Made by a program: the position numbers and the translations under genes
DNA from: Hyaloraphidium curvatum
Lineage: Eukaryota > Monoblepharomycota > Hyaloraphidiomycetes > Hyaloraphidiales > Hyaloraphidiaceae
Assembly: GCA_025558095.1 (NCBI GenBank)
Contig: JAIVFI010000006.1
Coordinates: 682,001 to 746,000, forward strand
Direction: 5' to 3'
Length of the DNA: 64,000 nucleotides
Part shown: positions 1-64,000 of the stretch, one piece after another
Position numbering within the stretch: the first letter of the stretch is position 1
Layout: every line of letters starts with the position of its first letter
Notes under the pieces: generated by a model
Databases searched by the model: none
What the model was told of the DNA's origin: nothing
The model's input: the letters and a program-made list of their open reading frames with translations, nothing else

Positions 1-1464
1 GCCCTGCCCCGGCCCGCAGTGGCGCGAGGCGAACGCGGGGGACGCAGACGCCTACGCCGCATCGCAGTGGGCCGCCCTGGAGGAGGCCCGCAGGCCGGAC
101 ATGACTTGGCGCACGCGGGTGGTCGAGACGCCCAGGGCGAGCAGGGTGACGGGGAGCATCGGTTACGGTCTACTGCCCGCCGCGGGGACGAGGGTGAATC
201 CGAGGGGGAACTGGATGTGCTTCGAGTGGACGAACCCGGAGGGGTGAGCGAATCCTTCAACTGGGCTCCAACGGGCTCCGCTGAACCTCCTCTCCTCCAG
301 CTACTCGTTCCCCATTCGGATCGTGGGAGCCTCCCCCGGCCAGCCCTCGGGAGGCAACCCCGCGTGCATGGCCAACGCCGACCGCACGGGTTGTCGTTGG
401 GTCAGTCCCTGGATCGGCCCGCCGGGCATCCAGAAGTGGACCGCGCAGTTCGGGGACTGGACTCGCTGCCAGGAGCTAGTGGACGGGGCCGACGAGAACA
501 CTCCTTACATTACGTGCGGGGAGGAGCACGCGCGGGTGTTTGGGTGGCCGGGCTACGACGAGAGTGGGTTGTCCGCCGCACCGACGGCTCGCAGAGAAAG
601 CTGACGATCCCCATCCACCCCCTTACAGGCGACCCGGACAGCTGGTGCGCCGCCGCCGCCCTCGCCATGGACCTCCGCCCCGACGGCCTCCGCCACCACG
701 TGTGGTCGGATCCTCTCCGCTGGACCTTCGAGGTGGCCGCCGGCCGCCCCCCCAACTTCCCCACCAAGGAGATGCGCCCCGCCCCCCGCCCCGAGGACGA
801 GCTCATCATCGAGTGCGTCACCTGGGGCTGGGGGTGCGCGTCGTGCGACGAGCTGAGGTACCAGTGCAACGACGGCATCCAGCACTCGTGCGAGTACCTG
901 CCGAGGATCCCGGCGGGGTGCACGGGCGACGGGGCGAGGGTGTGGGAGCTGGAGTGGTACCTGCGGCAGGTGGGGGGGGTCTACCCAAAGTCGAGATACA
1001 CGCAGACCAGCGGGAGGGGGAGGACGCAGGCGGCGGCGCCGACGACGACGACCGTGGCGCCTGTGGTGGCGACGACAACAGTGGCGCCGGCTGCGGGTAC
1101 GACCCCGACCAGCGCTGCCGCCCCGCGGACGACGGCAACGGCGGTCGCACCCAGCACGGGATCGCCGGCCGGCCGGACCACGGCAACAACTACCGCTGCC
1201 TCGCAGGCCGCCTTGGCTTCCTCCTCGGCCGGCAGCACCACCACCCCTCCCGCAATCTCCAGTACCATCACCCCTCCCCCATCCGCCAACGCCTCGACAC
1301 CGGCGGCCCTGACGACGCCCCTTCTTGCAGCATCGAGCATGGCAGCGCCGGCGAGCGGCACGACCGACCCGAGCACCTCCTCCGCCGCGCGGGCCGCGGC
1401 GTGGGGTTGGGCTGCCGCGTGCGTGTTCGCGGCGATCTGGGCTGCTGCTTCTGCGGCGGTGTGA
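1..1464 (+). CDS. Cys-rich secreted/GPI-anchored wall protein, 5' partial
   Basis: The 5' end lies outside the window. Three exons fit: <1-243, 301-563 and 629-1464, with GT-AG introns of 57 and 65 bp. The first exon reads in frame 2 and contains NWMCFEWTNPEG. The second carries a Cys module (C-x8-C-x-W ... CGEEH ... FG) that ends with D-S-W-C in the third exon. The same module occurs twice in the secreted protein at 61797-63287, so the two are paralogues. The last ~150 residues are rich in Thr, Ala, Ser and Pro and end in a short Ala/Trp hydrophobic stretch. This is what a GPI-anchored fungal cell-wall protein looks like, with an O-mannosylated stalk. The biochemical role is unknown. The splice model is my inference, supported by frame closure and by the paralogue. 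Confidence 0.7.
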   Translation, partial: ALPRPAVARGERGGRRRLRRIAVGRPGGGPQAGHDLAHAGGRDAQGEQGDGEHRLRSTARRGDEGESEGELDVLRVDEPGGVSESFNWAPTGSAEPPLLQLLVPHSDRGSLPRPALGRQPRVHGQRRPHGLSLGQSLDRPAGHPEVDRAVRGLDSLPGASGRGRREHSLHYVRGGARAGVWVAGLRREWVVRRTDGSQRKLTIPIHPLTGDPDSWCAAAALAMDLRPDGLRHHVWSDPLRWTFEVAAGRPPNFPTKEMRPAPRPEDELIIECVTWGWGCASCDELRYQCNDGIQHSCEYLPRIPAGCTGDGARVWELEWYLRQVGGVYPKSRYTQTSGRGRTQAAAPTTTTVAPVVATTTVAPAAGTTPTSAAAPRTTATAVAPSTGSPAGRTTATTTAASQAALASSSAGSTTTPPAISSTITPPPSANASTPAALTTPLLAASSMAAPASGTTDPSTSSAARAAAWGWAAACVFAAIWAAASAAV

Positions 1465-1814
1465 TCGGGGGCAAGGGTGGATCGGGAGCGGCGCAGGTCG
1501 CTGAGGTTCTTGATTATGCATGTATCGTGCGTTGCCTGCAGCAGAACATCCTCTTTGCCTCATCTCCTTTCTCGCTCTGGCTTCGAGTTCATGATCGAGT
1601 CATCGTAATCCATTCAGACGGTACACGATCGCCGCGGTTCTCCTCTCCAGTCGTGGGTTTTGGTGGCCTCCTCCGCGGGAAGCCTCTGCGTTTCGACCGC
1701 GTGGTCGGCACCTCCACCACCGTCTCGTCTCCCCGTCCGTCATTGACATCCGCTCGGGATCTGCCTGCATCCCTGTATGCACCGCTCCGCAAAGTTTCAA
1801 CGATCCTCCAAATG
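1465..1814. other. Intergenic, convergent 3' ends
   Basis: About 350 bp between the 3' ends of two convergent genes. I see no conserved reading frame, RNA gene or repeat in it. Confidence 0.5.
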
Positions 1815-2980
1815 TCACTCCGTGCGCGCCAACCTGCGCCACATCTGTGCTTCGGGCGTGGTCAGGTCCAGCGGGCTGTAGCGGACAATGATCGTGCCGA
1901 CGACGCGGCGCAGCTCGTTCTCGACGCGCGGTAGGGCCTGTTCCTGGATCCTGTACTCGCAGCGGTCCAAAACGAGCTTGGCAGTTTGCGGAACCGCGGC
2001 GGCGAGCACAGAGGTGGGTGCGTTCCTCAGCTCGACGCTGTCAGAGGCGATCGGGGGACGAACCGTCCACCACGATGGGATGCCATTGTCCCCGGAGTTC
2101 CAGCCGAGAATCAGCTTCTTCGGCCGCAGGTTCCGATGCTGCATGAGAGCGGCAGGGACCGCGTTGGCGGAGACCCCCATGTTCTGAATGGCTCCAACGA
2201 GGCGCGGGCGCTCCGACAGCTGGCGGAAGAAGACGGCCGGTTGATCCGCCGTGGAGGCCCATGCGAGGTCCAGCTGCCGGAGGTTGACGCATCGCTCGAG
2301 CGCGCTTGCCAGGTTCTCGGGCACCGAGGCGTTCTGCCGGAAGGCGATCTTGGCCACCTCGAGCCAGGGTGGGAAGTCCATCTCCGGAAGCTGCTCGAAG
2401 AAATCAGATTGGTCCCAGAAGATGAGTCCAGGGTGATCAGGCTTTCCAGGGTGCCCATCCGTCTGCACGCCGCGGCGAACGGTTCCCCGGTCCCCATGAG
2501 TACCAGGCTAATGGGCTGCATCGGGTACGTCAAGCACTGTTCAATCTGCTGCGCACTGAGGCTTCCGGGGCAAGCGATGAGGATCACCGTGCGCACCAGC
2601 TCGGCGAGACGTGAGTCCTTGATGACCGGAACGAGTCTTGCGAAGTTCGTATCGCCGGACAGGTAAACTTGCTCCAAAAGCACAATCAGTGCGACTCGGT
2701 TCATGTACCTCGACGTGGCGGCGACCTTGGCGACTGCCCCCAGTCCTGACCGCACATCTGGGTGCGCGGGGGCCACCGTGTAGCGCAAGATCATCAGCCA
2801 GAGCTCTGGTGGGAGATGCGTCGCTTTCTCCTCGAAAAGAGCCAAGAGAGCCTTCGGAACGGCGCGGAGGCGCTGGCGCAGGGGACGGGGTACGGCGACG
2901 ACGGCGGTGTCCTCCGGCTCGACGCGGCGGGCTCCGCGACGGGCCAGCCCCGCGCGCTCAGAATCGCCGAAGCAGCCCAT
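1815..2980 (-). pseudogene. F-box/LRR-like protein, frameshifted
   Basis: Two overlapping minus-strand frames make one protein. The upstream frame starts best at 2980 (MGCFGDSE) and has an F-box-like segment, HLPPELWLMILRYTV, followed by leucine-rich sequence up to GTLESLITL. The rest (FEQLPEMDFPPWLEVAKI and on to the stop at 1815) lies in another frame. The switch falls near 2430-2440 and no GT-AG intron fits there, so this is a frameshift. F-box proteins recruit substrates to SCF ubiquitin ligases. That role is only inferred here because the F-box is divergent. Two relatives lie at 16464-18432 (broken) and 52346-54494 (intact). A single sequencing error is the alternative to true gene loss. 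Confidence 0.6.
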
Positions 2981-3708
2981 GTGTTGCGATGGGAGTGCTC
3001 GTGCAAGAAGGGGTAGCGATGCGCGGTGCGCCGGAGTCCGGAGTCCTGGCCCAAACAATGTCGCTGGAGCGAAGAGGGCGAAGGATGAAGCAACGCGCGG
3101 CTGCGAGCGCAAAGAGTCCGATGTAGAGAGTGCGGGCGCGGGAAGGCGGCCGCGGGCAGCAAACGAGCACGAGGGAGCGCCGGTAGGAGTCGGGGAGGTG
3201 TGTGGCTGCGAGCGCCGCGGCCGAGAGTCCGCGGCAGTTATCCCCAGGATGTCGCAGAAGACGATACTCTGCCCATCATCGCGAGCGAGCATCCGATCTC
3301 ATCTGGAACAGGTCCATCGAGCAACTCTAGGCCCCTGCGCGGCGGGATTCGCCCCGCAGCAGCGCGATGCGGAGCAAGCCGCACATAGGCTACTCCAGAA
3401 TGGGCCGGGGACCATATGTGCTCAGAATCGATACCGATCGCACCCAGGAGCGGTCGGTCCACGCGACATGAGGTGCTTCCCGGGCCTGGAGGCATGTTCG
3501 AAGGCGGGTCGGCGGCGGGCGGGCTCCCGGATCGGGCCGTGTGGGAAGCCGCACTCCCGCGCGCGTTCGCACCAGCGGGGCATAGCCCGCAACACTCCGG
3601 AGCACGGATCGGCAGATCGAAAACGATGCTGCCTCCCATGAAATGGCGCCGGAGCCGCTGAAACGTCTCAGACGAGGAGGTGGAGAGAACGGGCGGTGGC
3701 GAGTCTCC
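2981..3708. promoter_or_regulatory. Shared upstream region of divergent genes
   Basis: About 730 bp separate the divergent starts of the F-box-like gene (minus strand) and the GH13 gene (plus strand). It must hold both promoters. Open frames here have no recognisable protein signature. No specific motif is called. Confidence 0.4.
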
Positions 3709-5313
3709 ATGCCGGCGGACACAATCGCTTCGCGCCCATGGTGGGAAACCGGCGTCTTCTACCAGGTGTACCCGCGCTCGCTGCAGGATTCGGACGGGGA
3801 CGGCGTCGGCGATCTGCGCGGCATCGCGTCCCGCCTCGACTACTTTGCTGGTCTGGGCGTCGGCTCGCTCTGGCTGTCACCCATCTTCCGCTCGCCGATG
3901 GCGGATTTCGGCTACGACGTGGCGGACTACGAAGATATCGACCCGCTCTTCGGCTCGCTCGAGGACTTTGACCGCCTCCTCGCCGGCGCCCACGCCCGGG
4001 GCCTGCGCGTGATCCTGGACCTGGTCCCCAACCACACCTCGACGGAACACGCGTGGTTCCGGGAATCGCGTTCCTCGCGCAACAGCCCAAAGCGGGACTG
4101 GTACGTCTGGGCCGATCCCTCCCCGGACGGCGGGCCTCCCAACAACTGGATCTCGTACTTTGGCGGGCCCGCGTGGACGCGCGATCCGGCAACGGGGCAG
4201 TATTACCTGCACAACTTCGATCCACGCCAGGCGGATCTCAATTGGCACAACCCTGCCGTGCGGGAGGCGATCCACGGCGCTCTCCGTTTCTGGCTCCGCA
4301 GAGGCGTCGACGGCTTCCGGCTCGACGTGGCTTTCATCCTCCTCAAGGACGCGGAGCTGCGCGACAACCCGCCAGACCCTAACTGGAAGCCGGGGGACAA
4401 CCCCGTCTGGCGGCTGCGGAGGGTCTACTCGCAGGAGCGACCGGGGCACCACGAGCTGCTGGCCGGGATGAGGGCCGTGGCAGACGAGTTTTCGGATCGG
4501 GTGCTGGTCGGCGAGATACAGTACAGCACCGACCCGGCGCTCATGGCGTCGTACTACGGCACCGCGGCAAGACCCGAGGTGCACCAGCCCTTTAACTTTG
4601 CCCTCATCATGTTGCCCTGGGACGCACGCAGGGTGCGCGAGTTTGTCGCGGCCTACGACGCCGCGGTGCCGCCATGGGGCTGGCCGACCTACGTGCTGGG
4701 GAACCACGACCAGGACCGCCTCGTCTCGCGGATCGGGTCGGAGCAGGCCAGGGTGGCCGCCATGTTCCTCCTCACGGTGCGTGGGGCGCCGTACATCTAC
4801 CAGGGCGAGGAGCTCGGCCTGCCCAACGGCGAGGTCGCACCCGAGGACTACCAGGACCCGCAGGGTATCAACGTCGGGATCAGCCGCGATCTTTGTCGCA
4901 CGCCCTTCCAATGGGACGGGAGCTTGAACGCGGGATTCACAACTGGGAAGCCGTGGCTGCCCGTGTCGAGCACCTGGAAGACGCTCAACGTGGAGAGCGA
5001 GGATGCGGACCCCAAGTCGTCCTTGTCTTTGTACCGCCGCCTCCTGGCTCTGCGGCGCACGCACCCTGCTTTGCATGCCGGATCGATGGCGCTGGTCGAG
5101 AGCCCACCGGACGTGCTTGCTTTCGTCCGCAAGGAGGCGGGCGAGCGGTTCCTGGTCGCGCTCAACTTTTCGGCCGGACCGCAGGCGCTTGAGCGGCCGG
5201 AGCTGGGGCGCGGGAAGGTGTTGTTGTCGACGGCGATGGATCGCGAGGAAGCGACCGATCTGGGAGGACTGGCGCTGCGGGCAAACGAGGGCGTGCTGAT
5301 TCAGTTGGACTGA
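3709..5313 (+). CDS. GH13 alpha-glucosidase, bacterial type
   Basis: An intronless 534-residue glycoside hydrolase family 13 enzyme of the alpha-glucosidase/oligo-1,6-glucosidase type. It would release glucose from short alpha-glucans such as maltose or isomaltose. The (beta/alpha)8 barrel opens with WWETGVFYQVYPRSLQDSDG. The catalytic set is visible: nucleophile Asp in DGFRLDVAF, acid/base Glu in LVGEIQ, and transition-state Asp in LGNHDQDR. The calcium/region I motif is DLVPNHTS. A C-terminal beta domain follows. There is no signal peptide, so it is probably cytosolic. An upstream in-frame ATG at 3643 would add 22 basic residues unlike the family, so 3709 is preferred. Motif style and lack of introns point to bacterial ancestry, whereas most neighbours here are spliced. 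Confidence 0.88.
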   Translation: MPADTIASRPWWETGVFYQVYPRSLQDSDGDGVGDLRGIASRLDYFAGLGVGSLWLSPIFRSPMADFGYDVADYEDIDPLFGSLEDFDRLLAGAHARGLRVILDLVPNHTSTEHAWFRESRSSRNSPKRDWYVWADPSPDGGPPNNWISYFGGPAWTRDPATGQYYLHNFDPRQADLNWHNPAVREAIHGALRFWLRRGVDGFRLDVAFILLKDAELRDNPPDPNWKPGDNPVWRLRRVYSQERPGHHELLAGMRAVADEFSDRVLVGEIQYSTDPALMASYYGTAARPEVHQPFNFALIMLPWDARRVREFVAAYDAAVPPWGWPTYVLGNHDQDRLVSRIGSEQARVAAMFLLTVRGAPYIYQGEELGLPNGEVAPEDYQDPQGINVGISRDLCRTPFQWDGSLNAGFTTGKPWLPVSSTWKTLNVESEDADPKSSLSLYRRLLALRRTHPALHAGSMALVESPPDVLAFVRKEAGERFLVALNFSAGPQALERPELGRGKVLLSTAMDREEATDLGGLALRANEGVLIQLD

Positions 5314-5382
5314 TTCGGCAGGCTGTTAGTAAATGGCCACGTGCGAAAGGGCACCAAGGAGTATGATTTCTTCCTCCCAGTT

Positions 5383-6664
5383 CTACATCCTCGCCCTCCC
5401 GTCCCGCTCCGCAAGCTCCTTCTCAACGACTTCCCTCGCCTTCTTCACCTCGTCCACCTCCCACTCCAGCTCCCTGACGTACGACATGCCTGCGTACTCA
5501 TATTTCCCCCCCTTGCTGATCGCCTCCTCCGCGTTCTTCAGCCTCAGCAGCGCCCTGTTCCTGCTCTTCAGCGAGACCGGCGCACCACCCGCCAGCTTGA
5601 CGTCCCCCGACGACGTGTGCGCGGGATCCCCGACGAGCGCGACGATCATGTCCGCGCCTGCCTCGTCGAGGACGGCGAATTCGGGCATGCAGGGGGCCAG
5701 CTCGAAGGGCGAGCGGACGCGGTGCGAGGCGTAGGGGCGGAGGAGGGAGAGCCGGGGGAAGCGCGTGGCGAGCTCGCCGAGGATGCAGAACTGCGGGTCG
5801 ATGAGGTTGATCTTGCCGGCGTTGAACTGGTCCATCGCTTCGGCTGTCGTGCAGGGGAGTGATCGGATCAATGAGTGGCCGAAGAAGCCGGCAACAGTGT
5901 GAGACGTACTCGGCGTGACCCATCGAACGCCGAGGATCTCGGTGCCGTCCGCCACGGCGCGCTCGCGCATCCGCCGGATGACGTCCTCGGTCGAGTCATG
6001 CAGGACAGCCATCATGAACTTAACGTCGAAGCGCTTCGGCGCGTCTTCGGGCGTAATCCACTGTATGGGAGGCGTCAATCGGCGGCGGAACGGAAGATAC
6101 GCGATCGGCGAAACCCACATTGCACCAGAAAGAGAGCGCACCCGTCATCGGCACGCTGCCCGTCTCCTCGCACATGGTCCAGAACTCCTCGCTCTTGTCG
6201 TGTATCCTCTTGCGCCAGTCCATCACCTCCTTCCGCGTCCACCGCCTCTGGTCCTCCCTCGCGCCGTCCTCCCCCTCGACGGCCTCCCGCGACGACGACC
6301 GGCCCCGGATCAGCAGCAGCCCGACCTCCTCGAACGTCTCCCTGATCGCGGCCAGCGCGTGCGGCAGCACAGCGTCGGGGAACCGGTGCTTCTCCCCGGC
6401 CAGCGCCTGCGCCCACCGCGGATCGCGGTCCACGGGCTCGACTTTGCCGCCGGGGAACACCGTCAGGCCGCCGAACTGCCCGCGCGCGGAGCGATCGACC
6501 ATCAACACGCGGTAGTCGGCCGGGTCCGCGGACGTCGCCTCGGACGGCGGCCGCGGCGCGAGGATCAGCAGCGACGACGCGTGGCCGGGCACGACGGGCA
6601 CCGCGGCCGGCGGCCGGCCCTTGAGCGCGCGCCCGCGCACCAGCGGAATAGGTTTGGGAGGCAT
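5383..6664 (-). CDS. NUDT19-like Nudix hydrolase (acyl-CoA diphosphatase)
   Basis: Exons 6119-6664, 5910-6060 and 5383-5843 give 385 residues. The introns are 58 and 66 bp, and the second starts GTACGT. The Nudix box is split by a long insertion, as in NUDT19/RP2p: FPGGKVEP comes first and AIRETFEEVGLLL about 35 residues later. The spliced joins read FWCN-WITPEDAPKRFD and RWVTP-TEAMDQFNAGK, both typical of this family. Members cleave CoA and acyl-CoAs to 3',5'-ADP and acyl-phosphopantetheine, usually in peroxisomes. The protein ends ARM, which fits the PTS1 consensus. It lies beside acyl-CoA genes, which fits. An alternative start is 10 codons upstream at 6694. A coiled coil of ~40 residues closes the protein. 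Confidence 0.85.
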
Positions 6665-6792
6665 CGCTGTGGGGGGACGGAACGGGCCGATCACGGATCA
6701 ACATCGACTGCGTCTCCAGGTCGGAGGAACGCGCATCCTGGTTGCCCGGCGCCGTTTACAGTGACTTTGTTTTTCTATTGGCCGACGCGAAG

Positions 6793-7884
6793 ATGGCCGG
6801 ACTTGGCGCCTTCAATCATCTGGAAACGGAGCGGACGCCGTCCGGCGTGGCATACGTGTGCGCACCTTCGGACTGCTCCAACGTGCCGAAGCGTGACTAT
6901 CCAGGACACTCTCTAGATCTATATCGAACCCTCCGATGAACATCATCACGCTTGGGCTCTACCAGTGAGCAGTCGGAACGCGTTGCTAGCTGTCTCCCTT
7001 CACCATCTCGTTACGCGCTCTCTACCTTTGCACCTATTCAGGGAATTCATCGCGCTTATCGAATCGCTCGCCACTGATCCCGCCGTTCGCGTCGTCGTCT
7101 TCCGCTCCTCCGTGCCTTCCTTCTTCATGGCCCACTTTGATGTCGAGCTGCTCACGAGGATACAGCCGCTGCGAGCGGGAGAGATCGGGCCCTCGGCTTG
7201 GACCTTGAATCCGTTCAGCAAGATGGCGGAGCAGTTGCGGACGATGCCGAAGCCGACCATCGCAATCATAAACGGGCGAACGGGCGGCGGAGGGTCCGAG
7301 CTCGCACTCTCGATGGACATGAGGTTCGCCGGACCCGAAGCTGTCTTCAACCAGCCTGAGGTAGGCGCTCGACTTCCGTCCCGGAATCTGCGGCCTGACA
7401 GTGAGCAGGTTGCGCTCGGGATCCTGCCTGGGGGCACGGGGACTGGAAGGCTGGCTAGGCTCTGCGGCCGGTCGAGGGCGATGGAGATCATTTTGGGATG
7501 CGAGGATTTCTCTGCCAAGGAGGCAGAAGCTTACGGTATCTACAGTTGTTTGCAGATGCTGGATCGCACCTGCTAACGTTTGTCGGCATCGCAGGCTGGG
7601 TCAACCGCGCCTTCGACACCGCGGAAGCTTTGGAAGCCCATGTTACTCGCCTCGCCGAGCGGATGGCAAAGTTCGAGCCTAACGCCGTCGCGCGCGCCAA
7701 GCAGTGCGTGCTGCGGGCGGAAAAGGGCGTGATCGAGGATGCCATCGCCGAGTCCGTGGACTTTGCCGAGCTGCTCAAGGTTGACAGCTGGGAAGAGAAC
7801 GGCCGAATGAAGAAGTTCTTGAAGATTGGAGGGCAGACGGTGGAGGGCGAGAAGAAGCTCGGATTCCTCTGTGGACAACTTTAG
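6793..7884 (+). CDS. Enoyl-CoA hydratase/isomerase family protein
   Basis: Five exons (6793-6857, 6917-6964, 7042-7360, 7409-7535, 7595-7884) give 282 residues. The small second exon restores the first beta strand, reading YVSISNPPMNIITL across the junction. The oxyanion-hole region is KPTIAIINGRTGGGGSELAL, followed by FNQPEVALGILPGGTGTGRL across the third intron. These are crotonase-superfamily features. A Gly-rich stretch replaces the usual second acidic residue region in part, so the exact reaction (hydratase, isomerase or thioesterase) is open. The C-terminus (CGQL) is not a clear PTS1. It sits between an acyl-CoA diphosphatase and an acyl-CoA synthetase, suggesting a role in fatty-acid metabolism. 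The end of the CDS is part of an 85-bp tandem duplication. Confidence 0.85.
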
Positions 7885-8032
7885 TCGAGAGGTAGAAGTT
7901 TCAAAAGTTTATGCTATTCGGTTCTGACTTTCAGCAGTACTGCTGGGATTCCTCTGATGGACAACTTTCTTTTATAGGTAGAAGCTCATACGTTTATGTG
8001 ACTCGGTTTTGACGTTCGGCAGTAGTTGCGGG
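7861..8032 (+). repeat. 85-bp imperfect tandem duplication at a gene's 3' end
   Basis: Two diverged direct copies, 7861-7945 and about 7946-8032. Both open with GGATTCCTCTG, share GGACAACTTT and GGTAGAAG, and end near CAGTA. The first copy contains the stop codon of the enoyl-CoA hydratase gene, so the last codons of that gene were duplicated into its 3' flank. Confidence 0.75.
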
Positions 8033-8094
8033 GCGTTGGGGTGACAGCGGTCAACTTGTCACCCGCGCTGAGTCACACCAACTCTTTCAGGCCA

Positions 8095-11000
8095 ATGTCC
8101 GAAAAGCACAACGCCGTGCCCCCGCTGCTCGCGGAGCAGCTCAAGAACATCCCGCACCACGGTCCGGACGAGCCGATGACCCCGCCGCAGACACCCGTGG
8201 CGCCCCGCATCGCCGGGGAGGCGCCCCCCCCCCAGGAACGCCACGAAGCCCAGACGCCCATCACCAACGTCGCCGGCACCGCGACCGCCGAGCCTGGAGC
8301 GCAGAAGACCGAGGCCGACATCGCCGACGATCCCAAGTGGACGTCTTTCCTGCTGAAGGACAGGTCGCAGGTGCAATCGAGTTACACGACCAAGCCCGCG
8401 GGGCGCGGCGAGTCCATCATTCTCAGGTGACCGTCTTCTCGTGCTCGGCTCTTTCTGCCTCCACTGATGGGCATTCCTGCGTGATAGGTCGCCCAAGACC
8501 CCTCCCGGAACGCCTCTCGTCGTGCGCCCCAACGAAGAGACCCGTACATGCTGGGACCTGTTTCAGCAGGGAAAGAAGCGCGCTGGGGCCGACAGCAAGT
8601 GCATGGGCGTAAGGAAGCCGGGATCAAGGGAGTATGAGTGGTTCAGGTTCGGATTCACTGCGGAATCGTTGGCCTTTTGTCGTGACTCACAACCTGCTGC
8701 CATCAGTTGGGCCGACGTCGAACGCCAGATCCGCGCTCTCGGCGAGGGCATGGCCAGCTCTACCGGGCTTGAGTTTGGATCGGGAGAGCGCGTCGGAGTG
8801 TTTATGGGCACGTCGATGGAGTTCGCGCTGGTCGACGGGGCGTGCAACAGCCGCGGATGGACCGTCGTCCCGCTCTACGAGACCTTCGCCAGCGGTGAGT
8901 CCACGGCATCCATTCGCAGCGAGATTTTGGTTGATGCTTTGGTGGCAGACGCTCTTATTCACATCGTCAAGCTGGTCGAGATGAAAGTCGTGTTCACTAC
9001 GCCTCGCCTGCTCGCCCGCCTCATCTCGATCAAGCCCGGCTTGCCCAACCTGACGCACGTGGTCGTCGCGCGCGCCGATCTGCCCGAGGATATCCCCGAT
9101 CTGGACCCGGCGCAGAAGGCCGGGTTCACAGTCAGGACCTGGCGGGAGGTGGTCGACGATGGCGCGAGGGTCATGGGCACCAAGGCAGACCAGCAGGGAT
9201 CCAAGTGGTGGTGGGACGTCAAGGATACGGACACGCAGACGATCTGCTTTGTGGGTGCACTTGGCTTCAGCTTTGACGTTTCACTCAATGTTCCCCTTCA
9301 ACTCAGACGAGCGGCACTACCGGTACGGCTCTCTGCCCGGCGCAGCTAGCTCTTGAACTCACTTTTTGCTCCAGGGATGCCAAAAGGGGCTGTCATAAGC
9401 CACGGGAACTGGGTTTGCGGTGCGGCGGGCGCTGCGGAGGTGTTTGAAGACTTCTTGAGCCCTGGCGACACCGTGAGTACATTGTCCGTCGTCGTGCCAC
9501 GATATGAAGCTGACTGCTTCACAGTACATCAGGTACTGCGTTGATTCGCGTTGCTCTACCTACCTGACTGGTCTACCTGAGCAGCTACCTGCCCATGGCT
9601 CATTGCTTCGAGAAAATCGATATGTACAACACGTGGGCTGATGCAATCGTTACGCATGCTCGTGTATTGAGCGTTTCCTTCTGTCAGCTTCAACCTCGGC
9701 TGTGTGATGGGCTTCTTTGGCGGCGACGTACTCAAGCTCTTCGATGACATGGAAGTGCTCAAGCCGACGGTACGTCGACCCAGCTTTCGATAGGGTTGCA
9801 TGACTAATGATTGCATTGCGGATGCAGTACTTTCCCACCGTACCTCGTCTTCTGAGTCGATTCCACGATGTTGTCATGAACCAGATTCACAAGTCCGGCT
9901 ACGTCGCAAATGCTCTGGTAAGCAGATCGCGGGCTCCTTGCGGTTTTCGCTGCTGATTGAGAAGCGCAGTGGAAAGTCGGCTACGAGTTCAAGCGCCAGC
10001 TCCTCTACCGCTTCGGCATAATCACCAAGAACACCCCCTTCGACAAGCTCCTGTTTGGCCGTATCCAGGCCAAGATGGGCGGATGTTTGCGGGGCATCGT
10101 CACCGGCAGCGCTCCGGTAAAGCCACGTCGGTTCCGTTCCTGCGCCGGTCTCGAACGCCTCTTGCAGATCCCGCCACCGGTCATTGAATGGTACCGCATC
10201 GTCATGGGCTGCGAAGTGCTCGAAGGATATGCCCAGACGGAGAACTGCGCGGTATCACTCATCACCCGGCCCGGAGACTACACCTTCCCGTACGGCAGCT
10301 TCGTCGGCGTTCCCTTCCAGTGCAACGAAATCAAGCTCATCGATGCCCCGGAGATGAACTACTTCGTCACGGACTACCCTCATCCTCGTGGGGAGATCTG
10401 CAGCCGCGGAGGTGCGTCTCACGCAGTTTCGTTGCACCGTGGAAACTCACAATGCGGTCAGCGGAGGTCATGCAGGGATACTACAAGCAGCCGGATAAGA
10501 CTGCAGAGACCGTTGACAAAGATGGCTGGCTGCACTCGGGCGACGTGGGCGAGCTGCTTCCCAACGGGACGATCAAGATCATCGACAGGTGAACTCTTTT
10601 CGAAGAAGTAAGTTCGTTGCTGATGCACATAACCTCGACAGGATCAAGAACGTTCTGAAGCTCGCACAGGTATGGCTCGATGTGAAAGAAGATGTAGCTC
10701 CGCAACTGATCTCCATTCCGTGATCAGGGCGAATACGTTGCTGTCGGTGGGAACCTACATGCCCGGAATGGCTGCGACGAGCACGCTGACATGATCGTGT
10801 TCCGCAGAGCGCGTCGAGAACATCCTCTCGCGCTCCGACTTCATCATGCAGATCTTCCTCGAGGGCGATTCGCTCAAGACATACCTCGTCGGCATAATCC
10901 ACCCCGACCCCGATCGCGTGGTGGCCTTTGCCGAGTCACACGGCAAGCTCAAGGGCCTGAGCTACGAGCAGCTGTGCGACACAAAGGACCTGCATGACGC

Positions 11001-11303
11001 TATCATGGCTGACATCAGGAAGCTGGCCAAGGAGAACGAGGTGCGATCGTTCCCCCTGAACTATCGCTTGACTAACGAGACACCCTGAAGCTCCACTCGT
11101 TCGAGATTCCGAAGTCTCTCTACCTCGAGCCGAAGCCTTTTTCTATGGAGAACGACTTGCTGACGCCGACGTGGGTCTCCCTATCGCGTCACCGATGCTC
11201 CAGCTGACCTAGTTCGTTCAGCTTCAAGAACAAGCGTCCCCAGCTCAAGAAGTTTTACGGCGGCAAAATCAAGGCGCTGTACGCCATGCTCGACGGCAAG
11301 TAA
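8095..11303 (+). CDS. Long-chain acyl-CoA synthetase (Faa type), 18 exons
   Basis: Exons: 8095-8426, 8488-8646, 8707-8894, 8949-9250, 9307-9322, 9375-9472, 9525-9532, 9585-9632, 9688-9769, 9828-9917, 9970-10116, 10168-10411, 10462-10588, 10642-10669, 10728-10746, 10808-11040, 11091-11170, 11222-11303. Together they make exactly 761 codons (760 aa). The joined protein contains the AMP-binding signature TSGTTGMPKGAVISH, then SYLPMAHCFEK, GYAQTE and the adenylate motif DGWLHSGDVGEL. It would activate long-chain fatty acids with ATP and CoA for beta-oxidation and lipid synthesis. The N-terminal ~110 residues are Pro-rich and poorly conserved. Four exons are under 30 nt (16, 8, 28 and 19), and the 16-nt one encodes TSGTT of the catalytic loop. 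No PTS1 is seen (ends LDGK). Confidence 0.9.
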
Positions 11304-11416
11304 GAATTGAAACGGACTTTTTCCTTTCCATCTTGGACATCTTGTACGCAACGAGGTGAATCATGAAAAGAGAATTTCATTCACTCAATCTCGAGTCCAC
11401 TAAAGCAATGTCAAGA

Positions 11417-13246
11417 TCACACCACGCCGCCAAACAGCTCGGCTTCGGCCTTGGCCTCGTCCGCGACGAAATCGCCGCTGTTCCTCGCCGCCTCGACTTC
11501 ACGACGCTCCTTCTCCGCGTCCTCCTTGTCCAGGCCCCGGAACATGATGTACAGCAGCACTCCGACGATGCCAGCAACGATGGCCAGGGAGCCGTACATC
11601 CACGTGAGGTACGGGTCCTGAGAAACGGGCACGAGGGCGAAGCCGAGCGCCGAGCCGAATGCCGAGGTCAGCAGGAAGAGGGCCATGACAACCGACTTCA
11701 TGCTCGCCGGGGCGCGGGAATAGGCAAACTCGAGGCCGGTGATCGAGGCAAAGACCTCGCTGCACGCGATGAAAAAGTACGCCGGAATCTGCATCCAGAC
11801 CGACACCGAGTTGGGAGCTGCCGCGTCGTAGATGGTCTGCTGCACATAGGCGCTCCAGGCCATGGCAACGGCGGCAAAGAGGAAACCGAGCGAAATGCGT
11901 CCGACGGGGCGGAGAGCAATTCCGCAGCGGCGGAGGCCCGGGTAAACGACCTTGTCGAAGATCGGTATCGCGCAAATGACAAAGAGGGGATCGAGATTCA
12001 CAATGACGTCGTTGGGCACGCCACCAGTGTCCATGGTCGCGGCCTGGGAGACCAGGTTGTTCGTGATCTGGGAATAGACCACCCAATAGACGGGGAAGAA
12101 AACGAAGACCTTGCACGCGCTCAGGGCCCGGCCAACGTCGCGAACGAAAGTGGCGTTGATGTTGGTGCCCTCTGTGTGCAGCGCCGTCGCCTCGGCAGCT
12201 TCGCCAGTATGGCCTGCGGGCTTGCCAGCGGTCTTGGAGGCGACCGCCGCGGCACAGGCCTCAAAGTCCCCGCGGAACCGTCCGAACGACTCGCGGACCA
12301 CCCGCCAGGCATCGACGAGCACCGAAGAGCCGCGCTTTGGCTTGTCCGCCTTGATCGTGCCAGTGCGCCAGCCCGTAAAGAGCACGACGATCGTGACAAG
12401 GAACACCAAAGAGGGAATCAGGTACGCTAGCCAGAAGCCCACGTACTTCTCCGCGTAAGTCGCGGCGAAGATGCCGCAAAGCGAGCCGATGTTGATGGCG
12501 AGGTAAAAGTAGTTGTAGATCGATTGCGTGGTCATGGTCGGGTCGACAACCACATCGCCGCCGGCACGTTCCCGAACGAAAGGCACCTTGTGCGGATACT
12601 GGTCGGCGACGAATGGCGAGACGTTGCTCTTGATGGCGCCGGTTGCGAAGCCGACGACGATCATCGCGATGATGAGGCCGGCCAGGGCTCCTTGCGTCGA
12701 AGTGGCCAGGAGCGGAGGTACCGACGTGCCGACGAGGATCGCGAGGCCGGCCAGGTAGACGAAGCAAAAGTAGAAGATGGTCCGGAACTTGCCCAGCCCG
12801 ATTATGTCGGAAATGATGGCGCCGGCAATCGGACTGACATAGCACAGAAAAGTGAAGAAGAGGTTGAGCGCCGTGGCCGTCGACTGCCCGAGACCGAGAC
12901 CGCCGCGCTGGTCCGGGTTCGACGGGTCGGAAGGGTACGGAAACTCGCTGTAGTTTTGCAAAGGAGCGCTGATGCCATAAAAGGCGAATCTTTCGCTGAG
13001 TTCGGCGAGGACGACGAGCCAGGCAGAGAGGGGAAGCGAGTCGGCGACGTGCCGCAGGGTGGAGAGCTGTTCGTCCGTCGGCACCTTCCCGGGCAGCGGA
13101 GCAGCAAGGTCGGCAACGTCGGCAGAGAGCGAGGGCTCGACCGTCGCCCCGCGCTTGAGCGAAAGGGACATGCGCGTGCGCAGGGTGTCGGTTACGGTCT
13201 CCGGCGCCTCGGGCGCGTTCTTCGCGTTGGCGGTTGTTTCGGCCAT
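11417..13246 (-). CDS. POT/PTR2-family peptide transporter
   Basis: An intronless 609-residue proton-coupled oligopeptide transporter of the plasma membrane. The N-terminal ~90 residues are hydrophilic and Ala/Pro-rich. About 12 membrane segments follow. Family motifs are clear: ELSERFAFYGISAPLQNY in helix 1, GAIKSNVSPFVADQYP matching the PTR2 signature, and FYLAINIGSLCGI in helix 5. Start at 13246 (MAETTANAK) is preferred. The open frame extends 110 codons further, but through the tandem repeat and low-complexity DNA. Fungal relatives import di- and tripeptides and are normally induced by nitrogen supply. No regulatory site is called here. The convergent acyl-CoA synthetase ends 113 bp away. 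Confidence 0.9.
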   Translation of the reverse strand: MAETTANAKNAPEAPETVTDTLRTRMSLSLKRGATVEPSLSADVADLAAPLPGKVPTDEQLSTLRHVADSLPLSAWLVVLAELSERFAFYGISAPLQNYSEFPYPSDPSNPDQRGGLGLGQSTATALNLFFTFLCYVSPIAGAIISDIIGLGKFRTIFYFCFVYLAGLAILVGTSVPPLLATSTQGALAGLIIAMIVVGFATGAIKSNVSPFVADQYPHKVPFVRERAGGDVVVDPTMTTQSIYNYFYLAINIGSLCGIFAATYAEKYVGFWLAYLIPSLVFLVTIVVLFTGWRTGTIKADKPKRGSSVLVDAWRVVRESFGRFRGDFEACAAAVASKTAGKPAGHTGEAAEATALHTEGTNINATFVRDVGRALSACKVFVFFPVYWVVYSQITNNLVSQAATMDTGGVPNDVIVNLDPLFVICAIPIFDKVVYPGLRRCGIALRPVGRISLGFLFAAVAMAWSAYVQQTIYDAAAPNSVSVWMQIPAYFFIACSEVFASITGLEFAYSRAPASMKSVVMALFLLTSAFGSALGFALVPVSQDPYLTWMYGSLAIVAGIVGVLLYIMFRGLDKEDAEKERREVEAARNSGDFVADEAKAEAELFGGVV

Positions 13247-13332
13247 ACTTTCGTTCGAAGTTGGGAGTTCCAGGAGTGGAATGAGGTCGTCATTGCTCGC
13301 CACGGCTTTATAAGGGCCGCGTCGCGGGGATT

Positions 13333-13430
13333 CCAGAAGCTGGCCGTGCTCGGGGCGGAGTTTCTGGAAGCTGTACCTTCGTGGTGGCCAGAAGCTGGCC
13401 GTGCTCGGGGCGGAGTTTTCTGGAAGCTGT
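13333..13430. repeat. 55-bp tandem repeat upstream of the peptide transporter
   Basis: Two direct copies of CCAGAAGCTGGCCGTGCTCG followed by GGGCGGAGTTT(T)CTGGAAGCTGT, at 13333-13374 and 13388-13430. They differ by one T in the run and have a 55-bp period. They lie about 90-185 bp upstream of the transporter start codon, so they could be promoter elements or a simple recent duplication. Confidence 0.8.
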
Positions 13431-13730
13431 GCCGGCGTGGGTGGCGCAGCCAAATTGCAACACGCCCGCCTCATCCCCGAACGATCCCCAAGCAAATCCG
13501 AGGCTTCCTGCTGCAGCTTCGCGTGGCAACGATCGAAAGACGTTTGCTGAGCTACGAGGATGCGTGATGTTTCCATTGAAGTCGACGAAGAGCACCATCA
13601 GCATCGCCTCTGGACACAATTAATCGCCTCTGCGAAGTCTGACAATACAATCCAGTTCTATATCATCTCTGGCTCGGCCTACACGGTCTCACGAATCATT
13701 AGAAGGGCATCGTTCGCAATCCTGGCAGCG

Positions 13731-15468
13731 CTAATGGGCTGCCCGAACATTCCTTCCTCCCCGCCTTCGTTGACGGCCCCGATGCCCGTTGCCGGGCTCA
13801 CCGTCAGCATGTTCCGACTGCGGCCCAGCATTCGGCGTCGGAGCCTCGACGGCGGGGGCAGTGGTGAAGAAGGGATGCCGCAGCGCGGCCGCGGCTGAAA
13901 TCCGCTTCGAGGGATCGATTTCGAGCATGCTCTGGGAAAAAGAGGTGAAAAACGAGAACATGATCTCGCGGGAGCCCTACGCACCTCGAGCAAGTCGACG
14001 GAGATCATTTCCGCCCTGGTCCCCGAGGTAGCTTCGAAGACCGCGCGGCATGCCCTCCTTGATCGCAGAATCGTGGAACCCTGGGTTCGTCTCGTTTGCC
14101 CAATCGATGAATGCGGCGGACGGTGGGCCGCAGATGGCCATGATCATGCCGTAAATCTGGCGTACGGTGCCTAATGCGACGAAGCGAGTCACTTGCAGCC
14201 AGAAGTGCCGAATCGCTGCGACACGCACAATCGTTGATTGAAGGGGCGCCTAGAAGCGAGCGGGATCAAAAAGGGACACCAGATCACTCGAGAAAAGGTC
14301 GAAGACTGTAAGCCCAAATGTCCAGCTCGAATCCGTATTTCATCCAGCTGTCGATGGGAGCAACAAGTCCTTCAGGTCCGCGATACAAACAGCTGTGACG
14401 ACCTGGAAAGGCGCGTGATCAGCACCAAACCAAAGGTTTGGTGACGGCCAAGGCAGGCTTACATTCGCGGTCATGAAACCACCTTGCGCGCTCGAGATGG
14501 CTCTCGTGCAAGACCAAATCCGGTAATCGCCAGGCTCCCGTCGTCGTCTTCGAGCACGTTGCTGCGGAAAGAACGACGTCAGAACAGTGGCCACGATTTG
14601 CGTTCTCACAACCTCACTCGATCTTCAGATCCCTGTGCATGATCCCTTTCGCGTGCATCCGCGCAACGGCCTCCACGATCTGCCTTGCGTAATCCTGAAC
14701 GGTGAAGGCTGTCACTTGCGGGTAGCCCGTGCGGCGACAGAAAGCTCACCACCCGCTGCCGATACGAGGGGTTCTCGTTTCGAAGCTTCGTCCTCAGGTC
14801 GTGCACGTACTTCTTGAACAGCAAGACTACGTCGCGAGACTCGCTTGCAATGTAGTCGATCGAGGGGCAGGAAAAGATGGAGTAGATGTCGACCACCTCC
14901 CTCCACGAGAGCTCTGGAAAGCAGCAGAGATCCTCCTCTGCGAGCTCCGGAGGCAAGGTCCAATGCATCCCAACAGTCTTGCGGGGACAGACTATGAGTT
15001 GTGCAGTACGAGTACGAGCGACTAGCGACCTGCTGGATACATACCTTGACGCCCTTGAGCTTCATCAAGAGGAGACATTCGCGATAGACTCCAAGGTTGA
15101 AGAGCGAATCCGACTCCGCCGCAACGAACTTGGCGGCCAGCTGCCGCTCAGTCCAGAGGCAGAATGCTTCGTAAACCTCTGCGCCCACGTCCCAACTCGC
15201 GACCCTTCTTGAAGAGCAAATCAAAGACGTTCTTCGGGTGTATCTTGATGTGCGGTCCACGCCGGAACTCCGCGGGCAAGGCCGGTCGGCGGAGCGGAGA
15301 GCCAAACATCAAGAGCTCGAGGGCTCAGCCCTTATCTGACACTGCGAACGACCTTCCATCGGCTCCCGCCGCCGGCTATGATGCTGCAAATGAATCAGCC
15401 AGGCCGACCGCTGACTCGACGCTTCGGAAGCCTCTGATGTCCGTTGGGAACTGATCGCCCGAATCCAT
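13731..15468 (-). pseudogene. Decayed Ser/Thr protein kinase
   Basis: Kinase subdomains appear in order on the minus strand, but in different frames. They are a Gly-rich loop (RELGRG), LAAKFV, the catalytic loop [20 protein letters not shown], a DFG-like GFG, YRGPE (APE-like), YGFELDIWA, TVFDLF and finally LEIDPSKRISAAAALRHPFF. Two introns still look spliceable, one ending in HRDLKI-DNVLED. The N-terminal frame from 15468 has a TAG and a TGA in frame. I count at least four frameshifts: after RELGRG, before TGYPQV, after GFG and after DIWAY. The metal-binding Asp of DFG is Gly (codon GGA). This is a pseudogene. It is unlikely to give an active kinase in any reading. Confidence 0.75.
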
Positions 15469-16463
15469 CCAGCCCCCGGTGCGACGAATCGCAAAGACCC
15501 GGAACGAAAACTCAAGTGAATGAATGCCTGTACTTCAAGTCAAATGTTGACAACGATCCTGGTTGACTCGTCGCCGCCAGGTCCATTCCGCGAAGCCTGC
15601 ACGACGCATCCGCCGATGGCACGTTACACAGTCCTACCAAAGCCATGTTGTTTCCACGAGCAGTCCGAAAGAGGGCGCATAGTCCATCCGCGTTTGGCGC
15701 GAGTCCGCTCGAGTTCAGGCCCGTGCATTCTCCCCTCTGGGCGCCGTGGGACCAGTTCGGGGCCGGCCTCGCGAGCACAGATCAGAAAAGCACAGATTCG
15801 CTGCTCAATGCACACTGCCAAAGCGCAGGCTGCAAGATTTGAGAGTTGAGCTGGCCTGGGACGCCGCGGGAAGGGACTGCGATGCTGGCGTACAACCTCC
15901 GTCGCCCGGTGCCACGTCCGCTAAAGCTGCTATCGCTGGCGCTCGAGCTCACATTAGAGCAGCTTTGGTCTCCCTTTGACGGAAACAGGCGGATGATCCG
16001 GGGCCTTTGGCAGATTCGTCACAGTTCAGCACCGCGGCGCTGTTGCTCGTCACGGACGCTGCCTCCGACGTTCAGCGAACGCCTGGTCTTATTTCAGCAG
16101 GATGACGGCGCCGACAGCAACTATACCATTAGAATGTTGCGATCAGTGGACTGCGGGGCGGATTCGTTGCGTCGTGCTCCAAGGTTCGACCTGCAGGTCC
16201 AACCGCGACTCGGTTGGGAGCTGCTCAACAGGGAGAACCCAGGACTGTGATCGGATGGCGAATCTGGATCGAACGATAAGACAAAAAAATGAAATCGATT
16301 CCGAGGATAGCTCCGAAGAAGGAAGGCAAGGCTACGGGGCCTTGCGGAGGTCGACGACTGAGCCGCTGGCACTTTCTCGTAGCCACCTGGGACGGCAAGC
16401 GAGTGCTTTGGCAATCACGTTCACGAACCTTGTGCAGTTCATCTTCCGCCCGTAACACGCGGG
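15469..16463. other. No gene supported
   Basis: About 1 kb between the decayed kinase and the decayed F-box-like gene. It has open frames of 60-130 codons on both strands, but none shows a recognisable motif, consistent composition or splice-linked continuation. It may hold further relics. Confidence 0.4.
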
Positions 16464-18432
16464 ATGGCGGGATGTGGCGGGAACAGCAAACCGATCAGGG
16501 AAGCGACCCGAGGCGCTGAGCTGGCACATGGCTGGAGCCGGATGATCGTCCCACCGGCGGCGACACCGACGGCCAAAGCAGAATCGGATTCCGATGCTGC
16601 TACTCATGGTCTTTTGCGAGCGTGGCGGGAGATTGGAGATGGTGCTCGGGCAGAGGCGGCCGGGCGGGATTCGCCATCGTGCGCTCGCCACCCCAAACAC
16701 AAGTTCTCCGAAGCCGACAAACACTGCACCGCGACCGCCTCTCGCGCGGACGGCGTCATTTTTGCCGGCACGGACGGAGCCGTCGGAGCGCCGCCTGCGG
16801 CTGCGCGGGCCGCGGACAAGCCCGCCCACGGTGCGCGGCCGGCCAAAAGGACCCGCACGGACCCGAACGAGCGGGCCGACACGACCACGACGCTCATCAG
16901 CGAACTGAAACGCAGCATGCTCAGCACTCAGAAGCACCCGTAGAAGCCCAAGCGGTCGCGGAAGGTCCTAGGGAGGAACCTGCCTCCGCGGTCCCCTCCT
17001 TCGCTCCACCCGGTTTCCAGTTCGCCCCGTCACTGCCCGAGGGAATGCCCCAGTGGCCTGAACAAAGCAAAAGGGACATCATTCGGGTGCTACCAAGGCC
17101 CACCATTACTCTCCCGGACCAGCAGATGACGAGGAGCATCGGAACGACTCGACGTGCGAGAATCCCGTCCAGCTTGGCTCCGCCTTCTTCACTGTCGGCT
17201 CGTTGCTCCCTACGACTCGCTTTACCCGTTCAGTCAGCTACCGAAGTGGCAATCGCGGCACCTCAAACCGAGCCAGCCTCACCGTCGAAGTGGAGAGCAT
17301 TTGTCGGATTGGTGAAGAGAGCCCTTCGCTTCTCCAACAAAACAGCTCCGCGTTCTCTCCCTGAGCTACCAAGGGACGTGCTTCTCATCATCATGGACGT
17401 CCTTGGAGCCCGCGGGTACCAGCGCACGCTGCTGAACCTGCTGTGCGCGCGTCGTGACCTTCGCGATCACGGGCTCAAGGCGCTCATACGCAACCTGGTG
17501 GTGCGGGACAAGATCGTGGACGCGCAGTCGGAAGTCTCGCTGGCATCGATGGTGCACGAGAGCTAGTTCCGAAGTCTCCTGCTTGGCGGAAAGCTACAGC
17601 TTGTGCAAAAGCTCGAGATCGAGATCCGGGACGGAAGCCAGGTGCTTTTGGGCATCTTGAGAGGCGCCGGACCTTCCCTGAAGGAGCTTGTCCTCCAATT
17701 CTGTGTCGATCCGTGTACACCTTTCGTCGTCGACGCAATTCGGGCTGCTACAGCGCTTCGGCGCGTATGCCTCAAGGTCGAGCATCATTCTACCGGCGTC
17801 GACGAGGTAGATTTCGGTTTCGGATGCTTCGACCACGACCTGCAAGCTCTTCTACCGCTCTTGCGCCATCTGGACGCCCTCGAAACTCTACAAGAGCTTG
17901 CGATCGACGAAACGTTGCTGGATTCGGCGTTCTTGCCGGCAGCGATCAGCGACCTTCCACGCGCTGCCTCTCTCTTGTACGAGCCATTACGGCACGCACT
18001 GTTTCGAGCGAATGGTACACCGGTGGCTTTCTCTCCGGAACTCCGCGCTTCCCGAATCTCGAGGACGTCCATCTCACGGAAGGAGATGTCGGTGGACTGC
18101 AGACCCTTTTGAGCAAACATGACCTTTTGCGCAACCTCTACCTCGACCATTTCAGCACGGGCTCGCTTGCGCTGTGCGAGTTCGAACGCCTCGAGAACGT
18201 GGTGCTGAGGCAGTGCTCGCTCAGCATCATCGACCATTCCATCGAGAATACGAGAAAGAAAATGGAGCAAAGCAGCGTCCGAGCTTAGATTTCGCCCGAT
18301 TGGACAGATTGGGATAACAAGAGGGCGCATTTGCCCGAAGAGGTGAAGATGTGGCACGATTTCGGCGTTCTCGACCTTGAGGCCATGCCTGATCGCCTGC
18401 GCGAATGGCTGGACGAAGGCGCGCAATTCTGA
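16464..18432 (+). pseudogene. F-box/LRR-like protein with in-frame stops
   Basis: Starts in frame 3 (MAGCGGNSK) with a Pro/Ala-rich head. The main body continues in frame 2 from about 16930, and the last part is in frame 1. An F-box-like segment, LPELPRDVLLIIMDVLG, precedes leucine-rich sequence (LLRHLDALETLQELAID, FPNLEDVHLTEGD, NLYLDHFSTG). Frame 2 is interrupted by TAG at 17564-17566, yet continues coherently on both sides (SLASMVHES then FRSLLLGGKL). Frame 1 has a second in-frame TAG at 18286-18288, followed by coherent coding sequence to a TGA at 18430 (REWLDEGAQF). Two nonsense codons plus two frame changes indicate a pseudogene of the same family as 1815-2980 and 52346-54494. Confidence 0.65.
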
Positions 18433-18602
18433 AGACTTTGCAAGGTTCGACAAGCAGCGGTCTGAAGAGACTCGGAGATTTGGACAGAGCTTGGACTGGA
18501 CTAGCTCGAGCAGCTAGGCGGGGCTGGATACAATTTGCTTTCGTGTATAATAACTAATCGATCATCATTTGTTCTCGTTTGTCTCCACAATCTTGAGCCG
18601 AA

Positions 18603-19722
18603 TCACAACCCCTTGTTGTAAAAGACGCTCTTGAGCCCCCGCGCCTCGGCCTCCAGCTTTATCGGCCCGTCCTCCAGCTCCTTGACGGCCAGTTCTCCGG
18701 TCTGCGGGAAAACGGCGACGGCAGCAGGCAGCCCCAGCCCGAAGCCGACCAGGGTGACGAAGGTGTTGGCGGTGATTGCGACTGCAGGAGACGCGGCCGC
18801 GGCGGCGGCAACGGGCGGCGCCATCATGAACACGGGGGGAACAAAGAACACGGGCAACTGGAGAAGAATCCGAGAGTAGACGGTCTCCATGACGGCCTTG
18901 CGCGCGGCCACGGACGAGCGGTGGCCGGCCGCAACGGGCTTTCCGTCGCCGTCAACAACCGCGATGCCGCTGCTGATTTCCGGCGACCGCATGATGTAGG
19001 CGTTTGCGGAGGAGGCGACCATCGACGAGGGCAGCGCGACAAAGGTGAGCATCCTCTTTGCCGTCGCCGGATCAAAGGATCGCTTGATCGCCGTCGAGAC
19101 GCTGAAGGCAACGAGCAGCGCACACGAGACGGCCGTGGCGTAGGACTGGGCGAGGACGCCATTGGATGTCTGCAGACAGCACTTTAGAAAGATTTAGTGA
19201 AGTGGCAAGGATGGAGCCCACCGGAGAGCTGGCGTTCCGATTGAAGTAGTTGACCAAGGCGTTCTGCGACTGATTCACCCAGTTCCAGAACAGCAACGCG
19301 GGTGTCGAGCTCGAAATCATCATGGCTACACAGACGGGGCCATTGTACGGAACATAGCCGGCCATGCGGAACGGCCGGGGAACAATCTCCCCAGTGTCGG
19401 GGTGCACCGCCGAATCGCGCAGCTTGCGCGCAGCCCACAGTTCCGAAACGGACGCTTTGGGTGCTGCACCGGCGTCAAAGTCCTTGAGCAGCTTCTGTGC
19501 GCCCCGCACCGCGTCGTTCGATGCCAGGAGCGTCGAAGGGTCCATCGTGGTGAGCATCGAGCCGAGCCTCCCGGCAAAGGTCCGCTGATCATAGCGCGAG
19601 GCCCGCGCAGAGTATTCCGAAGGCGGCGGCACGCGTGTTTCGGCGACGACGGCGGCACCGCTCACAACGGAGAGTCCGGCGACGAGGCCGAACGTGGCCC
19701 CGAGAAGAACGCGTGTACTCAT
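18603..19722 (-). CDS. Sideroflexin (mitochondrial amino-acid carrier)
   Basis: Exons 19222-19722 and 18603-19169 with one 52-bp intron give 355 residues. Sideroflexins are inner-mitochondrial-membrane carriers. The human SFXN1 moves serine for one-carbon metabolism. Family marks are seen: MDPSTLLASNDAV, AVHPDTGEIVPRPFRMAGYVP, then WNWVNQSQNALVNYFNRNAS across the splice to TSNGVLAQSYATAVSC. Hydrophobic helices follow, and NTFVTLVGFGLGLPAAVAVF leads into the conserved acidic tail. Start at 19722 (MSTRVLL) is preferred to one 20 codons upstream. The N-terminus has a hydrophobic stretch longer than usual, so the family-typical start could lie inside it. Confidence 0.87.
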
Positions 19723-20186
19723 GTTTGACTTCGACAATATCTCGGCCGAATGGACGAAAGGATATAGTAGAGCAAGCTCCACGCGTTTCTACCGCGTCAA
19801 GGCTCTGAAGCGACCGTCCAGCCGGGGGATGGTGAGCGTCAGCGCTCAAGCCAACGACGATGAACAGAACGACGATGCATCAGATCTCTATCACAGGATG
19901 CATCACGCCCCACCGCGCGGCGCCTCCGGTCGTCACTCGAATGCTATCAGATCGCAAGAAGAGACGAAAAGAATCCGAGCAAAAATGTGCCTTTCATGCC
20001 GTGTGCAAATGCATTACAGGACGGACGAAGCTGCAAGCCCCGGCCGACCCGATCGACAAGAAGCCACCGTCAAAGAATCGTCACTCCTTCCATCCAGCTT
20101 TCAAAATGCGCCTCCCGTCTTCTCCAATAAGCATCCAAACGTACTCGGAGGGCAAGCTCTCCCCGAGCTTTGAGGCGTAGATCAAG
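19723..20186. other. Upstream region of sideroflexin
   Basis: About 460 bp upstream of the sideroflexin start and downstream of the next minus-strand gene. No coding signature, RNA gene or repeat recognised. Confidence 0.4.
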
Positions 20187-20600
20187 TCAGTGCTCGTGCT
20201 TCTCCCCAGTCTCGCGTTCACCGATAACGGCTGCTTCGGAGACAATCATCGAGGTGCTTCGGAGGTCCTCCGGCCCCCAATGGGCATGAATCCAGTCCAC
20301 ATCGACGACGTTTTTGCCCGCGTTGCGCCCGACGATCCTTGCAGTGGTTTCCGCAAGCAGAGCGTTCATCGCGCTGCGGAGGCCGTTGTCGAGAGACGAG
20401 GGAAGCGAAGAAGCCCCAATTGCACTACCTAATCCATCAGAAACGAGGTTGGATTGGGATCGAGCGAGACGAAAGCCTGAAGCGGCTTCAGCGAGCGAGG
20501 CCGCCGTCGGCTCGGGCTGAGCGGGAGCGTGCTCGAAAGTGGATTTTTGCTCGGCGGAACGCCAAGGAGCGTCAGGATACGACGCTAACTGGGCCATCAT
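20187..20600 (-). CDS. Small hypothetical protein
   Basis: A 137-residue frame starting MMAQLASYPDAP. The second half is the more protein-like part, with a helix-prone stretch DNGLRSAMNALLAETTARIVG followed by DVDWIHAHWGPEDLRST and an acidic/His tail. No family is recognised. The open frame runs 46 codons further upstream, but that part has poor composition. It lies tail to head with the chromodomain gene 140 bp away, on the same strand. It could also be the last exon of something larger. Confidence 0.4.
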   Translation of the reverse strand: MMAQLASYPDAPWRSAEQKSTFEHAPAQPEPTAASLAEAASGFRLARSQSNLVSDGLGSAIGASSLPSSLDNGLRSAMNALLAETTARIVGRNAGKNVVDVDWIHAHWGPEDLRSTSMIVSEAAVIGERETGEKHEH

Positions 20601-20742
20601 ATCGAGGATGCGAGACAGAAGTGACAAAGGTGGTCGAAGGGGTGATGACGTGGCGACCCAAAGACAAATGATCAACTGTGACATATCAGATCGATGTGGA
20701 GATCTCATTACATTTTGCGCTGGGCATCCTCGTCCCATCCGC

Positions 20743-22888
20743 TCAGGATCGCGCTGATCGGCAGTTTGCCTTGGTTTCCCTTCGGCCGCGTAGACTCATT
20801 AGTCCCAGATCTTTGCAAACAGCTGATGCTTGGCTCACCAGCACTCCCTGGCCTCCCGGTCCGCCCATCAGCTCCCCGTTGCTCTGCTCCGCGGCCGTCA
20901 CGACCTCCTCGATCACCTGCGTCGATGACTCCTTGACCGGTCCGACCGATGGTTTGGCCTGGTTGAGAAGGCTCGGCCTGCTGCCCCTCGAGACAGCCTT
21001 CCAAGCGCGCACCTGCTCAGGTTCGTCGGCGGGGGAGGGTGACGGGATCCTGGTCTCGGGGTCCGTCCCAGCCTCGGCCTCGGGTTCCTTCGAAAGCCGT
21101 TTGGAGCGACGCGACGAGGAGTCGTCGTCCTGGATCTCCTCCCGTCCTCGCTTCTTGGGAGTTGCCGCACGAGCTGCCCGGCCCTTCGCCTTTGGGGGCT
21201 CTTCCTTGGCAACCGACTTCTCGTACTTGGTCACCATCGCCTCGCAGCCCCTGCACGAACGTTGATCAATCAGCCGACACGCCCGCACATCACCCACTTC
21301 AAGTTCGATTCCGGCTCCCAGGTCGTGGTCTTGTAGCCGACCCACTTGACCCGGTAGTGAGGGACGGGTTTGCCATCAACCATCTTGTCTTTCTTGCCGG
21401 TGATTGCTTCGACCTGGTCAAGGCGAAGACTCTGATTAGCAACGAGTCACGAGGGCTCCTATTCTCGCTCGCTTACCTCGTACTCTTTCCCCGGGGATTC
21501 GTCGTCGTCGTCGTCCGACTCGTACCCGCCGGTCGATTCCGAGCTCGACTTCTCCCCTGCCGCCTCCTTCAGCTTGAGCTTCTCGGCCTGGTTCACGACC
21601 TTCGTCGCCGCCGCCTTGGCCTTGCTGTGCGCTCCTTGTCCACCCTTCTTGGACTTGGTCGATGCGGCAGCAGGTGCGGCCGCAGCCCGAGACGAAGACC
21701 GCGTGCGCTTTGCGGGCGGTTCCGAGGCGTCCGAAGATTCCGACGGGGCGTTCTCCTTGCGCTTCCGGAGGGCCCGCTTGCCCTTTCCGGACCCCGCGGC
21801 TTCGGCCTCGATCTCGACGTCCGTGCCCTTGTCGTTCTCTTTCCCCTCCGATCCAGCGTCCGCCGCCTTCTTCCTCGGAGCCGGAGCCCGCTGCTTCTTG
21901 GGCTGCTCCCTGGTCGGCGACCCGATCTGCGATGGAAACAGCTTTGCAGTCGGCGACGCAGGAGATCCCAACTTGGATGCGTCGGCGGGCAGCTTCCTCT
22001 CCGGGGTCTTCCGACCGTCCAGCTTCGCCCCGATCTTCTCGGCGTGCTTCATGATCGCGGCGTCCAGCTCCTCGTCGTGCACGGCGCCGTCGACCTTGGC
22101 GCCCGTCGGCGGCCCTGCCTTCGCGCTTCGCACGCCGAACTCGCTCTCCAGCATCTCGCCCAGGCCCTTGATCGGCACCAACCCCGCATCGATCTTCCCC
22201 TCCACCACCTTCTCGACCCTCTCCTTCTTGAGCGACCCCCAGATCGACCCGCGGCGGGCATCGTCGCCGGCCTGCTTCTGCTCCGGCGGCGCGAGCTGCT
22301 CGCCGTGCATGCGGGCAAAGTCCTTGGCGGCGAGGGCGCCGGAGAGCAGCGAGGCGCGGAGGGCGGCGTTGCGCGCATCGCGGAGGTTGAGCGCGTGCGA
22401 GCGGATCGAAGGCTTGTAGGCGGCGGGGAGGTTGGCGGTGCCAAAGGGGTTCTCGGCGGCGGCGATCGAGGGCGAGGTGGGCAGGTCGTCGGCGTAGAGG
22501 TACATCTCTGTGGGGGCATGCAATCAAAAAGTCATCACTTCGTCGCAAGGACAATCCATGCACCGCACCCACCGTTCTCGATCTCCTCCGCGAGCCTCCA
22601 CACCCGCTCGTCGACCGCGTCCGGCACGCCCGTGCCCGAGGGCGCGTCCGGCATATCGACGACCAGCGCGCGGTACAGCATGGCGATCGACAAGCTGCGG
22701 GAACCGTACGAGGTATGCGCGGGCTCGAGGTCGCGGGGGTTGACCTTTGGCTTCGGGGGCGGTGTCGTCATGAGCTGCTGGAAGACACGTCCGTTACTTG
22801 ACTTGGACTTCAAAGCACGACCGAAAATGAATACCTGGGACTGCACTTGCGTTCCGAGGTTGATGCCGTTCGTGTTGTCGACGTCCAT
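20743..22888 (-). CDS. TFIIS-central-domain plus chromodomain protein
   Basis: Core exons are 22835-22888, 22573-22777, 21477-22507, 21298-21413 and 20743-21250 (637 residues if MDVDNTNG is the start). Residues ~40-160 match the TFIIS central domain found in Bye1/PHF3-type proteins, with RVWRLAEEIENEMYLYAD across a splice and RSHALNLRDARNAALRASLL then FARMHGEQL. A long Lys/Ala/Ser/Glu-rich linker follows, with an acidic run before YEVEAI. A chromodomain comes next: PVPHYRVKWVGYKTTTWEPE, with aromatic cage residues Y, W and W. The tail is basic and nuclear-like. It is likely a nuclear reader acting on RNA polymerase II and methyl-lysine chromatin. No PHD finger or SPOC domain is seen, so the layout differs from Bye1. 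Upstream coding sequence may add exons. Confidence 0.75.
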
Positions 22889-23870
22889 CGGAGCCGCAGT
22901 CTTGCTTTGACGTCAGCTGCGGAAGCGACAGCAGCAAGCCACGGGCTTCAACCAACCGTTTCATTAGGCTCTGCGACCAACTTGCTCGCTTCTGATTCTT
23001 CTGTCGCCTTCTCGGTGGCAGCTTGATCCTGGGAAGGGCCGCGGGAGGTTGGCGATCGGACCCGCGCAATCGAACGAACGCGAAGACCACGACGCGCACC
23101 TTCTCCGCGCGGTTTGCCACCAGATCCTGGATTTCCTCGGCGAGCATGTCGTCGTTGGCGTTGCCGGACATGGGCTGGGTGTCTTTGCGGCGTGGGGAGG
23201 GCTGGGTCGCCGGTTGGTCCTGTCCCTGTGAATCGTTGACCACCGCCAGTCAGCAACAGAGTTCACTGACACGGGCAATCTCCCGACTCACGTCAATAAT
23301 CATTTCCTGCGAAGCCTGAGGCTGGGATCCTCCATCCGCGTCCATGGCATCCGACGAAAGCAGGGGCAGCTCGATGCTCTGCGCCCCGAGAACGCCGCCG
23401 ATCAGCCACGTTCGAGCCGATCCACCGCGAAAACGGCTTACCGAGTCCTTGTCCTCCCCACCGGTGCCCTCGGCGCCGCCGGGAGCGTTCGCGACCGCGG
23501 TCCCGACCGCCACGCCATCCTCTTGGAGCAGTCCGATCGGCCCCTCCTCCGCCTCCTCCCGTCCCTCGGCCTCCTTCCCATCCTTTTCCCCGTCCTCTCC
23601 GACGGGCGGGGGCGGTTCCCCGGCCTCCACCTTCGCCCGTTCGTCGCCCGTATCCTCGGCCCCGACGACCTCGAAAGCAGCGGCCGATTCCCCGTCCTGC
23701 ATCCACGCCGCCGCGTTTTCCGCCTCGGGCCGCGCGACGGCGCTCGGGGAGGACGGCGGAGGAGGGTCTGCGCGGGACGGGGGGGTCAGCGCGGTTGCGG
23801 AGGGGGCGCGCGGCGGGGGCGCCCGGGGAGCGGTGGGACGTGCCTTCGGCGGCCATGGCGCCTGCCGGGG
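22889..23870 (-). CDS. Possible 5' exons of the chromodomain gene
   Basis: Open, codon-biased minus-strand sequence continues upstream of 22888. One likely exon contains GEDGEKDGKEAEGREEAEEG and reads on to SQEMIID. A splice then joins GQDQPATQPSPRRKD and NDDMLAEEIQDLVANRAEKV. It is acidic and low in complexity, with no zinc finger or known domain. A clean start codon in the right frame was not found, so the start and the link to the downstream gene are uncertain. It could equally be a separate small gene. Confidence 0.35.
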
Positions 23871-24147
23871 GTTCGGATTCGTGGGACTCTGCCTGCCCTA
23901 TCGTGGGAATCGTGGGGAAAGGCGCGGAATCCGGTGCTCGGTTCGCGACGGTTTGGTGGGACACCGGGCCTAGGCATCCAATTAGCGAAAATGTAGTCTG
24001 ATCACCGCGAACCGGGCTCGCCTCGAAACCCGTGCGATTCCCCAATTAGAAAACGGATAGTATAGCTTGATGATCCGTAGTCCGGCTTCGGCCCTCGGAT
24101 CCGCCTCCCGGCCCGCCTAAGCGTCGGCCTGCCTGATCCACCCCCCC

Positions 24148-25191
24148 CTAGGCCTCTGCCTGCCTGATCTCCCACAGGTCGCCCAGCCTGTCCTTGCCGT
24201 CGAACCCTCCGTGGCACAGGACCGCCTCGTAACCCCCGCCGTCGCGCGCGGGCACCGACGCCGCGACCCACCAACCCCTGCCCGCGGGCTTTTCGCCCGC
24301 GACCTCGCACGGCAGCCATTCTGCCTTGAGCCCGTCCTCGCCCTCGATCAACCGCAATGCCCACACGTCGTCCCAGTACTTTCCCGCTCCGACGTGCCCG
24401 TACGGGCTCGGATCGCGCTCGCCGTACAGCGCGAGGAGAACGTCCTCCTTCCTGCCGTCCAGCGACACGCTCAGCGGCGCGAACCCGAGCACGCTCCTCG
24501 CCCCCGGCCGCTTCTCTCCGATCACGTGGGGTTCCAACCAGTCCGTACCCCCGGCGGGCCACACGTGCACGTCGCCGAGCTCGGCACCGTTGAAACCGCC
24601 GAACAGGACCAAGTGCCCCCGGAGGAGGGCGAGCCCGGGCCCGCCGCGGACCGAGAAGGGCGCCTGGGGAGATAGCTGCGACCATTTCGGGGCGGGCGAG
24701 GAGAGCGGGCCGAAGGACCACAGGTCCGAGGTGCGGCCGGCGGCGGCGACCCCGCCGAAGAGGAGGAGCGAGTCGGGGGCCGCGACGAGGGCGGCGTAGG
24801 AGCGCGGGGCGGGGCCGTCGGCGCCCGGATGGCGCACGGACCAGCTGCCGCTCTTGGGGTCGAATGCATGAAGGTCCATGGATGCCAGGCCCTGGTCGGT
24901 GCCCACGCCGGTGCGGCCTGCGAGGACAAACAGCGTGCCGTTCGCGGCCGCCGCCGAGTGGCCCACCCGGGCCGACGGGGCGTTGGCGGGCGCGACCGGG
25001 GCTTCCCACTTCTTGGCGTCGACGTCGTAGGCGTGCAGCGCGGCGTCGACGGGCACGCGCGGCTCGTTCTCCCCCGAAAAGGCGAGGAATGCGCGGCCGA
25101 CGACCGCGGCGGCGTGCGACGACCTCCCGAGCGGCACGGGGCCGGAAGCGGGCAGCTGGCGCCAGGCGAGACGGAGCACGCGCGATGCCAT
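24148..25191 (-). CDS. Kelch-repeat beta-propeller protein
   Basis: An intronless 347-residue protein made almost wholly of Kelch repeats. Each blade is marked by a double Gly or Gly-rich strand and a later aromatic: GRSSHAAAVVGRAFLAFSG, ARVGHSAAAANGTLFVLAG, RSYAALVAAPDSLLLFGG, GPGLALLRGHLVLFGG, and AVLCHGGFDGKDRLGDLWE near the end. About six blades would close a propeller. No BTB, F-box or other partner domain is present, so it is probably a stand-alone scaffold or adaptor in the cytosol. Substrate unknown. Its start is 118 bp from the divergent start of the next gene, suggesting a shared promoter. Confidence 0.8.
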   Translation of the reverse strand: MASRVLRLAWRQLPASGPVPLGRSSHAAAVVGRAFLAFSGENEPRVPVDAALHAYDVDAKKWEAPVAPANAPSARVGHSAAAANGTLFVLAGRTGVGTDQGLASMDLHAFDPKSGSWSVRHPGADGPAPRSYAALVAAPDSLLLFGGVAAAGRTSDLWSFGPLSSPAPKWSQLSPQAPFSVRGGPGLALLRGHLVLFGGFNGAELGDVHVWPAGGTDWLEPHVIGEKRPGARSVLGFAPLSVSLDGRKEDVLLALYGERDPSPYGHVGAGKYWDDVWALRLIEGEDGLKAEWLPCEVAGEKPAGRGWWVAASVPARDGGGYEAVLCHGGFDGKDRLGDLWEIRQAEA

Positions 25192-25308
25192 CGTGCCACA
25201 GTGAGTGAATCGAAATCGGAGCAAGGGCACCTCGGAATCGGAAGCGTCCCGCGCGGCGCCTGACTCACGCGTGGCAAGTAACGACGCGCGCAAACAAACA
25301 GACGCGCC

Positions 25309-27306
25309 ATGAGCGGCGCGGTGGGCGCGCCGGGACGGGCGCTGGCGGCCGCCCGCGCGTGCAGAAGACATCAATTGGGTCTCTACGCCGTGCAGAGGCC
25401 CCGTGTTTCGCCGTCGGGCTCCCTGGGCGGCGCCCAGCGGACCGCGTTCTCTTCGTGCCTAGAATACGGCCGAACAGCCCGACCATGTGCCACAAATACC
25501 CTCTTTCGGCGTCTCCTCCACGCCTCGCCCGAAGCGAATCAAACGCTGGACGTGTTTGCGGAGCGCCGGCTGGGCGGACGGCGGCGGAACCTGCCCGCCA
25601 TCGCCGAGGTCGTCATCACGTACCCGTGGCCCGGCTTCCTCGCCGAGGACCTCGCCCGCGTGGCCGCCGCCCCGCTGCCCTTCGCTCCGCCCCTTGTGCA
25701 CCACATCGACGAGCCGAGGGGCGCCACCGTCGAGGGCCTGACCAGCGTGGCCGCGGCGACGCTGTTCGAGGCGACCGTGTCGCAGTTCTGGGAGCTCGCC
25801 AGCGCGGGCCGCATATCGGAGATCCCCTCGTACGATCTCGGCGTGGTCATCGAGACCATCTGGCGCGCCAGGGACAAGCCCACGCCCCACCCGCACCGCC
25901 TGCTCTCGGCCATCCTACACGAGCTTCTCGTGGTGCGCGGCGCGACGGTGCGGGAGCAGACGCTCCTCTTTGCCGGCGTCGTGCTGGCCGATCTCGGACA
26001 CGGCGACCTCGCGGTCGCCACCGTGGCCGCCTACTGGGCCCAGGGCGGCAGCATGTCGCGCAACTGGGGCTCGCTGGCCGCGCTGGCCTACCTCGCCCGC
26101 AGCCCGCCCGACACGGCCATGGCCGAATCCATCCTCCGCTTTGTGATCGACAACGCCGACGAGCCGTCGCCGCTGACGGTCGCCAGCCAGGTTTTCCAGC
26201 GCCTGATACAGTGCCTCCCCCCCGACGGCGCCAAAGAGTGGCACGCTACCGCCCTGCACCAACGCGGCTTCCCCCGCGACCCCTTCTCCTCCGGGCCCTC
26301 GGCCTCGGAGGAGTATCTGCCCCCCCTCGCCGTCAACCGCGCCCGCCTCAACCTCGACGTCAGCCTCTCCTCGGCCCTCGCGCGCGCCGGCGACGCGGAG
26401 GCGTGCAACGCGCTGCTGGCGCGCTGGGCCCCCTTCGCGGGGCAGATCCGCGGCTCCGCCATGTTCCACCTCCGCGGCAACCCCGTCATCGCGCACTGCG
26501 CCCGCGGCGACCCCGACGCCGCCGTCTCGGCCTACGCCGAGGCCGACGCGACCTCGGAGGGCACCGCGCACGACGCCGCCGAGGCGCTGGCGGATCTGCT
26601 TGCCGCGCGGGGGAGGCGCGCAGAGGCGATGGGCGTGTTCAGGGCGCGGATGGCGCAGGTGAGCGCCGAGCACGCGGCGAGGAGGGCGAGGTGGGGGCCG
26701 GCGCCGATGGGGAGGGACGTGCTCGTCGGACGGTGGACCCGCGCGGCTTACCTGTTCGCCGCGAGGGCTTGCCATCCCGACGCCGAGGCCGTCGCGGGGC
26801 TGCTGAAGGAGCTGGAGCGGCTGGGAGTGAAGCCCGGATGGGAGGCCGAGGCGGTGCTGGGGTCGTGCTTGTTACTTGGGGAGGGCGAGCTATGGGGGCA
26901 GATGCTGGCCGTGTCGGCGGCGGCGAGGCTGCCGCTGCCGAGGGTGCTGGCGGGCGTGGCGCAGTCGCTCGCGCTGGGGCACAACATCGAGCTGATCCAG
27001 AGGCTGTGGGACGAGGTGCTGGTGCGGCTGATCGAGGAGCCGGACGAGCGGGCGAGGCTGGGGCAGGAGCCGGAGAGGGAGATGCTGGCGGCGCTGACGC
27101 CCCCGCGCGGACGGGATTTTGCCGACCTGCTGAGGGCCCCGCCGTACGCGGATCGCCCGCTGGCGGGATCGGGGCTGACGGGGAAGGATTGGTCGGAGCT
27201 GGTGGAAAGGGCGCGGCGGGAGCTGGAAGAGGTCGTGGGGGCCCCGGCGCCGACGCAGGAGGACATCGAATGGCTCGAGGCAGGGTACACGGATCCACTG
27301 GTGTGA
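25309..27306 (+). CDS. Mitochondrial helical-repeat (PPR/TPR-like) protein
   Basis: An intronless 665-residue protein. The first ~70 residues are Arg/Ala/Ser-rich without acidic residues and contain FRRLLHAS, typical of a mitochondrial import signal. The rest is alpha-helical repeat, Ala/Leu-rich, with PPR/TPR-like pairs such as AAEALADLLAARGRRAEAMG and LLKELERLGVKPGWEAEAV. This suggests an organellar RNA-metabolism or assembly factor, but no named family is assigned. The start at 25309 is preferred because it supplies the presequence. The divergent Kelch gene begins 118 bp upstream. Confidence 0.6.
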   Translation: MSGAVGAPGRALAAARACRRHQLGLYAVQRPRVSPSGSLGGAQRTAFSSCLEYGRTARPCATNTLFRRLLHASPEANQTLDVFAERRLGGRRRNLPAIAEVVITYPWPGFLAEDLARVAAAPLPFAPPLVHHIDEPRGATVEGLTSVAAATLFEATVSQFWELASAGRISEIPSYDLGVVIETIWRARDKPTPHPHRLLSAILHELLVVRGATVREQTLLFAGVVLADLGHGDLAVATVAAYWAQGGSMSRNWGSLAALAYLARSPPDTAMAESILRFVIDNADEPSPLTVASQVFQRLIQCLPPDGAKEWHATALHQRGFPRDPFSSGPSASEEYLPPLAVNRARLNLDVSLSSALARAGDAEACNALLARWAPFAGQIRGSAMFHLRGNPVIAHCARGDPDAAVSAYAEADATSEGTAHDAAEALADLLAARGRRAEAMGVFRARMAQVSAEHAARRARWGPAPMGRDVLVGRWTRAAYLFAARACHPDAEAVAGLLKELERLGVKPGWEAEAVLGSCLLLGEGELWGQMLAVSAAARLPLPRVLAGVAQSLALGHNIELIQRLWDEVLVRLIEEPDERARLGQEPEREMLAALTPPRGRDFADLLRAPPYADRPLAGSGLTGKDWSELVERARRELEEVVGAPAPTQEDIEWLEAGYTDPLV

Positions 27307-27581
27307 AGACACGGATGAGCGATAGAAGACGGGTTTATTTGTGCGGGTCCTCGTGGTCACAATTTGGGATTGGTGGGACGCCTTCGGACTTGAGTTTGGG
27401 CGTCGCACCAGCGCGCGGCTTTTCTACACTTCACTTCAACCACCCGCCGCCCCTCGCCGACCGGCCACATCCGGAGCTCAGCTCTGTCGGCTCTCGCGCG
27501 CATTGACCGCGGAAAGGCTACTCCAACGTTGCCGCCCCGCCGCGTCGCCCGCCCTCCCGCGCACGCCCCTCCGAACCCGCC

Positions 27582-29311
27582 ATGGCAGCCGGCGCCGCCC
27601 CGAAGCCCACGCCCGGCCGCAAGCGCCGCTCCCTCTTGGGCGATACGGACGACTCCGAAAAGCACGGCGGACCGCCCGCGCTGCCACAGCTGGAGCGGAT
27701 CTCGCCGCCGTCGCCCGGTTTCGCACCGGTTCCGCGCCCCTCCCCACAACCTTCGACTCCCCTATCCGTGTACTCGCTGCCGCCGTCGCCCGAGGAGCCG
27801 AAACCCGTGAACGAGAGCGGGCTCAAGCTGAGCGCGTGGGACCGCAAGACCATCAAGGAAGTGTACGGGCACGCGATCGCAGACCTGTCGCCGTCGGAGC
27901 TGCACGAGATGGACACGGAGGCGCTTGTCGACATCTGGTGGTGAGAAGCGCTTTTGCTTTACCTGGGAAAGAGTTTCGGCTGACGTTTGGGTGATTCCAG
28001 CTACATCGCGCGAATCAAAGGCAACCTGCCCGATTCGTTCCGCTACGGCGACCCTCGAAGCATGAAGCACGCCGACCTCATTGACGGGTGAGTCTCACAG
28101 ACGATCAAGCTCTTCGAGCTTCTTTCTAATTGGGTTTTAGGCTTGACGCCCTTCTCAGGCCGGACCGCCCGACCGCCTCCAAGCCCGAACGATCACGCAC
28201 CGGCTCTTTCCTCACAAGCGCGGAAGAAGAGGATCCGATCGAGTCGCCGTCGCCCTTGTTCCTTCCCGAGCCGCGGATTCGGACCCGCTCGCGTACCCGC
28301 ACGCCGGCGCCGCGGGAGGTGCGCTCGATCGACACGCAGACCCCGGTGGAGCCGCGCAAGAAGACCCGCGACGAGGCCAGCTCGGCCGTTCCGGACTCCC
28401 AGCCTGTGTCCCTGCAGACAGACCCCATGGAGGTCGATGAGGCAGGCAACCAGACCGACCCGCCCTCGCTCGCCGACGCCTCGGTTCAGGTCGCGGAGCC
28501 CGATCTGCTGCCCTGGCTCGCCAACTCCCTCCTCGCCTCGCGTTTCCTCCTCGAGCGGGAACTGCACTCTTCCGCCGTGCGTTCCGCGGAGGTCGGGGAT
28601 GCCGAAAAGGGCAGGCTGAGGAGCGATCTCGCCGGCGCCTCGGCCCGCCTCGCCGCCGCCACCAACTCTCTCTCCCGCGCCAAGAGCACCACCTCCGGCG
28701 TCCCCGCCCTCAACGCGCGCATCGCGGAGCTCGAATCCTCTCTGGCGTCCTCGGCGGCGGTGCAGGAACGCCTCCGCCAGTCGATCGCCGCCAACGCCCG
28801 GTTCCTGCAGCAGCGGAGAAGCCTCCAGGAGGAGGTTCAGCGGCTCGCTTCCCTCGTGCGGGGGCTGTGCGGGAGCAAGGAGAATCCCGCGGAGCTGGCG
28901 TCGCGGCTGGCAAAGAGCGAGCGCGCTGCGGCGGGTCTGCGGGCGGAGCTGCAGCGCGCGAGGGAGGCGATGCAGGGGCTGATGGGCATGCACAAGGAGG
29001 CGGTGGAGGCGCTCGGGGAGGCCGCGAGGATGCTGCGGAGGATCGGGAGGGGGGAGGCGAACGACGTGGCGGGGTTGGCGGAGCAGGTGGCGGAGACGGG
29101 GGCCAAGGCCGAGGTCGATCGGCTGCGGGAGGAGCTGGAGAGGTGCAAGAAGGAGAGGGATGCGGCCAAGGCGCGCGCGATCGAGGCTGAGGCCGAAGCG
29201 GAGGGGCTCAGTAGGGTGCTGGAGAGCGCGGAGGGGGGAAAGAGGAAGCGGGAGGACGGAGAGGAGATGCGCGAGGCGTGGACCAAGGTGATGAAGGTGC
29301 TAGATGTCTAA
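27582..29311 (+). CDS. Coiled-coil protein, function unknown
   Basis: Exons 27582-27940, 28001-28087 and 28141-29311 give 538 residues. A Pro/Ser-rich head is followed by a conserved-looking helical patch: SAWDRKTIKEVYGHAIADL and DIWCYIARIKGNLPDSFRYG, the latter across the first intron. A Ser/Thr/Pro linker comes next. The C-terminal ~300 residues are a strong coiled coil with many Glu, Arg, Leu and Ala heptads, ending KVMKVLDV. It is likely a cytoskeletal, spindle or scaffold protein by shape alone. No family recognised. The 3' end is 34 bp from the convergent membrane-protein gene. Confidence 0.65.
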
Positions 29312-29345
29312 TTCAGTTGAATCATCGATACCTCGATTCGGTGTC

Positions 29346-30978
29346 CTAAAGTGTCGGGCAGATGCTATCCAGTGTGAAGAACACGCCCACGCTTCGGAGC
29401 ACGGACCATAGTCCGACCAGCACCGTGATCAGCGCGACCACGAGCGCCCTGATGGCGCCGTAGTCCACCACGAACCCGAGCACCCTCGCCGCCCCTGGAC
29501 CACCCCCGCGTAGCTTCCCAGCGCCGCCTCGTGGGCACGCATGTTTGCAATCACGCCCGAGAGCCTGGGATCGGGGCCCGAGGCGGGATGCGAGAGGATG
29601 AGCAGGGTGCGGATGTGCTGCTGTGCGGCGAGGTAGAGCGAGGAGATGGAGGACACCTCGGAGTTGAGGGAGGCGACGTTCCAGAGATCAAAGAGGAGGG
29701 TGCCGAGGATGTAGAGGAAACAGGCGACCATCCACGCCGGGATGCAAGAGCCGGTCGCCTGCGGGGCCCGAAAATCAACTTTCGAGGTCCGAAAGGGGCA
29801 TGATCAAGGGCATGCTGACTTACGAGAGTAGCTATGGCACCGAAAAGGACAACGGAGGCGAACGAGATCGCACCAGCCACGGGAAATCCTGCAAGGACTC
29901 CGGCAGCCCACCGGGAGGCGAGGTTTCCCTGGAGAGCCAGGTGCGTCTCGGTGGGCCCGGTGTTCTCCAGCAGCTTCCCGTCCTCGGACGGGGATTCGAG
30001 CTGGGCGTGAAACGTATCGAGGAGCCGTCCGAGCGTGAGCTTTGTCGCTCGGTATCGGAGACGCGAAGTTATGCGGCCGATTGCGACGTTCGGGGGCAAG
30101 TACGGTATGACCTCGACATTGAAGAGGAAAATGTCGAGCACTGCGGAGTGGAAGGAGTCATTTTCGACGCTTCGGTCGTGTCCGCCATCGTGCTCACCTC
30201 CCAAAGATGCGATCGTGGCGCCCCATGGTGAGCTCCAAGTCCTGTCCGCGAGCGTAACGAAGGGAGTCCAGAACATGAAGATCCAAATCAGGAACCCGGC
30301 TCCGAGACGGAAGACCAGTTCGAATAGCCGGTACACAAAGGCCGCGCGTGGCAAACCCCCTGCACAAGTCTTGGCGGGACAAGAGCAGAAGCGGTCATTG
30401 GGGAAGTGTTCCAGCAATTCCCCGTCCGGTTTCTGGTTTCCCACGAGATTCGCCCAAGCGACCAAGCCGGCGAAACGCGAGGCAAGGAACTCTTTGGACT
30501 CTCGCAGGCCGGATCTGCCGGGCCAACCCCGCCCACTAAACAGCGCTCCGTAAAAGAAGGAAGCCGCCACGGTGGCAACAGCGGCCGTGCCGCCCGCCAT
30601 CTCCTTTGCACCGAACCGCCCGTCCGCAAAGGGCCAAACCAGGCATATGCACGCCACGAGGCACGCAGAGTGCACGGTGTAGCGCCATTTCCGGGCCGCG
30701 AGCCAGACCGCCATGGCAAAGTGCACCCGCGCGAGGTTCCGGAGGTTCGGCCACGGGACCAGCGCGTCCAGCACGTCGGGCGGAGTGAGCGGGGTGCGGA
30801 GCTTGGCGGCAAAGTCCGGAGGCGCGCCGGAGGTCGGGAAGTTGTCCGCCGGGGGCGCCGGCAGGGGGAACAGCGCGAGCCATCCTTCGGGGCTGAACGG
30901 GGCCGACGCGGTTCCGGGAGACGCGTCGTCGGCTGCCGCCGGTTTCGAAGATTGCGAGACGCGTATCCTCGTCTCCAT
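29346..30978 (-). CDS. Multi-pass membrane protein, family A copy 1, one frameshift
   Basis: Exons 29824-30978 and 29346-29758, joined by a 65-bp intron with GTAAGT. The N-terminal motif is PEGWLALFPLPAPPADNF, as in the gene at 57026 (PAEWLALFPAPAPPLRSF). Both share a Cys motif (H-x-P-x-D-x-x-C-x-C, here HFPNDRFCSC), then a membrane segment ending TPFV and WSSPWG. A soluble helical region (GRLLDTFHA) and paired membrane helices near the C-terminus follow. Exon 2 is one base short of a whole number of codons. The frame changes in a G-rich run near 29490, where GVVQG should continue into ARVLGFVVDYG. Either a single-base deletion or an assembly error explains this. Function unknown, probably endomembrane. 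Confidence 0.6.
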
Positions 30979-31195
30979 TGCTCTCCCAGCAGACACGGAA
31001 GTGGCCGCGGAGTCGCGGAGGCTGCTTTGCCACACCCTCCACCCAACGGCTCAACGTTGAGCCTGTCTCCAACTCCCGCTACTGCCGCGGCCCCCTTTGT
31101 CCCCGTTTTCTGCTTGCCGGTTTACGGAGTGCTTCCTCTCTCGTTGGGCCCGCGGTCTTTGGCTCCACTTTCCCGCCGCCCCTCGAAGCAGCGCA

Positions 31196-31941
31196 ATGTC
31201 GGACCCGCGGCCCTCCGAGTGCCTCGGCCCCACGGCCATCGTGGACTCGGACCACCCGCTCGTCGTGGACTTTGTCGCCAAGCACGCCCGCGGCGGCACC
31301 GACCTCGAGCGCGCCGTCTCCCTATACTACGCCGTCCGCGACGGCTACCGGTACGATCCCTACAAGTTCACCGTGACCGTCGAGGGCCTCCGCGCCAGCA
31401 CGGTGCTCGAGAACGGGTACGGGTGGTGCGTGCCCAAGGCCAACCTCCTGGCGGCCGTCTGCCGCGCCGCGGGGATCCCCGCGCGGCTGGGGTACGCGGA
31501 CGTGCGGAACCACCTCTCGACCGCCAAGATGCGGGCGTCGATGAAGACGGACGTGTTCCAGTGGCACGGCTACGTCGACATCTGGCTCGAGGACAAGTGG
31601 GTCAAGGTCGGTGCCTGTTGTCGGGGGGTTTGCTGCGCGGGCTGACTTTTGCCCTTCAGGCCACGCCGGCGTTCAACAAGTCGCTGTGCGACAAGTTCGG
31701 CTGGCTCCCCCTCGACTTTGACGGGCGTTCCGACTCTATCTACCACCCGTTCGACAAGAAGGGCGACCGGCACATGGAGTACCTCGCCTACCGCGGGGTG
31801 TTTGTCGAGTGCCCGATCGACGCCATGGCCGCGACGTTCGGCAAGCGCGACTCGGAGCTGGCGGGCGAGGACTTCCTGAAGGACGTGGACAGGGAGGTCG
31901 CCGCCGGGGCGGGGGAGCGGGCCGGCCAGGCGAGGCTGTAG
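31196..31941 (+). CDS. Transglutaminase-like superfamily protein
   Basis: Exons 31196-31606 and 31660-31941 give 230 residues. The cysteine-protease-like fold is marked by the nucleophile in ENGYGWCVPKANLLAAVCRA, by GIPARLGYADVRNHL, and by the His in FQWHGYVDIWLEDKWVK. The second intron junction leads to ATPAFN, where the motif's Asp-equivalent region lies. Bacterial relatives are stand-alone transglutaminase-core proteins, and some act as amidases or proteases. There is no signal peptide. The C-terminus is ARL, which fits a PTS1 peroxisomal signal. The gene starts 218 bp from the divergent membrane-protein gene. Confidence 0.8.
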
Positions 31942-32081
31942 GGCGCACGGGCGCTTCCCGCCGGAGGAGGGCCTTAGGGCTGGAAGGCAGCCATTGTGTC
32001 AATTGTTATCCAACCGTGATAGATTCTGGGTGCAACTTTACGGCAGCTTCGCTCCGCTTTCAGCCCACGCGCCGTCTCACC

Positions 32082-32528
32082 TCACGCCGCCTCGCCGTCC
32101 TTTGCCCTCGGATACTCCAGGTCCAACCACCCGCTCGTCACCAGGAAATCCGCCGCCGCCGGGCTCATCGCACAGGGCACGTCGTAGAGCACCACGAGCC
32201 TCAGCAGCGCCTTGACGTCGGGATCGTGGGGCTGCGCCTCGAGCGGGTCCCAGAAAAACACCAGCACGTCCAGCCTCCCTTCGGCGATGGCCGCGCCGAT
32301 CTGCTGGTCCCCGCCCAGGGGGCCGCTGAGGAAGCGGTGCACGGGGAGGTCCAGCGCGGCGGAGGCGAGGCCGCCGGTGGTGCCGGTGCCGAAGAGCTCG
32401 TGCCGCGCGAGGGCGTCGCGGTGCTTGGCGGCCCATTTCAGCAGGAGGGACTTCATGTTGTCGTGCGCGACGAGGGCGATGCGCTTCCGCGCGGGGAGGG
32501 GGTGCGGGGCGGGCATTTTCGCAGGCAT
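32082..32528 (-). CDS. mgsA: Methylglyoxal synthase
   Basis: An intronless 148-residue protein, the same size as bacterial MgsA. The enzyme converts dihydroxyacetone phosphate to methylglyoxal and phosphate, a bypass of lower glycolysis. The family motifs are nearly complete: RIALVAHDNMKSLLLKWA, ELFGTGTTGG, SGPLGGDQQIGAAIAEG with the catalytic-base Asp, and FFWDPLEAQPHDPDVKALLR with the substrate-binding His and Asp. The tail AAADFLVTSGW also fits. Enzymes of this type are typical of bacteria and rare in fungi, so bacterial origin by transfer is likely. No targeting signal is seen, so it is probably cytosolic. The start at 32528 is preferred over upstream in-frame ATGs. It is divergent from the N-acetyltransferase gene, 346 bp away. 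Confidence 0.9.
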   Translation of the reverse strand: MPAKMPAPHPLPARKRIALVAHDNMKSLLLKWAAKHRDALARHELFGTGTTGGLASAALDLPVHRFLSGPLGGDQQIGAAIAEGRLDVLVFFWDPLEAQPHDPDVKALLRLVVLYDVPCAMSPAAADFLVTSGWLDLEYPRAKDGEAA

Positions 32529-32874
32529 CGCTACTTGGCTGTCCTTGGCGATGCGGAATGGCTGAACGGAATGTGCCTTGGCACGCAGGGCAGGAGCTTG
32601 ACAGGGCCCGGAGGTTCGGGGCTCGGAGACTTGACGTCCAGGACCAAACCGGCCGGCTGCCGCGCGGCAGTCGACGTCGAGAGCAAACACGGCTCCGTGA
32701 AAGGTGCCGAAGTCGCGCAAAATCGGCCGTGGTGTGCCGTGACTCCTGCGCGAACCCTGGCAACCGATCGTCTGTTGACGCGTTGATCGCGCGTCCCGTC
32801 CCTCACTCTCATTGGTCCGCGCCTCGCCCGCTTCAACGAGGGCCAGCCGCCGCCGACGCACTCCCTGCCGCACG

Positions 32875-34098
32875 ATGCGCCCGCAGCCGTTTCACGCGAC
32901 CCCCGCCGACCCCGCCTTCCCCGCGTCCTTCCTCGCCCTCCTCTCGCTCCCCGATCTGTCCCCCACGCTGCCCTCCCTCCGCGCCCTCGTGGCAAAGTGC
33001 ACCTCCCGCATCCCCTTCGAGTCGATGCAGCTGCACGAGCACGCGCACCATCCGGGGCGGCCGCACTACGACGGCGTGCCGAGCAACCCCGACCCCGGCC
33101 CGCAGCGCGTGGACGCCGAGCCCGCGGCGGTGTGGGAGCGCGTGCGCAGGGGGAGGGGGGGGTACTGCTGCGAGCTCAACGGCCTGGTGCACGCGGCGTT
33201 GAGGGCGTCGGGGTTCCGCGACGCGTGCGACGGGGTGCAGAGGGGCGGGGAGCCGTGGGTGCTCGCGACCGCGGCGCGCATCTCGCGGCTGGGCGTCGTC
33301 GGAGGGCTTACGCACCGCGTGTCGCTCGTCGGCTTGCCTTCCGAATCCGCACCGGGGGGTTACGACGCCTTCCTCGTGGATGTGGGATACGGCGCGGGGG
33401 CGCCTTCGTTGCCGGTGCCGCTGGACGGTAGAGTGGTGGGCAACGCGCAGGGCAGGTTCAGGGCCGTCAGGGGCGTGTGGGGCCAGCCGGATGCCGGGCC
33501 CGCGGGGGCGGACGGGGACTGGTTCGCGCGCACGGACGACGAATGGTGGCAAGGGCTCGGGAGGGGTTGGTACGTGCAGAGCTACCTCCCGGGCAACATC
33601 TACGACCCCAAGGCGGACCCGGCCTTCCGCTGGACATCGCTGTACTTCTTCACCCCCGTGGCATACCACGCGCCCGACTTCTTCGAGTTCAACCACTACG
33701 TGAGCACCTTCCCCGAGGCGCGCTTCGTCGCCGAGGAGGTGGCCTTCCGGTACCTCCGCTCGCGCGAGGGGGGCGCGGCGACGTTCCTGCGGACCGCGGT
33801 GGCGAGGAAGGAGGGCGGGCACGGGGTGCTCAGGGTGCGGTGGGGGAGGGTGGAGGCGCACGGGGACGTGGAGATGGATCCGTCGTGGGATGCGGGGGCG
33901 GGGCCGTGGGACGAGGAGGAGGACGAGGTGGCGGGGCTGCGGGGGAGGCTGGAGGGGCTCGAGAGGGACGGGTGGCTGGAAAGGGCGGAGGGGTCGGCCG
34001 AGGGCAAGCTGGCGTTCGTGCCGAGGTCGGAGGAGGGCAAGTGGAGGGCGCTCGAGGCCGTGTTTGGGATCAGGCGGCTGGCCGACATGGACGGCTAG
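32875..34098 (+). CDS. Arylamine N-acetyltransferase
   Basis: An intronless 407-residue protein of the NAT family, which transfers acetyl (or malonyl) from CoA to arylamines and hydrazines. In fungi it often serves detoxification. The catalytic triad is visible: Cys in RGRGGYCCELNGLVHAALR, His in GGLTHRVSLVG, and Asp in FLVDVGYGAGAP. N-terminal FESMQLHEH fits the family pattern of residues preceding the Cys. The protein is longer than bacterial NATs (~280), with an acidic, Glu/Gly-rich insertion near residues 320-365. The start at 32875 (MRPQPFHATP) is chosen because the upstream in-frame extension is Arg-rich and not conserved-looking. Confidence 0.85.
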   Translation: MRPQPFHATPADPAFPASFLALLSLPDLSPTLPSLRALVAKCTSRIPFESMQLHEHAHHPGRPHYDGVPSNPDPGPQRVDAEPAAVWERVRRGRGGYCCELNGLVHAALRASGFRDACDGVQRGGEPWVLATAARISRLGVVGGLTHRVSLVGLPSESAPGGYDAFLVDVGYGAGAPSLPVPLDGRVVGNAQGRFRAVRGVWGQPDAGPAGADGDWFARTDDEWWQGLGRGWYVQSYLPGNIYDPKADPAFRWTSLYFFTPVAYHAPDFFEFNHYVSTFPEARFVAEEVAFRYLRSREGGAATFLRTAVARKEGGHGVLRVRWGRVEAHGDVEMDPSWDAGAGPWDEEEDEVAGLRGRLEGLERDGWLERAEGSAEGKLAFVPRSEEGKWRALEAVFGIRRLADMDG

Positions 34099-34222
34099 GC
34101 CGCCGACGTCGTGGCGGATGACAGTCGTGGATAGAGTCAAGCGGTGCGCGCTCAACGGGGTATCGCATGCCAGGTACTACACGACCACCAATCCGGGAAG
34201 CTGATCACGGCGCCCGCGCCGC

Positions 34223-35077
34223 TCACGCGATGCCCAGGCCTCCGGCGCTCGCGCCGCTGTCGGCCACGCCGCCGGACCTGTTGTCGTCGCCTGCCGGCGC
34301 CGGCGCAGGCGGAGATTGCGGGTCGGCGGGCGTGGTGTCGCCGCCTCCAGCGGGCTTGATCGCCTCGCCTGGCCCGCCCTTGCCGTCCTTTGCCGCGTCC
34401 GCAGCCGCGCCGCCGGCAGCCTTGGGTGCCTGGTCCTCGGGCACGCCCAGCACCACCTCTGGCGACGCCGCCTCGCTCCCCAGCATCTCGGCCTCGATCT
34501 CCTCGTCGTCCACGTAGTCCGGCTTGCGCCGCTTTGCCGCCCTGGCGCCCGCGCCGCCCCTCCTGCGCGGCGCCTTCCTCTCCTTGCCCAGCCTGCGGCC
34601 CGGCGGCGGGTTCCCGGCCTGGCCGGCCCCTGCGTCGACGCCCTCGCGTCGCATGTCCCTGCGCTGGCCGTGGCCGACGCCCAGCAGCTGCAGCTCGCCG
34701 CCGCCCTCCGCGTGCGGGTCGCCCACGCGCACCTTTGTGGGCGGCCCGGGGTCGGTCAGCGCCCCGTCCGCCGGCGCCGACCCGCCGAAGTGGTCCGCGT
34801 AGACGTGCAGCGCGACGGCGGCGGCGGCGAGCACGGCCAGCGCGCCGCGCAGCATCCGCCGCACGCGCTTCATGGCGAGTTTGGGCAGCAGCGCGCGCGT
34901 GGCCGCCGGCGTCGACCCCGCCGCGCCGCCGATCGCGGGCCCGCTGGCGCGCGGCGGCGACTTTGAGCGGTGCACGGGCAGCGCGTGCGCCGACGGCGGG
35001 CCGGCCAGCAGCGGCGACGTCGGCGACGAGTGCGACGGCCGCCGCTCGTTGTGTCGCGGCTGCGGCAGCGGCAGCAT
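34223..35077 (-). CDS. Single-pass membrane protein, unknown
   Basis: An intronless 284-residue frame. The first ~65 residues are basic and Pro/Ser-rich. One membrane segment follows (ALAVLAAAAVALHVYADHFG), preceded by KRVRRMLRG, so a type II topology is likely. The lumenal part has KERKAPRRRGGAGARAAKRR, an acidic patch YVDDEEIEAEML, and a Pro/Ala/Gly/Asp-rich low-complexity tail. No catalytic domain is recognised. The composition is biased enough that the frame could be partly spurious. Continuous length and the single clean membrane helix favour a real gene. It is divergent from the GST gene by 174 bp. Confidence 0.5.
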   Translation of the reverse strand: MLPLPQPRHNERRPSHSSPTSPLLAGPPSAHALPVHRSKSPPRASGPAIGGAAGSTPAATRALLPKLAMKRVRRMLRGALAVLAAAAVALHVYADHFGGSAPADGALTDPGPPTKVRVGDPHAEGGGELQLLGVGHGQRRDMRREGVDAGAGQAGNPPPGRRLGKERKAPRRRGGAGARAAKRRKPDYVDDEEIEAEMLGSEAASPEVVLGVPEDQAPKAAGGAAADAAKDGKGGPGEAIKPAGGGDTTPADPQSPPAPAPAGDDNRSGGVADSGASAGGLGIA

Positions 35078-35250
35078 GGCGGATTCCCGGGAAACCAGGC
35101 CTCGGAGTGTTTGGTGCGTGCTTTCGGGGTTGATAGGCGAAAGTCGCTAGACCGAACAGCCGATATAAACAAAGGACTTTCTGCTTCGGGCCGATTCCCG
35201 CCCACTGCCCATTGCGGCGGCAGCAGGAAGCGCGTTCCGCCTTCCCTACG

Positions 35251-35991
35251 ATGTCGGCTCCACCGCGCATGCCGCTGCCTCCGACACCCACCACCCCCCT
35301 GCCGATCCCCGGTCCCTCGGTCGCCAAACCCACGCTCTACCACTGCCCCTCCGCGCGCTCCTTCCGCGCCCTGTGGGCCCTGGAGGAGCTCGGCCTGGAC
35401 TACGACCTCGTGGTGATGCCGTTCCCCCCCCGCGTCTTCGAAAAGGCCTACCTCAAGGTCAACCCGCTCGGCACGATCCCGCTGTACCTCGAAGGCACGA
35501 CGCGGATGACGGAATCGGCGGCCATCTGCGAGTTCCTCGCCGCGCGGCACGGCCCGACAACGCTGGCCGTGAAGCCCGAGGAGCCGGCGTTCGGGGACTA
35601 CCTCAATTTCCTGTACCAGGGCGAGGCGACCCTCACCTTCCCGCAGACCATCGTGCTGCGGTACAGGTTCCTCGAGGTCGGCAAGCAGGGCCGCGACGGC
35701 GCCGCGGACGACTACGGGACCTGGTTCCTCGCGCGGCTGCGGCACGCCGGGGCCAAGCTCGAGCGGGAAGAGTACGTCTGCGCGGGCAGGTTCACCATGG
35801 CGGACATCAGCTTCGCGTACGCGCTGATGCTGGCCGAGCGGGTCGGCCTGGACAAGGGGTTCCCGCCCGCGGTGGCGCGGTACTGGGCGAGGATGAAGGA
35901 GCGCGACGGGTTCAAAAGGGCGATCGCGGCGCAGGAGAGGGGGGCGGAGGCGAGGGGGCTCGCGGCCAAGCCGAGGACGTACGCTTCTTGA
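35251..35991 (+). CDS. Glutathione S-transferase
   Basis: An intronless 246-residue cytosolic-type GST. The thioredoxin-like domain has YHCPSARSFRALWALEELGL with the probable catalytic Ser/Cys region, VNPLGTIPLYLEG with the cis-Pro, and the glutathione gamma-glutamyl contact in MTESAAICEFLA. The alpha-helical domain includes AGRFTMADISFAYALML, the N-capping box of GSTs. The arrangement resembles bacterial/fungal GSTs of broad detoxifying activity. The preferred start is 35251 (MSAPPRMPLP), which adds a Pro-rich leader of ~25 residues before the beta strand. It converges on the next gene with 45 bp between. Confidence 0.85.
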   Translation: MSAPPRMPLPPTPTTPLPIPGPSVAKPTLYHCPSARSFRALWALEELGLDYDLVVMPFPPRVFEKAYLKVNPLGTIPLYLEGTTRMTESAAICEFLAARHGPTTLAVKPEEPAFGDYLNFLYQGEATLTFPQTIVLRYRFLEVGKQGRDGAADDYGTWFLARLRHAGAKLEREEYVCAGRFTMADISFAYALMLAERVGLDKGFPPAVARYWARMKERDGFKRAIAAQERGAEARGLAAKPRTYAS

Positions 35992-36036
35992 TTGTCCCCC
36001 CCCCGCGCGCCATTACAGCGGACGGACCGCCCCGCT

Positions 36037-37101
36037 CTACACGACCTGCACGTTCAGGCCGTGCGCCCACCCCTCCGCCTCCACTAGCAGCCTGTCGAGC
36101 TCCTCCGTGACGATCCCCGGCCTGCCCAGGATGTTGGTCCTGTCCCACTGGAAGGCGATCGGCGACCCCGGCACGACGAGGTGCCCGTGCAAGCGGGTGT
36201 TCTCCTCCTCGAACCCGTCCCCCGCGTGCACGAGGTCGGGCCGGAACACGAGCACCGACCCGTCCTCCAGGCGCAGGCGGAGCATCCTCCCGCCCCCGTG
36301 GAGCTCGAACGGCCCCCTGCCCCCGCTCGTCCACGCCTTCTGCATGCACTTCCACGAGTACGGCCACAGCCTGATGGCCGTGCCCTGCCCCGCGGCGATC
36401 ATGAAGAGCAGCGGCATGTCCCGCTCCGGCCTCGCGGCCTGCATCGCGTTCCTCGACGCCGCCGTGGTGAACACGAAATCCGTGTGCTTGGGCTGCGGCT
36501 TGCACCCGGGGAGCGACCGCAGCGCCGCCACGTGCTCCATGCGCCTCCCCGGAAACAGCGCCTCCAGGCACCTCCGCAGGGAAGCATGCAGGTCCCCGCA
36601 CCCCTGGTTCATGTACCGCACGAACGCCTGCATCCGCAGCCCGTCGCCGGACCCCTCTCCCCCGGTCGCGGGGTCGACGGCCTGGAACACGGGGGCGTAG
36701 GCCAGCCCCGAGCCCCGCGCGGGGTCCAGCAGCGCCGCGGGGTCGCTGATCGCGAAGGCACCCGGGATCACGGCGAAGCCCGGGCCGTTCAGCAGCCGGT
36801 GCACCGCGTCCATCCGCTCCCGCGTGGCCCACGCGCGCACCCGGAGCTCCGCGCTGCGGGGGGTGTCGACGTACGAGGGGAGGAAGGGGACGCAGGTGCG
36901 GGGGAAAGCGCGGAGGGCGAAGCGAGGGGGGGTCTCGGAGGCGCTCGAGTCGTCCGAGTCCAGGTCCGGGGCGTCGTCAGGGGGGCCGGGCGGGAAAGCG
37001 GGGGCGCCGCCACCGGAAGGCACATCCAACGGCGCCGCGTCGATGAGCTGCAGGGAACGCATGCGTGCAACGAGTTGTTCTGCGGAGGGTGGACCGGGCA
37101 A
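36037..37101 (-). CDS. Possible 2-oxoglutarate/Fe(II) oxygenase-like protein
   Basis: An intronless 354-residue protein. The core looks like a double-stranded beta-helix: a candidate HxD metal motif in QPKHTDFVFT, strand-rich sequence, VLVFRPDLVHAGDGF, and a distal His with a basic residue in NTRLHGHLVVPG. The N-terminal part has an acidic Asp/Ser patch. A segment GFAVIPGAFAI resembles the entry strand of phytanoyl-type or other 2OG oxygenases. The assignment rests on motif spacing only and is tentative. A cupin or non-enzymatic relative is possible. No targeting signal. Confidence 0.45.
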   Translation of the reverse strand: MPGPPSAEQLVARMRSLQLIDAAPLDVPSGGGAPAFPPGPPDDAPDLDSDDSSASETPPRFALRAFPRTCVPFLPSYVDTPRSAELRVRAWATRERMDAVHRLLNGPGFAVIPGAFAISDPAALLDPARGSGLAYAPVFQAVDPATGGEGSGDGLRMQAFVRYMNQGCGDLHASLRRCLEALFPGRRMEHVAALRSLPGCKPQPKHTDFVFTTAASRNAMQAARPERDMPLLFMIAAGQGTAIRLWPYSWKCMQKAWTSGGRGPFELHGGGRMLRLRLEDGSVLVFRPDLVHAGDGFEEENTRLHGHLVVPGSPIAFQWDRTNILGRPGIVTEELDRLLVEAEGWAHGLNVQVV

Positions 37102-37331
37102 CGTCGGCGTTTTCGATCGGTGACTCAGCGTAACAACGGAGGGAAGAGCAAGCGTTCGTCAAGCAGCAGCGAGCACATAGCTCAACGCGGCGAAGCCAGC
37201 CAAAGATCGCCGCTTTCATCGATGAAGAAGATGTCAGCTACTCTAAACCACCCTTGCTCTCGAAAGAACGGTCAACCGCCCGTGCATGATCACAGCCCTT
37301 CCCCTCCCTGTCCACTCCCCGACGTAGCCCT

Positions 37332-38578
37332 TCAGACCCCGGCGCACTTGTAGACGATGTCGACGTAGTAGAATGAGTTCAGGAACTGGTCCGTGGGGTA
37401 GGACGGGGCGCTGCTGTACGTGTACCTGCCGGCGGTCGCGACGACGTCGCCGGATCCGTAAGTCACACCGCCGGCAAAGACGTCGTGCTTGAAGACGTAG
37501 TAGGTCGGGCTCGTCGGGCCGGTGTTGGCGAGGTACGACGCGATGACTGGGTGGATGGCGATGCGTCAGTTCACGGCAAAGTCGGAGTAAGTTCCCTCGG
37601 GCCACCGACATTGTCCGCCGGCAGCAATGCGGATGGAAGTGATCGGGTACTCGGTCCATCCTGATCCGACGGTGATGGGCCCGGTGCTGCGAGCCGGGGC
37701 CGAGGGATCGGTCCAGATCTGCCCGTACACCGTCTTGCCGACGAAGGACGACCCCGTGCCGTAGATGCGGATGGCGACGATGTCGATTGCCTGCGATGCC
37801 TGCATGACCGTGCCCAGGGTGACGGCGCTCGTGTCCAGGGGCTGGCCGTTATGGCCGTCGGCGACGTTGGCCCCGCCAAAGTCACCGAAGACGTTGAACG
37901 CCGTGGTCGGCGCCGAACATCCCGTGTAGGTGCGGAGAACCCTGATTCCGGCGGCGTTGTTGCAAGTTCCGACGCCGTTGGATTGCTGCGAGCAGGCACG
38001 TGCGTGAGTTGGAGATCAACAGATCATTGGCGGTCGCCGTGCGACACGCACAATCTGGTTGCGCGACGTGGGGCCGGCAGCGAGCGAACTCTTGGTGTAC
38101 CATCCCTTGACGGTGAAGCACAGCTGGTCGGTGCTCTTGAAGCCGGGCGGGAGGGTGAACTTGACGGTGCCGACCTCGTCCGACGAGATCAAGCACGATG
38201 CTCCGCAGTCGGTCGGGAGATCCGGCAGGAACCACGCGAGCTTGACCCAGGTGAGAGTGTCTGTCGAAGACAGAGTCAGCTTCGCCTGAATAGCGGAGGT
38301 GCGGGAAACATCACCTCCACAGTCCGTGCCAGAGAGCGAATAGCACAGCTTGGTCGTCGGGACGGCAGGGCACGTGCACTGCGACGGGCGGCTGTTCTGC
38401 TCGGCGCTGAGGAGGGTCATTTCCGGGGGGCAGACGCAGCGAGGGCCTTGGGCTGCGGGATTTCGGTCCGGTCGGCTCCGGTGCCGGGAGAAAGCGCATC
38501 GGACCTACCCTGCGCGGCCGCCAGCGGCAGAACCAGGCAGAAGAGGGCGGCGATGAAGCGCATTGCGGTAGGAGTCAT
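37332..38578 (-). CDS. Secreted DUF4082 protein
   Basis: Exons 38509-38578, 38052-38452, 37610-37985 and 37332-37546 give 353 residues. A signal peptide (MRFIAALFCLVLPLAAAQ) spans the first junction. A Cys-rich segment with CVCPPEM and CTCPAV follows. The C-terminal half matches DUF4082: IVAIRIYGTG, QIWTDPSAPARST, GSGWTEYPITSIRIAAGG, then FIASYLANTG across the last intron and a closing FYYVDIVYKCAG. DUF4082 is a beta-sandwich domain known mainly from bacterial extracellular proteins, where it often sits beside carbohydrate-active modules. It probably binds wall or environmental polysaccharide. An alternative start is 38563. Confidence 0.72.
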
Positions 38579-38673
38579 TGTGCCTTGGAAGTCAGAGCGC
38601 GATTCGCGAATCGAGCGCCGCGGAAGGAGACAGTTATGATGTGAGCGGTGATTCGAACACCGCTTCCGTTCGC

Positions 38674-38790
38674 CACAGTGAATAGACCAACACAGTGAAT
38701 CACTCTGCAACAGGTTACACCCGACGAACTGATATCAGGAATCACACCGCGAAGCGAAAACAACGAAGAAGAATGGAATTCACAGTGAAT
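38674..38790. repeat. Three copies of a 10-mer upstream of the DUF4082 gene
   Basis: CACAGTGAAT occurs exactly three times, at 38674-38683, 38691-38700 and 38781-38790. These are 96-212 bp upstream of the DUF4082 start codon. The spacing is uneven. It may be a transcription-factor site, but no known motif is assigned. Confidence 0.45.
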
Positions 38791-38843
38791 GTACAGTTCA
38801 ACTTTCGCCCTTCGCGGCCACCGCCTGCCGGTGCGGGTCCAGC

Positions 38844-41281
38844 TCACAGCTTCGCCTTCCCGGCCATCACCTGCTGGTACCGCTCCCTCGTGAGCGGCAC
38901 GTAACCCTTGGCCTCGTCGTACACGTAGAGCGGCTCCGGCACCTTGTCCAGGTCGTACCCGTCGTTCTGGAACGCCGTCTTGGTGTACTTGAACGTCACC
39001 GTGCTCGTGGCCTCGAAGGTCTCGAAGAGGCGGCAGAACCGCGGGGCGGCGTAGCTCGGGAGCGCCTTCTTGCAGTATCGCCCCAGCTCGGCCATGGCCT
39101 CGTCCGTTTGCACACGCTGCTCGGGTTCGAGGATCACCGCGGCCTGGTGTGAAGGGCAGGTGAGCAATCCGTCGCGATGGGCCGTACCCGAAGGCGCGAC
39201 GTACCATGCCCGCCCGCCCGTCCTGACCGGGCACTTTGACGCCGTACACGTTGCAGTCGCGCAGCACGGGACACTCGAGCATGACGTCGCGGACCTGCAT
39301 GGTCGAGCAGTTCTCGCCCTTGTAGCGGAAGGTGTCCCCCAGCCGGTCGACGAAGTGGAAGTAGTTCTGGGAGTCGCGGACCAGAAGGCTGCGACACCGT
39401 TAGCAGAGGCACTTCGGGAGACCTTCGAGAATGATACGCACTCGCCGGATCTGACCCAGACGTCCCCTTTCTCAAATGCATCGCGGATGTACTTCTTTGT
39501 GGTGGCTGGGGAGAGGGAAGATGTCAATCCGATGCAGGCCAGACGATGCAATGACATACCCTGCTCGTTCTTGAAGTAGCCGACAAAGTTCTCCCCGACC
39601 AGCTTGCCAATAATCTCGCCCGGCTCGTTGGCCGCGCACTCGATGCAGAAGCCCGTCTTGGGGTCGCGGATCACTTGCGGGGATCGGTCAGTTCGTCGGT
39701 ACTCGTGAACCGGCAAGGAGCCGAGCAACCCACGCTCCTCCGTGTCGAGATCGATCTTGATCATCCGCTGGTACGTCGAGCGGAAGAGCAGCCTGAAGAG
39801 CGGGCCCTGGAATCCGACCGCGCCCGGCTTGCCGAAGTAGCTGTACGCCCGTCAGCGGCATGCTTGCCCGAGCACCCGAGCAAACCCACTTCATCGATCC
39901 GACGTTGCCTTCGGTGCTTCCGTAGCTGCAGTGGATGAGATGCGCACGTCAGATGCTGGAAACATGGCATAAACGAGCGGAAGCCACACACCCCTCGCAC
40001 AGCATCACCCCGAACCGCCTCTCAAACTCGGTCCAGATGTCCGGGCGCACCCCGTTGCCGAAGCACACGCGCACCTTATGCGCACGGTCGTAGGGGGAGG
40101 GAGGGCTGAGCGTGAGGAACCTGTCGTGGGGATGGAATGGAAGCCGAAAGCATTCTGAGTTGGCCAATGGCAACGCACCTGATGAATTCCCCGACGTATG
40201 GGTGCGTGGTCACCCCAGTTTGTGTGCAGAATGCGAAGAAGTTGGACGCCGAGAACCGCCGGGTGAGGCAGACGGGGATGCCGAGCATGCACGCGAGGTG
40301 CACCGCGAAACCGCCGTTGGCGTGGAAGAGCGGGCCGACGCCGTACACCCGCTCCTCGGAGTTCTTGCGCACGAGGCCCGCGGTGTTGAAAATGATGTAG
40401 CCGGCGTGCTTGGCGTGGTTGAGGATGGCGGCCTAACCGAAAAGGATGTCAGCTCCGCCGCACACCCATCCCGGAACAAACTTTCCCACCTTTGGCAACC
40501 CGGTAGAGCCCGAGGTGTAAACAAGGGAAGCCACGCTGGTCGGTAGCACGTCCTTGCGCATCTCCTTCGGTATCTCGGCCACCTTGATGTCCGGATACCG
40601 CCGCACGAGATCCCCCGGGCTCACGTAGCTGTGCTCGAACGCGAACGGCGTCGTCGGCGGTGGTAGAGCAGAATAGCAGACCAGCTTTGTGCCCTTCTCG
40701 CGGAAGAACTCGGGCACGTCGGCGATCCTGGACTGCAGCACGGGCTCGAATACCAGCACCCGTGCCGAGCTGACGTCGACCGAGTGCGTGAAGACCTTGC
40801 CCGCTTGGTTGTAGTTGAGGTAGGCCACGGGGCACCCGAGCTTCCACGCCGCCAGCATGACGATTACGAAGCCCGGGCAGTTCTCGTGCAGGCTGGCGAT
40901 CATCTCCCCAGGCCTGACACCGTGCTCCTCCATCAGGTAGCGCGCCAGCCGCGTCGACTCCTCGTCCGCCTCGCGGAAGGTGACGACCACGTTCTTGCCG
41001 TCCCCGGGCTGCTCCTGGAACACTATGAACGGCTTGTCCGCGTTGGCCTTGGCAGTGAACAAAAAGCGGTCGATCTGGGAGTAGCGGCCCGCGGCGATTT
41101 CCTTAGTGACGTAGTCGACCGCCGCGGCGCCGGCGCGGATCTGGAAGAGGTCCTTGGAGAAGCCGTAGCGTTCTTTGGGGGGGGTCACGGAAGTCCTGGA
41201 CAGCGGACGCGCGGCGGACACACCGTCCAAGGCCAGCATGCCCAGGCCCGCGGCGGCCCCGGCAATCAGCGCGCGCTGCAT
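38844..41281 (-). CDS. Fat1/FATP-type very-long-chain acyl-CoA synthetase
   Basis: Exons: 40490-41281, 40179-40432, 39992-40120, 39890-39925, 39734-39840, 39560-39673, 39442-39505, 39205-39388 and 38844-39143. They make exactly 660 codons (659 aa). The N-terminus has a hydrophobic stretch. The AMP-binding P-loop is YTSGSTGLPKAAILNHAKH across a splice. Next come GNGVRPDIW, the adenine motif YGSTEGNVGS and the FATP/VLACS region RDSQNYFHFVDRLGDTFRYK, then DGRAGMAAVILEPE across a splice. These mark the Fat1/FATP branch, which imports and activates (very) long-chain fatty acids. It ends GKAKL, so AKL is a strong PTS1, suggesting a peroxisomal pool. An 18-exon Faa-type enzyme is at 8095. Confidence 0.88.
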
Positions 41282-41573
41282 CGCGGGAAACGCGACTTCT
41301 GGCGGGGAATGGGAGTGGATGTTTGGGAGACAACTTGCCCCGTGCGAACGTGTCGCCGCCACCTGCGAATCTGGCCAAGGGCGCTTGCCCAAGTTCACGT
41401 TGGTTCGCTGCATCTTATGTACATGCGATAATTTTGGCAATAGATTGCCACCGGCCGCCCTGCAGCCGGGTCCGAGGACGGCCGGCCGCCTACGGGCAGC
41501 GCGACCGCGGGCCCAACGCCTCCACCAGCACCTCCGAGCCGTCCGCCCTCGTTGCACCGCTCCACCCCGACGT

Positions 41574-43235
41574 TCACGACCGCAGCGCGACGGCCAGCTC
41601 CTTAAACGAATCCACGAGCTTGTCCATGTCCTCCGCCGTGTGCTCCAGCGACACGAGCCACTGCTCGTCCAACCCCGGGGGCGTGAGGATGCCCCTGTTG
41701 ATTCCCCACAACCACATCAGCTCCGCCGCCTCGAAATCCGTCGCTTTGCTGGAAATCGACAGCAGTTAGGCAACTTCCCAAGGAAAAACCGATGAAAACC
41801 CACTAGTCGCGGTAATTTCTGACCGGCAGGGGCGACCAGATCACCGCCCCCTTGATCCCGAACCCGATCGTGTGCGCGGGCAGGCGGTGCTCTGCAATCA
41901 CCGCGTCCATCTTGGCCAGCGCGTCGAGGTTGATCTTTTCCGCGGCGGCGAGGGCCTCGGGGGTGCAGAGCTCGTCGACGGCGACGACGGCGGCGGAGAC
42001 GAGGGGGTTGCCGTTGTAGGTGCCGAAGTGGGCCTTAGAAAACGAGTGGGGTCAGAAAGGGTAGCTGCAAAGCTGTCGGGAGGTCTTACCATTCGCCCGT
42101 CGACGACGGCCGACATGTACTTGGCTTTCCCGCCGAATGCGGCGACGGGGAAGCCGCCGCCGATGCTCTTGGCGAGGGTGATCAGGTCGGGCTTCACGCC
42201 AAGGCGCTCGGCGCCGCCGTGGGCTCCGGCCGTGAGCCCGGTCTTGACCTCGTCGAAGATCAGGCAAACGTCGTGCTTGTCGCAGAGCTCCCTGACGCCC
42301 TTGAGGTAGCCCTCGTCGGGAAGCACGATGGACAGGTTCTCGACGACGGGTTCCAGCACGAACGCCGCGATCTCGCCCTTGTGCTCGTCCAGGATCTTCT
42401 CCAGGTAAGGGAGGTCGTTGTACGGCACCACGTACACCGTCCCGGGCACGGCGTCGATCGGGGCGTGCGGGATCGGCGCGTCGGCGGGGCCGATGGCGGA
42501 GAGCGGGGGCTTGACTGAGACCTGGAGGGCGTCGTAGCCGCCGTGGTAGCCGCCCTCGAGCTTGATGATCGCCTTGCGGCCGGTGACGGCGCGCGCGACA
42601 CGGATGGCGTACATCTGTGCCGGGATCAGTCAACATCGAGGTGCATTGAGGATGATCACGGCGGAGCGACCCACGGTGGACTCGGTGCCCGAGTTGGTGA
42701 AGCGCATCATGTCCAGCCCGAAGCGGCGCTTGAACCGTTCCGCGGCGTCGGTCGACGCGGGCGAGGGCGTGACGAAGAGAGTGCCTGTGCCGTCCAGCGC
42801 CTCCTTGACCCGCTTGACGACGTGCTCGTTGAGGTGGCCGACCATCATGGCGCCGAAGCCCATGGACAGGTCGAGCATCTTGCGGCCGTCGATGTCGGTC
42901 AGGTACGCGCCCTTGGCGGAGACCACCGAGACCGGCCAGGGGTCCCAGTGCTGGAAGCTCGAGGTGACGCCGAGCGGCAGCACCTCCGACGCCACCGCAT
43001 TGTGCTCGCCCGACTTTTTCGTGGTCGCCGCGAACGTCTCGCGCTCCTTGGCAAGCAGCGCGGCGACCTTTTCGTGGTTCAGCGGCTCCCACGTCGACGG
43101 CAGGTTGCGCCAGCCGGCGGGGTCATGTGGCGGGAACGAGGCCGCCTTGGCCGGCGCGGGCGGCGCGGCGGCGACGGCGGGCACCTTTGCCGCGACCTCG
43201 GCAATCGTTGCGGCGGGCAGCGTGGCGGCGGGCAT
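41574..43235 (-). CDS. Class III aminotransferase (GSA-aminomutase-like)
   Basis: Exons 42675-43235, 42090-42614, 41804-42033 and 41574-41748 give 496 residues. A PLP-dependent fold-type I enzyme. Motifs: FTNSGTEST-MYAIRVARAVTG across the first intron, GGYHGGYDALQ, CLIFDEVKTG with the PLP-ring Asp, and TLAKSIGGGFPVAAFGG with the Schiff-base Lys. GTYNGNPLVSAA appears across the second intron. The pattern is nearest to glutamate-1-semialdehyde aminomutase and related class III aminotransferases. Fungi make ALA by another route, so a different amino-acid or amine substrate is likely. The Ala/Pro-rich N-terminus (~45 residues) could be a mitochondrial leader but is weak. Confidence 0.82.
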
Positions 43236-43660
43236 CGTGAGTGGGCAGCGGAAGGCGAGTGAAGTTTCTCAGGGTGTTTTGCTCGTCGCGCGGGACGGAA
43301 CTCCGGGCGGCGTTGCGGCTCAGCCTCACGCGTGAGCAAAGGCGCCGCCGTCGGCTCGCCGTGCCGACAACATTCCATCGTCTTCCGAAGATTCATGGCT
43401 GCTTCCACGGCAGCCCCCCTGCATAATACTCGGCGTCCTCCGCAGCAATTATGATTTCGTCGCACTTTTGCCGAGCTGGACCCGGCCAGGCTACCAAACC
43501 ACCGGCATCTTGGAAGTCCACGACGCTCTTGCGGCCACCTCCGCGATTGAACTCGGTCGGCCAGTTGGGACATCAATTCATCGCGACGGAGTGCCTGTAG
43601 CTCATCGCCCACGCGAAGCTCACTGCGAACCCTCAAGCAGTGCATCAAATTGATCAAGAA
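43236..43660. other. Upstream region of the aminotransferase
   Basis: About 425 bp between the aminotransferase start and the 3' end of the Gly-rich protein gene, both on the minus strand. Nothing specific is recognised. Confidence 0.4.
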
Positions 43661-44462
43661 TCACATCCCATCATCCTCGTCGTCTACATTGATCTCAATC
43701 TCCTCGTTGTTAGCCCATGGCGGCCCGCCGAGGCCACCAAAGGCGCCGTGCCCGCCTGGCTGCCCGTCCCCGCCGTCGTCCATGTCCTCGTCCTCCATGT
43801 CCAGAGCGATTTCCTCCTCGTTCGCGACGGGAGCAGCGCGAAACGGGGCTGGAGCTGGTTCGGCCGCCCCATCCCCGCCCCACTCCCGATCGCCGAAGTA
43901 GCGGCCTCCTCTGCTCCCGTCTCCCCCTCCTCCCCACCCACCCCCGCCCCTTCCCCCTCCCCTCCCGGGCCTTCCCACCCGCCTCAGCACGTCCCCCTTG
44001 TCCGTCATCAGCCCCATTTCCACCGGCCCCGGGCCCCACTCGGTGCCCTCCCCCAGTCGGGCCCACGGGTCCTGCGTCATGGATTTGCGGTAGAACCGCG
44101 CACCGTCCACGGGACGGTCATCGGCTTGGTGTCCGTGGCCGTAGTTTCCGCCTCCGCCGAAACCCCGGCCCCCTCGACCCCGTCCGCGACCGCGCTGGTT
44201 GCCCCCGCCGCCGTGTCCCCCGCCGCGCCCAAAGTTCCCACCGCCAAAGCGCTGCTTCTGCCACAAATGCACCACATGGACGCGTAGAAATGGATATGGA
44301 AGGCGATTGGGCTAAATGAGTGCCGCGGAAGACAACGAGCGCCCGGCACCGGCACACTTTGAAGGGCGGGCCTCCGCCGCCGTTTCCGCCCCCGTAGCCG
44401 CCGCCGCCGCGCGGACCTGATCCTCCGCCGCGTCCTCCGCCACCGTATTGGCCGTCGGACAT
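43661..44462 (-). CDS. Gly/Arg-rich (RGG-box) protein
   Basis: Exons 44358-44462 and 43661-44257 with a 100-bp intron give 233 residues. The protein is dominated by RGG/GGG repeats (GGGNQRGRGRGRGGRGFGGG), a hallmark of RNA-binding and nucleolar proteins. A short ordered patch, FYRKSMTQDPWARLGEG then EWGPGPVEMGL, interrupts the repeats. It is the part most likely to define a family, but I cannot name one. The C-terminus is acidic (DMEDEDMDDGG, INVDDEDDGM). Probable nuclear or nucleolar RNA-associated factor, by composition only. Confidence 0.6.
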
Positions 44463-44649
44463 CCCCAGGCGCGTTGCAGAAGATGGTGAGGTGTCCCGTC
44501 TCAGAGGCAGCAACCAAGGCGCCGACAACGGCTTTGAGGCGCTCTCGCCGGGGTGGCAAGCTCCTCCGCACGTTTCGGATCTAGTTTCCGGACGGAAACA
44601 GGAGAGCCAGCAGTGGTCGATTGCTGACTACAAGATTCTTCGCCTTGAT

Positions 44650-47600
44650 TCAGTACACGTCGTCGAGCATCAGCGTCCGATCTTCCGGCCCCGCCAGGCT
44701 CCCGTCCAGCGGCCTGTACTGCGACCTCCCGCCGCCTCCCGCATACCCGCCCGCCCGGCCGTTGCTCGCCTTGAACACGACCCAATCGTACCCGTCCTGC
44801 GCCCGCTCCCAGAGCCACGTCGCACCGATGGCGATGTAGTGCGCGGCCGTGTGGAACGCGGCGATGGAGTAGTCCACCACCGCGTTGAGCCAGGGCGGCA
44901 GGTTCCCGGAGGAGCGCGACCCGGGCATGAGGCCGAAATCGTCGTCGGGGAGCATGATCCGCGAGTGCTGCTTCCGGTAGTAGTCCAGGAAGGCGATCGC
45001 GGAGCCGAAGATGGCGACGAAGAGCACGATGAGGCCGACGACGCCGCCGACGCCCATGCCGCCGCTCGGAGCCACTGCGAATGTCGTCGTCAGACAACCC
45101 AATCCAACCGAGATCGACAGCACGAGCAAACTCACCGCAAGCGACCATCTCGGTCCCCTTGTCCAGCTCCTCGCCGCCCTGGCACGTGCTCTTGACCATC
45201 TTCCGATACCCCGTGGACAGCTGCGCCCGTCCTCCGATGCACTCGAGCTGCGGCCGCGCCGCCCCGCTCACGAGCACGCACCGGCCGTCCGAGTCCCTCC
45301 GGTAGTTGAAGTCGCACTCAAAGTCGGCCCGCGTGCAGGCACAGTTCTTCTGGACGACCTTGGGCGTCTCCTGGAACTTGTCCCCGACGAAGCAGTCGGC
45401 CTCGCGCTTCTTGCGCCAGTACTGGATCTCGTGGCCAAAGTGGCACTCGGTGTGGTTGGCAGCAGTGGGGCTCCACAGCTCAAAGTCGCTCTTGGACGGG
45501 TCCGACTCGTCCAGCTTGCACTTGCGCGACCGCGCGCCCTCGAAGTTGAGGTGGATCGCCGCCTGCTGGCCGTCCCGGGCGGATCCGACATAGCGGCCAA
45601 AGAGGACAAACTGCTGCGAGGTCGAGTCCGGCTCGGTCGCGATGTCCGTGATGCGGATCTTTTCGTTCATGCTGTCGACGATGCGGTATTCGAGCCACGT
45701 CAGGCCCATGGTGAGCGAGTACAGGACCTTGTCGGTCGGCCCCTCGTCGAACACCATGAGCAGGATCGAGCCGTGGTCGCCGTACTCGAACATGAAGGCG
45801 TCCTTGTGCACCTCGATCCAGGTCCGGCCGGCATCGCGCGTAAGGTACGTGTTGCCGTCGGTGTACTTGGTGAGGTACGGGCCGACGTTGCCCACGCCCA
45901 TCATGAGGCCCGGCGCCGAGAGCTGGCTGAACTGCATCCTCGGATCGCGACGCTCGGTGTACGAGTGGATGTTGAGGGAGCAGCCGCCGGCGCAGGAAGA
46001 GTACGGCGTGCCGTCCACGGCGCGCTCGGGCGGCGTCACGGTCGACCAGGTGGAGCCGTCGTCAAAGGTGATGAGGGTCTTCACCTTCTTGTCCGCTCCC
46101 TGCTCAGCCTCCTTGGGGTTCGTGACCTGGTTGACGAGCGCGATGCCCTGGATGCCCTGCATCTTCTCGAAATCGACGTAGCCCAGCGCGTTGCGGTTCG
46201 TGTTGTCCACGGCGACGCTGTAGTAGGTACCGTTCCAGTTTGAAATCATGAGGCTGCCCCACTCGGAACCGCGCTCGGCATGCGAATAGACGTCGAGGAA
46301 GACGCGGCCGGTCGAGCTCTCCAGCACCGTGTAGCCGTGCGAGGGCACGCGGAAGTTGGGCGGGAACTGCGCCCTGGCAAAGTTGGTGCCGTCCACGGAG
46401 ACAAAGAGGTCCAGGTGGCCGGCTCCGGGCTGCATCTCCGCCACGACCATGAAGCTCTCGAACAGCGCAAAGCCGAGCGAGTTGTCGACGACGACCTGCG
46501 AGCCCTCGCCCGTCTCGCCGTTGGCGAAGAAGTTCTCCGTCCGGAGGAGGCGCAGTCGGTTGTCCTTGAGCGCCCCGCGCTGGTTCCCCTTCTTCTCCTG
46601 GTAGGCCTGGCAGAAGAGCACCGTGTCCGTCGGGTGCTGGAACTGGGCGTCCCGGCCCCACGAGCAGGCCTCAACGTAGGTGGTTAGCGACTTCCAGAAC
46701 CGGCCGCCGTCGGTCGAGAAGTACGCCTCGGTGTGGCAGTCCTGCTCCGACAGGGCGTGGCAACCCTTGATGCTGCCCACGAAGATGAGCCACTCGGGGT
46801 GGTCGCGGTGGAACTTGAGGATGGGCGCCTTCAGGATGTTGGGCTCCAGTGGAAGAAGGATCTCCTTGACCGTCTTGCCGGCGTCGGGCGTGTACCACAG
46901 GTATTTGGACTGCGTGATGAAGTACGCCTAGGGAGGAAGGGGCGTTAGACATCGGCAACGGCAAATTCCGAACCCCACCCACATATCGCCTGTCGTACGG
47001 GTTGGGGATGATGTCGATGACCTTGGTGTCCTTCTCCAGACCGTCGCGGTCCTTCTCTCCGCGATGCGACTTGAGCAGATCGTCCCAGTCCTTGCCCTCG
47101 TTGTCCGACTTCCAAATCTTGCCATCCGAATCCCTGGCCAGCACCGTCGTGGTGTCGACGAACCACGTCCAGTCCTCGATCAGCGAGTCGAACGTGGTCA
47201 CGGTCCGCTTGACGGCCACGGAATCCGAAGGGTCGCTGTCCTGCCCGCAGACCTTTTCGACCTTGCCCGAGAGATCGACCCCGCCCTTGCACGTGCTGAG
47301 GGCGTTCTTGCGGTACCCGCTCGGCGCGGTGTACTTCTCGCCGGGCTTGCAATCCTTCGGGGCATCGGGATCCGCGCCGTACAGCGTGCACTTGCCCGTG
47401 TTCTCGTCGCGCCAGTAGGTCACGTCGCTGCGACATCACCCGTGAGGAACTGAAGGGCCAGAAGCACACGGGGCGATCACTAACCACTCGTAGTCGGCTG
47501 CGCTGCATTCGCAGTCCTCCACGATGACACGGCTATCGGTGTAGAGGTCTCCGATGTAGCAGTCGGCGGTGGGCAGGCGCCTCCACCAGTACGTCCTCCG

Positions 47601-50600
47601 TCCGAGCACGCAGTCGGGCTTGTCGTCCGTCCCGGTCAGAACCCACTTCTCAAAGTCGGCGCTGAAGGTGCACTTGCGCGCAAAGGCCTGCGAAAAGTCC
47701 ACCTGCACCAGGACGGTCTCGCGGCTGCGGCCGAACGCGGACTCGGCGTAGCCGACGAGAAGGAAGCGGAGAGAGGTCCCCTTGGGCTCCGTCGTCACCG
47801 TCTTGACGCGGATCTTGCCGTCCTTGGAGAACTTGTACCGGTACCAGTTGGCGCCGTAATCGAGCGTGAAGAGGAGCTCGTCGGTCGCCGATTCGTCGTT
47901 GACCAGGATGATGACCGAGCCGCGGTCGCCAAACTCCCACTGGTGCGGTCCCTTGGCAATCTCGCGCCAGTGCGCGCCCGCATCCGTCGACATGTACGTG
48001 TCGCTCATCGTGTACGGATTCAGGCGATCTCCGACGTTGCCGACGGCGACCATGATCCCCGGCGCCGACTCGGACGAGAAGAGCGAGCCCATGGTGCTTT
48101 CCGGATCGGTATCGGTGATCGAGTGGATGTGAAGCATGCACTGCCGAGGGAAGGACAATCAGCGATGGCTCCGACCTACTCAGTCAGAGCTCCCACCTTC
48201 GACGACGATGGGCACTTGTACGGCTGACCCAGCGAATCCTTCGACGGCGCGATCCATTCGTTCCACGTCGCGCCGTTGTCGAAGCTCACCACGGAGCCGA
48301 CCTGCTTCTTGTCGCCGGTGCTCGCGCCGGTCGGGTTCAGCACCCTGTTGGCGAGGATCACGCCCTCGACTGCCATCGACTTTTCGTAGTCGACGAGGCC
48401 CCGCGAGTTGCGGTTGGTGTTCTTGAGCGCCTGGGTGAAGAAGGTGCCGTTGCTGTTCGAGACAAAAAGGTTGCCCTGTTCCTGGCCGTGCCGCGTGTTG
48501 CCCGCGACGTCGAGGTAGATGGTGCCCGGGTGCGAATCGAGGAGGGTGAAGCCGTTCTTCTCCACGCTCAGGTACGGCGGGAACTGGGCCTCGGCAAAGT
48601 TGAGCCCGTCCACGGAGACCATGAGCTTGAGCTTCGATCCGTCGTCCTGTCACGGGAGGAAATCAGCACCGCCATCGAACGACAAGCAACAGCCAAACCC
48701 ACCAAGGCCACGACCAGGAAGCCGCTCACGACATACCAGTCCGACACCTGCTCGAACAGCACCCGCTTCGTGCCCGCGTTGGCGTACTCTGCGAACTCGA
48801 CCGGGTTCTCCTTGGGCGACACCAGCCCGCTCTCGAGCTGCTCCTGCCCGCCGAACTTGCCGTCCTTGATCTTCCACCCCGAGCAGTAGACCGAGTCCCG
48901 GGTCAGCGCCGAGGCGGTGAAGTTGACGTCCTGCGCCCAGAGGCACTTGCGCACCCAGGTGTCCCACGGGTTGGTCGACCACGTGCGGCCGTGGTCGATG
49001 CTGGTGTAGGCCAGCGTCTTGCAGTCGCGGCCGGGGCACTTGCCCGCCGGCTGCGCGACCAGGACGAGCCAGTCCGGTTCCGTCGGGTGGAAGTCGAACA
49101 CGGGCACCCCGAGGCGGTTCCACTCGAGGCCCGCGGGGAGCTCCATCTTCCTCAGGCTGCCCGCCTTGTCCTTCTCGGTCGCGTAGCCCTCGAGCCGGTC
49201 CTCGGTGTACCATGTCTCGCCCTTGGCGGTCAAAAAGTATGCCCGCTTCTCGGCCACGTCCGACAGGATCACCATCTCGACCTTGCCGAGGTCCGACAGG
49301 ACCCGCGTCCACTTGCCGCCCTCGTCGCCGCTCCACCAGACCTCCCCCGCGAGCGTCCTGAGGACAACCACGGGCGACCGCTTGAAGTAGCTGATGAAGG
49401 TGATGTCCGCCTCGCTCATGGAGGTGATCTGCGTCGAGATCTTGATCGAAGACGGGGCGTCGCCGATGGTGCCGTTGCTCCGAGGTTCCTCGGGGGCGGG
49501 ACCGATCCCACCGCCTCCGCCGGCGCCGCCGTCCGCCCCGCAGACGCGGTCTACGGGGGCATCGAGCACCTGCCCGCCCTCGCACGCGTCCCCCGGCTTC
49601 TTCACATACGCGGACCGCGAGCTGTACTTCTCCCCGTCGCGGCACCCGCGCGGCATGTCGGGGTCGCGGTTGTCGGGCCACGCCTTGAGCGTGCAGTTGA
49701 GCGGGTCCGACGCCGAGCCCGAGTGCTCGAAGTAGAGGTCGCAGGCGTAGTCGGCGGGGGTGCAGGCGCACTTCTTGACCTCGGTGCGGACGTCCTTGCC
49801 GACCTCGCCGACGTAGCACTCTGCATTGGGCTTTCGGCGGTACCAGCCTGTCCCAAAAGAAACGGTCAGCCACGCGCCGCGAGTGCCGATCGGGCATAGA
49901 ACCCACCGAGCTCCTGGCCCAGAATGCAGTCCGACCCCCCAACGTAGTCCCTCGGCTTCCACAGCTCCATGTCCTCCGCGCCGCACTTGCGCCCCCACAC
50001 GCCGCCGAAATCCAGGTGGATGGCGTGCCAATCCACCGGCCCCTCCTTGCCCTGCCCGTCGTGCGCGTACGCGAGGACGAGGAACTGCGCCGAGCTCGAG
50101 TCCGGCATCGTGAGCACCCTCTCCACCGCGAGCTTCTTGCCCGCCGCCGCGCCCTTGACCTCGTGGTCGAACCACGTGCGCCCGTGGTCGGGCGACCACC
50201 GGATCTGCGACTCGCGCGCCATGACGATGAGGGCGCCGATGTCCCCCACGGCGTACTCCCACTCGCCCTTGCCGACCGCCTTCCACGTGGCGCCGCCGTC
50301 CGTGGAGAGGAAGGTGTCGCTCTCGGCCGTGGGGAGCAGCTTCTTCCCGACCGAGCCGACCCCCAAGAGCACGCCGGGGGCGGGTGAGCTGAAGGTGCTC
50401 TCCCCCGAGATGGACGAGTGCAGGTGCAGGTCGCAGGGATCCGCGGCCGTCAGCGAGCACTTGTACGCCTTGCCCTCGTTGTCCGTCGGCGGCCCGCGGA
50501 GGGGGGCCCATGTGAACCCGTCGTCCCAGGACCAACGGGTGACGACGTCCTTGAACCGCGTGGTGCCCTTCTCCACCTCCTCCCAGTTCTGCACCACGTT

Positions 50601-52121
50601 GGCCATCAGGATGCCCTCGTAGATGCCGCCGCCCTTTCCGATGTCGACGCGCTCGAAGTCGACCTTGCCCGTGGTCGCGTCCCGGTTGGTGTGCTCCAGC
50701 GCGGGCACGTAGCGCGACCCCGTGGCGTCCGAGATGAGCAGGGTGCCGGTGAAGGAGGGGTGCGAGCCCGTGGGGTTGCGGACGGTCGAGGAGAGGTCGA
50801 TGAAGAGCGCGTGCGGGGCCGAGGGGAGGATGGTGTAGGCGTTCTCGCGGATGTTGAAACCCACGGGGAAGCGCGCGCGGCGGAAGGTCTGACCGTCGAC
50901 CGAGACGAAGAGCTCGGCGCCGACGGTGGCCGATTGGGCGGCCTGGAATTGGTCGGCCAGGAAAGCGGGAACGGATCAGCCTGCGTCGTCCGCGGAGACG
51001 GTCCGGCAACCCACCACCGCGACGACCATGAACCTCTCGATCACGCCGAGCCCCACGACCGCGCCGTTCACCACCTCCCCGTCGTCCCCGCCGCCGAGCG
51101 TCACGGTGGTCTTGCTGCCCTTGAAGAACTCGCCCGAGTACACGAGCCGGGGCAGCTTCCCGTCCGCGCCGGCCTCGGTGCAGTACACGGCCTTGTCCGG
51201 CGGGTTCGTGAAGGCGGGGTTGCTCCGCGCCCACACGCACGAGGTGGTGTACTCGAGCAGGGGCTCGAAGGAGGGCGAGGTGGAGGTGGAGACGAAGGTG
51301 TCTTCGTGGCACTTTTGCGCCAGGCCCAGGAACACGGGGACGCACTTCTTGCCTGCAAAATGGCGCTCATCTTAGCAGACGTTGTCTAGGTAGCCGACGT
51401 TGTGCCACCCACCCTGAAAGAGGAGGTAGTTGCTGTTTCCCGAGTGGAAGCCGAGCATGTAGCCCGCGGTGTCGAACGCCGGCGCCAGGGGCGTATCGAA
51501 CGTGGTCCACGACAAGCCCTTGTTCCTCGTGATGTAGTGCGTCGTCGAGTCGGTCAGGACAAAGGCCTGTGGGTGAAACGCGTTCAAAATCAAGTCGCGC
51601 GACTCGGCGACCCGCCGCTGAGGCGACACCCACCGTGTCGGGATCGTGCTCGTGCCTCATCAGCACTTTTGCTGCCCCCTTCGGTATGTCTGCGGTCATT
51701 GTCCACGTCTTGCCCTGGTCCGCGGAGCGGTACAGCGCCTCCGCGTCGCCCGAGAGGATGAGGATGACCTGACGACGGGGCAGCCGGGAACGGGGCGCCG
51801 GAATGAGCACATGAAATGCTGCCTGTGCCCCGCAGTTGCGCGCACCTCCGAGTCCTTGAAGTAGACCAGCCTGCGCGGCGCGTGGTCGAAGCGGACGGCG
51901 GTCTCGACGACCTTGGAGGCCATGTCGGCCGGCGGGGCCGCGGCGGCCCCGCTCCACCCGAGCGCAAGCAGCGCCGCCGCGCAGCCGAGCAGGAACGCCG
52001 CCCCGAGGAACCGGCCCCGTGCGGGCGCGCCCCGCGGTGTCGGCGGCGCGCGCGGCCTCTGCCGCCCCTCGGCCGCCCCCCGCGCGCGGCCCGCCGGCGC
52101 GGCGTGCTCCGCTCGCTCCAT
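44650..52121 (-). CDS. Vps10-type sorting receptor with three Vps10 modules
   Basis: Eleven exons: 51846-52121, 51634-51768, 51413-51566, 51015-51352, 49907-50942, 48703-49847, 48197-48646, 47485-48140, 46983-47427, 45136-46927 and 44650-45074. They give 2,283 residues in one closed frame. A signal anchor (FLGAAFLLGCAAALLALGW) opens it. Three Vps10 beta-propeller modules follow (about 52.0-49.7, 49.6-47.4 and 47.3-45.2 kb), each with Asp-box repeats (SADQGKTW, STDAGAHW, TRDAGRTW). Each closes with a Cys module (CACTPADYACD, CECSAADYEC, CACTRADFECD). One membrane helix (VGGVVGLIVLFVAIFG) and a ~120-residue cytosolic tail follow. Vps10 carries vacuolar hydrolases from the trans-Golgi to endosomes. 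Yeast Vps10 has two modules, so three is unusual. Confidence 0.85.
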
Positions 52122-52345
52122 GGAAATGCGGCTCAGGCGGCGGGGACCCCGCGTGCCATACAGCCAACAGCGCGAGCTCAGCGAGGACAGATCGTCCGCA
52201 CCCGTTGCGTTGTCGTCCGCGGATACGGAAAATCGGGCGTTAGAGCCACGATACCCCAAATTCCCGCGCAACCAAAACCGCGCGGTTCCGCGTTTCCAGG
52301 GCGAGCGCGGCGGGGAAAACCCCCGGAAATCCCGCCTCTCGACCT

Positions 52346-54494
52346 TTGAGCACTTTTGGAACGCGTCCGGGACGCGTGCGGGCCCGACTGAGCGGGATGT
52401 GGCACGACTCGAATTCGATGCAGAACAAGAGGCCTGCCCAATACGGGCCCGCCGCGCCGGCGAAAAAGCGCAGGATCACGCTGATGTTGCTGGACGGGAC
52501 AGAGCACCTCCTGGAGGTGCGGCCGGATGGCTGGATCACCGGTATCGCCGGCCCCGAACCGTCGACGCCCTCCCAAGCGCATTCGGGCTCCGCGGGCAAA
52601 CGGCGGCGGACGGTCATTCCATTGCCGCCCGCGTCGCTCTCCGCCTGCACGAGCTTCGGCTCGCCGGCAATACCGGCGGACCTGCACCGGCGTTCCCTGC
52701 CTACCCCCCTCCCATCCTCATCCGGTCTTTCGACGCACCGCAAGCTCGTCGTCCCGCTCCCCACTCCGACGCCCTATGCGTACCCAACGCCTCCGCTCGA
52801 GATTACCCCGAGTCGTTGCGTTGGGGTGTTCCCGGTTTCGCCGGCCCGCTCGGCTGGTACGGTGGACCTCTGCGGCCACGTGCGGTCCGAGGCGTCGACG
52901 CCGGTCAGGGGCAGGGAATCCATTCCGGCGATTCCTCTGGTGGTTAGCGTGGTGCAGGAGTGTCCGTCTACGGGCGCGACGGACCGGCACGTCGAGTTCC
53001 TGCCGGCGTCGCCGGCCCGCTCGTACGGCACGGTGGACCTCTGCCGCAGCCCCGTGCCGTCGGATGCACCGACGCCGGGCAGGGTCGGGGAACCGGCGCC
53101 GGTCGTCAATCTGGTACCCGGCGTGCGCGAAGATAGGCCGCTGCTGAAGGAGACTGACCGGGTCTGCGAGGCTGAAGGCAGGGAGTCGGACGGGTCGGAC
53201 GCGGAAGACCTCGGGCCGGGTCGAGCTGTCGGGCCGCGGCGCGAGAAAGCACACGAGGCCGGCCAGGTGTCGGAAATGGAAGGCACGGAGACGGACGAAT
53301 CGGACGCGGAAGCCGCTGTTCCGATTGCAGCGAGCGGGCCTGAGCCCGTGGAAGCAGCTCCAGCTTCGGAAGCTGCACCGAGCGGGGACGGAAGCGGCGC
53401 CAAGCCCGCCTCCCGCAAGAAGGTGATCATTGGCAAGCCACATTACTTGCTCGAAGCTGACGCCCCTCCCACAGCGAAACGCCCCGCAGCAGCGCTGTCC
53501 CGTGCAGCCCGTCCAGGAAGCCGAGATCACCGTCTACTCCTGCCCGGCCCCGCCCCCTACGCGAGACCCTTCGGAGCAGCTCCTCGTCGACGACGTCCTC
53601 GCCAGGGTCGGCACGGTGCTCTCCCGGCGCGGCGACATGCGCACTCTGGCAAACCTCGCCTCCGCCTCGCGCGAGATGCACCTGCGCGGCCTGTTTGGCC
53701 TGTACGACCGCGTCGACGTCGCCGACGGGCGCTGCGCGGACGTCGTCTTCGTCTCGAACCTCTTCGGGTCGCTGGCGAGGGCGGTCACCGTGCGGCCGCT
53801 CTTCTGCCACGTCCGGGAGCTCAAGGTGGCAGCGGACCTGCTCCCCCAGGTGGTGGAGACGCGGAACTACCTCGAGGGCCATCTCGCGCTCTGCAGCATG
53901 CTGAAGCGTGCCTTTGCCGAGGCGGAGCAGCAGGTGTTTGCCTCTGCCGAACAGGGAATGGCCGGTGCGCCTTCTGCCTCCAAGGAGGATGCGCTCGATC
54001 GCATGCGGAAGCCGCTGGTCGATCTGGTTGACGTCCTGACGAGGGCGGAGGACCTCGCGACGCCCCTCCTCGCGGTGCTCGAGGTCGACCTTTCCGCCGG
54101 GCCGGCCAAGCGCAGCGGCTCCCTCGACCGGCTTCACCACGCGCTCTCGCAGCTGTCCTGCCTCGACACGGTCAGGACGCTCCGCCTTCTCTCACCGAAC
54201 AAGGACGCGCTCGAAGCCATGCGGCTGCCGCCGAAGCTGGAGCTCCTGCACCTCAAGTCGCCGACCGGCAGCCCGAGCCAGATCGACGGCTTCCGTGCCC
54301 AACTCCTCGCGCGGGAGGGCCTGCGCCTGGTTATCGAGGTGGATCACAAGCCGAGGGGACCCAATCCCGAGCGGGACTTCTGGCGGGGGTGGGGCGGCGC
54401 ACAGTGGAGGCAGCACGGGCCGGGGTGCAAGCGGAGCGGGGGCAAGGATTGCACGGTGTGCGGGAGCGGGAAGGGCAAGGGTAAATGCAAGTAG
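52346..54494 (+). CDS. F-box/LRR-like protein, intact
   Basis: Exons 52346-53422 and 53475-54494 (52-bp intron) give 698 residues. The N-terminal half is Ser/Pro/Thr-rich with two similar segments (SPARSAGTVDLC and SPARSYGTVDLC) and acidic clusters. After the splice comes an F-box-like helix set (EQLLVDDVLARVGTVLSRRG then RTLANLASASREMHLRGLF), then leucine-rich helices (VRELKVAADLLPQVVET, LKLELLHLK-like strands). It ends in a basic, Cys-containing Gly-rich tail. It matches the layout of the two broken relatives in this window. A role as an SCF substrate receptor is inferred. The start is uncertain: 52346, 52397 or 52418 are all in frame. It is divergent from the Vps10 gene by 224 bp. Confidence 0.6.
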
Positions 54495-54625
54495 TTGCTA
54501 GTGCATGTAGGTGCGAGGGAGTGATGGGAGATTGTCCGCGGTTTGTCCTGGTTGGCCGCGCCACGTCACGCACCATCTTCGAGCCATTCATTCATTCGGC
54601 AACGCACAGGATCGGTCGCGACGAT

Positions 54626-56372
54626 ATGCCAACCCCAGTCACGGAAAGCGAAACACCTGCTGCTCGGGTGGAAGAAGAGTTGCTGGCTGCGCCTGATGCC
54701 ACGGGCGACTCGGACCGCGACTTTGACGGCTCCCGCTCCCCCGTCTCTATGCCAAGCTGGAAGTCGATTCTCTCCAGGCGAACCTACTGGGGTGCACTCG
54801 TTTTCAACGTGATCATCTTCACCGTCCCGGCTCTGTACGCGGCGCTCTCAAAAGTGAGGGGCCGTCCGGCGAAGCTCCCAGCCAACGTTCACGGGCCGCA
54901 CGCCACGGCAGCTGTGGATAGCAAGCATTGACTCGTCGATGGTCGCCACCACGGACGTGTACACCTACGTCTCGATCGTCGCCGAGGTGATCAACGAGGG
55001 GATCCCGCGGGCTTCGTGGCTCGTCATCGGGGACTCGGCACGGACGTCGCGGGTGGAGCGCATCGGGTACATCCACACCATGCTGGCTTTCCAGATGTGT
55101 CTCGGGCTCGTAATATCTCTCGCGGTTCTCGGATGCGCTCCCCAGATGGCTTCGGTGGGCTCGATCGAGGATCGAGACGGCCGCGCCTGACGCGCATCGC
55201 AGACTTTCGTTCCTGCCGAGACCAGAGCGGCTTCCATCGCCTACGTGCGGATCAGCTCCTTCTCCATCCTGTTCTCGACGGCCAACTACGCCCTCGGACT
55301 CGGCCTCCGGGCCTTCGATCGCCCCGACGTCCCGCTCGTGATCAGCATCTCGACGACGCTGGCCGCCATCGTGCTCGATCTGCTCTTCCTCTCTACCGTG
55401 AGGGTGGTTCCGAACGCCAACGTCAACACGCAGGCAGCGATCCGGCTCGCCTGCGACGGGGCCGGTGCCCTGGCGGGGCTGATCTACTTCTTCGCCACGG
55501 TCCGATCGCGGCTGCGGATCTCGTGGAGGAGCCTCGTGGATCTTGGCAAGCCCGGCCTCGTGTTCTTCGTCGAATCCGCGGTACGGAATGCCCTCTATCT
55601 CACGTGAGCGTCTTTCTGCACGGGAGCGCGGTGATTGGATTGGCATGCGTCGACTGAGGCTCGTTGCCGGCATCGTCTCGCTCGGATCGACCTACGCAAC
55701 GGCTTTTGGCGTCTTCAACACCATGCGTTGGGGCCTGATTATGGTTCCCGCCTTCGCCCTGGAAGCCTCGGCGGCGCCATTCGTCGGACACGCCTGGTCG
55801 GGGTTCCGAGCTGCACATCAATCTTTCCAGAGGCGCCCGTTCCGCGATCTGCTCCCCATCATGCGCCCTGCGCTTGTCTCTTGCGCCCTGGTGCTGGCCG
55901 TTGAACTTGTCATGCTGATCGTTATGGCTGTGGGGGCTGCAGAGCCTTACGCTTTCTACCTGTCCGGAAGCTCCGAGGTCGCCGAACTTGCCGAGACCAT
56001 GTGGAGGACTCTGCATTGGACGTACGTCTTCTTCGTTGTCGGTATGCAGCTCGCCGTCGTCCTGGTTGCCACGTTGCCTCTGTTTTACTTGGTGAGTGCG
56101 GCAGCGTCCAGATGCTCTTCAGCTGATGGGTGCCGCAGGCAAGCTCGCTCGCCGCCAACATCCTTTGGGTGCTGCCTTGGGCCGTTGCGGTCCGGTACAT
56201 GGTGCTAACGCCCGACAACGCTTGGCCGTGGTACGCCATCATCTTCGGGGGAAGCCTGGTCGTCGGCTCGGTCTTCACCGCAGCGGCCGTAGCATCGTGG
56301 GCAGGCTACGTGGCCGGGAGATGGAAAAATGGGAAGCGGGCTGGAAGACAAGCTTGTGGATGCGAACGGTAG
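54626..56372 (+). CDS. MATE-like multi-pass membrane protein
   Basis: Exons 54626-54853, 54912-55154, 55203-55603, 55659-56091 and 56139-56372 give 512 residues. After a hydrophilic head of ~60 residues there are about 11-12 membrane helices, e.g. WGALVFNVIIFTVPALYAAL, LVISLAVLGCAPQ, ALVSCALVLAVELVMLIVMA and YVFFVVGMQLAVVLVATLPL. The pattern DVYTYVSIVAEVINEGIPRA followed by a Gln/Pro-containing loop resembles the MATE/flippase (MOP) superfamily. Substrate unknown, and the superfamily call is tentative. Intron joins are supported by exact frame closure. The tail is Arg/Lys-rich. Confidence 0.6.
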
Positions 56373-56639
56373 TGAAGGGCAGAATTCCACTCGCGTCCTC
56401 CCTGTCGACCCGATCGGTCGAACCAGCGCGGTTGGGCTATGGGCGTCAAGGCGGCAGGCCTGCAGCGGAAGATGGACCACTTTATACTCCGAGCCTAGAT
56501 CATCGCGCTTGCGACGTCGCGGTCGCTGCCCTAGCAGCGGCCCAACCCGACCATCCGGGTCTCCTCGGCGCGAGTGAACCGCGCGAACCCTCGTCGGGCT
56601 CGGGTTAGCAGACAGATCTTTCTTGAACCTCAGCCCGCA

Positions 56640-56960
56640 AACACTCTCAATGGTGATGGTGACCGTGACCCATCCCCTCATTACCCCGAACAGCGCGACA
56701 ACAATCGTCAAGACCGTCGCCAATACGGTCCTTAGTACCCCGACGATGACCGGCGCGCCCATGAACCGTCCCCGCAACCCGTCGGTTTCCGAGGCGGCAG
56801 AAAGCAAGATTCCCGATCGAAGAGCTGCCACCCCAGCACTTCCCTTCCAGGTGGAAGCGAAAGCAGCAATCGACGTATTTCCCCTGCCGCATCCCGGTGC
56901 AGCTCTGCGATCCGATCCGCCCGCGCGTGGGCCCTGGTCCGCGGCGCGCGATGACAAGCG
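56640..56960 (-). pseudogene. Relic of multi-pass membrane family A
   Basis: Two minus-strand frames together resemble the last ~110 residues of the family at 29346 and 57026. The first (IAELHRDAAGEIRRLLLSLP) matches the helical region before the last membrane segment, where the 57026 protein has GVYTDAQRELRALSLS. The second (FMGAPVIVGVLRTVLATVLT then TVTITIESVCG) matches its last helix and C-terminus (LEFLESFC-type ending). A frame change lies between them and everything upstream is missing. It is oriented head to head with the intact copy at 57026, whose promoter adjoins it. This is a truncated duplicate. Confidence 0.65.
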
Positions 56961-57025
56961 CGCGGCTGTTTATCTGTCATCCCTGACTAGAGCTGGAAGC
57001 CAGACACTCTGCCACTACGAGCCAG

Positions 57026-58532
57026 ATGACCGAGGAAGCAAAAGCCGACTTCCGCCCCGCGGAATGGCTCGCATTGTTCCCCGCGCCGGCACCCCCGCTG
57101 CGCTCGTTCGGGAATGTGTCTCCCGCGTTCCCCGACGACGCTCCTCGCGCGGCCGACCCGCTGACGCGCGACGGAATTCTGCGGGATGTCGACGGTGCCG
57201 CTTGGCTTGCCGCATGGCCCGCGTTGCGGCTGCACGCGGCCCTGCCGGGGTGGCACGCGGCCGCCTTGTTTGCCGTCGCAGGAGCGGCAGCGGTCGCCCT
57301 CCTCGGCATCGTGGTTCCGATTTCGGGGGCGCGCTTCGCCGCCAAGGACATCGGCATAGGCCTTGCCGCTGTCGTCTTCGTTTACGTCGCGAACGTGATC
57401 ATGTTCGCTGCCTACGGCCCTACAAACGGGTCGAATCTGCTCCGGAAGGGCCTGCTCGAGTTCTCTCCTCTCGGGGCTGTCTGCCGGTGGCTGCGCCTCG
57501 TCCGTGCTGCGGATGCGGACAACCCTTCAAAGGGCAGCCTGGACACTCTGGTGGACCACGTTCCCGGCGACGAGGATTGCGCATGTGCTTCATGCTGCGG
57601 ATGGTTGGAGAAATCCGGAGGCGTCCTGTCACTCGTTGACGTGCTCGTCAACGTCGTTATGACATGGGCTCTCTGCCTATTCACGGTCTACACGCCACTC
57701 GTAAGTTATGGTGGTGCAATCTGGTCCTCCCCGTACGGTGGCCTCCTCGGCTCGCTCTGCATTCTCGCCTGGGGCTCTGCGTTGCTATCCCAAATGGGAG
57801 CCCGGCCCCTGCTTGTGGCCAACGTTGCCTACACGACCTTGGAGCGCCGGCTGCATTGCCGAGCGGTGGCCGTGGCCATGGCCGACTTGCTCGGCCGTTT
57901 CCACGCCGCTGCGGGCGACGGCGAGGAGCCCCCCCGGCTCCGTTCGTGGCTGTACGTCAGGCTGCACTATCGTTTCGCCGCCATGTGCCGCTTCCGACGC
58001 CAGCAGGACATGCTCGTTGTCTCGCGGCTGTACGGCATGATGGAATTGCCAGGGGTGCTCGTCTTTACTGCACTCTATGCGGTCGGTGCCGTCATCTCCG
58101 CCGACACGCACGCGCTTGCTCACTCTTCTCGTCTTGCAGGCTGTCGGACGGTGCATCTCCGCCTGGCAGCTCGCCTACCTGGTCCATGCCGTCGTCTACT
58201 TCATCATAAACACCATCAACCTCGCCTCCCGCAACGCTCTCATCGACGCCGTGGCGGGCGTGTACACCGACGCGCAGCGGGAGCTCCGCGCGCTCTCGCT
58301 CTCTGCCGGCCCGGGCCCCTTGGCAGCGGAGCTCGCCCTGCACGACGCGACGATATCGTCGTTCCTCGACGTCTCGCGTCACCGCGCCCGGCTTTTCGGG
58401 TTCGTCGTCTCGTTCGGGACTGCAAGGACCATGCTGGTGACCCTGCTCACGGTCTGCGTGGCGCTGTGGACCGTGCTGCGGGCGTTCGGCGTGGGCGTGA
58501 CCCTGGAGAGCTTCTGCCCGTCGCAACCGTGA
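57026..58532 (+). CDS. Multi-pass membrane protein, family A copy 2
   Basis: Exon 57026 to about 58081-58090, then 58140-58532, giving about 482-485 residues. The donor is uncertain because both candidate sites start GTC. The N-terminal motif is RPAEWLALFPAPAPP. Membrane segments follow: LFAVAGAAAVALLGIVVP, GIGLAAVVFVYVANVIMFAA and TWALCLFTVYTPLVSYG. A Cys-rich soluble loop has HVPGDEDCACASCCGW, with C-x-C and CC. A helical segment GRFHAAAGDGEEPPRL follows, then a last pair of helices ending VGVTLESFCPSQ. The homologue at 29346 shares the order of these parts. No known transporter or enzyme motif is seen. The C-x-C loop suggests metal or disulfide chemistry, but that is speculation. Confidence 0.65.
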
Positions 58533-58634
58533 GGGCGCAAAGGACCGACTCTGTGGGTAAAGTACTGTGGCCGGGAGGTGCGGAAAGCTGGAAGACAGGC
58601 TAGCAGTTCGCGATGCAAGATCGATTGAAACGGA

Positions 58635-60196
58635 TCAACTCCGCCTCGACACCCTGACCTCCAGCTCCCCCGCCGCGGGTGCCGACGTCAGGTACGTCCG
58701 CACGTCCAGCGGCCTCCCCCTCAGGAGGTCCTTCCTGACCAGCGCGAGGTCGAACGCCCGCACGACGTTGGCCAGCAGCACCCGCAGCTCGATCAACGCG
58801 AGCCCGGAGCCGATGCAGTTCCTCGACCCGCGCGAGAACGGAAGCCATGAGAACTTGACGTCCGCCTCCTTGATCCCCTTTTCCCCGATCCACCGCTCCG
58901 GGACGAAATGGTCGGCGTCGGGCCCGAAGACGGCCTTGTCGCGGGCCATCAGGCCGTTGGCAAAGGTGCACGAGACGCCCGGGGGGATGAATATCCGCGG
59001 GTCCGTCGGGTGCCGGAACCCGGGCTCGGGGACGATCCGGCGGGTGATGTAGAAGGTGGTCGGCAGCAGGCGGAGGGATTCGTTGATGACGGCGTTGATG
59101 TAGGGCAGGTCCTTGAGCATCTCGTTGGTCAGCAGGTCGGAACGCGTGATGTAGTGCTGCTTGGCGGCAGCGTCGACCTCGGCACGGAGGGCGGAGAGCT
59201 TCTCCGGGTTCAGGAGCAGCTGGTAGGTCGCGAACGAAAGCTGGTGCGCGGTGGTTTCATCGCCGGCGACGATGAGCATCTGAGGCAACCAGATGAGACT
59301 AACGTCTCTCGGATCGCGAGAGAAGGGCCACAAACCGTGCAGTTGACGGCCACCTCGTCGTCCGTGAGCTTGTCCCCTGTCTCCGGATCGACAGCGTCGC
59401 ACATCCTCTGGAGCAAATCCTCCCGCGGCCCCGTTTTGCCGCTGCGCCGGTCCTTGACCACCTTCAGCGAGTACCGCTCCATGAAGAGCGCTGACTCGAT
59501 GCCCTCCCGGACCGTTTTGACGTAGCGGTAGGCGTACGGCAGGAGCCGCCCCAGGAAGTTGGCGAACATCGAGGTCCGCACCATCCTCTCGGCGTGCTCG
59601 AGCACCTCCGAATGGCCCTGCTTAACCATCCCCCAGCGTTCCCCGAACGCGACCTCGCCGATGACGTCTCCCGTGAACAGCCCGTACATCTTCAGGATGT
59701 CCACCGAGCCCCCCGCGTCCGCGAAGCTTCCCAGCTTGTCTAGAAAGTCCCGAACGACCTCGAGCACGATCGGCTCAATCGAGTTGAGCGACCTTATCGA
59801 GAAGGCCGGGCTGAGCTTCCTCCGGAGCGCCTTGTGCTGGTCCGGATCGATGTGCGAAAAGAGCGACCGCGCGCCCTGCCTGTCGGCGCGGTAGATGGCC
59901 GGGTCCTTGGGCCAGCCGTTCTGCGCCAGCGCGGCCTTTGCGATTTCCGGGTCCGCCACGATGACCATGTTGGGCAGCGACCGCACGACGGGGCCGTAGC
60001 GGGCCACGTAGCCCTTTGCGGTCTCGTGCCGCTTGCCGCGGAACCCCTGGGCCAGCAGCACGGGCAGGCTGATGAACCACGTGTTGCTCCACCACGGCCC
60101 GGGGAGGTGCGACAGCGGGCTGCGGAAGACGGCCGAGAGCGTGCGGAGGAAGAGGAGCGTGGCGATGGCCAGCGCGAGGGCGGAGAGGAGCTCCAT
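58635..60196 (-). CDS. Cytochrome P450 monooxygenase
   Basis: Exons 59336-60196 and 58635-59279 (56-bp intron) give 501 residues. An N-terminal membrane anchor (LLSALALAIATLLFLRTL) and Pro-rich hinge (LSHLPGPWW) place it in the ER. The I-helix is MLIVAGDETTAHQ just after the splice (AGxxT/S oxygen-activation motif). The K-helix is INESLRLLP (ExxR). The heme loop is LPFSRGSRNCIGSGLALIELR, with the Cys ligand. Membership of class II fungal P450s is certain from these. The substrate is unknown, though the gene sits in a fatty-acid-rich window and could oxidise lipids. The next gene upstream on the same strand ends 235 bp away. Confidence 0.9.
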
Positions 60197-60407
60197 GGCG
60201 CCCAGGAGGGGCGCGTTTTGCGGTCAACGTTGACGGAGAGACGCGCTTTTGCGGCTAAACTCGCGAGTGAGCGATCACAGGCGTCACCGTGTCAGGCGGC
60301 CGAAGCGAGAAACAGAGAGATTTATCGAGGGGACTCTAGTTCTAGCCGCGAAGCTGTCGTCCCGCCGTGCGCACTGCTGCGGCGGTGCCTCCGATTACAT
60401 CGCCTCC

Positions 60408-60419
60408 CCCCCCCCCCGG
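60408..60419. repeat. Poly-C tract of about 12 bases
   Basis: A homopolymer of roughly 12 C in the 3' flank of the GT34 gene, within the 235-bp gap to the P450 gene. Such runs are prone to polymerase and sequencing slippage, so length may be unreliable. Confidence 0.6.
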
Positions 60420-60431
60420 AAGCCTCGGGCC

Positions 60432-61446
60432 TCACGCCACCTTCCCGCCCCCTGCAAGGCCGTCCAACCACGTGGTCGCCCCCCGCCGCGCCAGCCTCTC
60501 GTCCTCCTCCGCCCGCACGTCCCTTTCGTGCCGGTCCCATGCCCTGTCCCACACCTTGAAGCACTCCTCCGGGGTAAACTCCTTCGCCTGCCTGCCGCAG
60601 AACTGGCAGCCGGTGAAGTGGACGACGGAGAAGGAGGCGTTGGTGCGGACGTAGCCGGGGGGTTTCCATGTTCTCAGCCCTGGCGACGCGGCGTGTGAGC
60701 GGGGTTTCCGAGGGTCGACCGGGCAAGCACCCACACATGTCGGGGCTGTTGAAGAGCATGTCCTCGAAGTGCACCCTCCGACGGTCCTCCACGGGCATGT
60801 GGCTCAGGATGTATATGAGGGCCGTCTGATCCTGGATCCAGAAGTCGTACCGCGCCCCGAAGAAGCCCCTGACCTCCGATGCCAGAGGGCCGTGGGGATC
60901 CGTCACGAATGCCCGGGCAATCTCGAGCTGCCTGTCCAAAAACCCTCGCATCCACGGCGTGTTGCGCAGCAGCAGCACGCCCGAGTTGATGCTCTGCCGC
61001 GGATCCGGCGCCGGACCGAACACGGCCGACGCGTTGCCCGCCACCACGAGGTCGACGCTTCTGGGGTACCTTCCCAGCGGCAGCGGCACTCGCACGTTCA
61101 CCACCATCGCATCGAGATCGGCAAAAAATAGCCATTCTGCGTTTGGGTGCAGCCGCATCGCCCGATGGAGCACGGCGACTTTGTTCCAGTGCTCCTTCAC
61201 CTGCGGGTTGATGTCCCCGTCGGCGCGGAACCCGTAGCCGTGCAGCCGCGCGTAGTCGGCGCGGGCGCGGACCGACCGCAGCTTCTGCTCCTCGCCGTTG
61301 GGAGTGAGGCAGCGATGCGGCGACAGCGCCATTACGGCGACCACCGACTGGTCGGGCATCGGGCCGGCGGCCCTGAGGCTCCACACGACAAGCGCGGGGA
61401 GGAAGACGCCGGCGACGAGCTTCCTCGGCGTCACATGGAGCCGCAT
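60432..61446 (-). CDS. GT34 (Gma12/Mnn10-type) glycosyltransferase
   Basis: Exons 60735-61446 and 60432-60679 (55-bp intron) give 319 residues. A short type II signal anchor (LVAGVFLPALVVWSLRAAG) places it in the Golgi. The GT-A donor-site motif is EWLFFADLDAMVVN, with the D-x-D pair that binds the metal/UDP- or GDP-sugar. INSGVLLLRNTPW and a C-terminal SVVHFTGCQFCG complete the family pattern. Relatives include S. pombe Gma12 alpha-1,2-galactosyltransferase and yeast Mnn10. It likely extends N- or O-linked glycans on secreted proteins. The splice joins FNSPDM-WLRTWKPPGYV, in frame. The open frame extends 25 codons upstream, but 61446 gives the short cytosolic tail usual for Golgi enzymes. 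Confidence 0.82.
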
Positions 61447-61796
61447 ATCCGGCTCTTGGAATGGGAAACCCCCAGGATGACTACTGGTGAGGCATCGCGG
61501 GCGTGGCAATTCAGGGACCAAACGCCAGGGATCACTCGATGGGTCTCCCGCCCAGGCAAAGGGCTCTCACGGTCTAGTAGCGCCCCGTTATCAACTATCG
61601 GCCCGTCAGTCCATTTTTCCGGTCGAACCCGCACCCATTGGAGCCATCGGTTCTCGCGTACGAGGACAGCGACCCGCAGTCAGATCAACATGCAAGTCAT
61701 TGAAGTAATGCTATCAAGCCTGTTGGCACCCCTTTTCGATGTTGTATTCAACAAACGAATGGCAACGACAGGCAGTGGGCGTGTACTCACTAGTAC

Positions 61797-63287
61797 TCAA
61801 AGCGGGATGGTCACCATCTCGTGCGACACGACGGGATTGGGCGTCCACGGATCCGTTACCGTGGCAATCTTGTCCGCCAACCACGCCGCGCACACTGCAG
61901 GGTCTTGGTACTCGCCCACGCCGTTGGGTTGGGCCCCGGGCCGGTATGGGGTCCGAGGGGCTGGGGGCTGCCCCTCCGTCGCCGCCGCACCGCGTTCCTG
62001 CGCTCCGGGAACCACGATCGTGAAGTTTGATGCCAGATTCTCCACGGTCACGCGGAACCACTTGGACGTGCCGACGTCTTCGCTGCGCTCCACCATCACA
62101 TCGAGACCCGGAACGTTGTACACCACGACGTCCCCGGGGGCAGGCGCCCACGTCCCCCCGGTGATCGAGTTCGGGTCCCCGCCGGGATACGTGAGCGCAT
62201 CCGAGTAGCTCCTTATCGCGGCGGTGCACTGCCCAGCGACCGAGGGCGCCGTGACCGAGTTCCCCAGGAGGAACTCGGGCTTGCCGATCGCCGGGTTGCG
62301 CGCCACCGCGAGGAATGCCAGGTCCCAGGTCCCGCCGCCGCCAAGCCTATACACGAGCGTCACCACGCCGTTGTCGATCAGGAACCCGTCCGTCGCGTGC
62401 GCGCCGCACTCGTTCATGCCCAGGATCTGCCGGTCCGTCGGGATGTACCCCCCGCCGATGCTCCAGCGGGTGATCAGGATGGGCGCCGCCATGGCATTGC
62501 ACACCTCGGCCGCGACGGTGTCCAGTGAGCCGAATGGCAGGAGGCCGCCGCCTATCGTGGGGATGGAAATCGGGCAGGCAAAGCCCGCGACGGGGGAGGG
62601 CAGCAGCCCCTGCGTGTGCGTCCACACGAAGGCGTCGCAGCACCAGGTGTTTGCCTGCTGGTAGCCATTGTCCCCGAGCAGGGAGACCATCTTGGCGGAA
62701 CCGCACTGCAACGATGGGCTCTTAAAGTGGGCGTACTGCCCCGCCGTGGCGCAATCCTCGCCGGGAGCGGGCCAGACGCACGCCGTGCCAGCTTCGTTGA
62801 GCAGGCACGAGGGATCGGCGTTGTCCCCGTAGAGCATCACGGGGGTTTGCACATCGCCGACGCAGGCGTAGCGCGGCGGCGTCTGAGGGACCTGTGAGCA
62901 CCACCCCTGCGAGCCATCGTCCCCGAAAGCCGCCAGATGCTCCTCGCCGCAGATCAGTGCCGTTTCGTTGGTGATGTCCGGCAGAGTGTGGAACGCCTGG
63001 GCGCAGTCCTCGAAGGTCGGGAACCACTGACAGTTGGTCCCGTCGGGCGCGTAGCAGGCCGCACGCTGGTGCCCAGCGACGCCGAGGTAGGCGACGGCCG
63101 CGGAGGGGGGGCCGGGGAGGCAGCCGTCCCACGGGGGCAGGATCACGATGCGCCTGTCGAGGGCGTGCGGCGGGGAACCGGGGGGATGGGGAATCGAGGC
63201 GCCGTCGCAGGCGTCGAGGGCCGCCGCCAGGGCCGCTGCCAGGGCCACCAGCGGTGCGAAAGCCGCGAGCGTTGCACGTCGCCCCAT
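61797..63287 (-). CDS. Cys-rich secreted protein, full length
   Basis: An intronless 496-residue protein. A signal peptide is clear (APLVALAAALAAALDACDG). Two Cys modules follow, each about 65 residues. The first is ACYAPDGTNCQWF ... ICGEEHLAAFGDDG ... WC. The second is SCLLNEAGTACVW ... QCGSAKMVSLLGDNG ... WC. The same module occurs in the GPI-type protein at the left edge of the window. The rest is a beta-rich, Gly/Pro domain (GGGTWDLAFLAVARN, WFRVTVENLASNFTIVV) with no known enzyme motif. No GPI signal is seen, so it is probably freely secreted. It may be a wall, adhesion or effector-like protein. The function is unknown. Confidence 0.75.
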   Translation of the reverse strand: MGRRATLAAFAPLVALAAALAAALDACDGASIPHPPGSPPHALDRRIVILPPWDGCLPGPPSAAVAYLGVAGHQRAACYAPDGTNCQWFPTFEDCAQAFHTLPDITNETALICGEEHLAAFGDDGSQGWCSQVPQTPPRYACVGDVQTPVMLYGDNADPSCLLNEAGTACVWPAPGEDCATAGQYAHFKSPSLQCGSAKMVSLLGDNGYQQANTWCCDAFVWTHTQGLLPSPVAGFACPISIPTIGGGLLPFGSLDTVAAEVCNAMAAPILITRWSIGGGYIPTDRQILGMNECGAHATDGFLIDNGVVTLVYRLGGGGTWDLAFLAVARNPAIGKPEFLLGNSVTAPSVAGQCTAAIRSYSDALTYPGGDPNSITGGTWAPAPGDVVVYNVPGLDVMVERSEDVGTSKWFRVTVENLASNFTIVVPGAQERGAAATEGQPPAPRTPYRPGAQPNGVGEYQDPAVCAAWLADKIATVTDPWTPNPVVSHEMVTIPL

Positions 63288-63562
63288 CTACGTGGTTGGA
63301 CTCGGGGATTGTGTCCTTTCTTGCGGGTGGCGGAAGGCGTCATCCCTCAAATTAGATTCGGGCGGGTTTTCGACAGCTTTGACCGAGATCTCGCAGTTCA
63401 TGTGGGAGAGTCCGTCAAGTACGACGCGAAACATCTCCAATTCGAAGCGGTCCGCACATTTTTTCTTGGGATGGCCAGTTTCGCCGATTGCGTGGGCCTA
63501 ATGTCAGCACCAGAACGAAGGCGGGGCCGTACATCGAGCCGTTTGTTGAATCCGCGATTCAT

Positions 63563-64000
63563 TCAATCGAGAGACAGAGCTTTGGCATCACCGACATCCA
63601 CCACGCCTTCTCCGGCAATGGTCCGTATCCAGTGCTTGCCGCCCTCGACCCACGCCTCGGCCTCCTGGAACCTTAGTCGTCGCGCTTTGCCCATGTACAG
63701 GCCCTTGGACGTCACCACCACGTCCTCCGGCCCGTGGACCTCCAGGATTCCCGTCCACCCTGGTGTTCCCCCGACCGAGAGCACCAGGTCCAGCCTGTCG
63801 CCCTCCGCCGACGCCGATTCGACCTGGTAGTCAATGTCGTTGGGCCTGACGATGGCCGCCTTCCAGAAGCGGATGTTGCCGAAGGGTTTTCGGAGGAAGT
63901 CTCTGGTGACGAGGTCCGCGGCGAGGCCGGCCTTGACGGCGCGGTCGCGCGTGCCCATTCCCGGCGATGCGCGATCCCACGCGTCGCTGGAGCTGCTGAG
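63563..64000 (-). CDS. Edge-truncated protein, unknown
   Basis: A minus-strand frame that runs to the right edge without a stop (SSSSDAWDRASPGMGTRDRA at the edge) and ends at 63563. An in-frame ATG at 63958 is possible, but the frame is open further, so the gene is probably 5'-truncated by the window. The sequence has beta-rich segments (LDLVLSVGGTPGWTGILEVH, DVVVTSKGLYMGKARRL) and ends with acidic and Leu/Asp residues. No domain recognised. It resembles small beta-barrel proteins in composition only. Confidence 0.45.
   Translation of the reverse strand, partial: LSSSSDAWDRASPGMGTRDRAVKAGLAADLVTRDFLRKPFGNIRFWKAAIVRPNDIDYQVESASAEGDRLDLVLSVGGTPGWTGILEVHGPEDVVVTSKGLYMGKARRLRFQEAEAWVEGGKHWIRTIAGEGVVDVGDAKALSLD

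Follow-up and report, generated by a model that had tools for sequence, protein, structure and literature searches.

Here we describe a gene for an MgsA-type methylglyoxal synthase in the genome of a fungus, which was very probably gained by the fungus or an ancestor via horizontal transfer from a bacterium and has been kept intact. The gene lies within a window of 64,000 nucleotides (C6:682001-746000, the whole stretch of DNA analysed here) from a 31.9-Mb assembly of 55 contigs. A sequence-only reading of this window had proposed that a fungal genome encodes a methylglyoxal synthase of bacterial type, and this proposal is borne out by family models, the active site, the predicted fold, a single-copy site in the middle of a contig, host-like codons, and a bacterial position in phylogenetic trees. 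The novelty lies in a known enzyme family found in an unexpected host, a fungal chromosome, which it most likely reached by transfer. The host is surprising because the enzyme is stated to be confined to prokaryotes in a 2024 paper (PMC11897720) and to be absent in eukaryotic species in another one (PMC4722173). A fungal transcriptome paper describes methylglyoxal synthase as undescribed for Aspergillus oryzae (PMC9394295). The passage of a bacterial gene into a fungus is nothing unusual as such, given the 20,093 prokaryote-derived genes reported for 829 fungal genomes in a recent survey (PMC11708051); the word methylglyoxal does not occur in the main text of that survey. Our literature search found no paper on a transferred fungal methylglyoxal synthase gene, and fungal members of the family may already be present, automatically annotated, in public protein databases.

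The methylglyoxal synthase gene occupies C6:714,082-714,528 in the assembly, and its position in the window and those of its neighbours are given in Table 1. Its frame is unbroken from ATG to stop. The sequence-only reading had reported a real frame with correct coordinates and the correct length of 148 codons, and had left the strand unstated; the frame is on the minus strand, and the plus-strand translation of the same interval is unrelated. Although the frame remains open upstream of position 32528, this position holds the first in-frame ATG. Open frames upstream of the ATG are common at the GC content of these sequences, and a start at this ATG aligns the protein with the starts of its bacterial relatives.

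Table 1. Features of the methylglyoxal synthase locus (window positions).
Feature	Position	Strand	Details
Methylglyoxal synthase gene (MgsA-type), single exon, 148 aa	32082-32528	-	ATG at 32528, stop at 32084-32082; profile and structure matches
Transglutaminase-like gene (PF01841)	exons 31196-31606, 31660-31941	+	convergent neighbour; spliced protein, E 3e-17
Intron of transglutaminase-like gene	31607-31659	+	53 bp, GT..AG
Arylamine N-acetyltransferase gene (PF00797), single exon	32875-34098	+	divergent neighbour, E 8e-16
Intergenic stretch	32529-32874		346 bp, lies between the methylglyoxal synthase gene and its divergent N-acetyltransferase neighbour

The predicted product is a full-length MgsA-type methylglyoxal synthase and an ordinary member of its family. 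Two NCBIfam equivalog models for methylglyoxal synthase, each covering most of the protein, score above their cut-offs (NF003559, 187.1 bits, E 1.3e-55, cut-off 84; TIGR00160, 163.7 bits, E 2.4e-48, cut-off 146.9), and the PF02142 domain is matched with an E of 8e-15. In a sequence search against PDB, all 11 matches are methylglyoxal synthases, the best of which is the E. coli enzyme (1b93, E 1e-46, ungapped over 123 residues). The four sequence blocks quoted in the earlier reading are all present in the protein. When positions are read through an ungapped alignment (E. coli numbering +3), residues H22, D23, K26, T48, G49, T50, T51, S68, G69, G72, G73, D74, D94, H101, D104, and R110 are the same as in E. 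coli, and these 16 positions are unvarying across 24 aligned relatives. Conserved are the catalytic Asp71, His98, Asp101, His19, Asp20, and Lys23 (E. coli numbering), as well as the phosphate-binding loops GTGTT and SGPxGGD, with residue roles that we take to be those established for the E. coli enzyme. The AlphaFold2 monomer model has a pLDDT of 87.7, and its best PDB match in a fold search is again 1b93 (54% identity, 1.6 A, TM 0.85). At 148 residues, this stand-alone MGS-fold protein falls within the range of roughly 125-155 residues typical of methylglyoxal synthases. A gene that was acquired from bacteria and retained can take on a new function, and the activity of this protein is predicted by homology; it might be re-used elsewhere, for instance in phosphate sensing or triose phosphate binding, and might no longer be a methylglyoxal synthase. 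We consider such a re-use very unlikely, as we found no change in any of the catalytic residues that we compared, in the phosphate-binding loop, or in Arg110, and the score exceeds the curated equivalog cut-off.

Other PF02142 matches in the host genome are located on contigs C18, C44, and C47, and from their frame lengths and family they would be carbamoyl phosphate synthase and ATIC. In the region of the purine-gene match, ~2.3 kb are common to contigs C44 and C47, with 99.5% identity (L003-L006). The duplicate matches thus reflect an overlap of contig ends and do not demonstrate a second haplotype; the assembly probably contains redundant contig ends.

The identity of the host as a fungus is supported: Fungal_trans (PF04082) has 74 matches in the assembly vs 0 in 14 prokaryote control genomes, and contig C6 itself carries one such match elsewhere. 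A yeast 18S stretch found no counterpart in the host genome, and neither did tektin, whose absence says nothing on the placement of the fungus. Fungal genes occur along the whole window, which also encodes a GMA12/MNN10 glycosyltransferase, a PTR2 transporter, a sideroflexin, a TFIIS-domain protein, and a P450, and two Vps10/sortilin-type genes are arranged in tandem on the minus strand (44504-46927 and 47439-51371). A glutathione S-transferase-like gene (35137-35988, plus strand) lies ~2.6 kb from the methylglyoxal synthase gene, and a link between the two through glutathione-dependent removal of methylglyoxal is a speculation.

The methylglyoxal synthase gene is integrated in the recipient chromosome beside recipient genes. 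It is present in a single copy in the assembly, beyond the first 700 kb of contig C6, and no second copy of its flanks, as a possible allele without the gene, was found in the assembly. The GC content by codon position is 0.73/0.47/0.93 vs 0.71/0.54/0.94 in the adjacent N-acetyltransferase gene, and in codon usage the gene ranks at the 63rd percentile among 54 host segments of the same length (148 codons). The earlier reading had placed the gene between spliced genes, which holds for the left neighbour and fails for the right one: the transglutaminase-like gene, ~140 bp away, runs into a stop at 31645 when read unspliced and needs its intron, and the N-acetyltransferase gene is one open frame. 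The intergenic stretch between the divergent genes is likely their shared promoter region. The single copy, the position deep inside the contig, the host-like codons, and the proximity to an intron-bearing gene argue against contamination, as the sequence-only reading had also argued from the neighbouring genes, and nothing pointed to a contaminant in the assembly. The lack of introns and the bacterial nature of the closest sampled relatives are as would be expected if the assembler had joined bacterial DNA onto a fungal contig. However, the neighbours lie only ~140 and 346 bp away and one of them requires an intron, and such a chimera would need two joins within ~1 kb that left one gene and no other bacterial DNA, and the closest bacterial protein found is only ~75% identical. 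An assembly artefact of this kind appears extremely unlikely. A bacterial gene block shared with the transglutaminase-like neighbour was considered and rejected: of five bacterial genomes examined, two gave matches, all of them weak (30-35%), which gives no sign that this neighbour arrived together with the methylglyoxal synthase gene.

Relatives of the fungal protein were collected by scanning 84,980 bacterial and archaeal species genomes, and the best 80 of them, from many phyla, have 57-71% identity. Sampling the phylum of the L029 genome, an uncultured Verrucomicrobia bacterium, added two proteins, L118 and L119, with 74-75% identity (75% over 132-133 residues), and nothing closer was obtained from the phyla of the genomes of L008 and L032 (Anaeromyxobacter). 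Judging by the genes flanking L008, its genome would belong to the Planctomycetota. This phylum was rejected as the donor, with matches in 16 of the 392 genomes sampled and a close match in the L008 genome alone. The genome encoding L119 (G484) also contains a partial second methylglyoxal synthase copy with an internal TAG (C1, ~4,428,981-4,429,172), ~4 kb from the intact one. Methylglyoxal synthase frames with 57-60% identity to the fungal protein were observed in IMG/VR contigs (L157:2962-3387 and similar loci L158-L169), and the phage-like appearance of the neighbouring frames on L157 suggests that copies of the gene are carried by phages.

In a 91-row tree, the fungal protein grouped with the Verrucomicrobiota proteins L118 and L119 (support 96/89) and next with L029 and L008 (94/87), and after removal of the longest branches the supports for these two groupings were 100/94 and 98/87. 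Grouping with Bacteroidota was rejected (p 0.007), as was grouping with three Promicromonospora-type Actinomycetota rows (p 0.0016), while Myxococcota were not rejected (p 0.135); the resolution of the tree is limited because the protein has only 148 residues. The donor most likely belonged to the Verrucomicrobiota or a lineage near them, as these sequence comparisons suggest without proving it. Compared with L118, 29 of 132 sites differ at the first codon position, 18 at the second, and 82 at the third, a divergence that lies partly on the bacterial side. The far greater divergence of the third position than of the second is what would be expected of a protein under selective constraint.

The phylogeny with bacterial relatives, which the earlier reading had proposed as a check, thus places the fungal protein inside bacteria as a sister to L118 and L119, and the deep eukaryotic clade that it had named as the contrary outcome did not turn up in our bacterial and archaeal sampling. 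The gene might instead be an old one of eukaryotes or of the fungi at large, passed down vertically or received by an early fungus, rather than a recent gain of this lineage. Such an age would agree with the host-like codon usage, with the fairly long terminal branch of the fungal protein (in two trees, lengths of 0.42 to 0.57 changes per site), and with the moderate identity to the nearest bacterial protein, and our relatives were sampled from bacteria and archaea. Against this, the fungal protein is nested with support among bacterial sequences, in trees composed of bacterial sequences only, and does not fall outside the bacteria, and the literature cited above confines the enzyme to prokaryotes or reports it as absent from eukaryotic species. 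We regard an old gene as unlikely and favour horizontal transfer, in which a functional enzyme gene would have passed from a bacterium to the fungus or its ancestor and would then have been adjusted to the composition of the host.

Methylglyoxal synthase (EC 4.2.3.3) is a homohexamer, and many members of the family are inhibited by phosphate. By homology, the fungal enzyme would convert dihydroxyacetone phosphate to methylglyoxal and phosphate. In this reaction, Asp74 (Asp71 in E. coli) would act as the base that takes the proton, and His101 (His98) would polarise the carbonyl, while the phosphate would be held by the GTGTT and SGPLGGD loops. The enzyme is probably cytosolic; it would drain triose phosphate and set phosphate free, and glyoxalase and reductase enzymes of the fungus itself would turn the methylglyoxal into D-lactate or other products. 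Glyoxalase I is matched in two pieces on contig C17, each below the family cut-off (110.6 of the required 120 bits for the longer one), probably owing to an intron that interrupts the gene, and with such an enzyme methylglyoxal could be routed to D-lactate. The catalytic activity, expression, physiological role, and metabolic importance of the fungal enzyme are inferred here.

In the literature, methylglyoxal of eukaryotes is viewed as an unavoidable by-product and its synthase as a prokaryotic enzyme. The present gene raises the possibility that a fungus may make this reactive compound on purpose. We tentatively suggest, while considering it rather doubtful, that a dedicated and regulated enzyme of bacterial origin was added to accidental methylglyoxal formation, where it would either bypass glycolysis with release of phosphate or provide a controlled signal for stress and growth. 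The intact active site makes the fungal gene a clean test of dedicated methylglyoxal formation, with methylglyoxal, D-lactate, and stress signalling as readouts, and the protein may be of use as an enzyme of fungal source for producing 1,2-propanediol.

Methylglyoxal synthase activity has been claimed for another fungus, Saccharomyces cerevisiae, for which we know of no MgsA-family gene. Like our proposal, that claim (Murata 1985, as cited in PMC8600716) concerns enzymatic formation of methylglyoxal in a fungus; the yeast activity is there said to be phosphate-insensitive. The MGS-like domains of carbamoyl phosphate synthase and AICAR transformylase/IMP cyclohydrolase belong to the same PF02142 superfamily and occur in this fungus and most life, but they are parts of large enzymes, have 15-17% identity to the fungal protein in the fold search, and lack the MgsA catalytic set. 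E. coli MgsA (PDB 1b93, 1egh) shares with the fungal protein its catalytic and phosphate-binding residues and its predicted fold, with the identity of the structural match given above, whereas the host and the short N- and C-terminal ends differ, and the function of the fungal protein is predicted by homology. The closest known counterparts are the MgsA-type proteins L118 and L119 of Verrucomicrobiota, which are the nearest in identity and sister to the fungal protein in the trees but reside in bacterial genomes, at loci of lower GC content (0.59 and 0.63), among ordinary bacterial neighbour genes.
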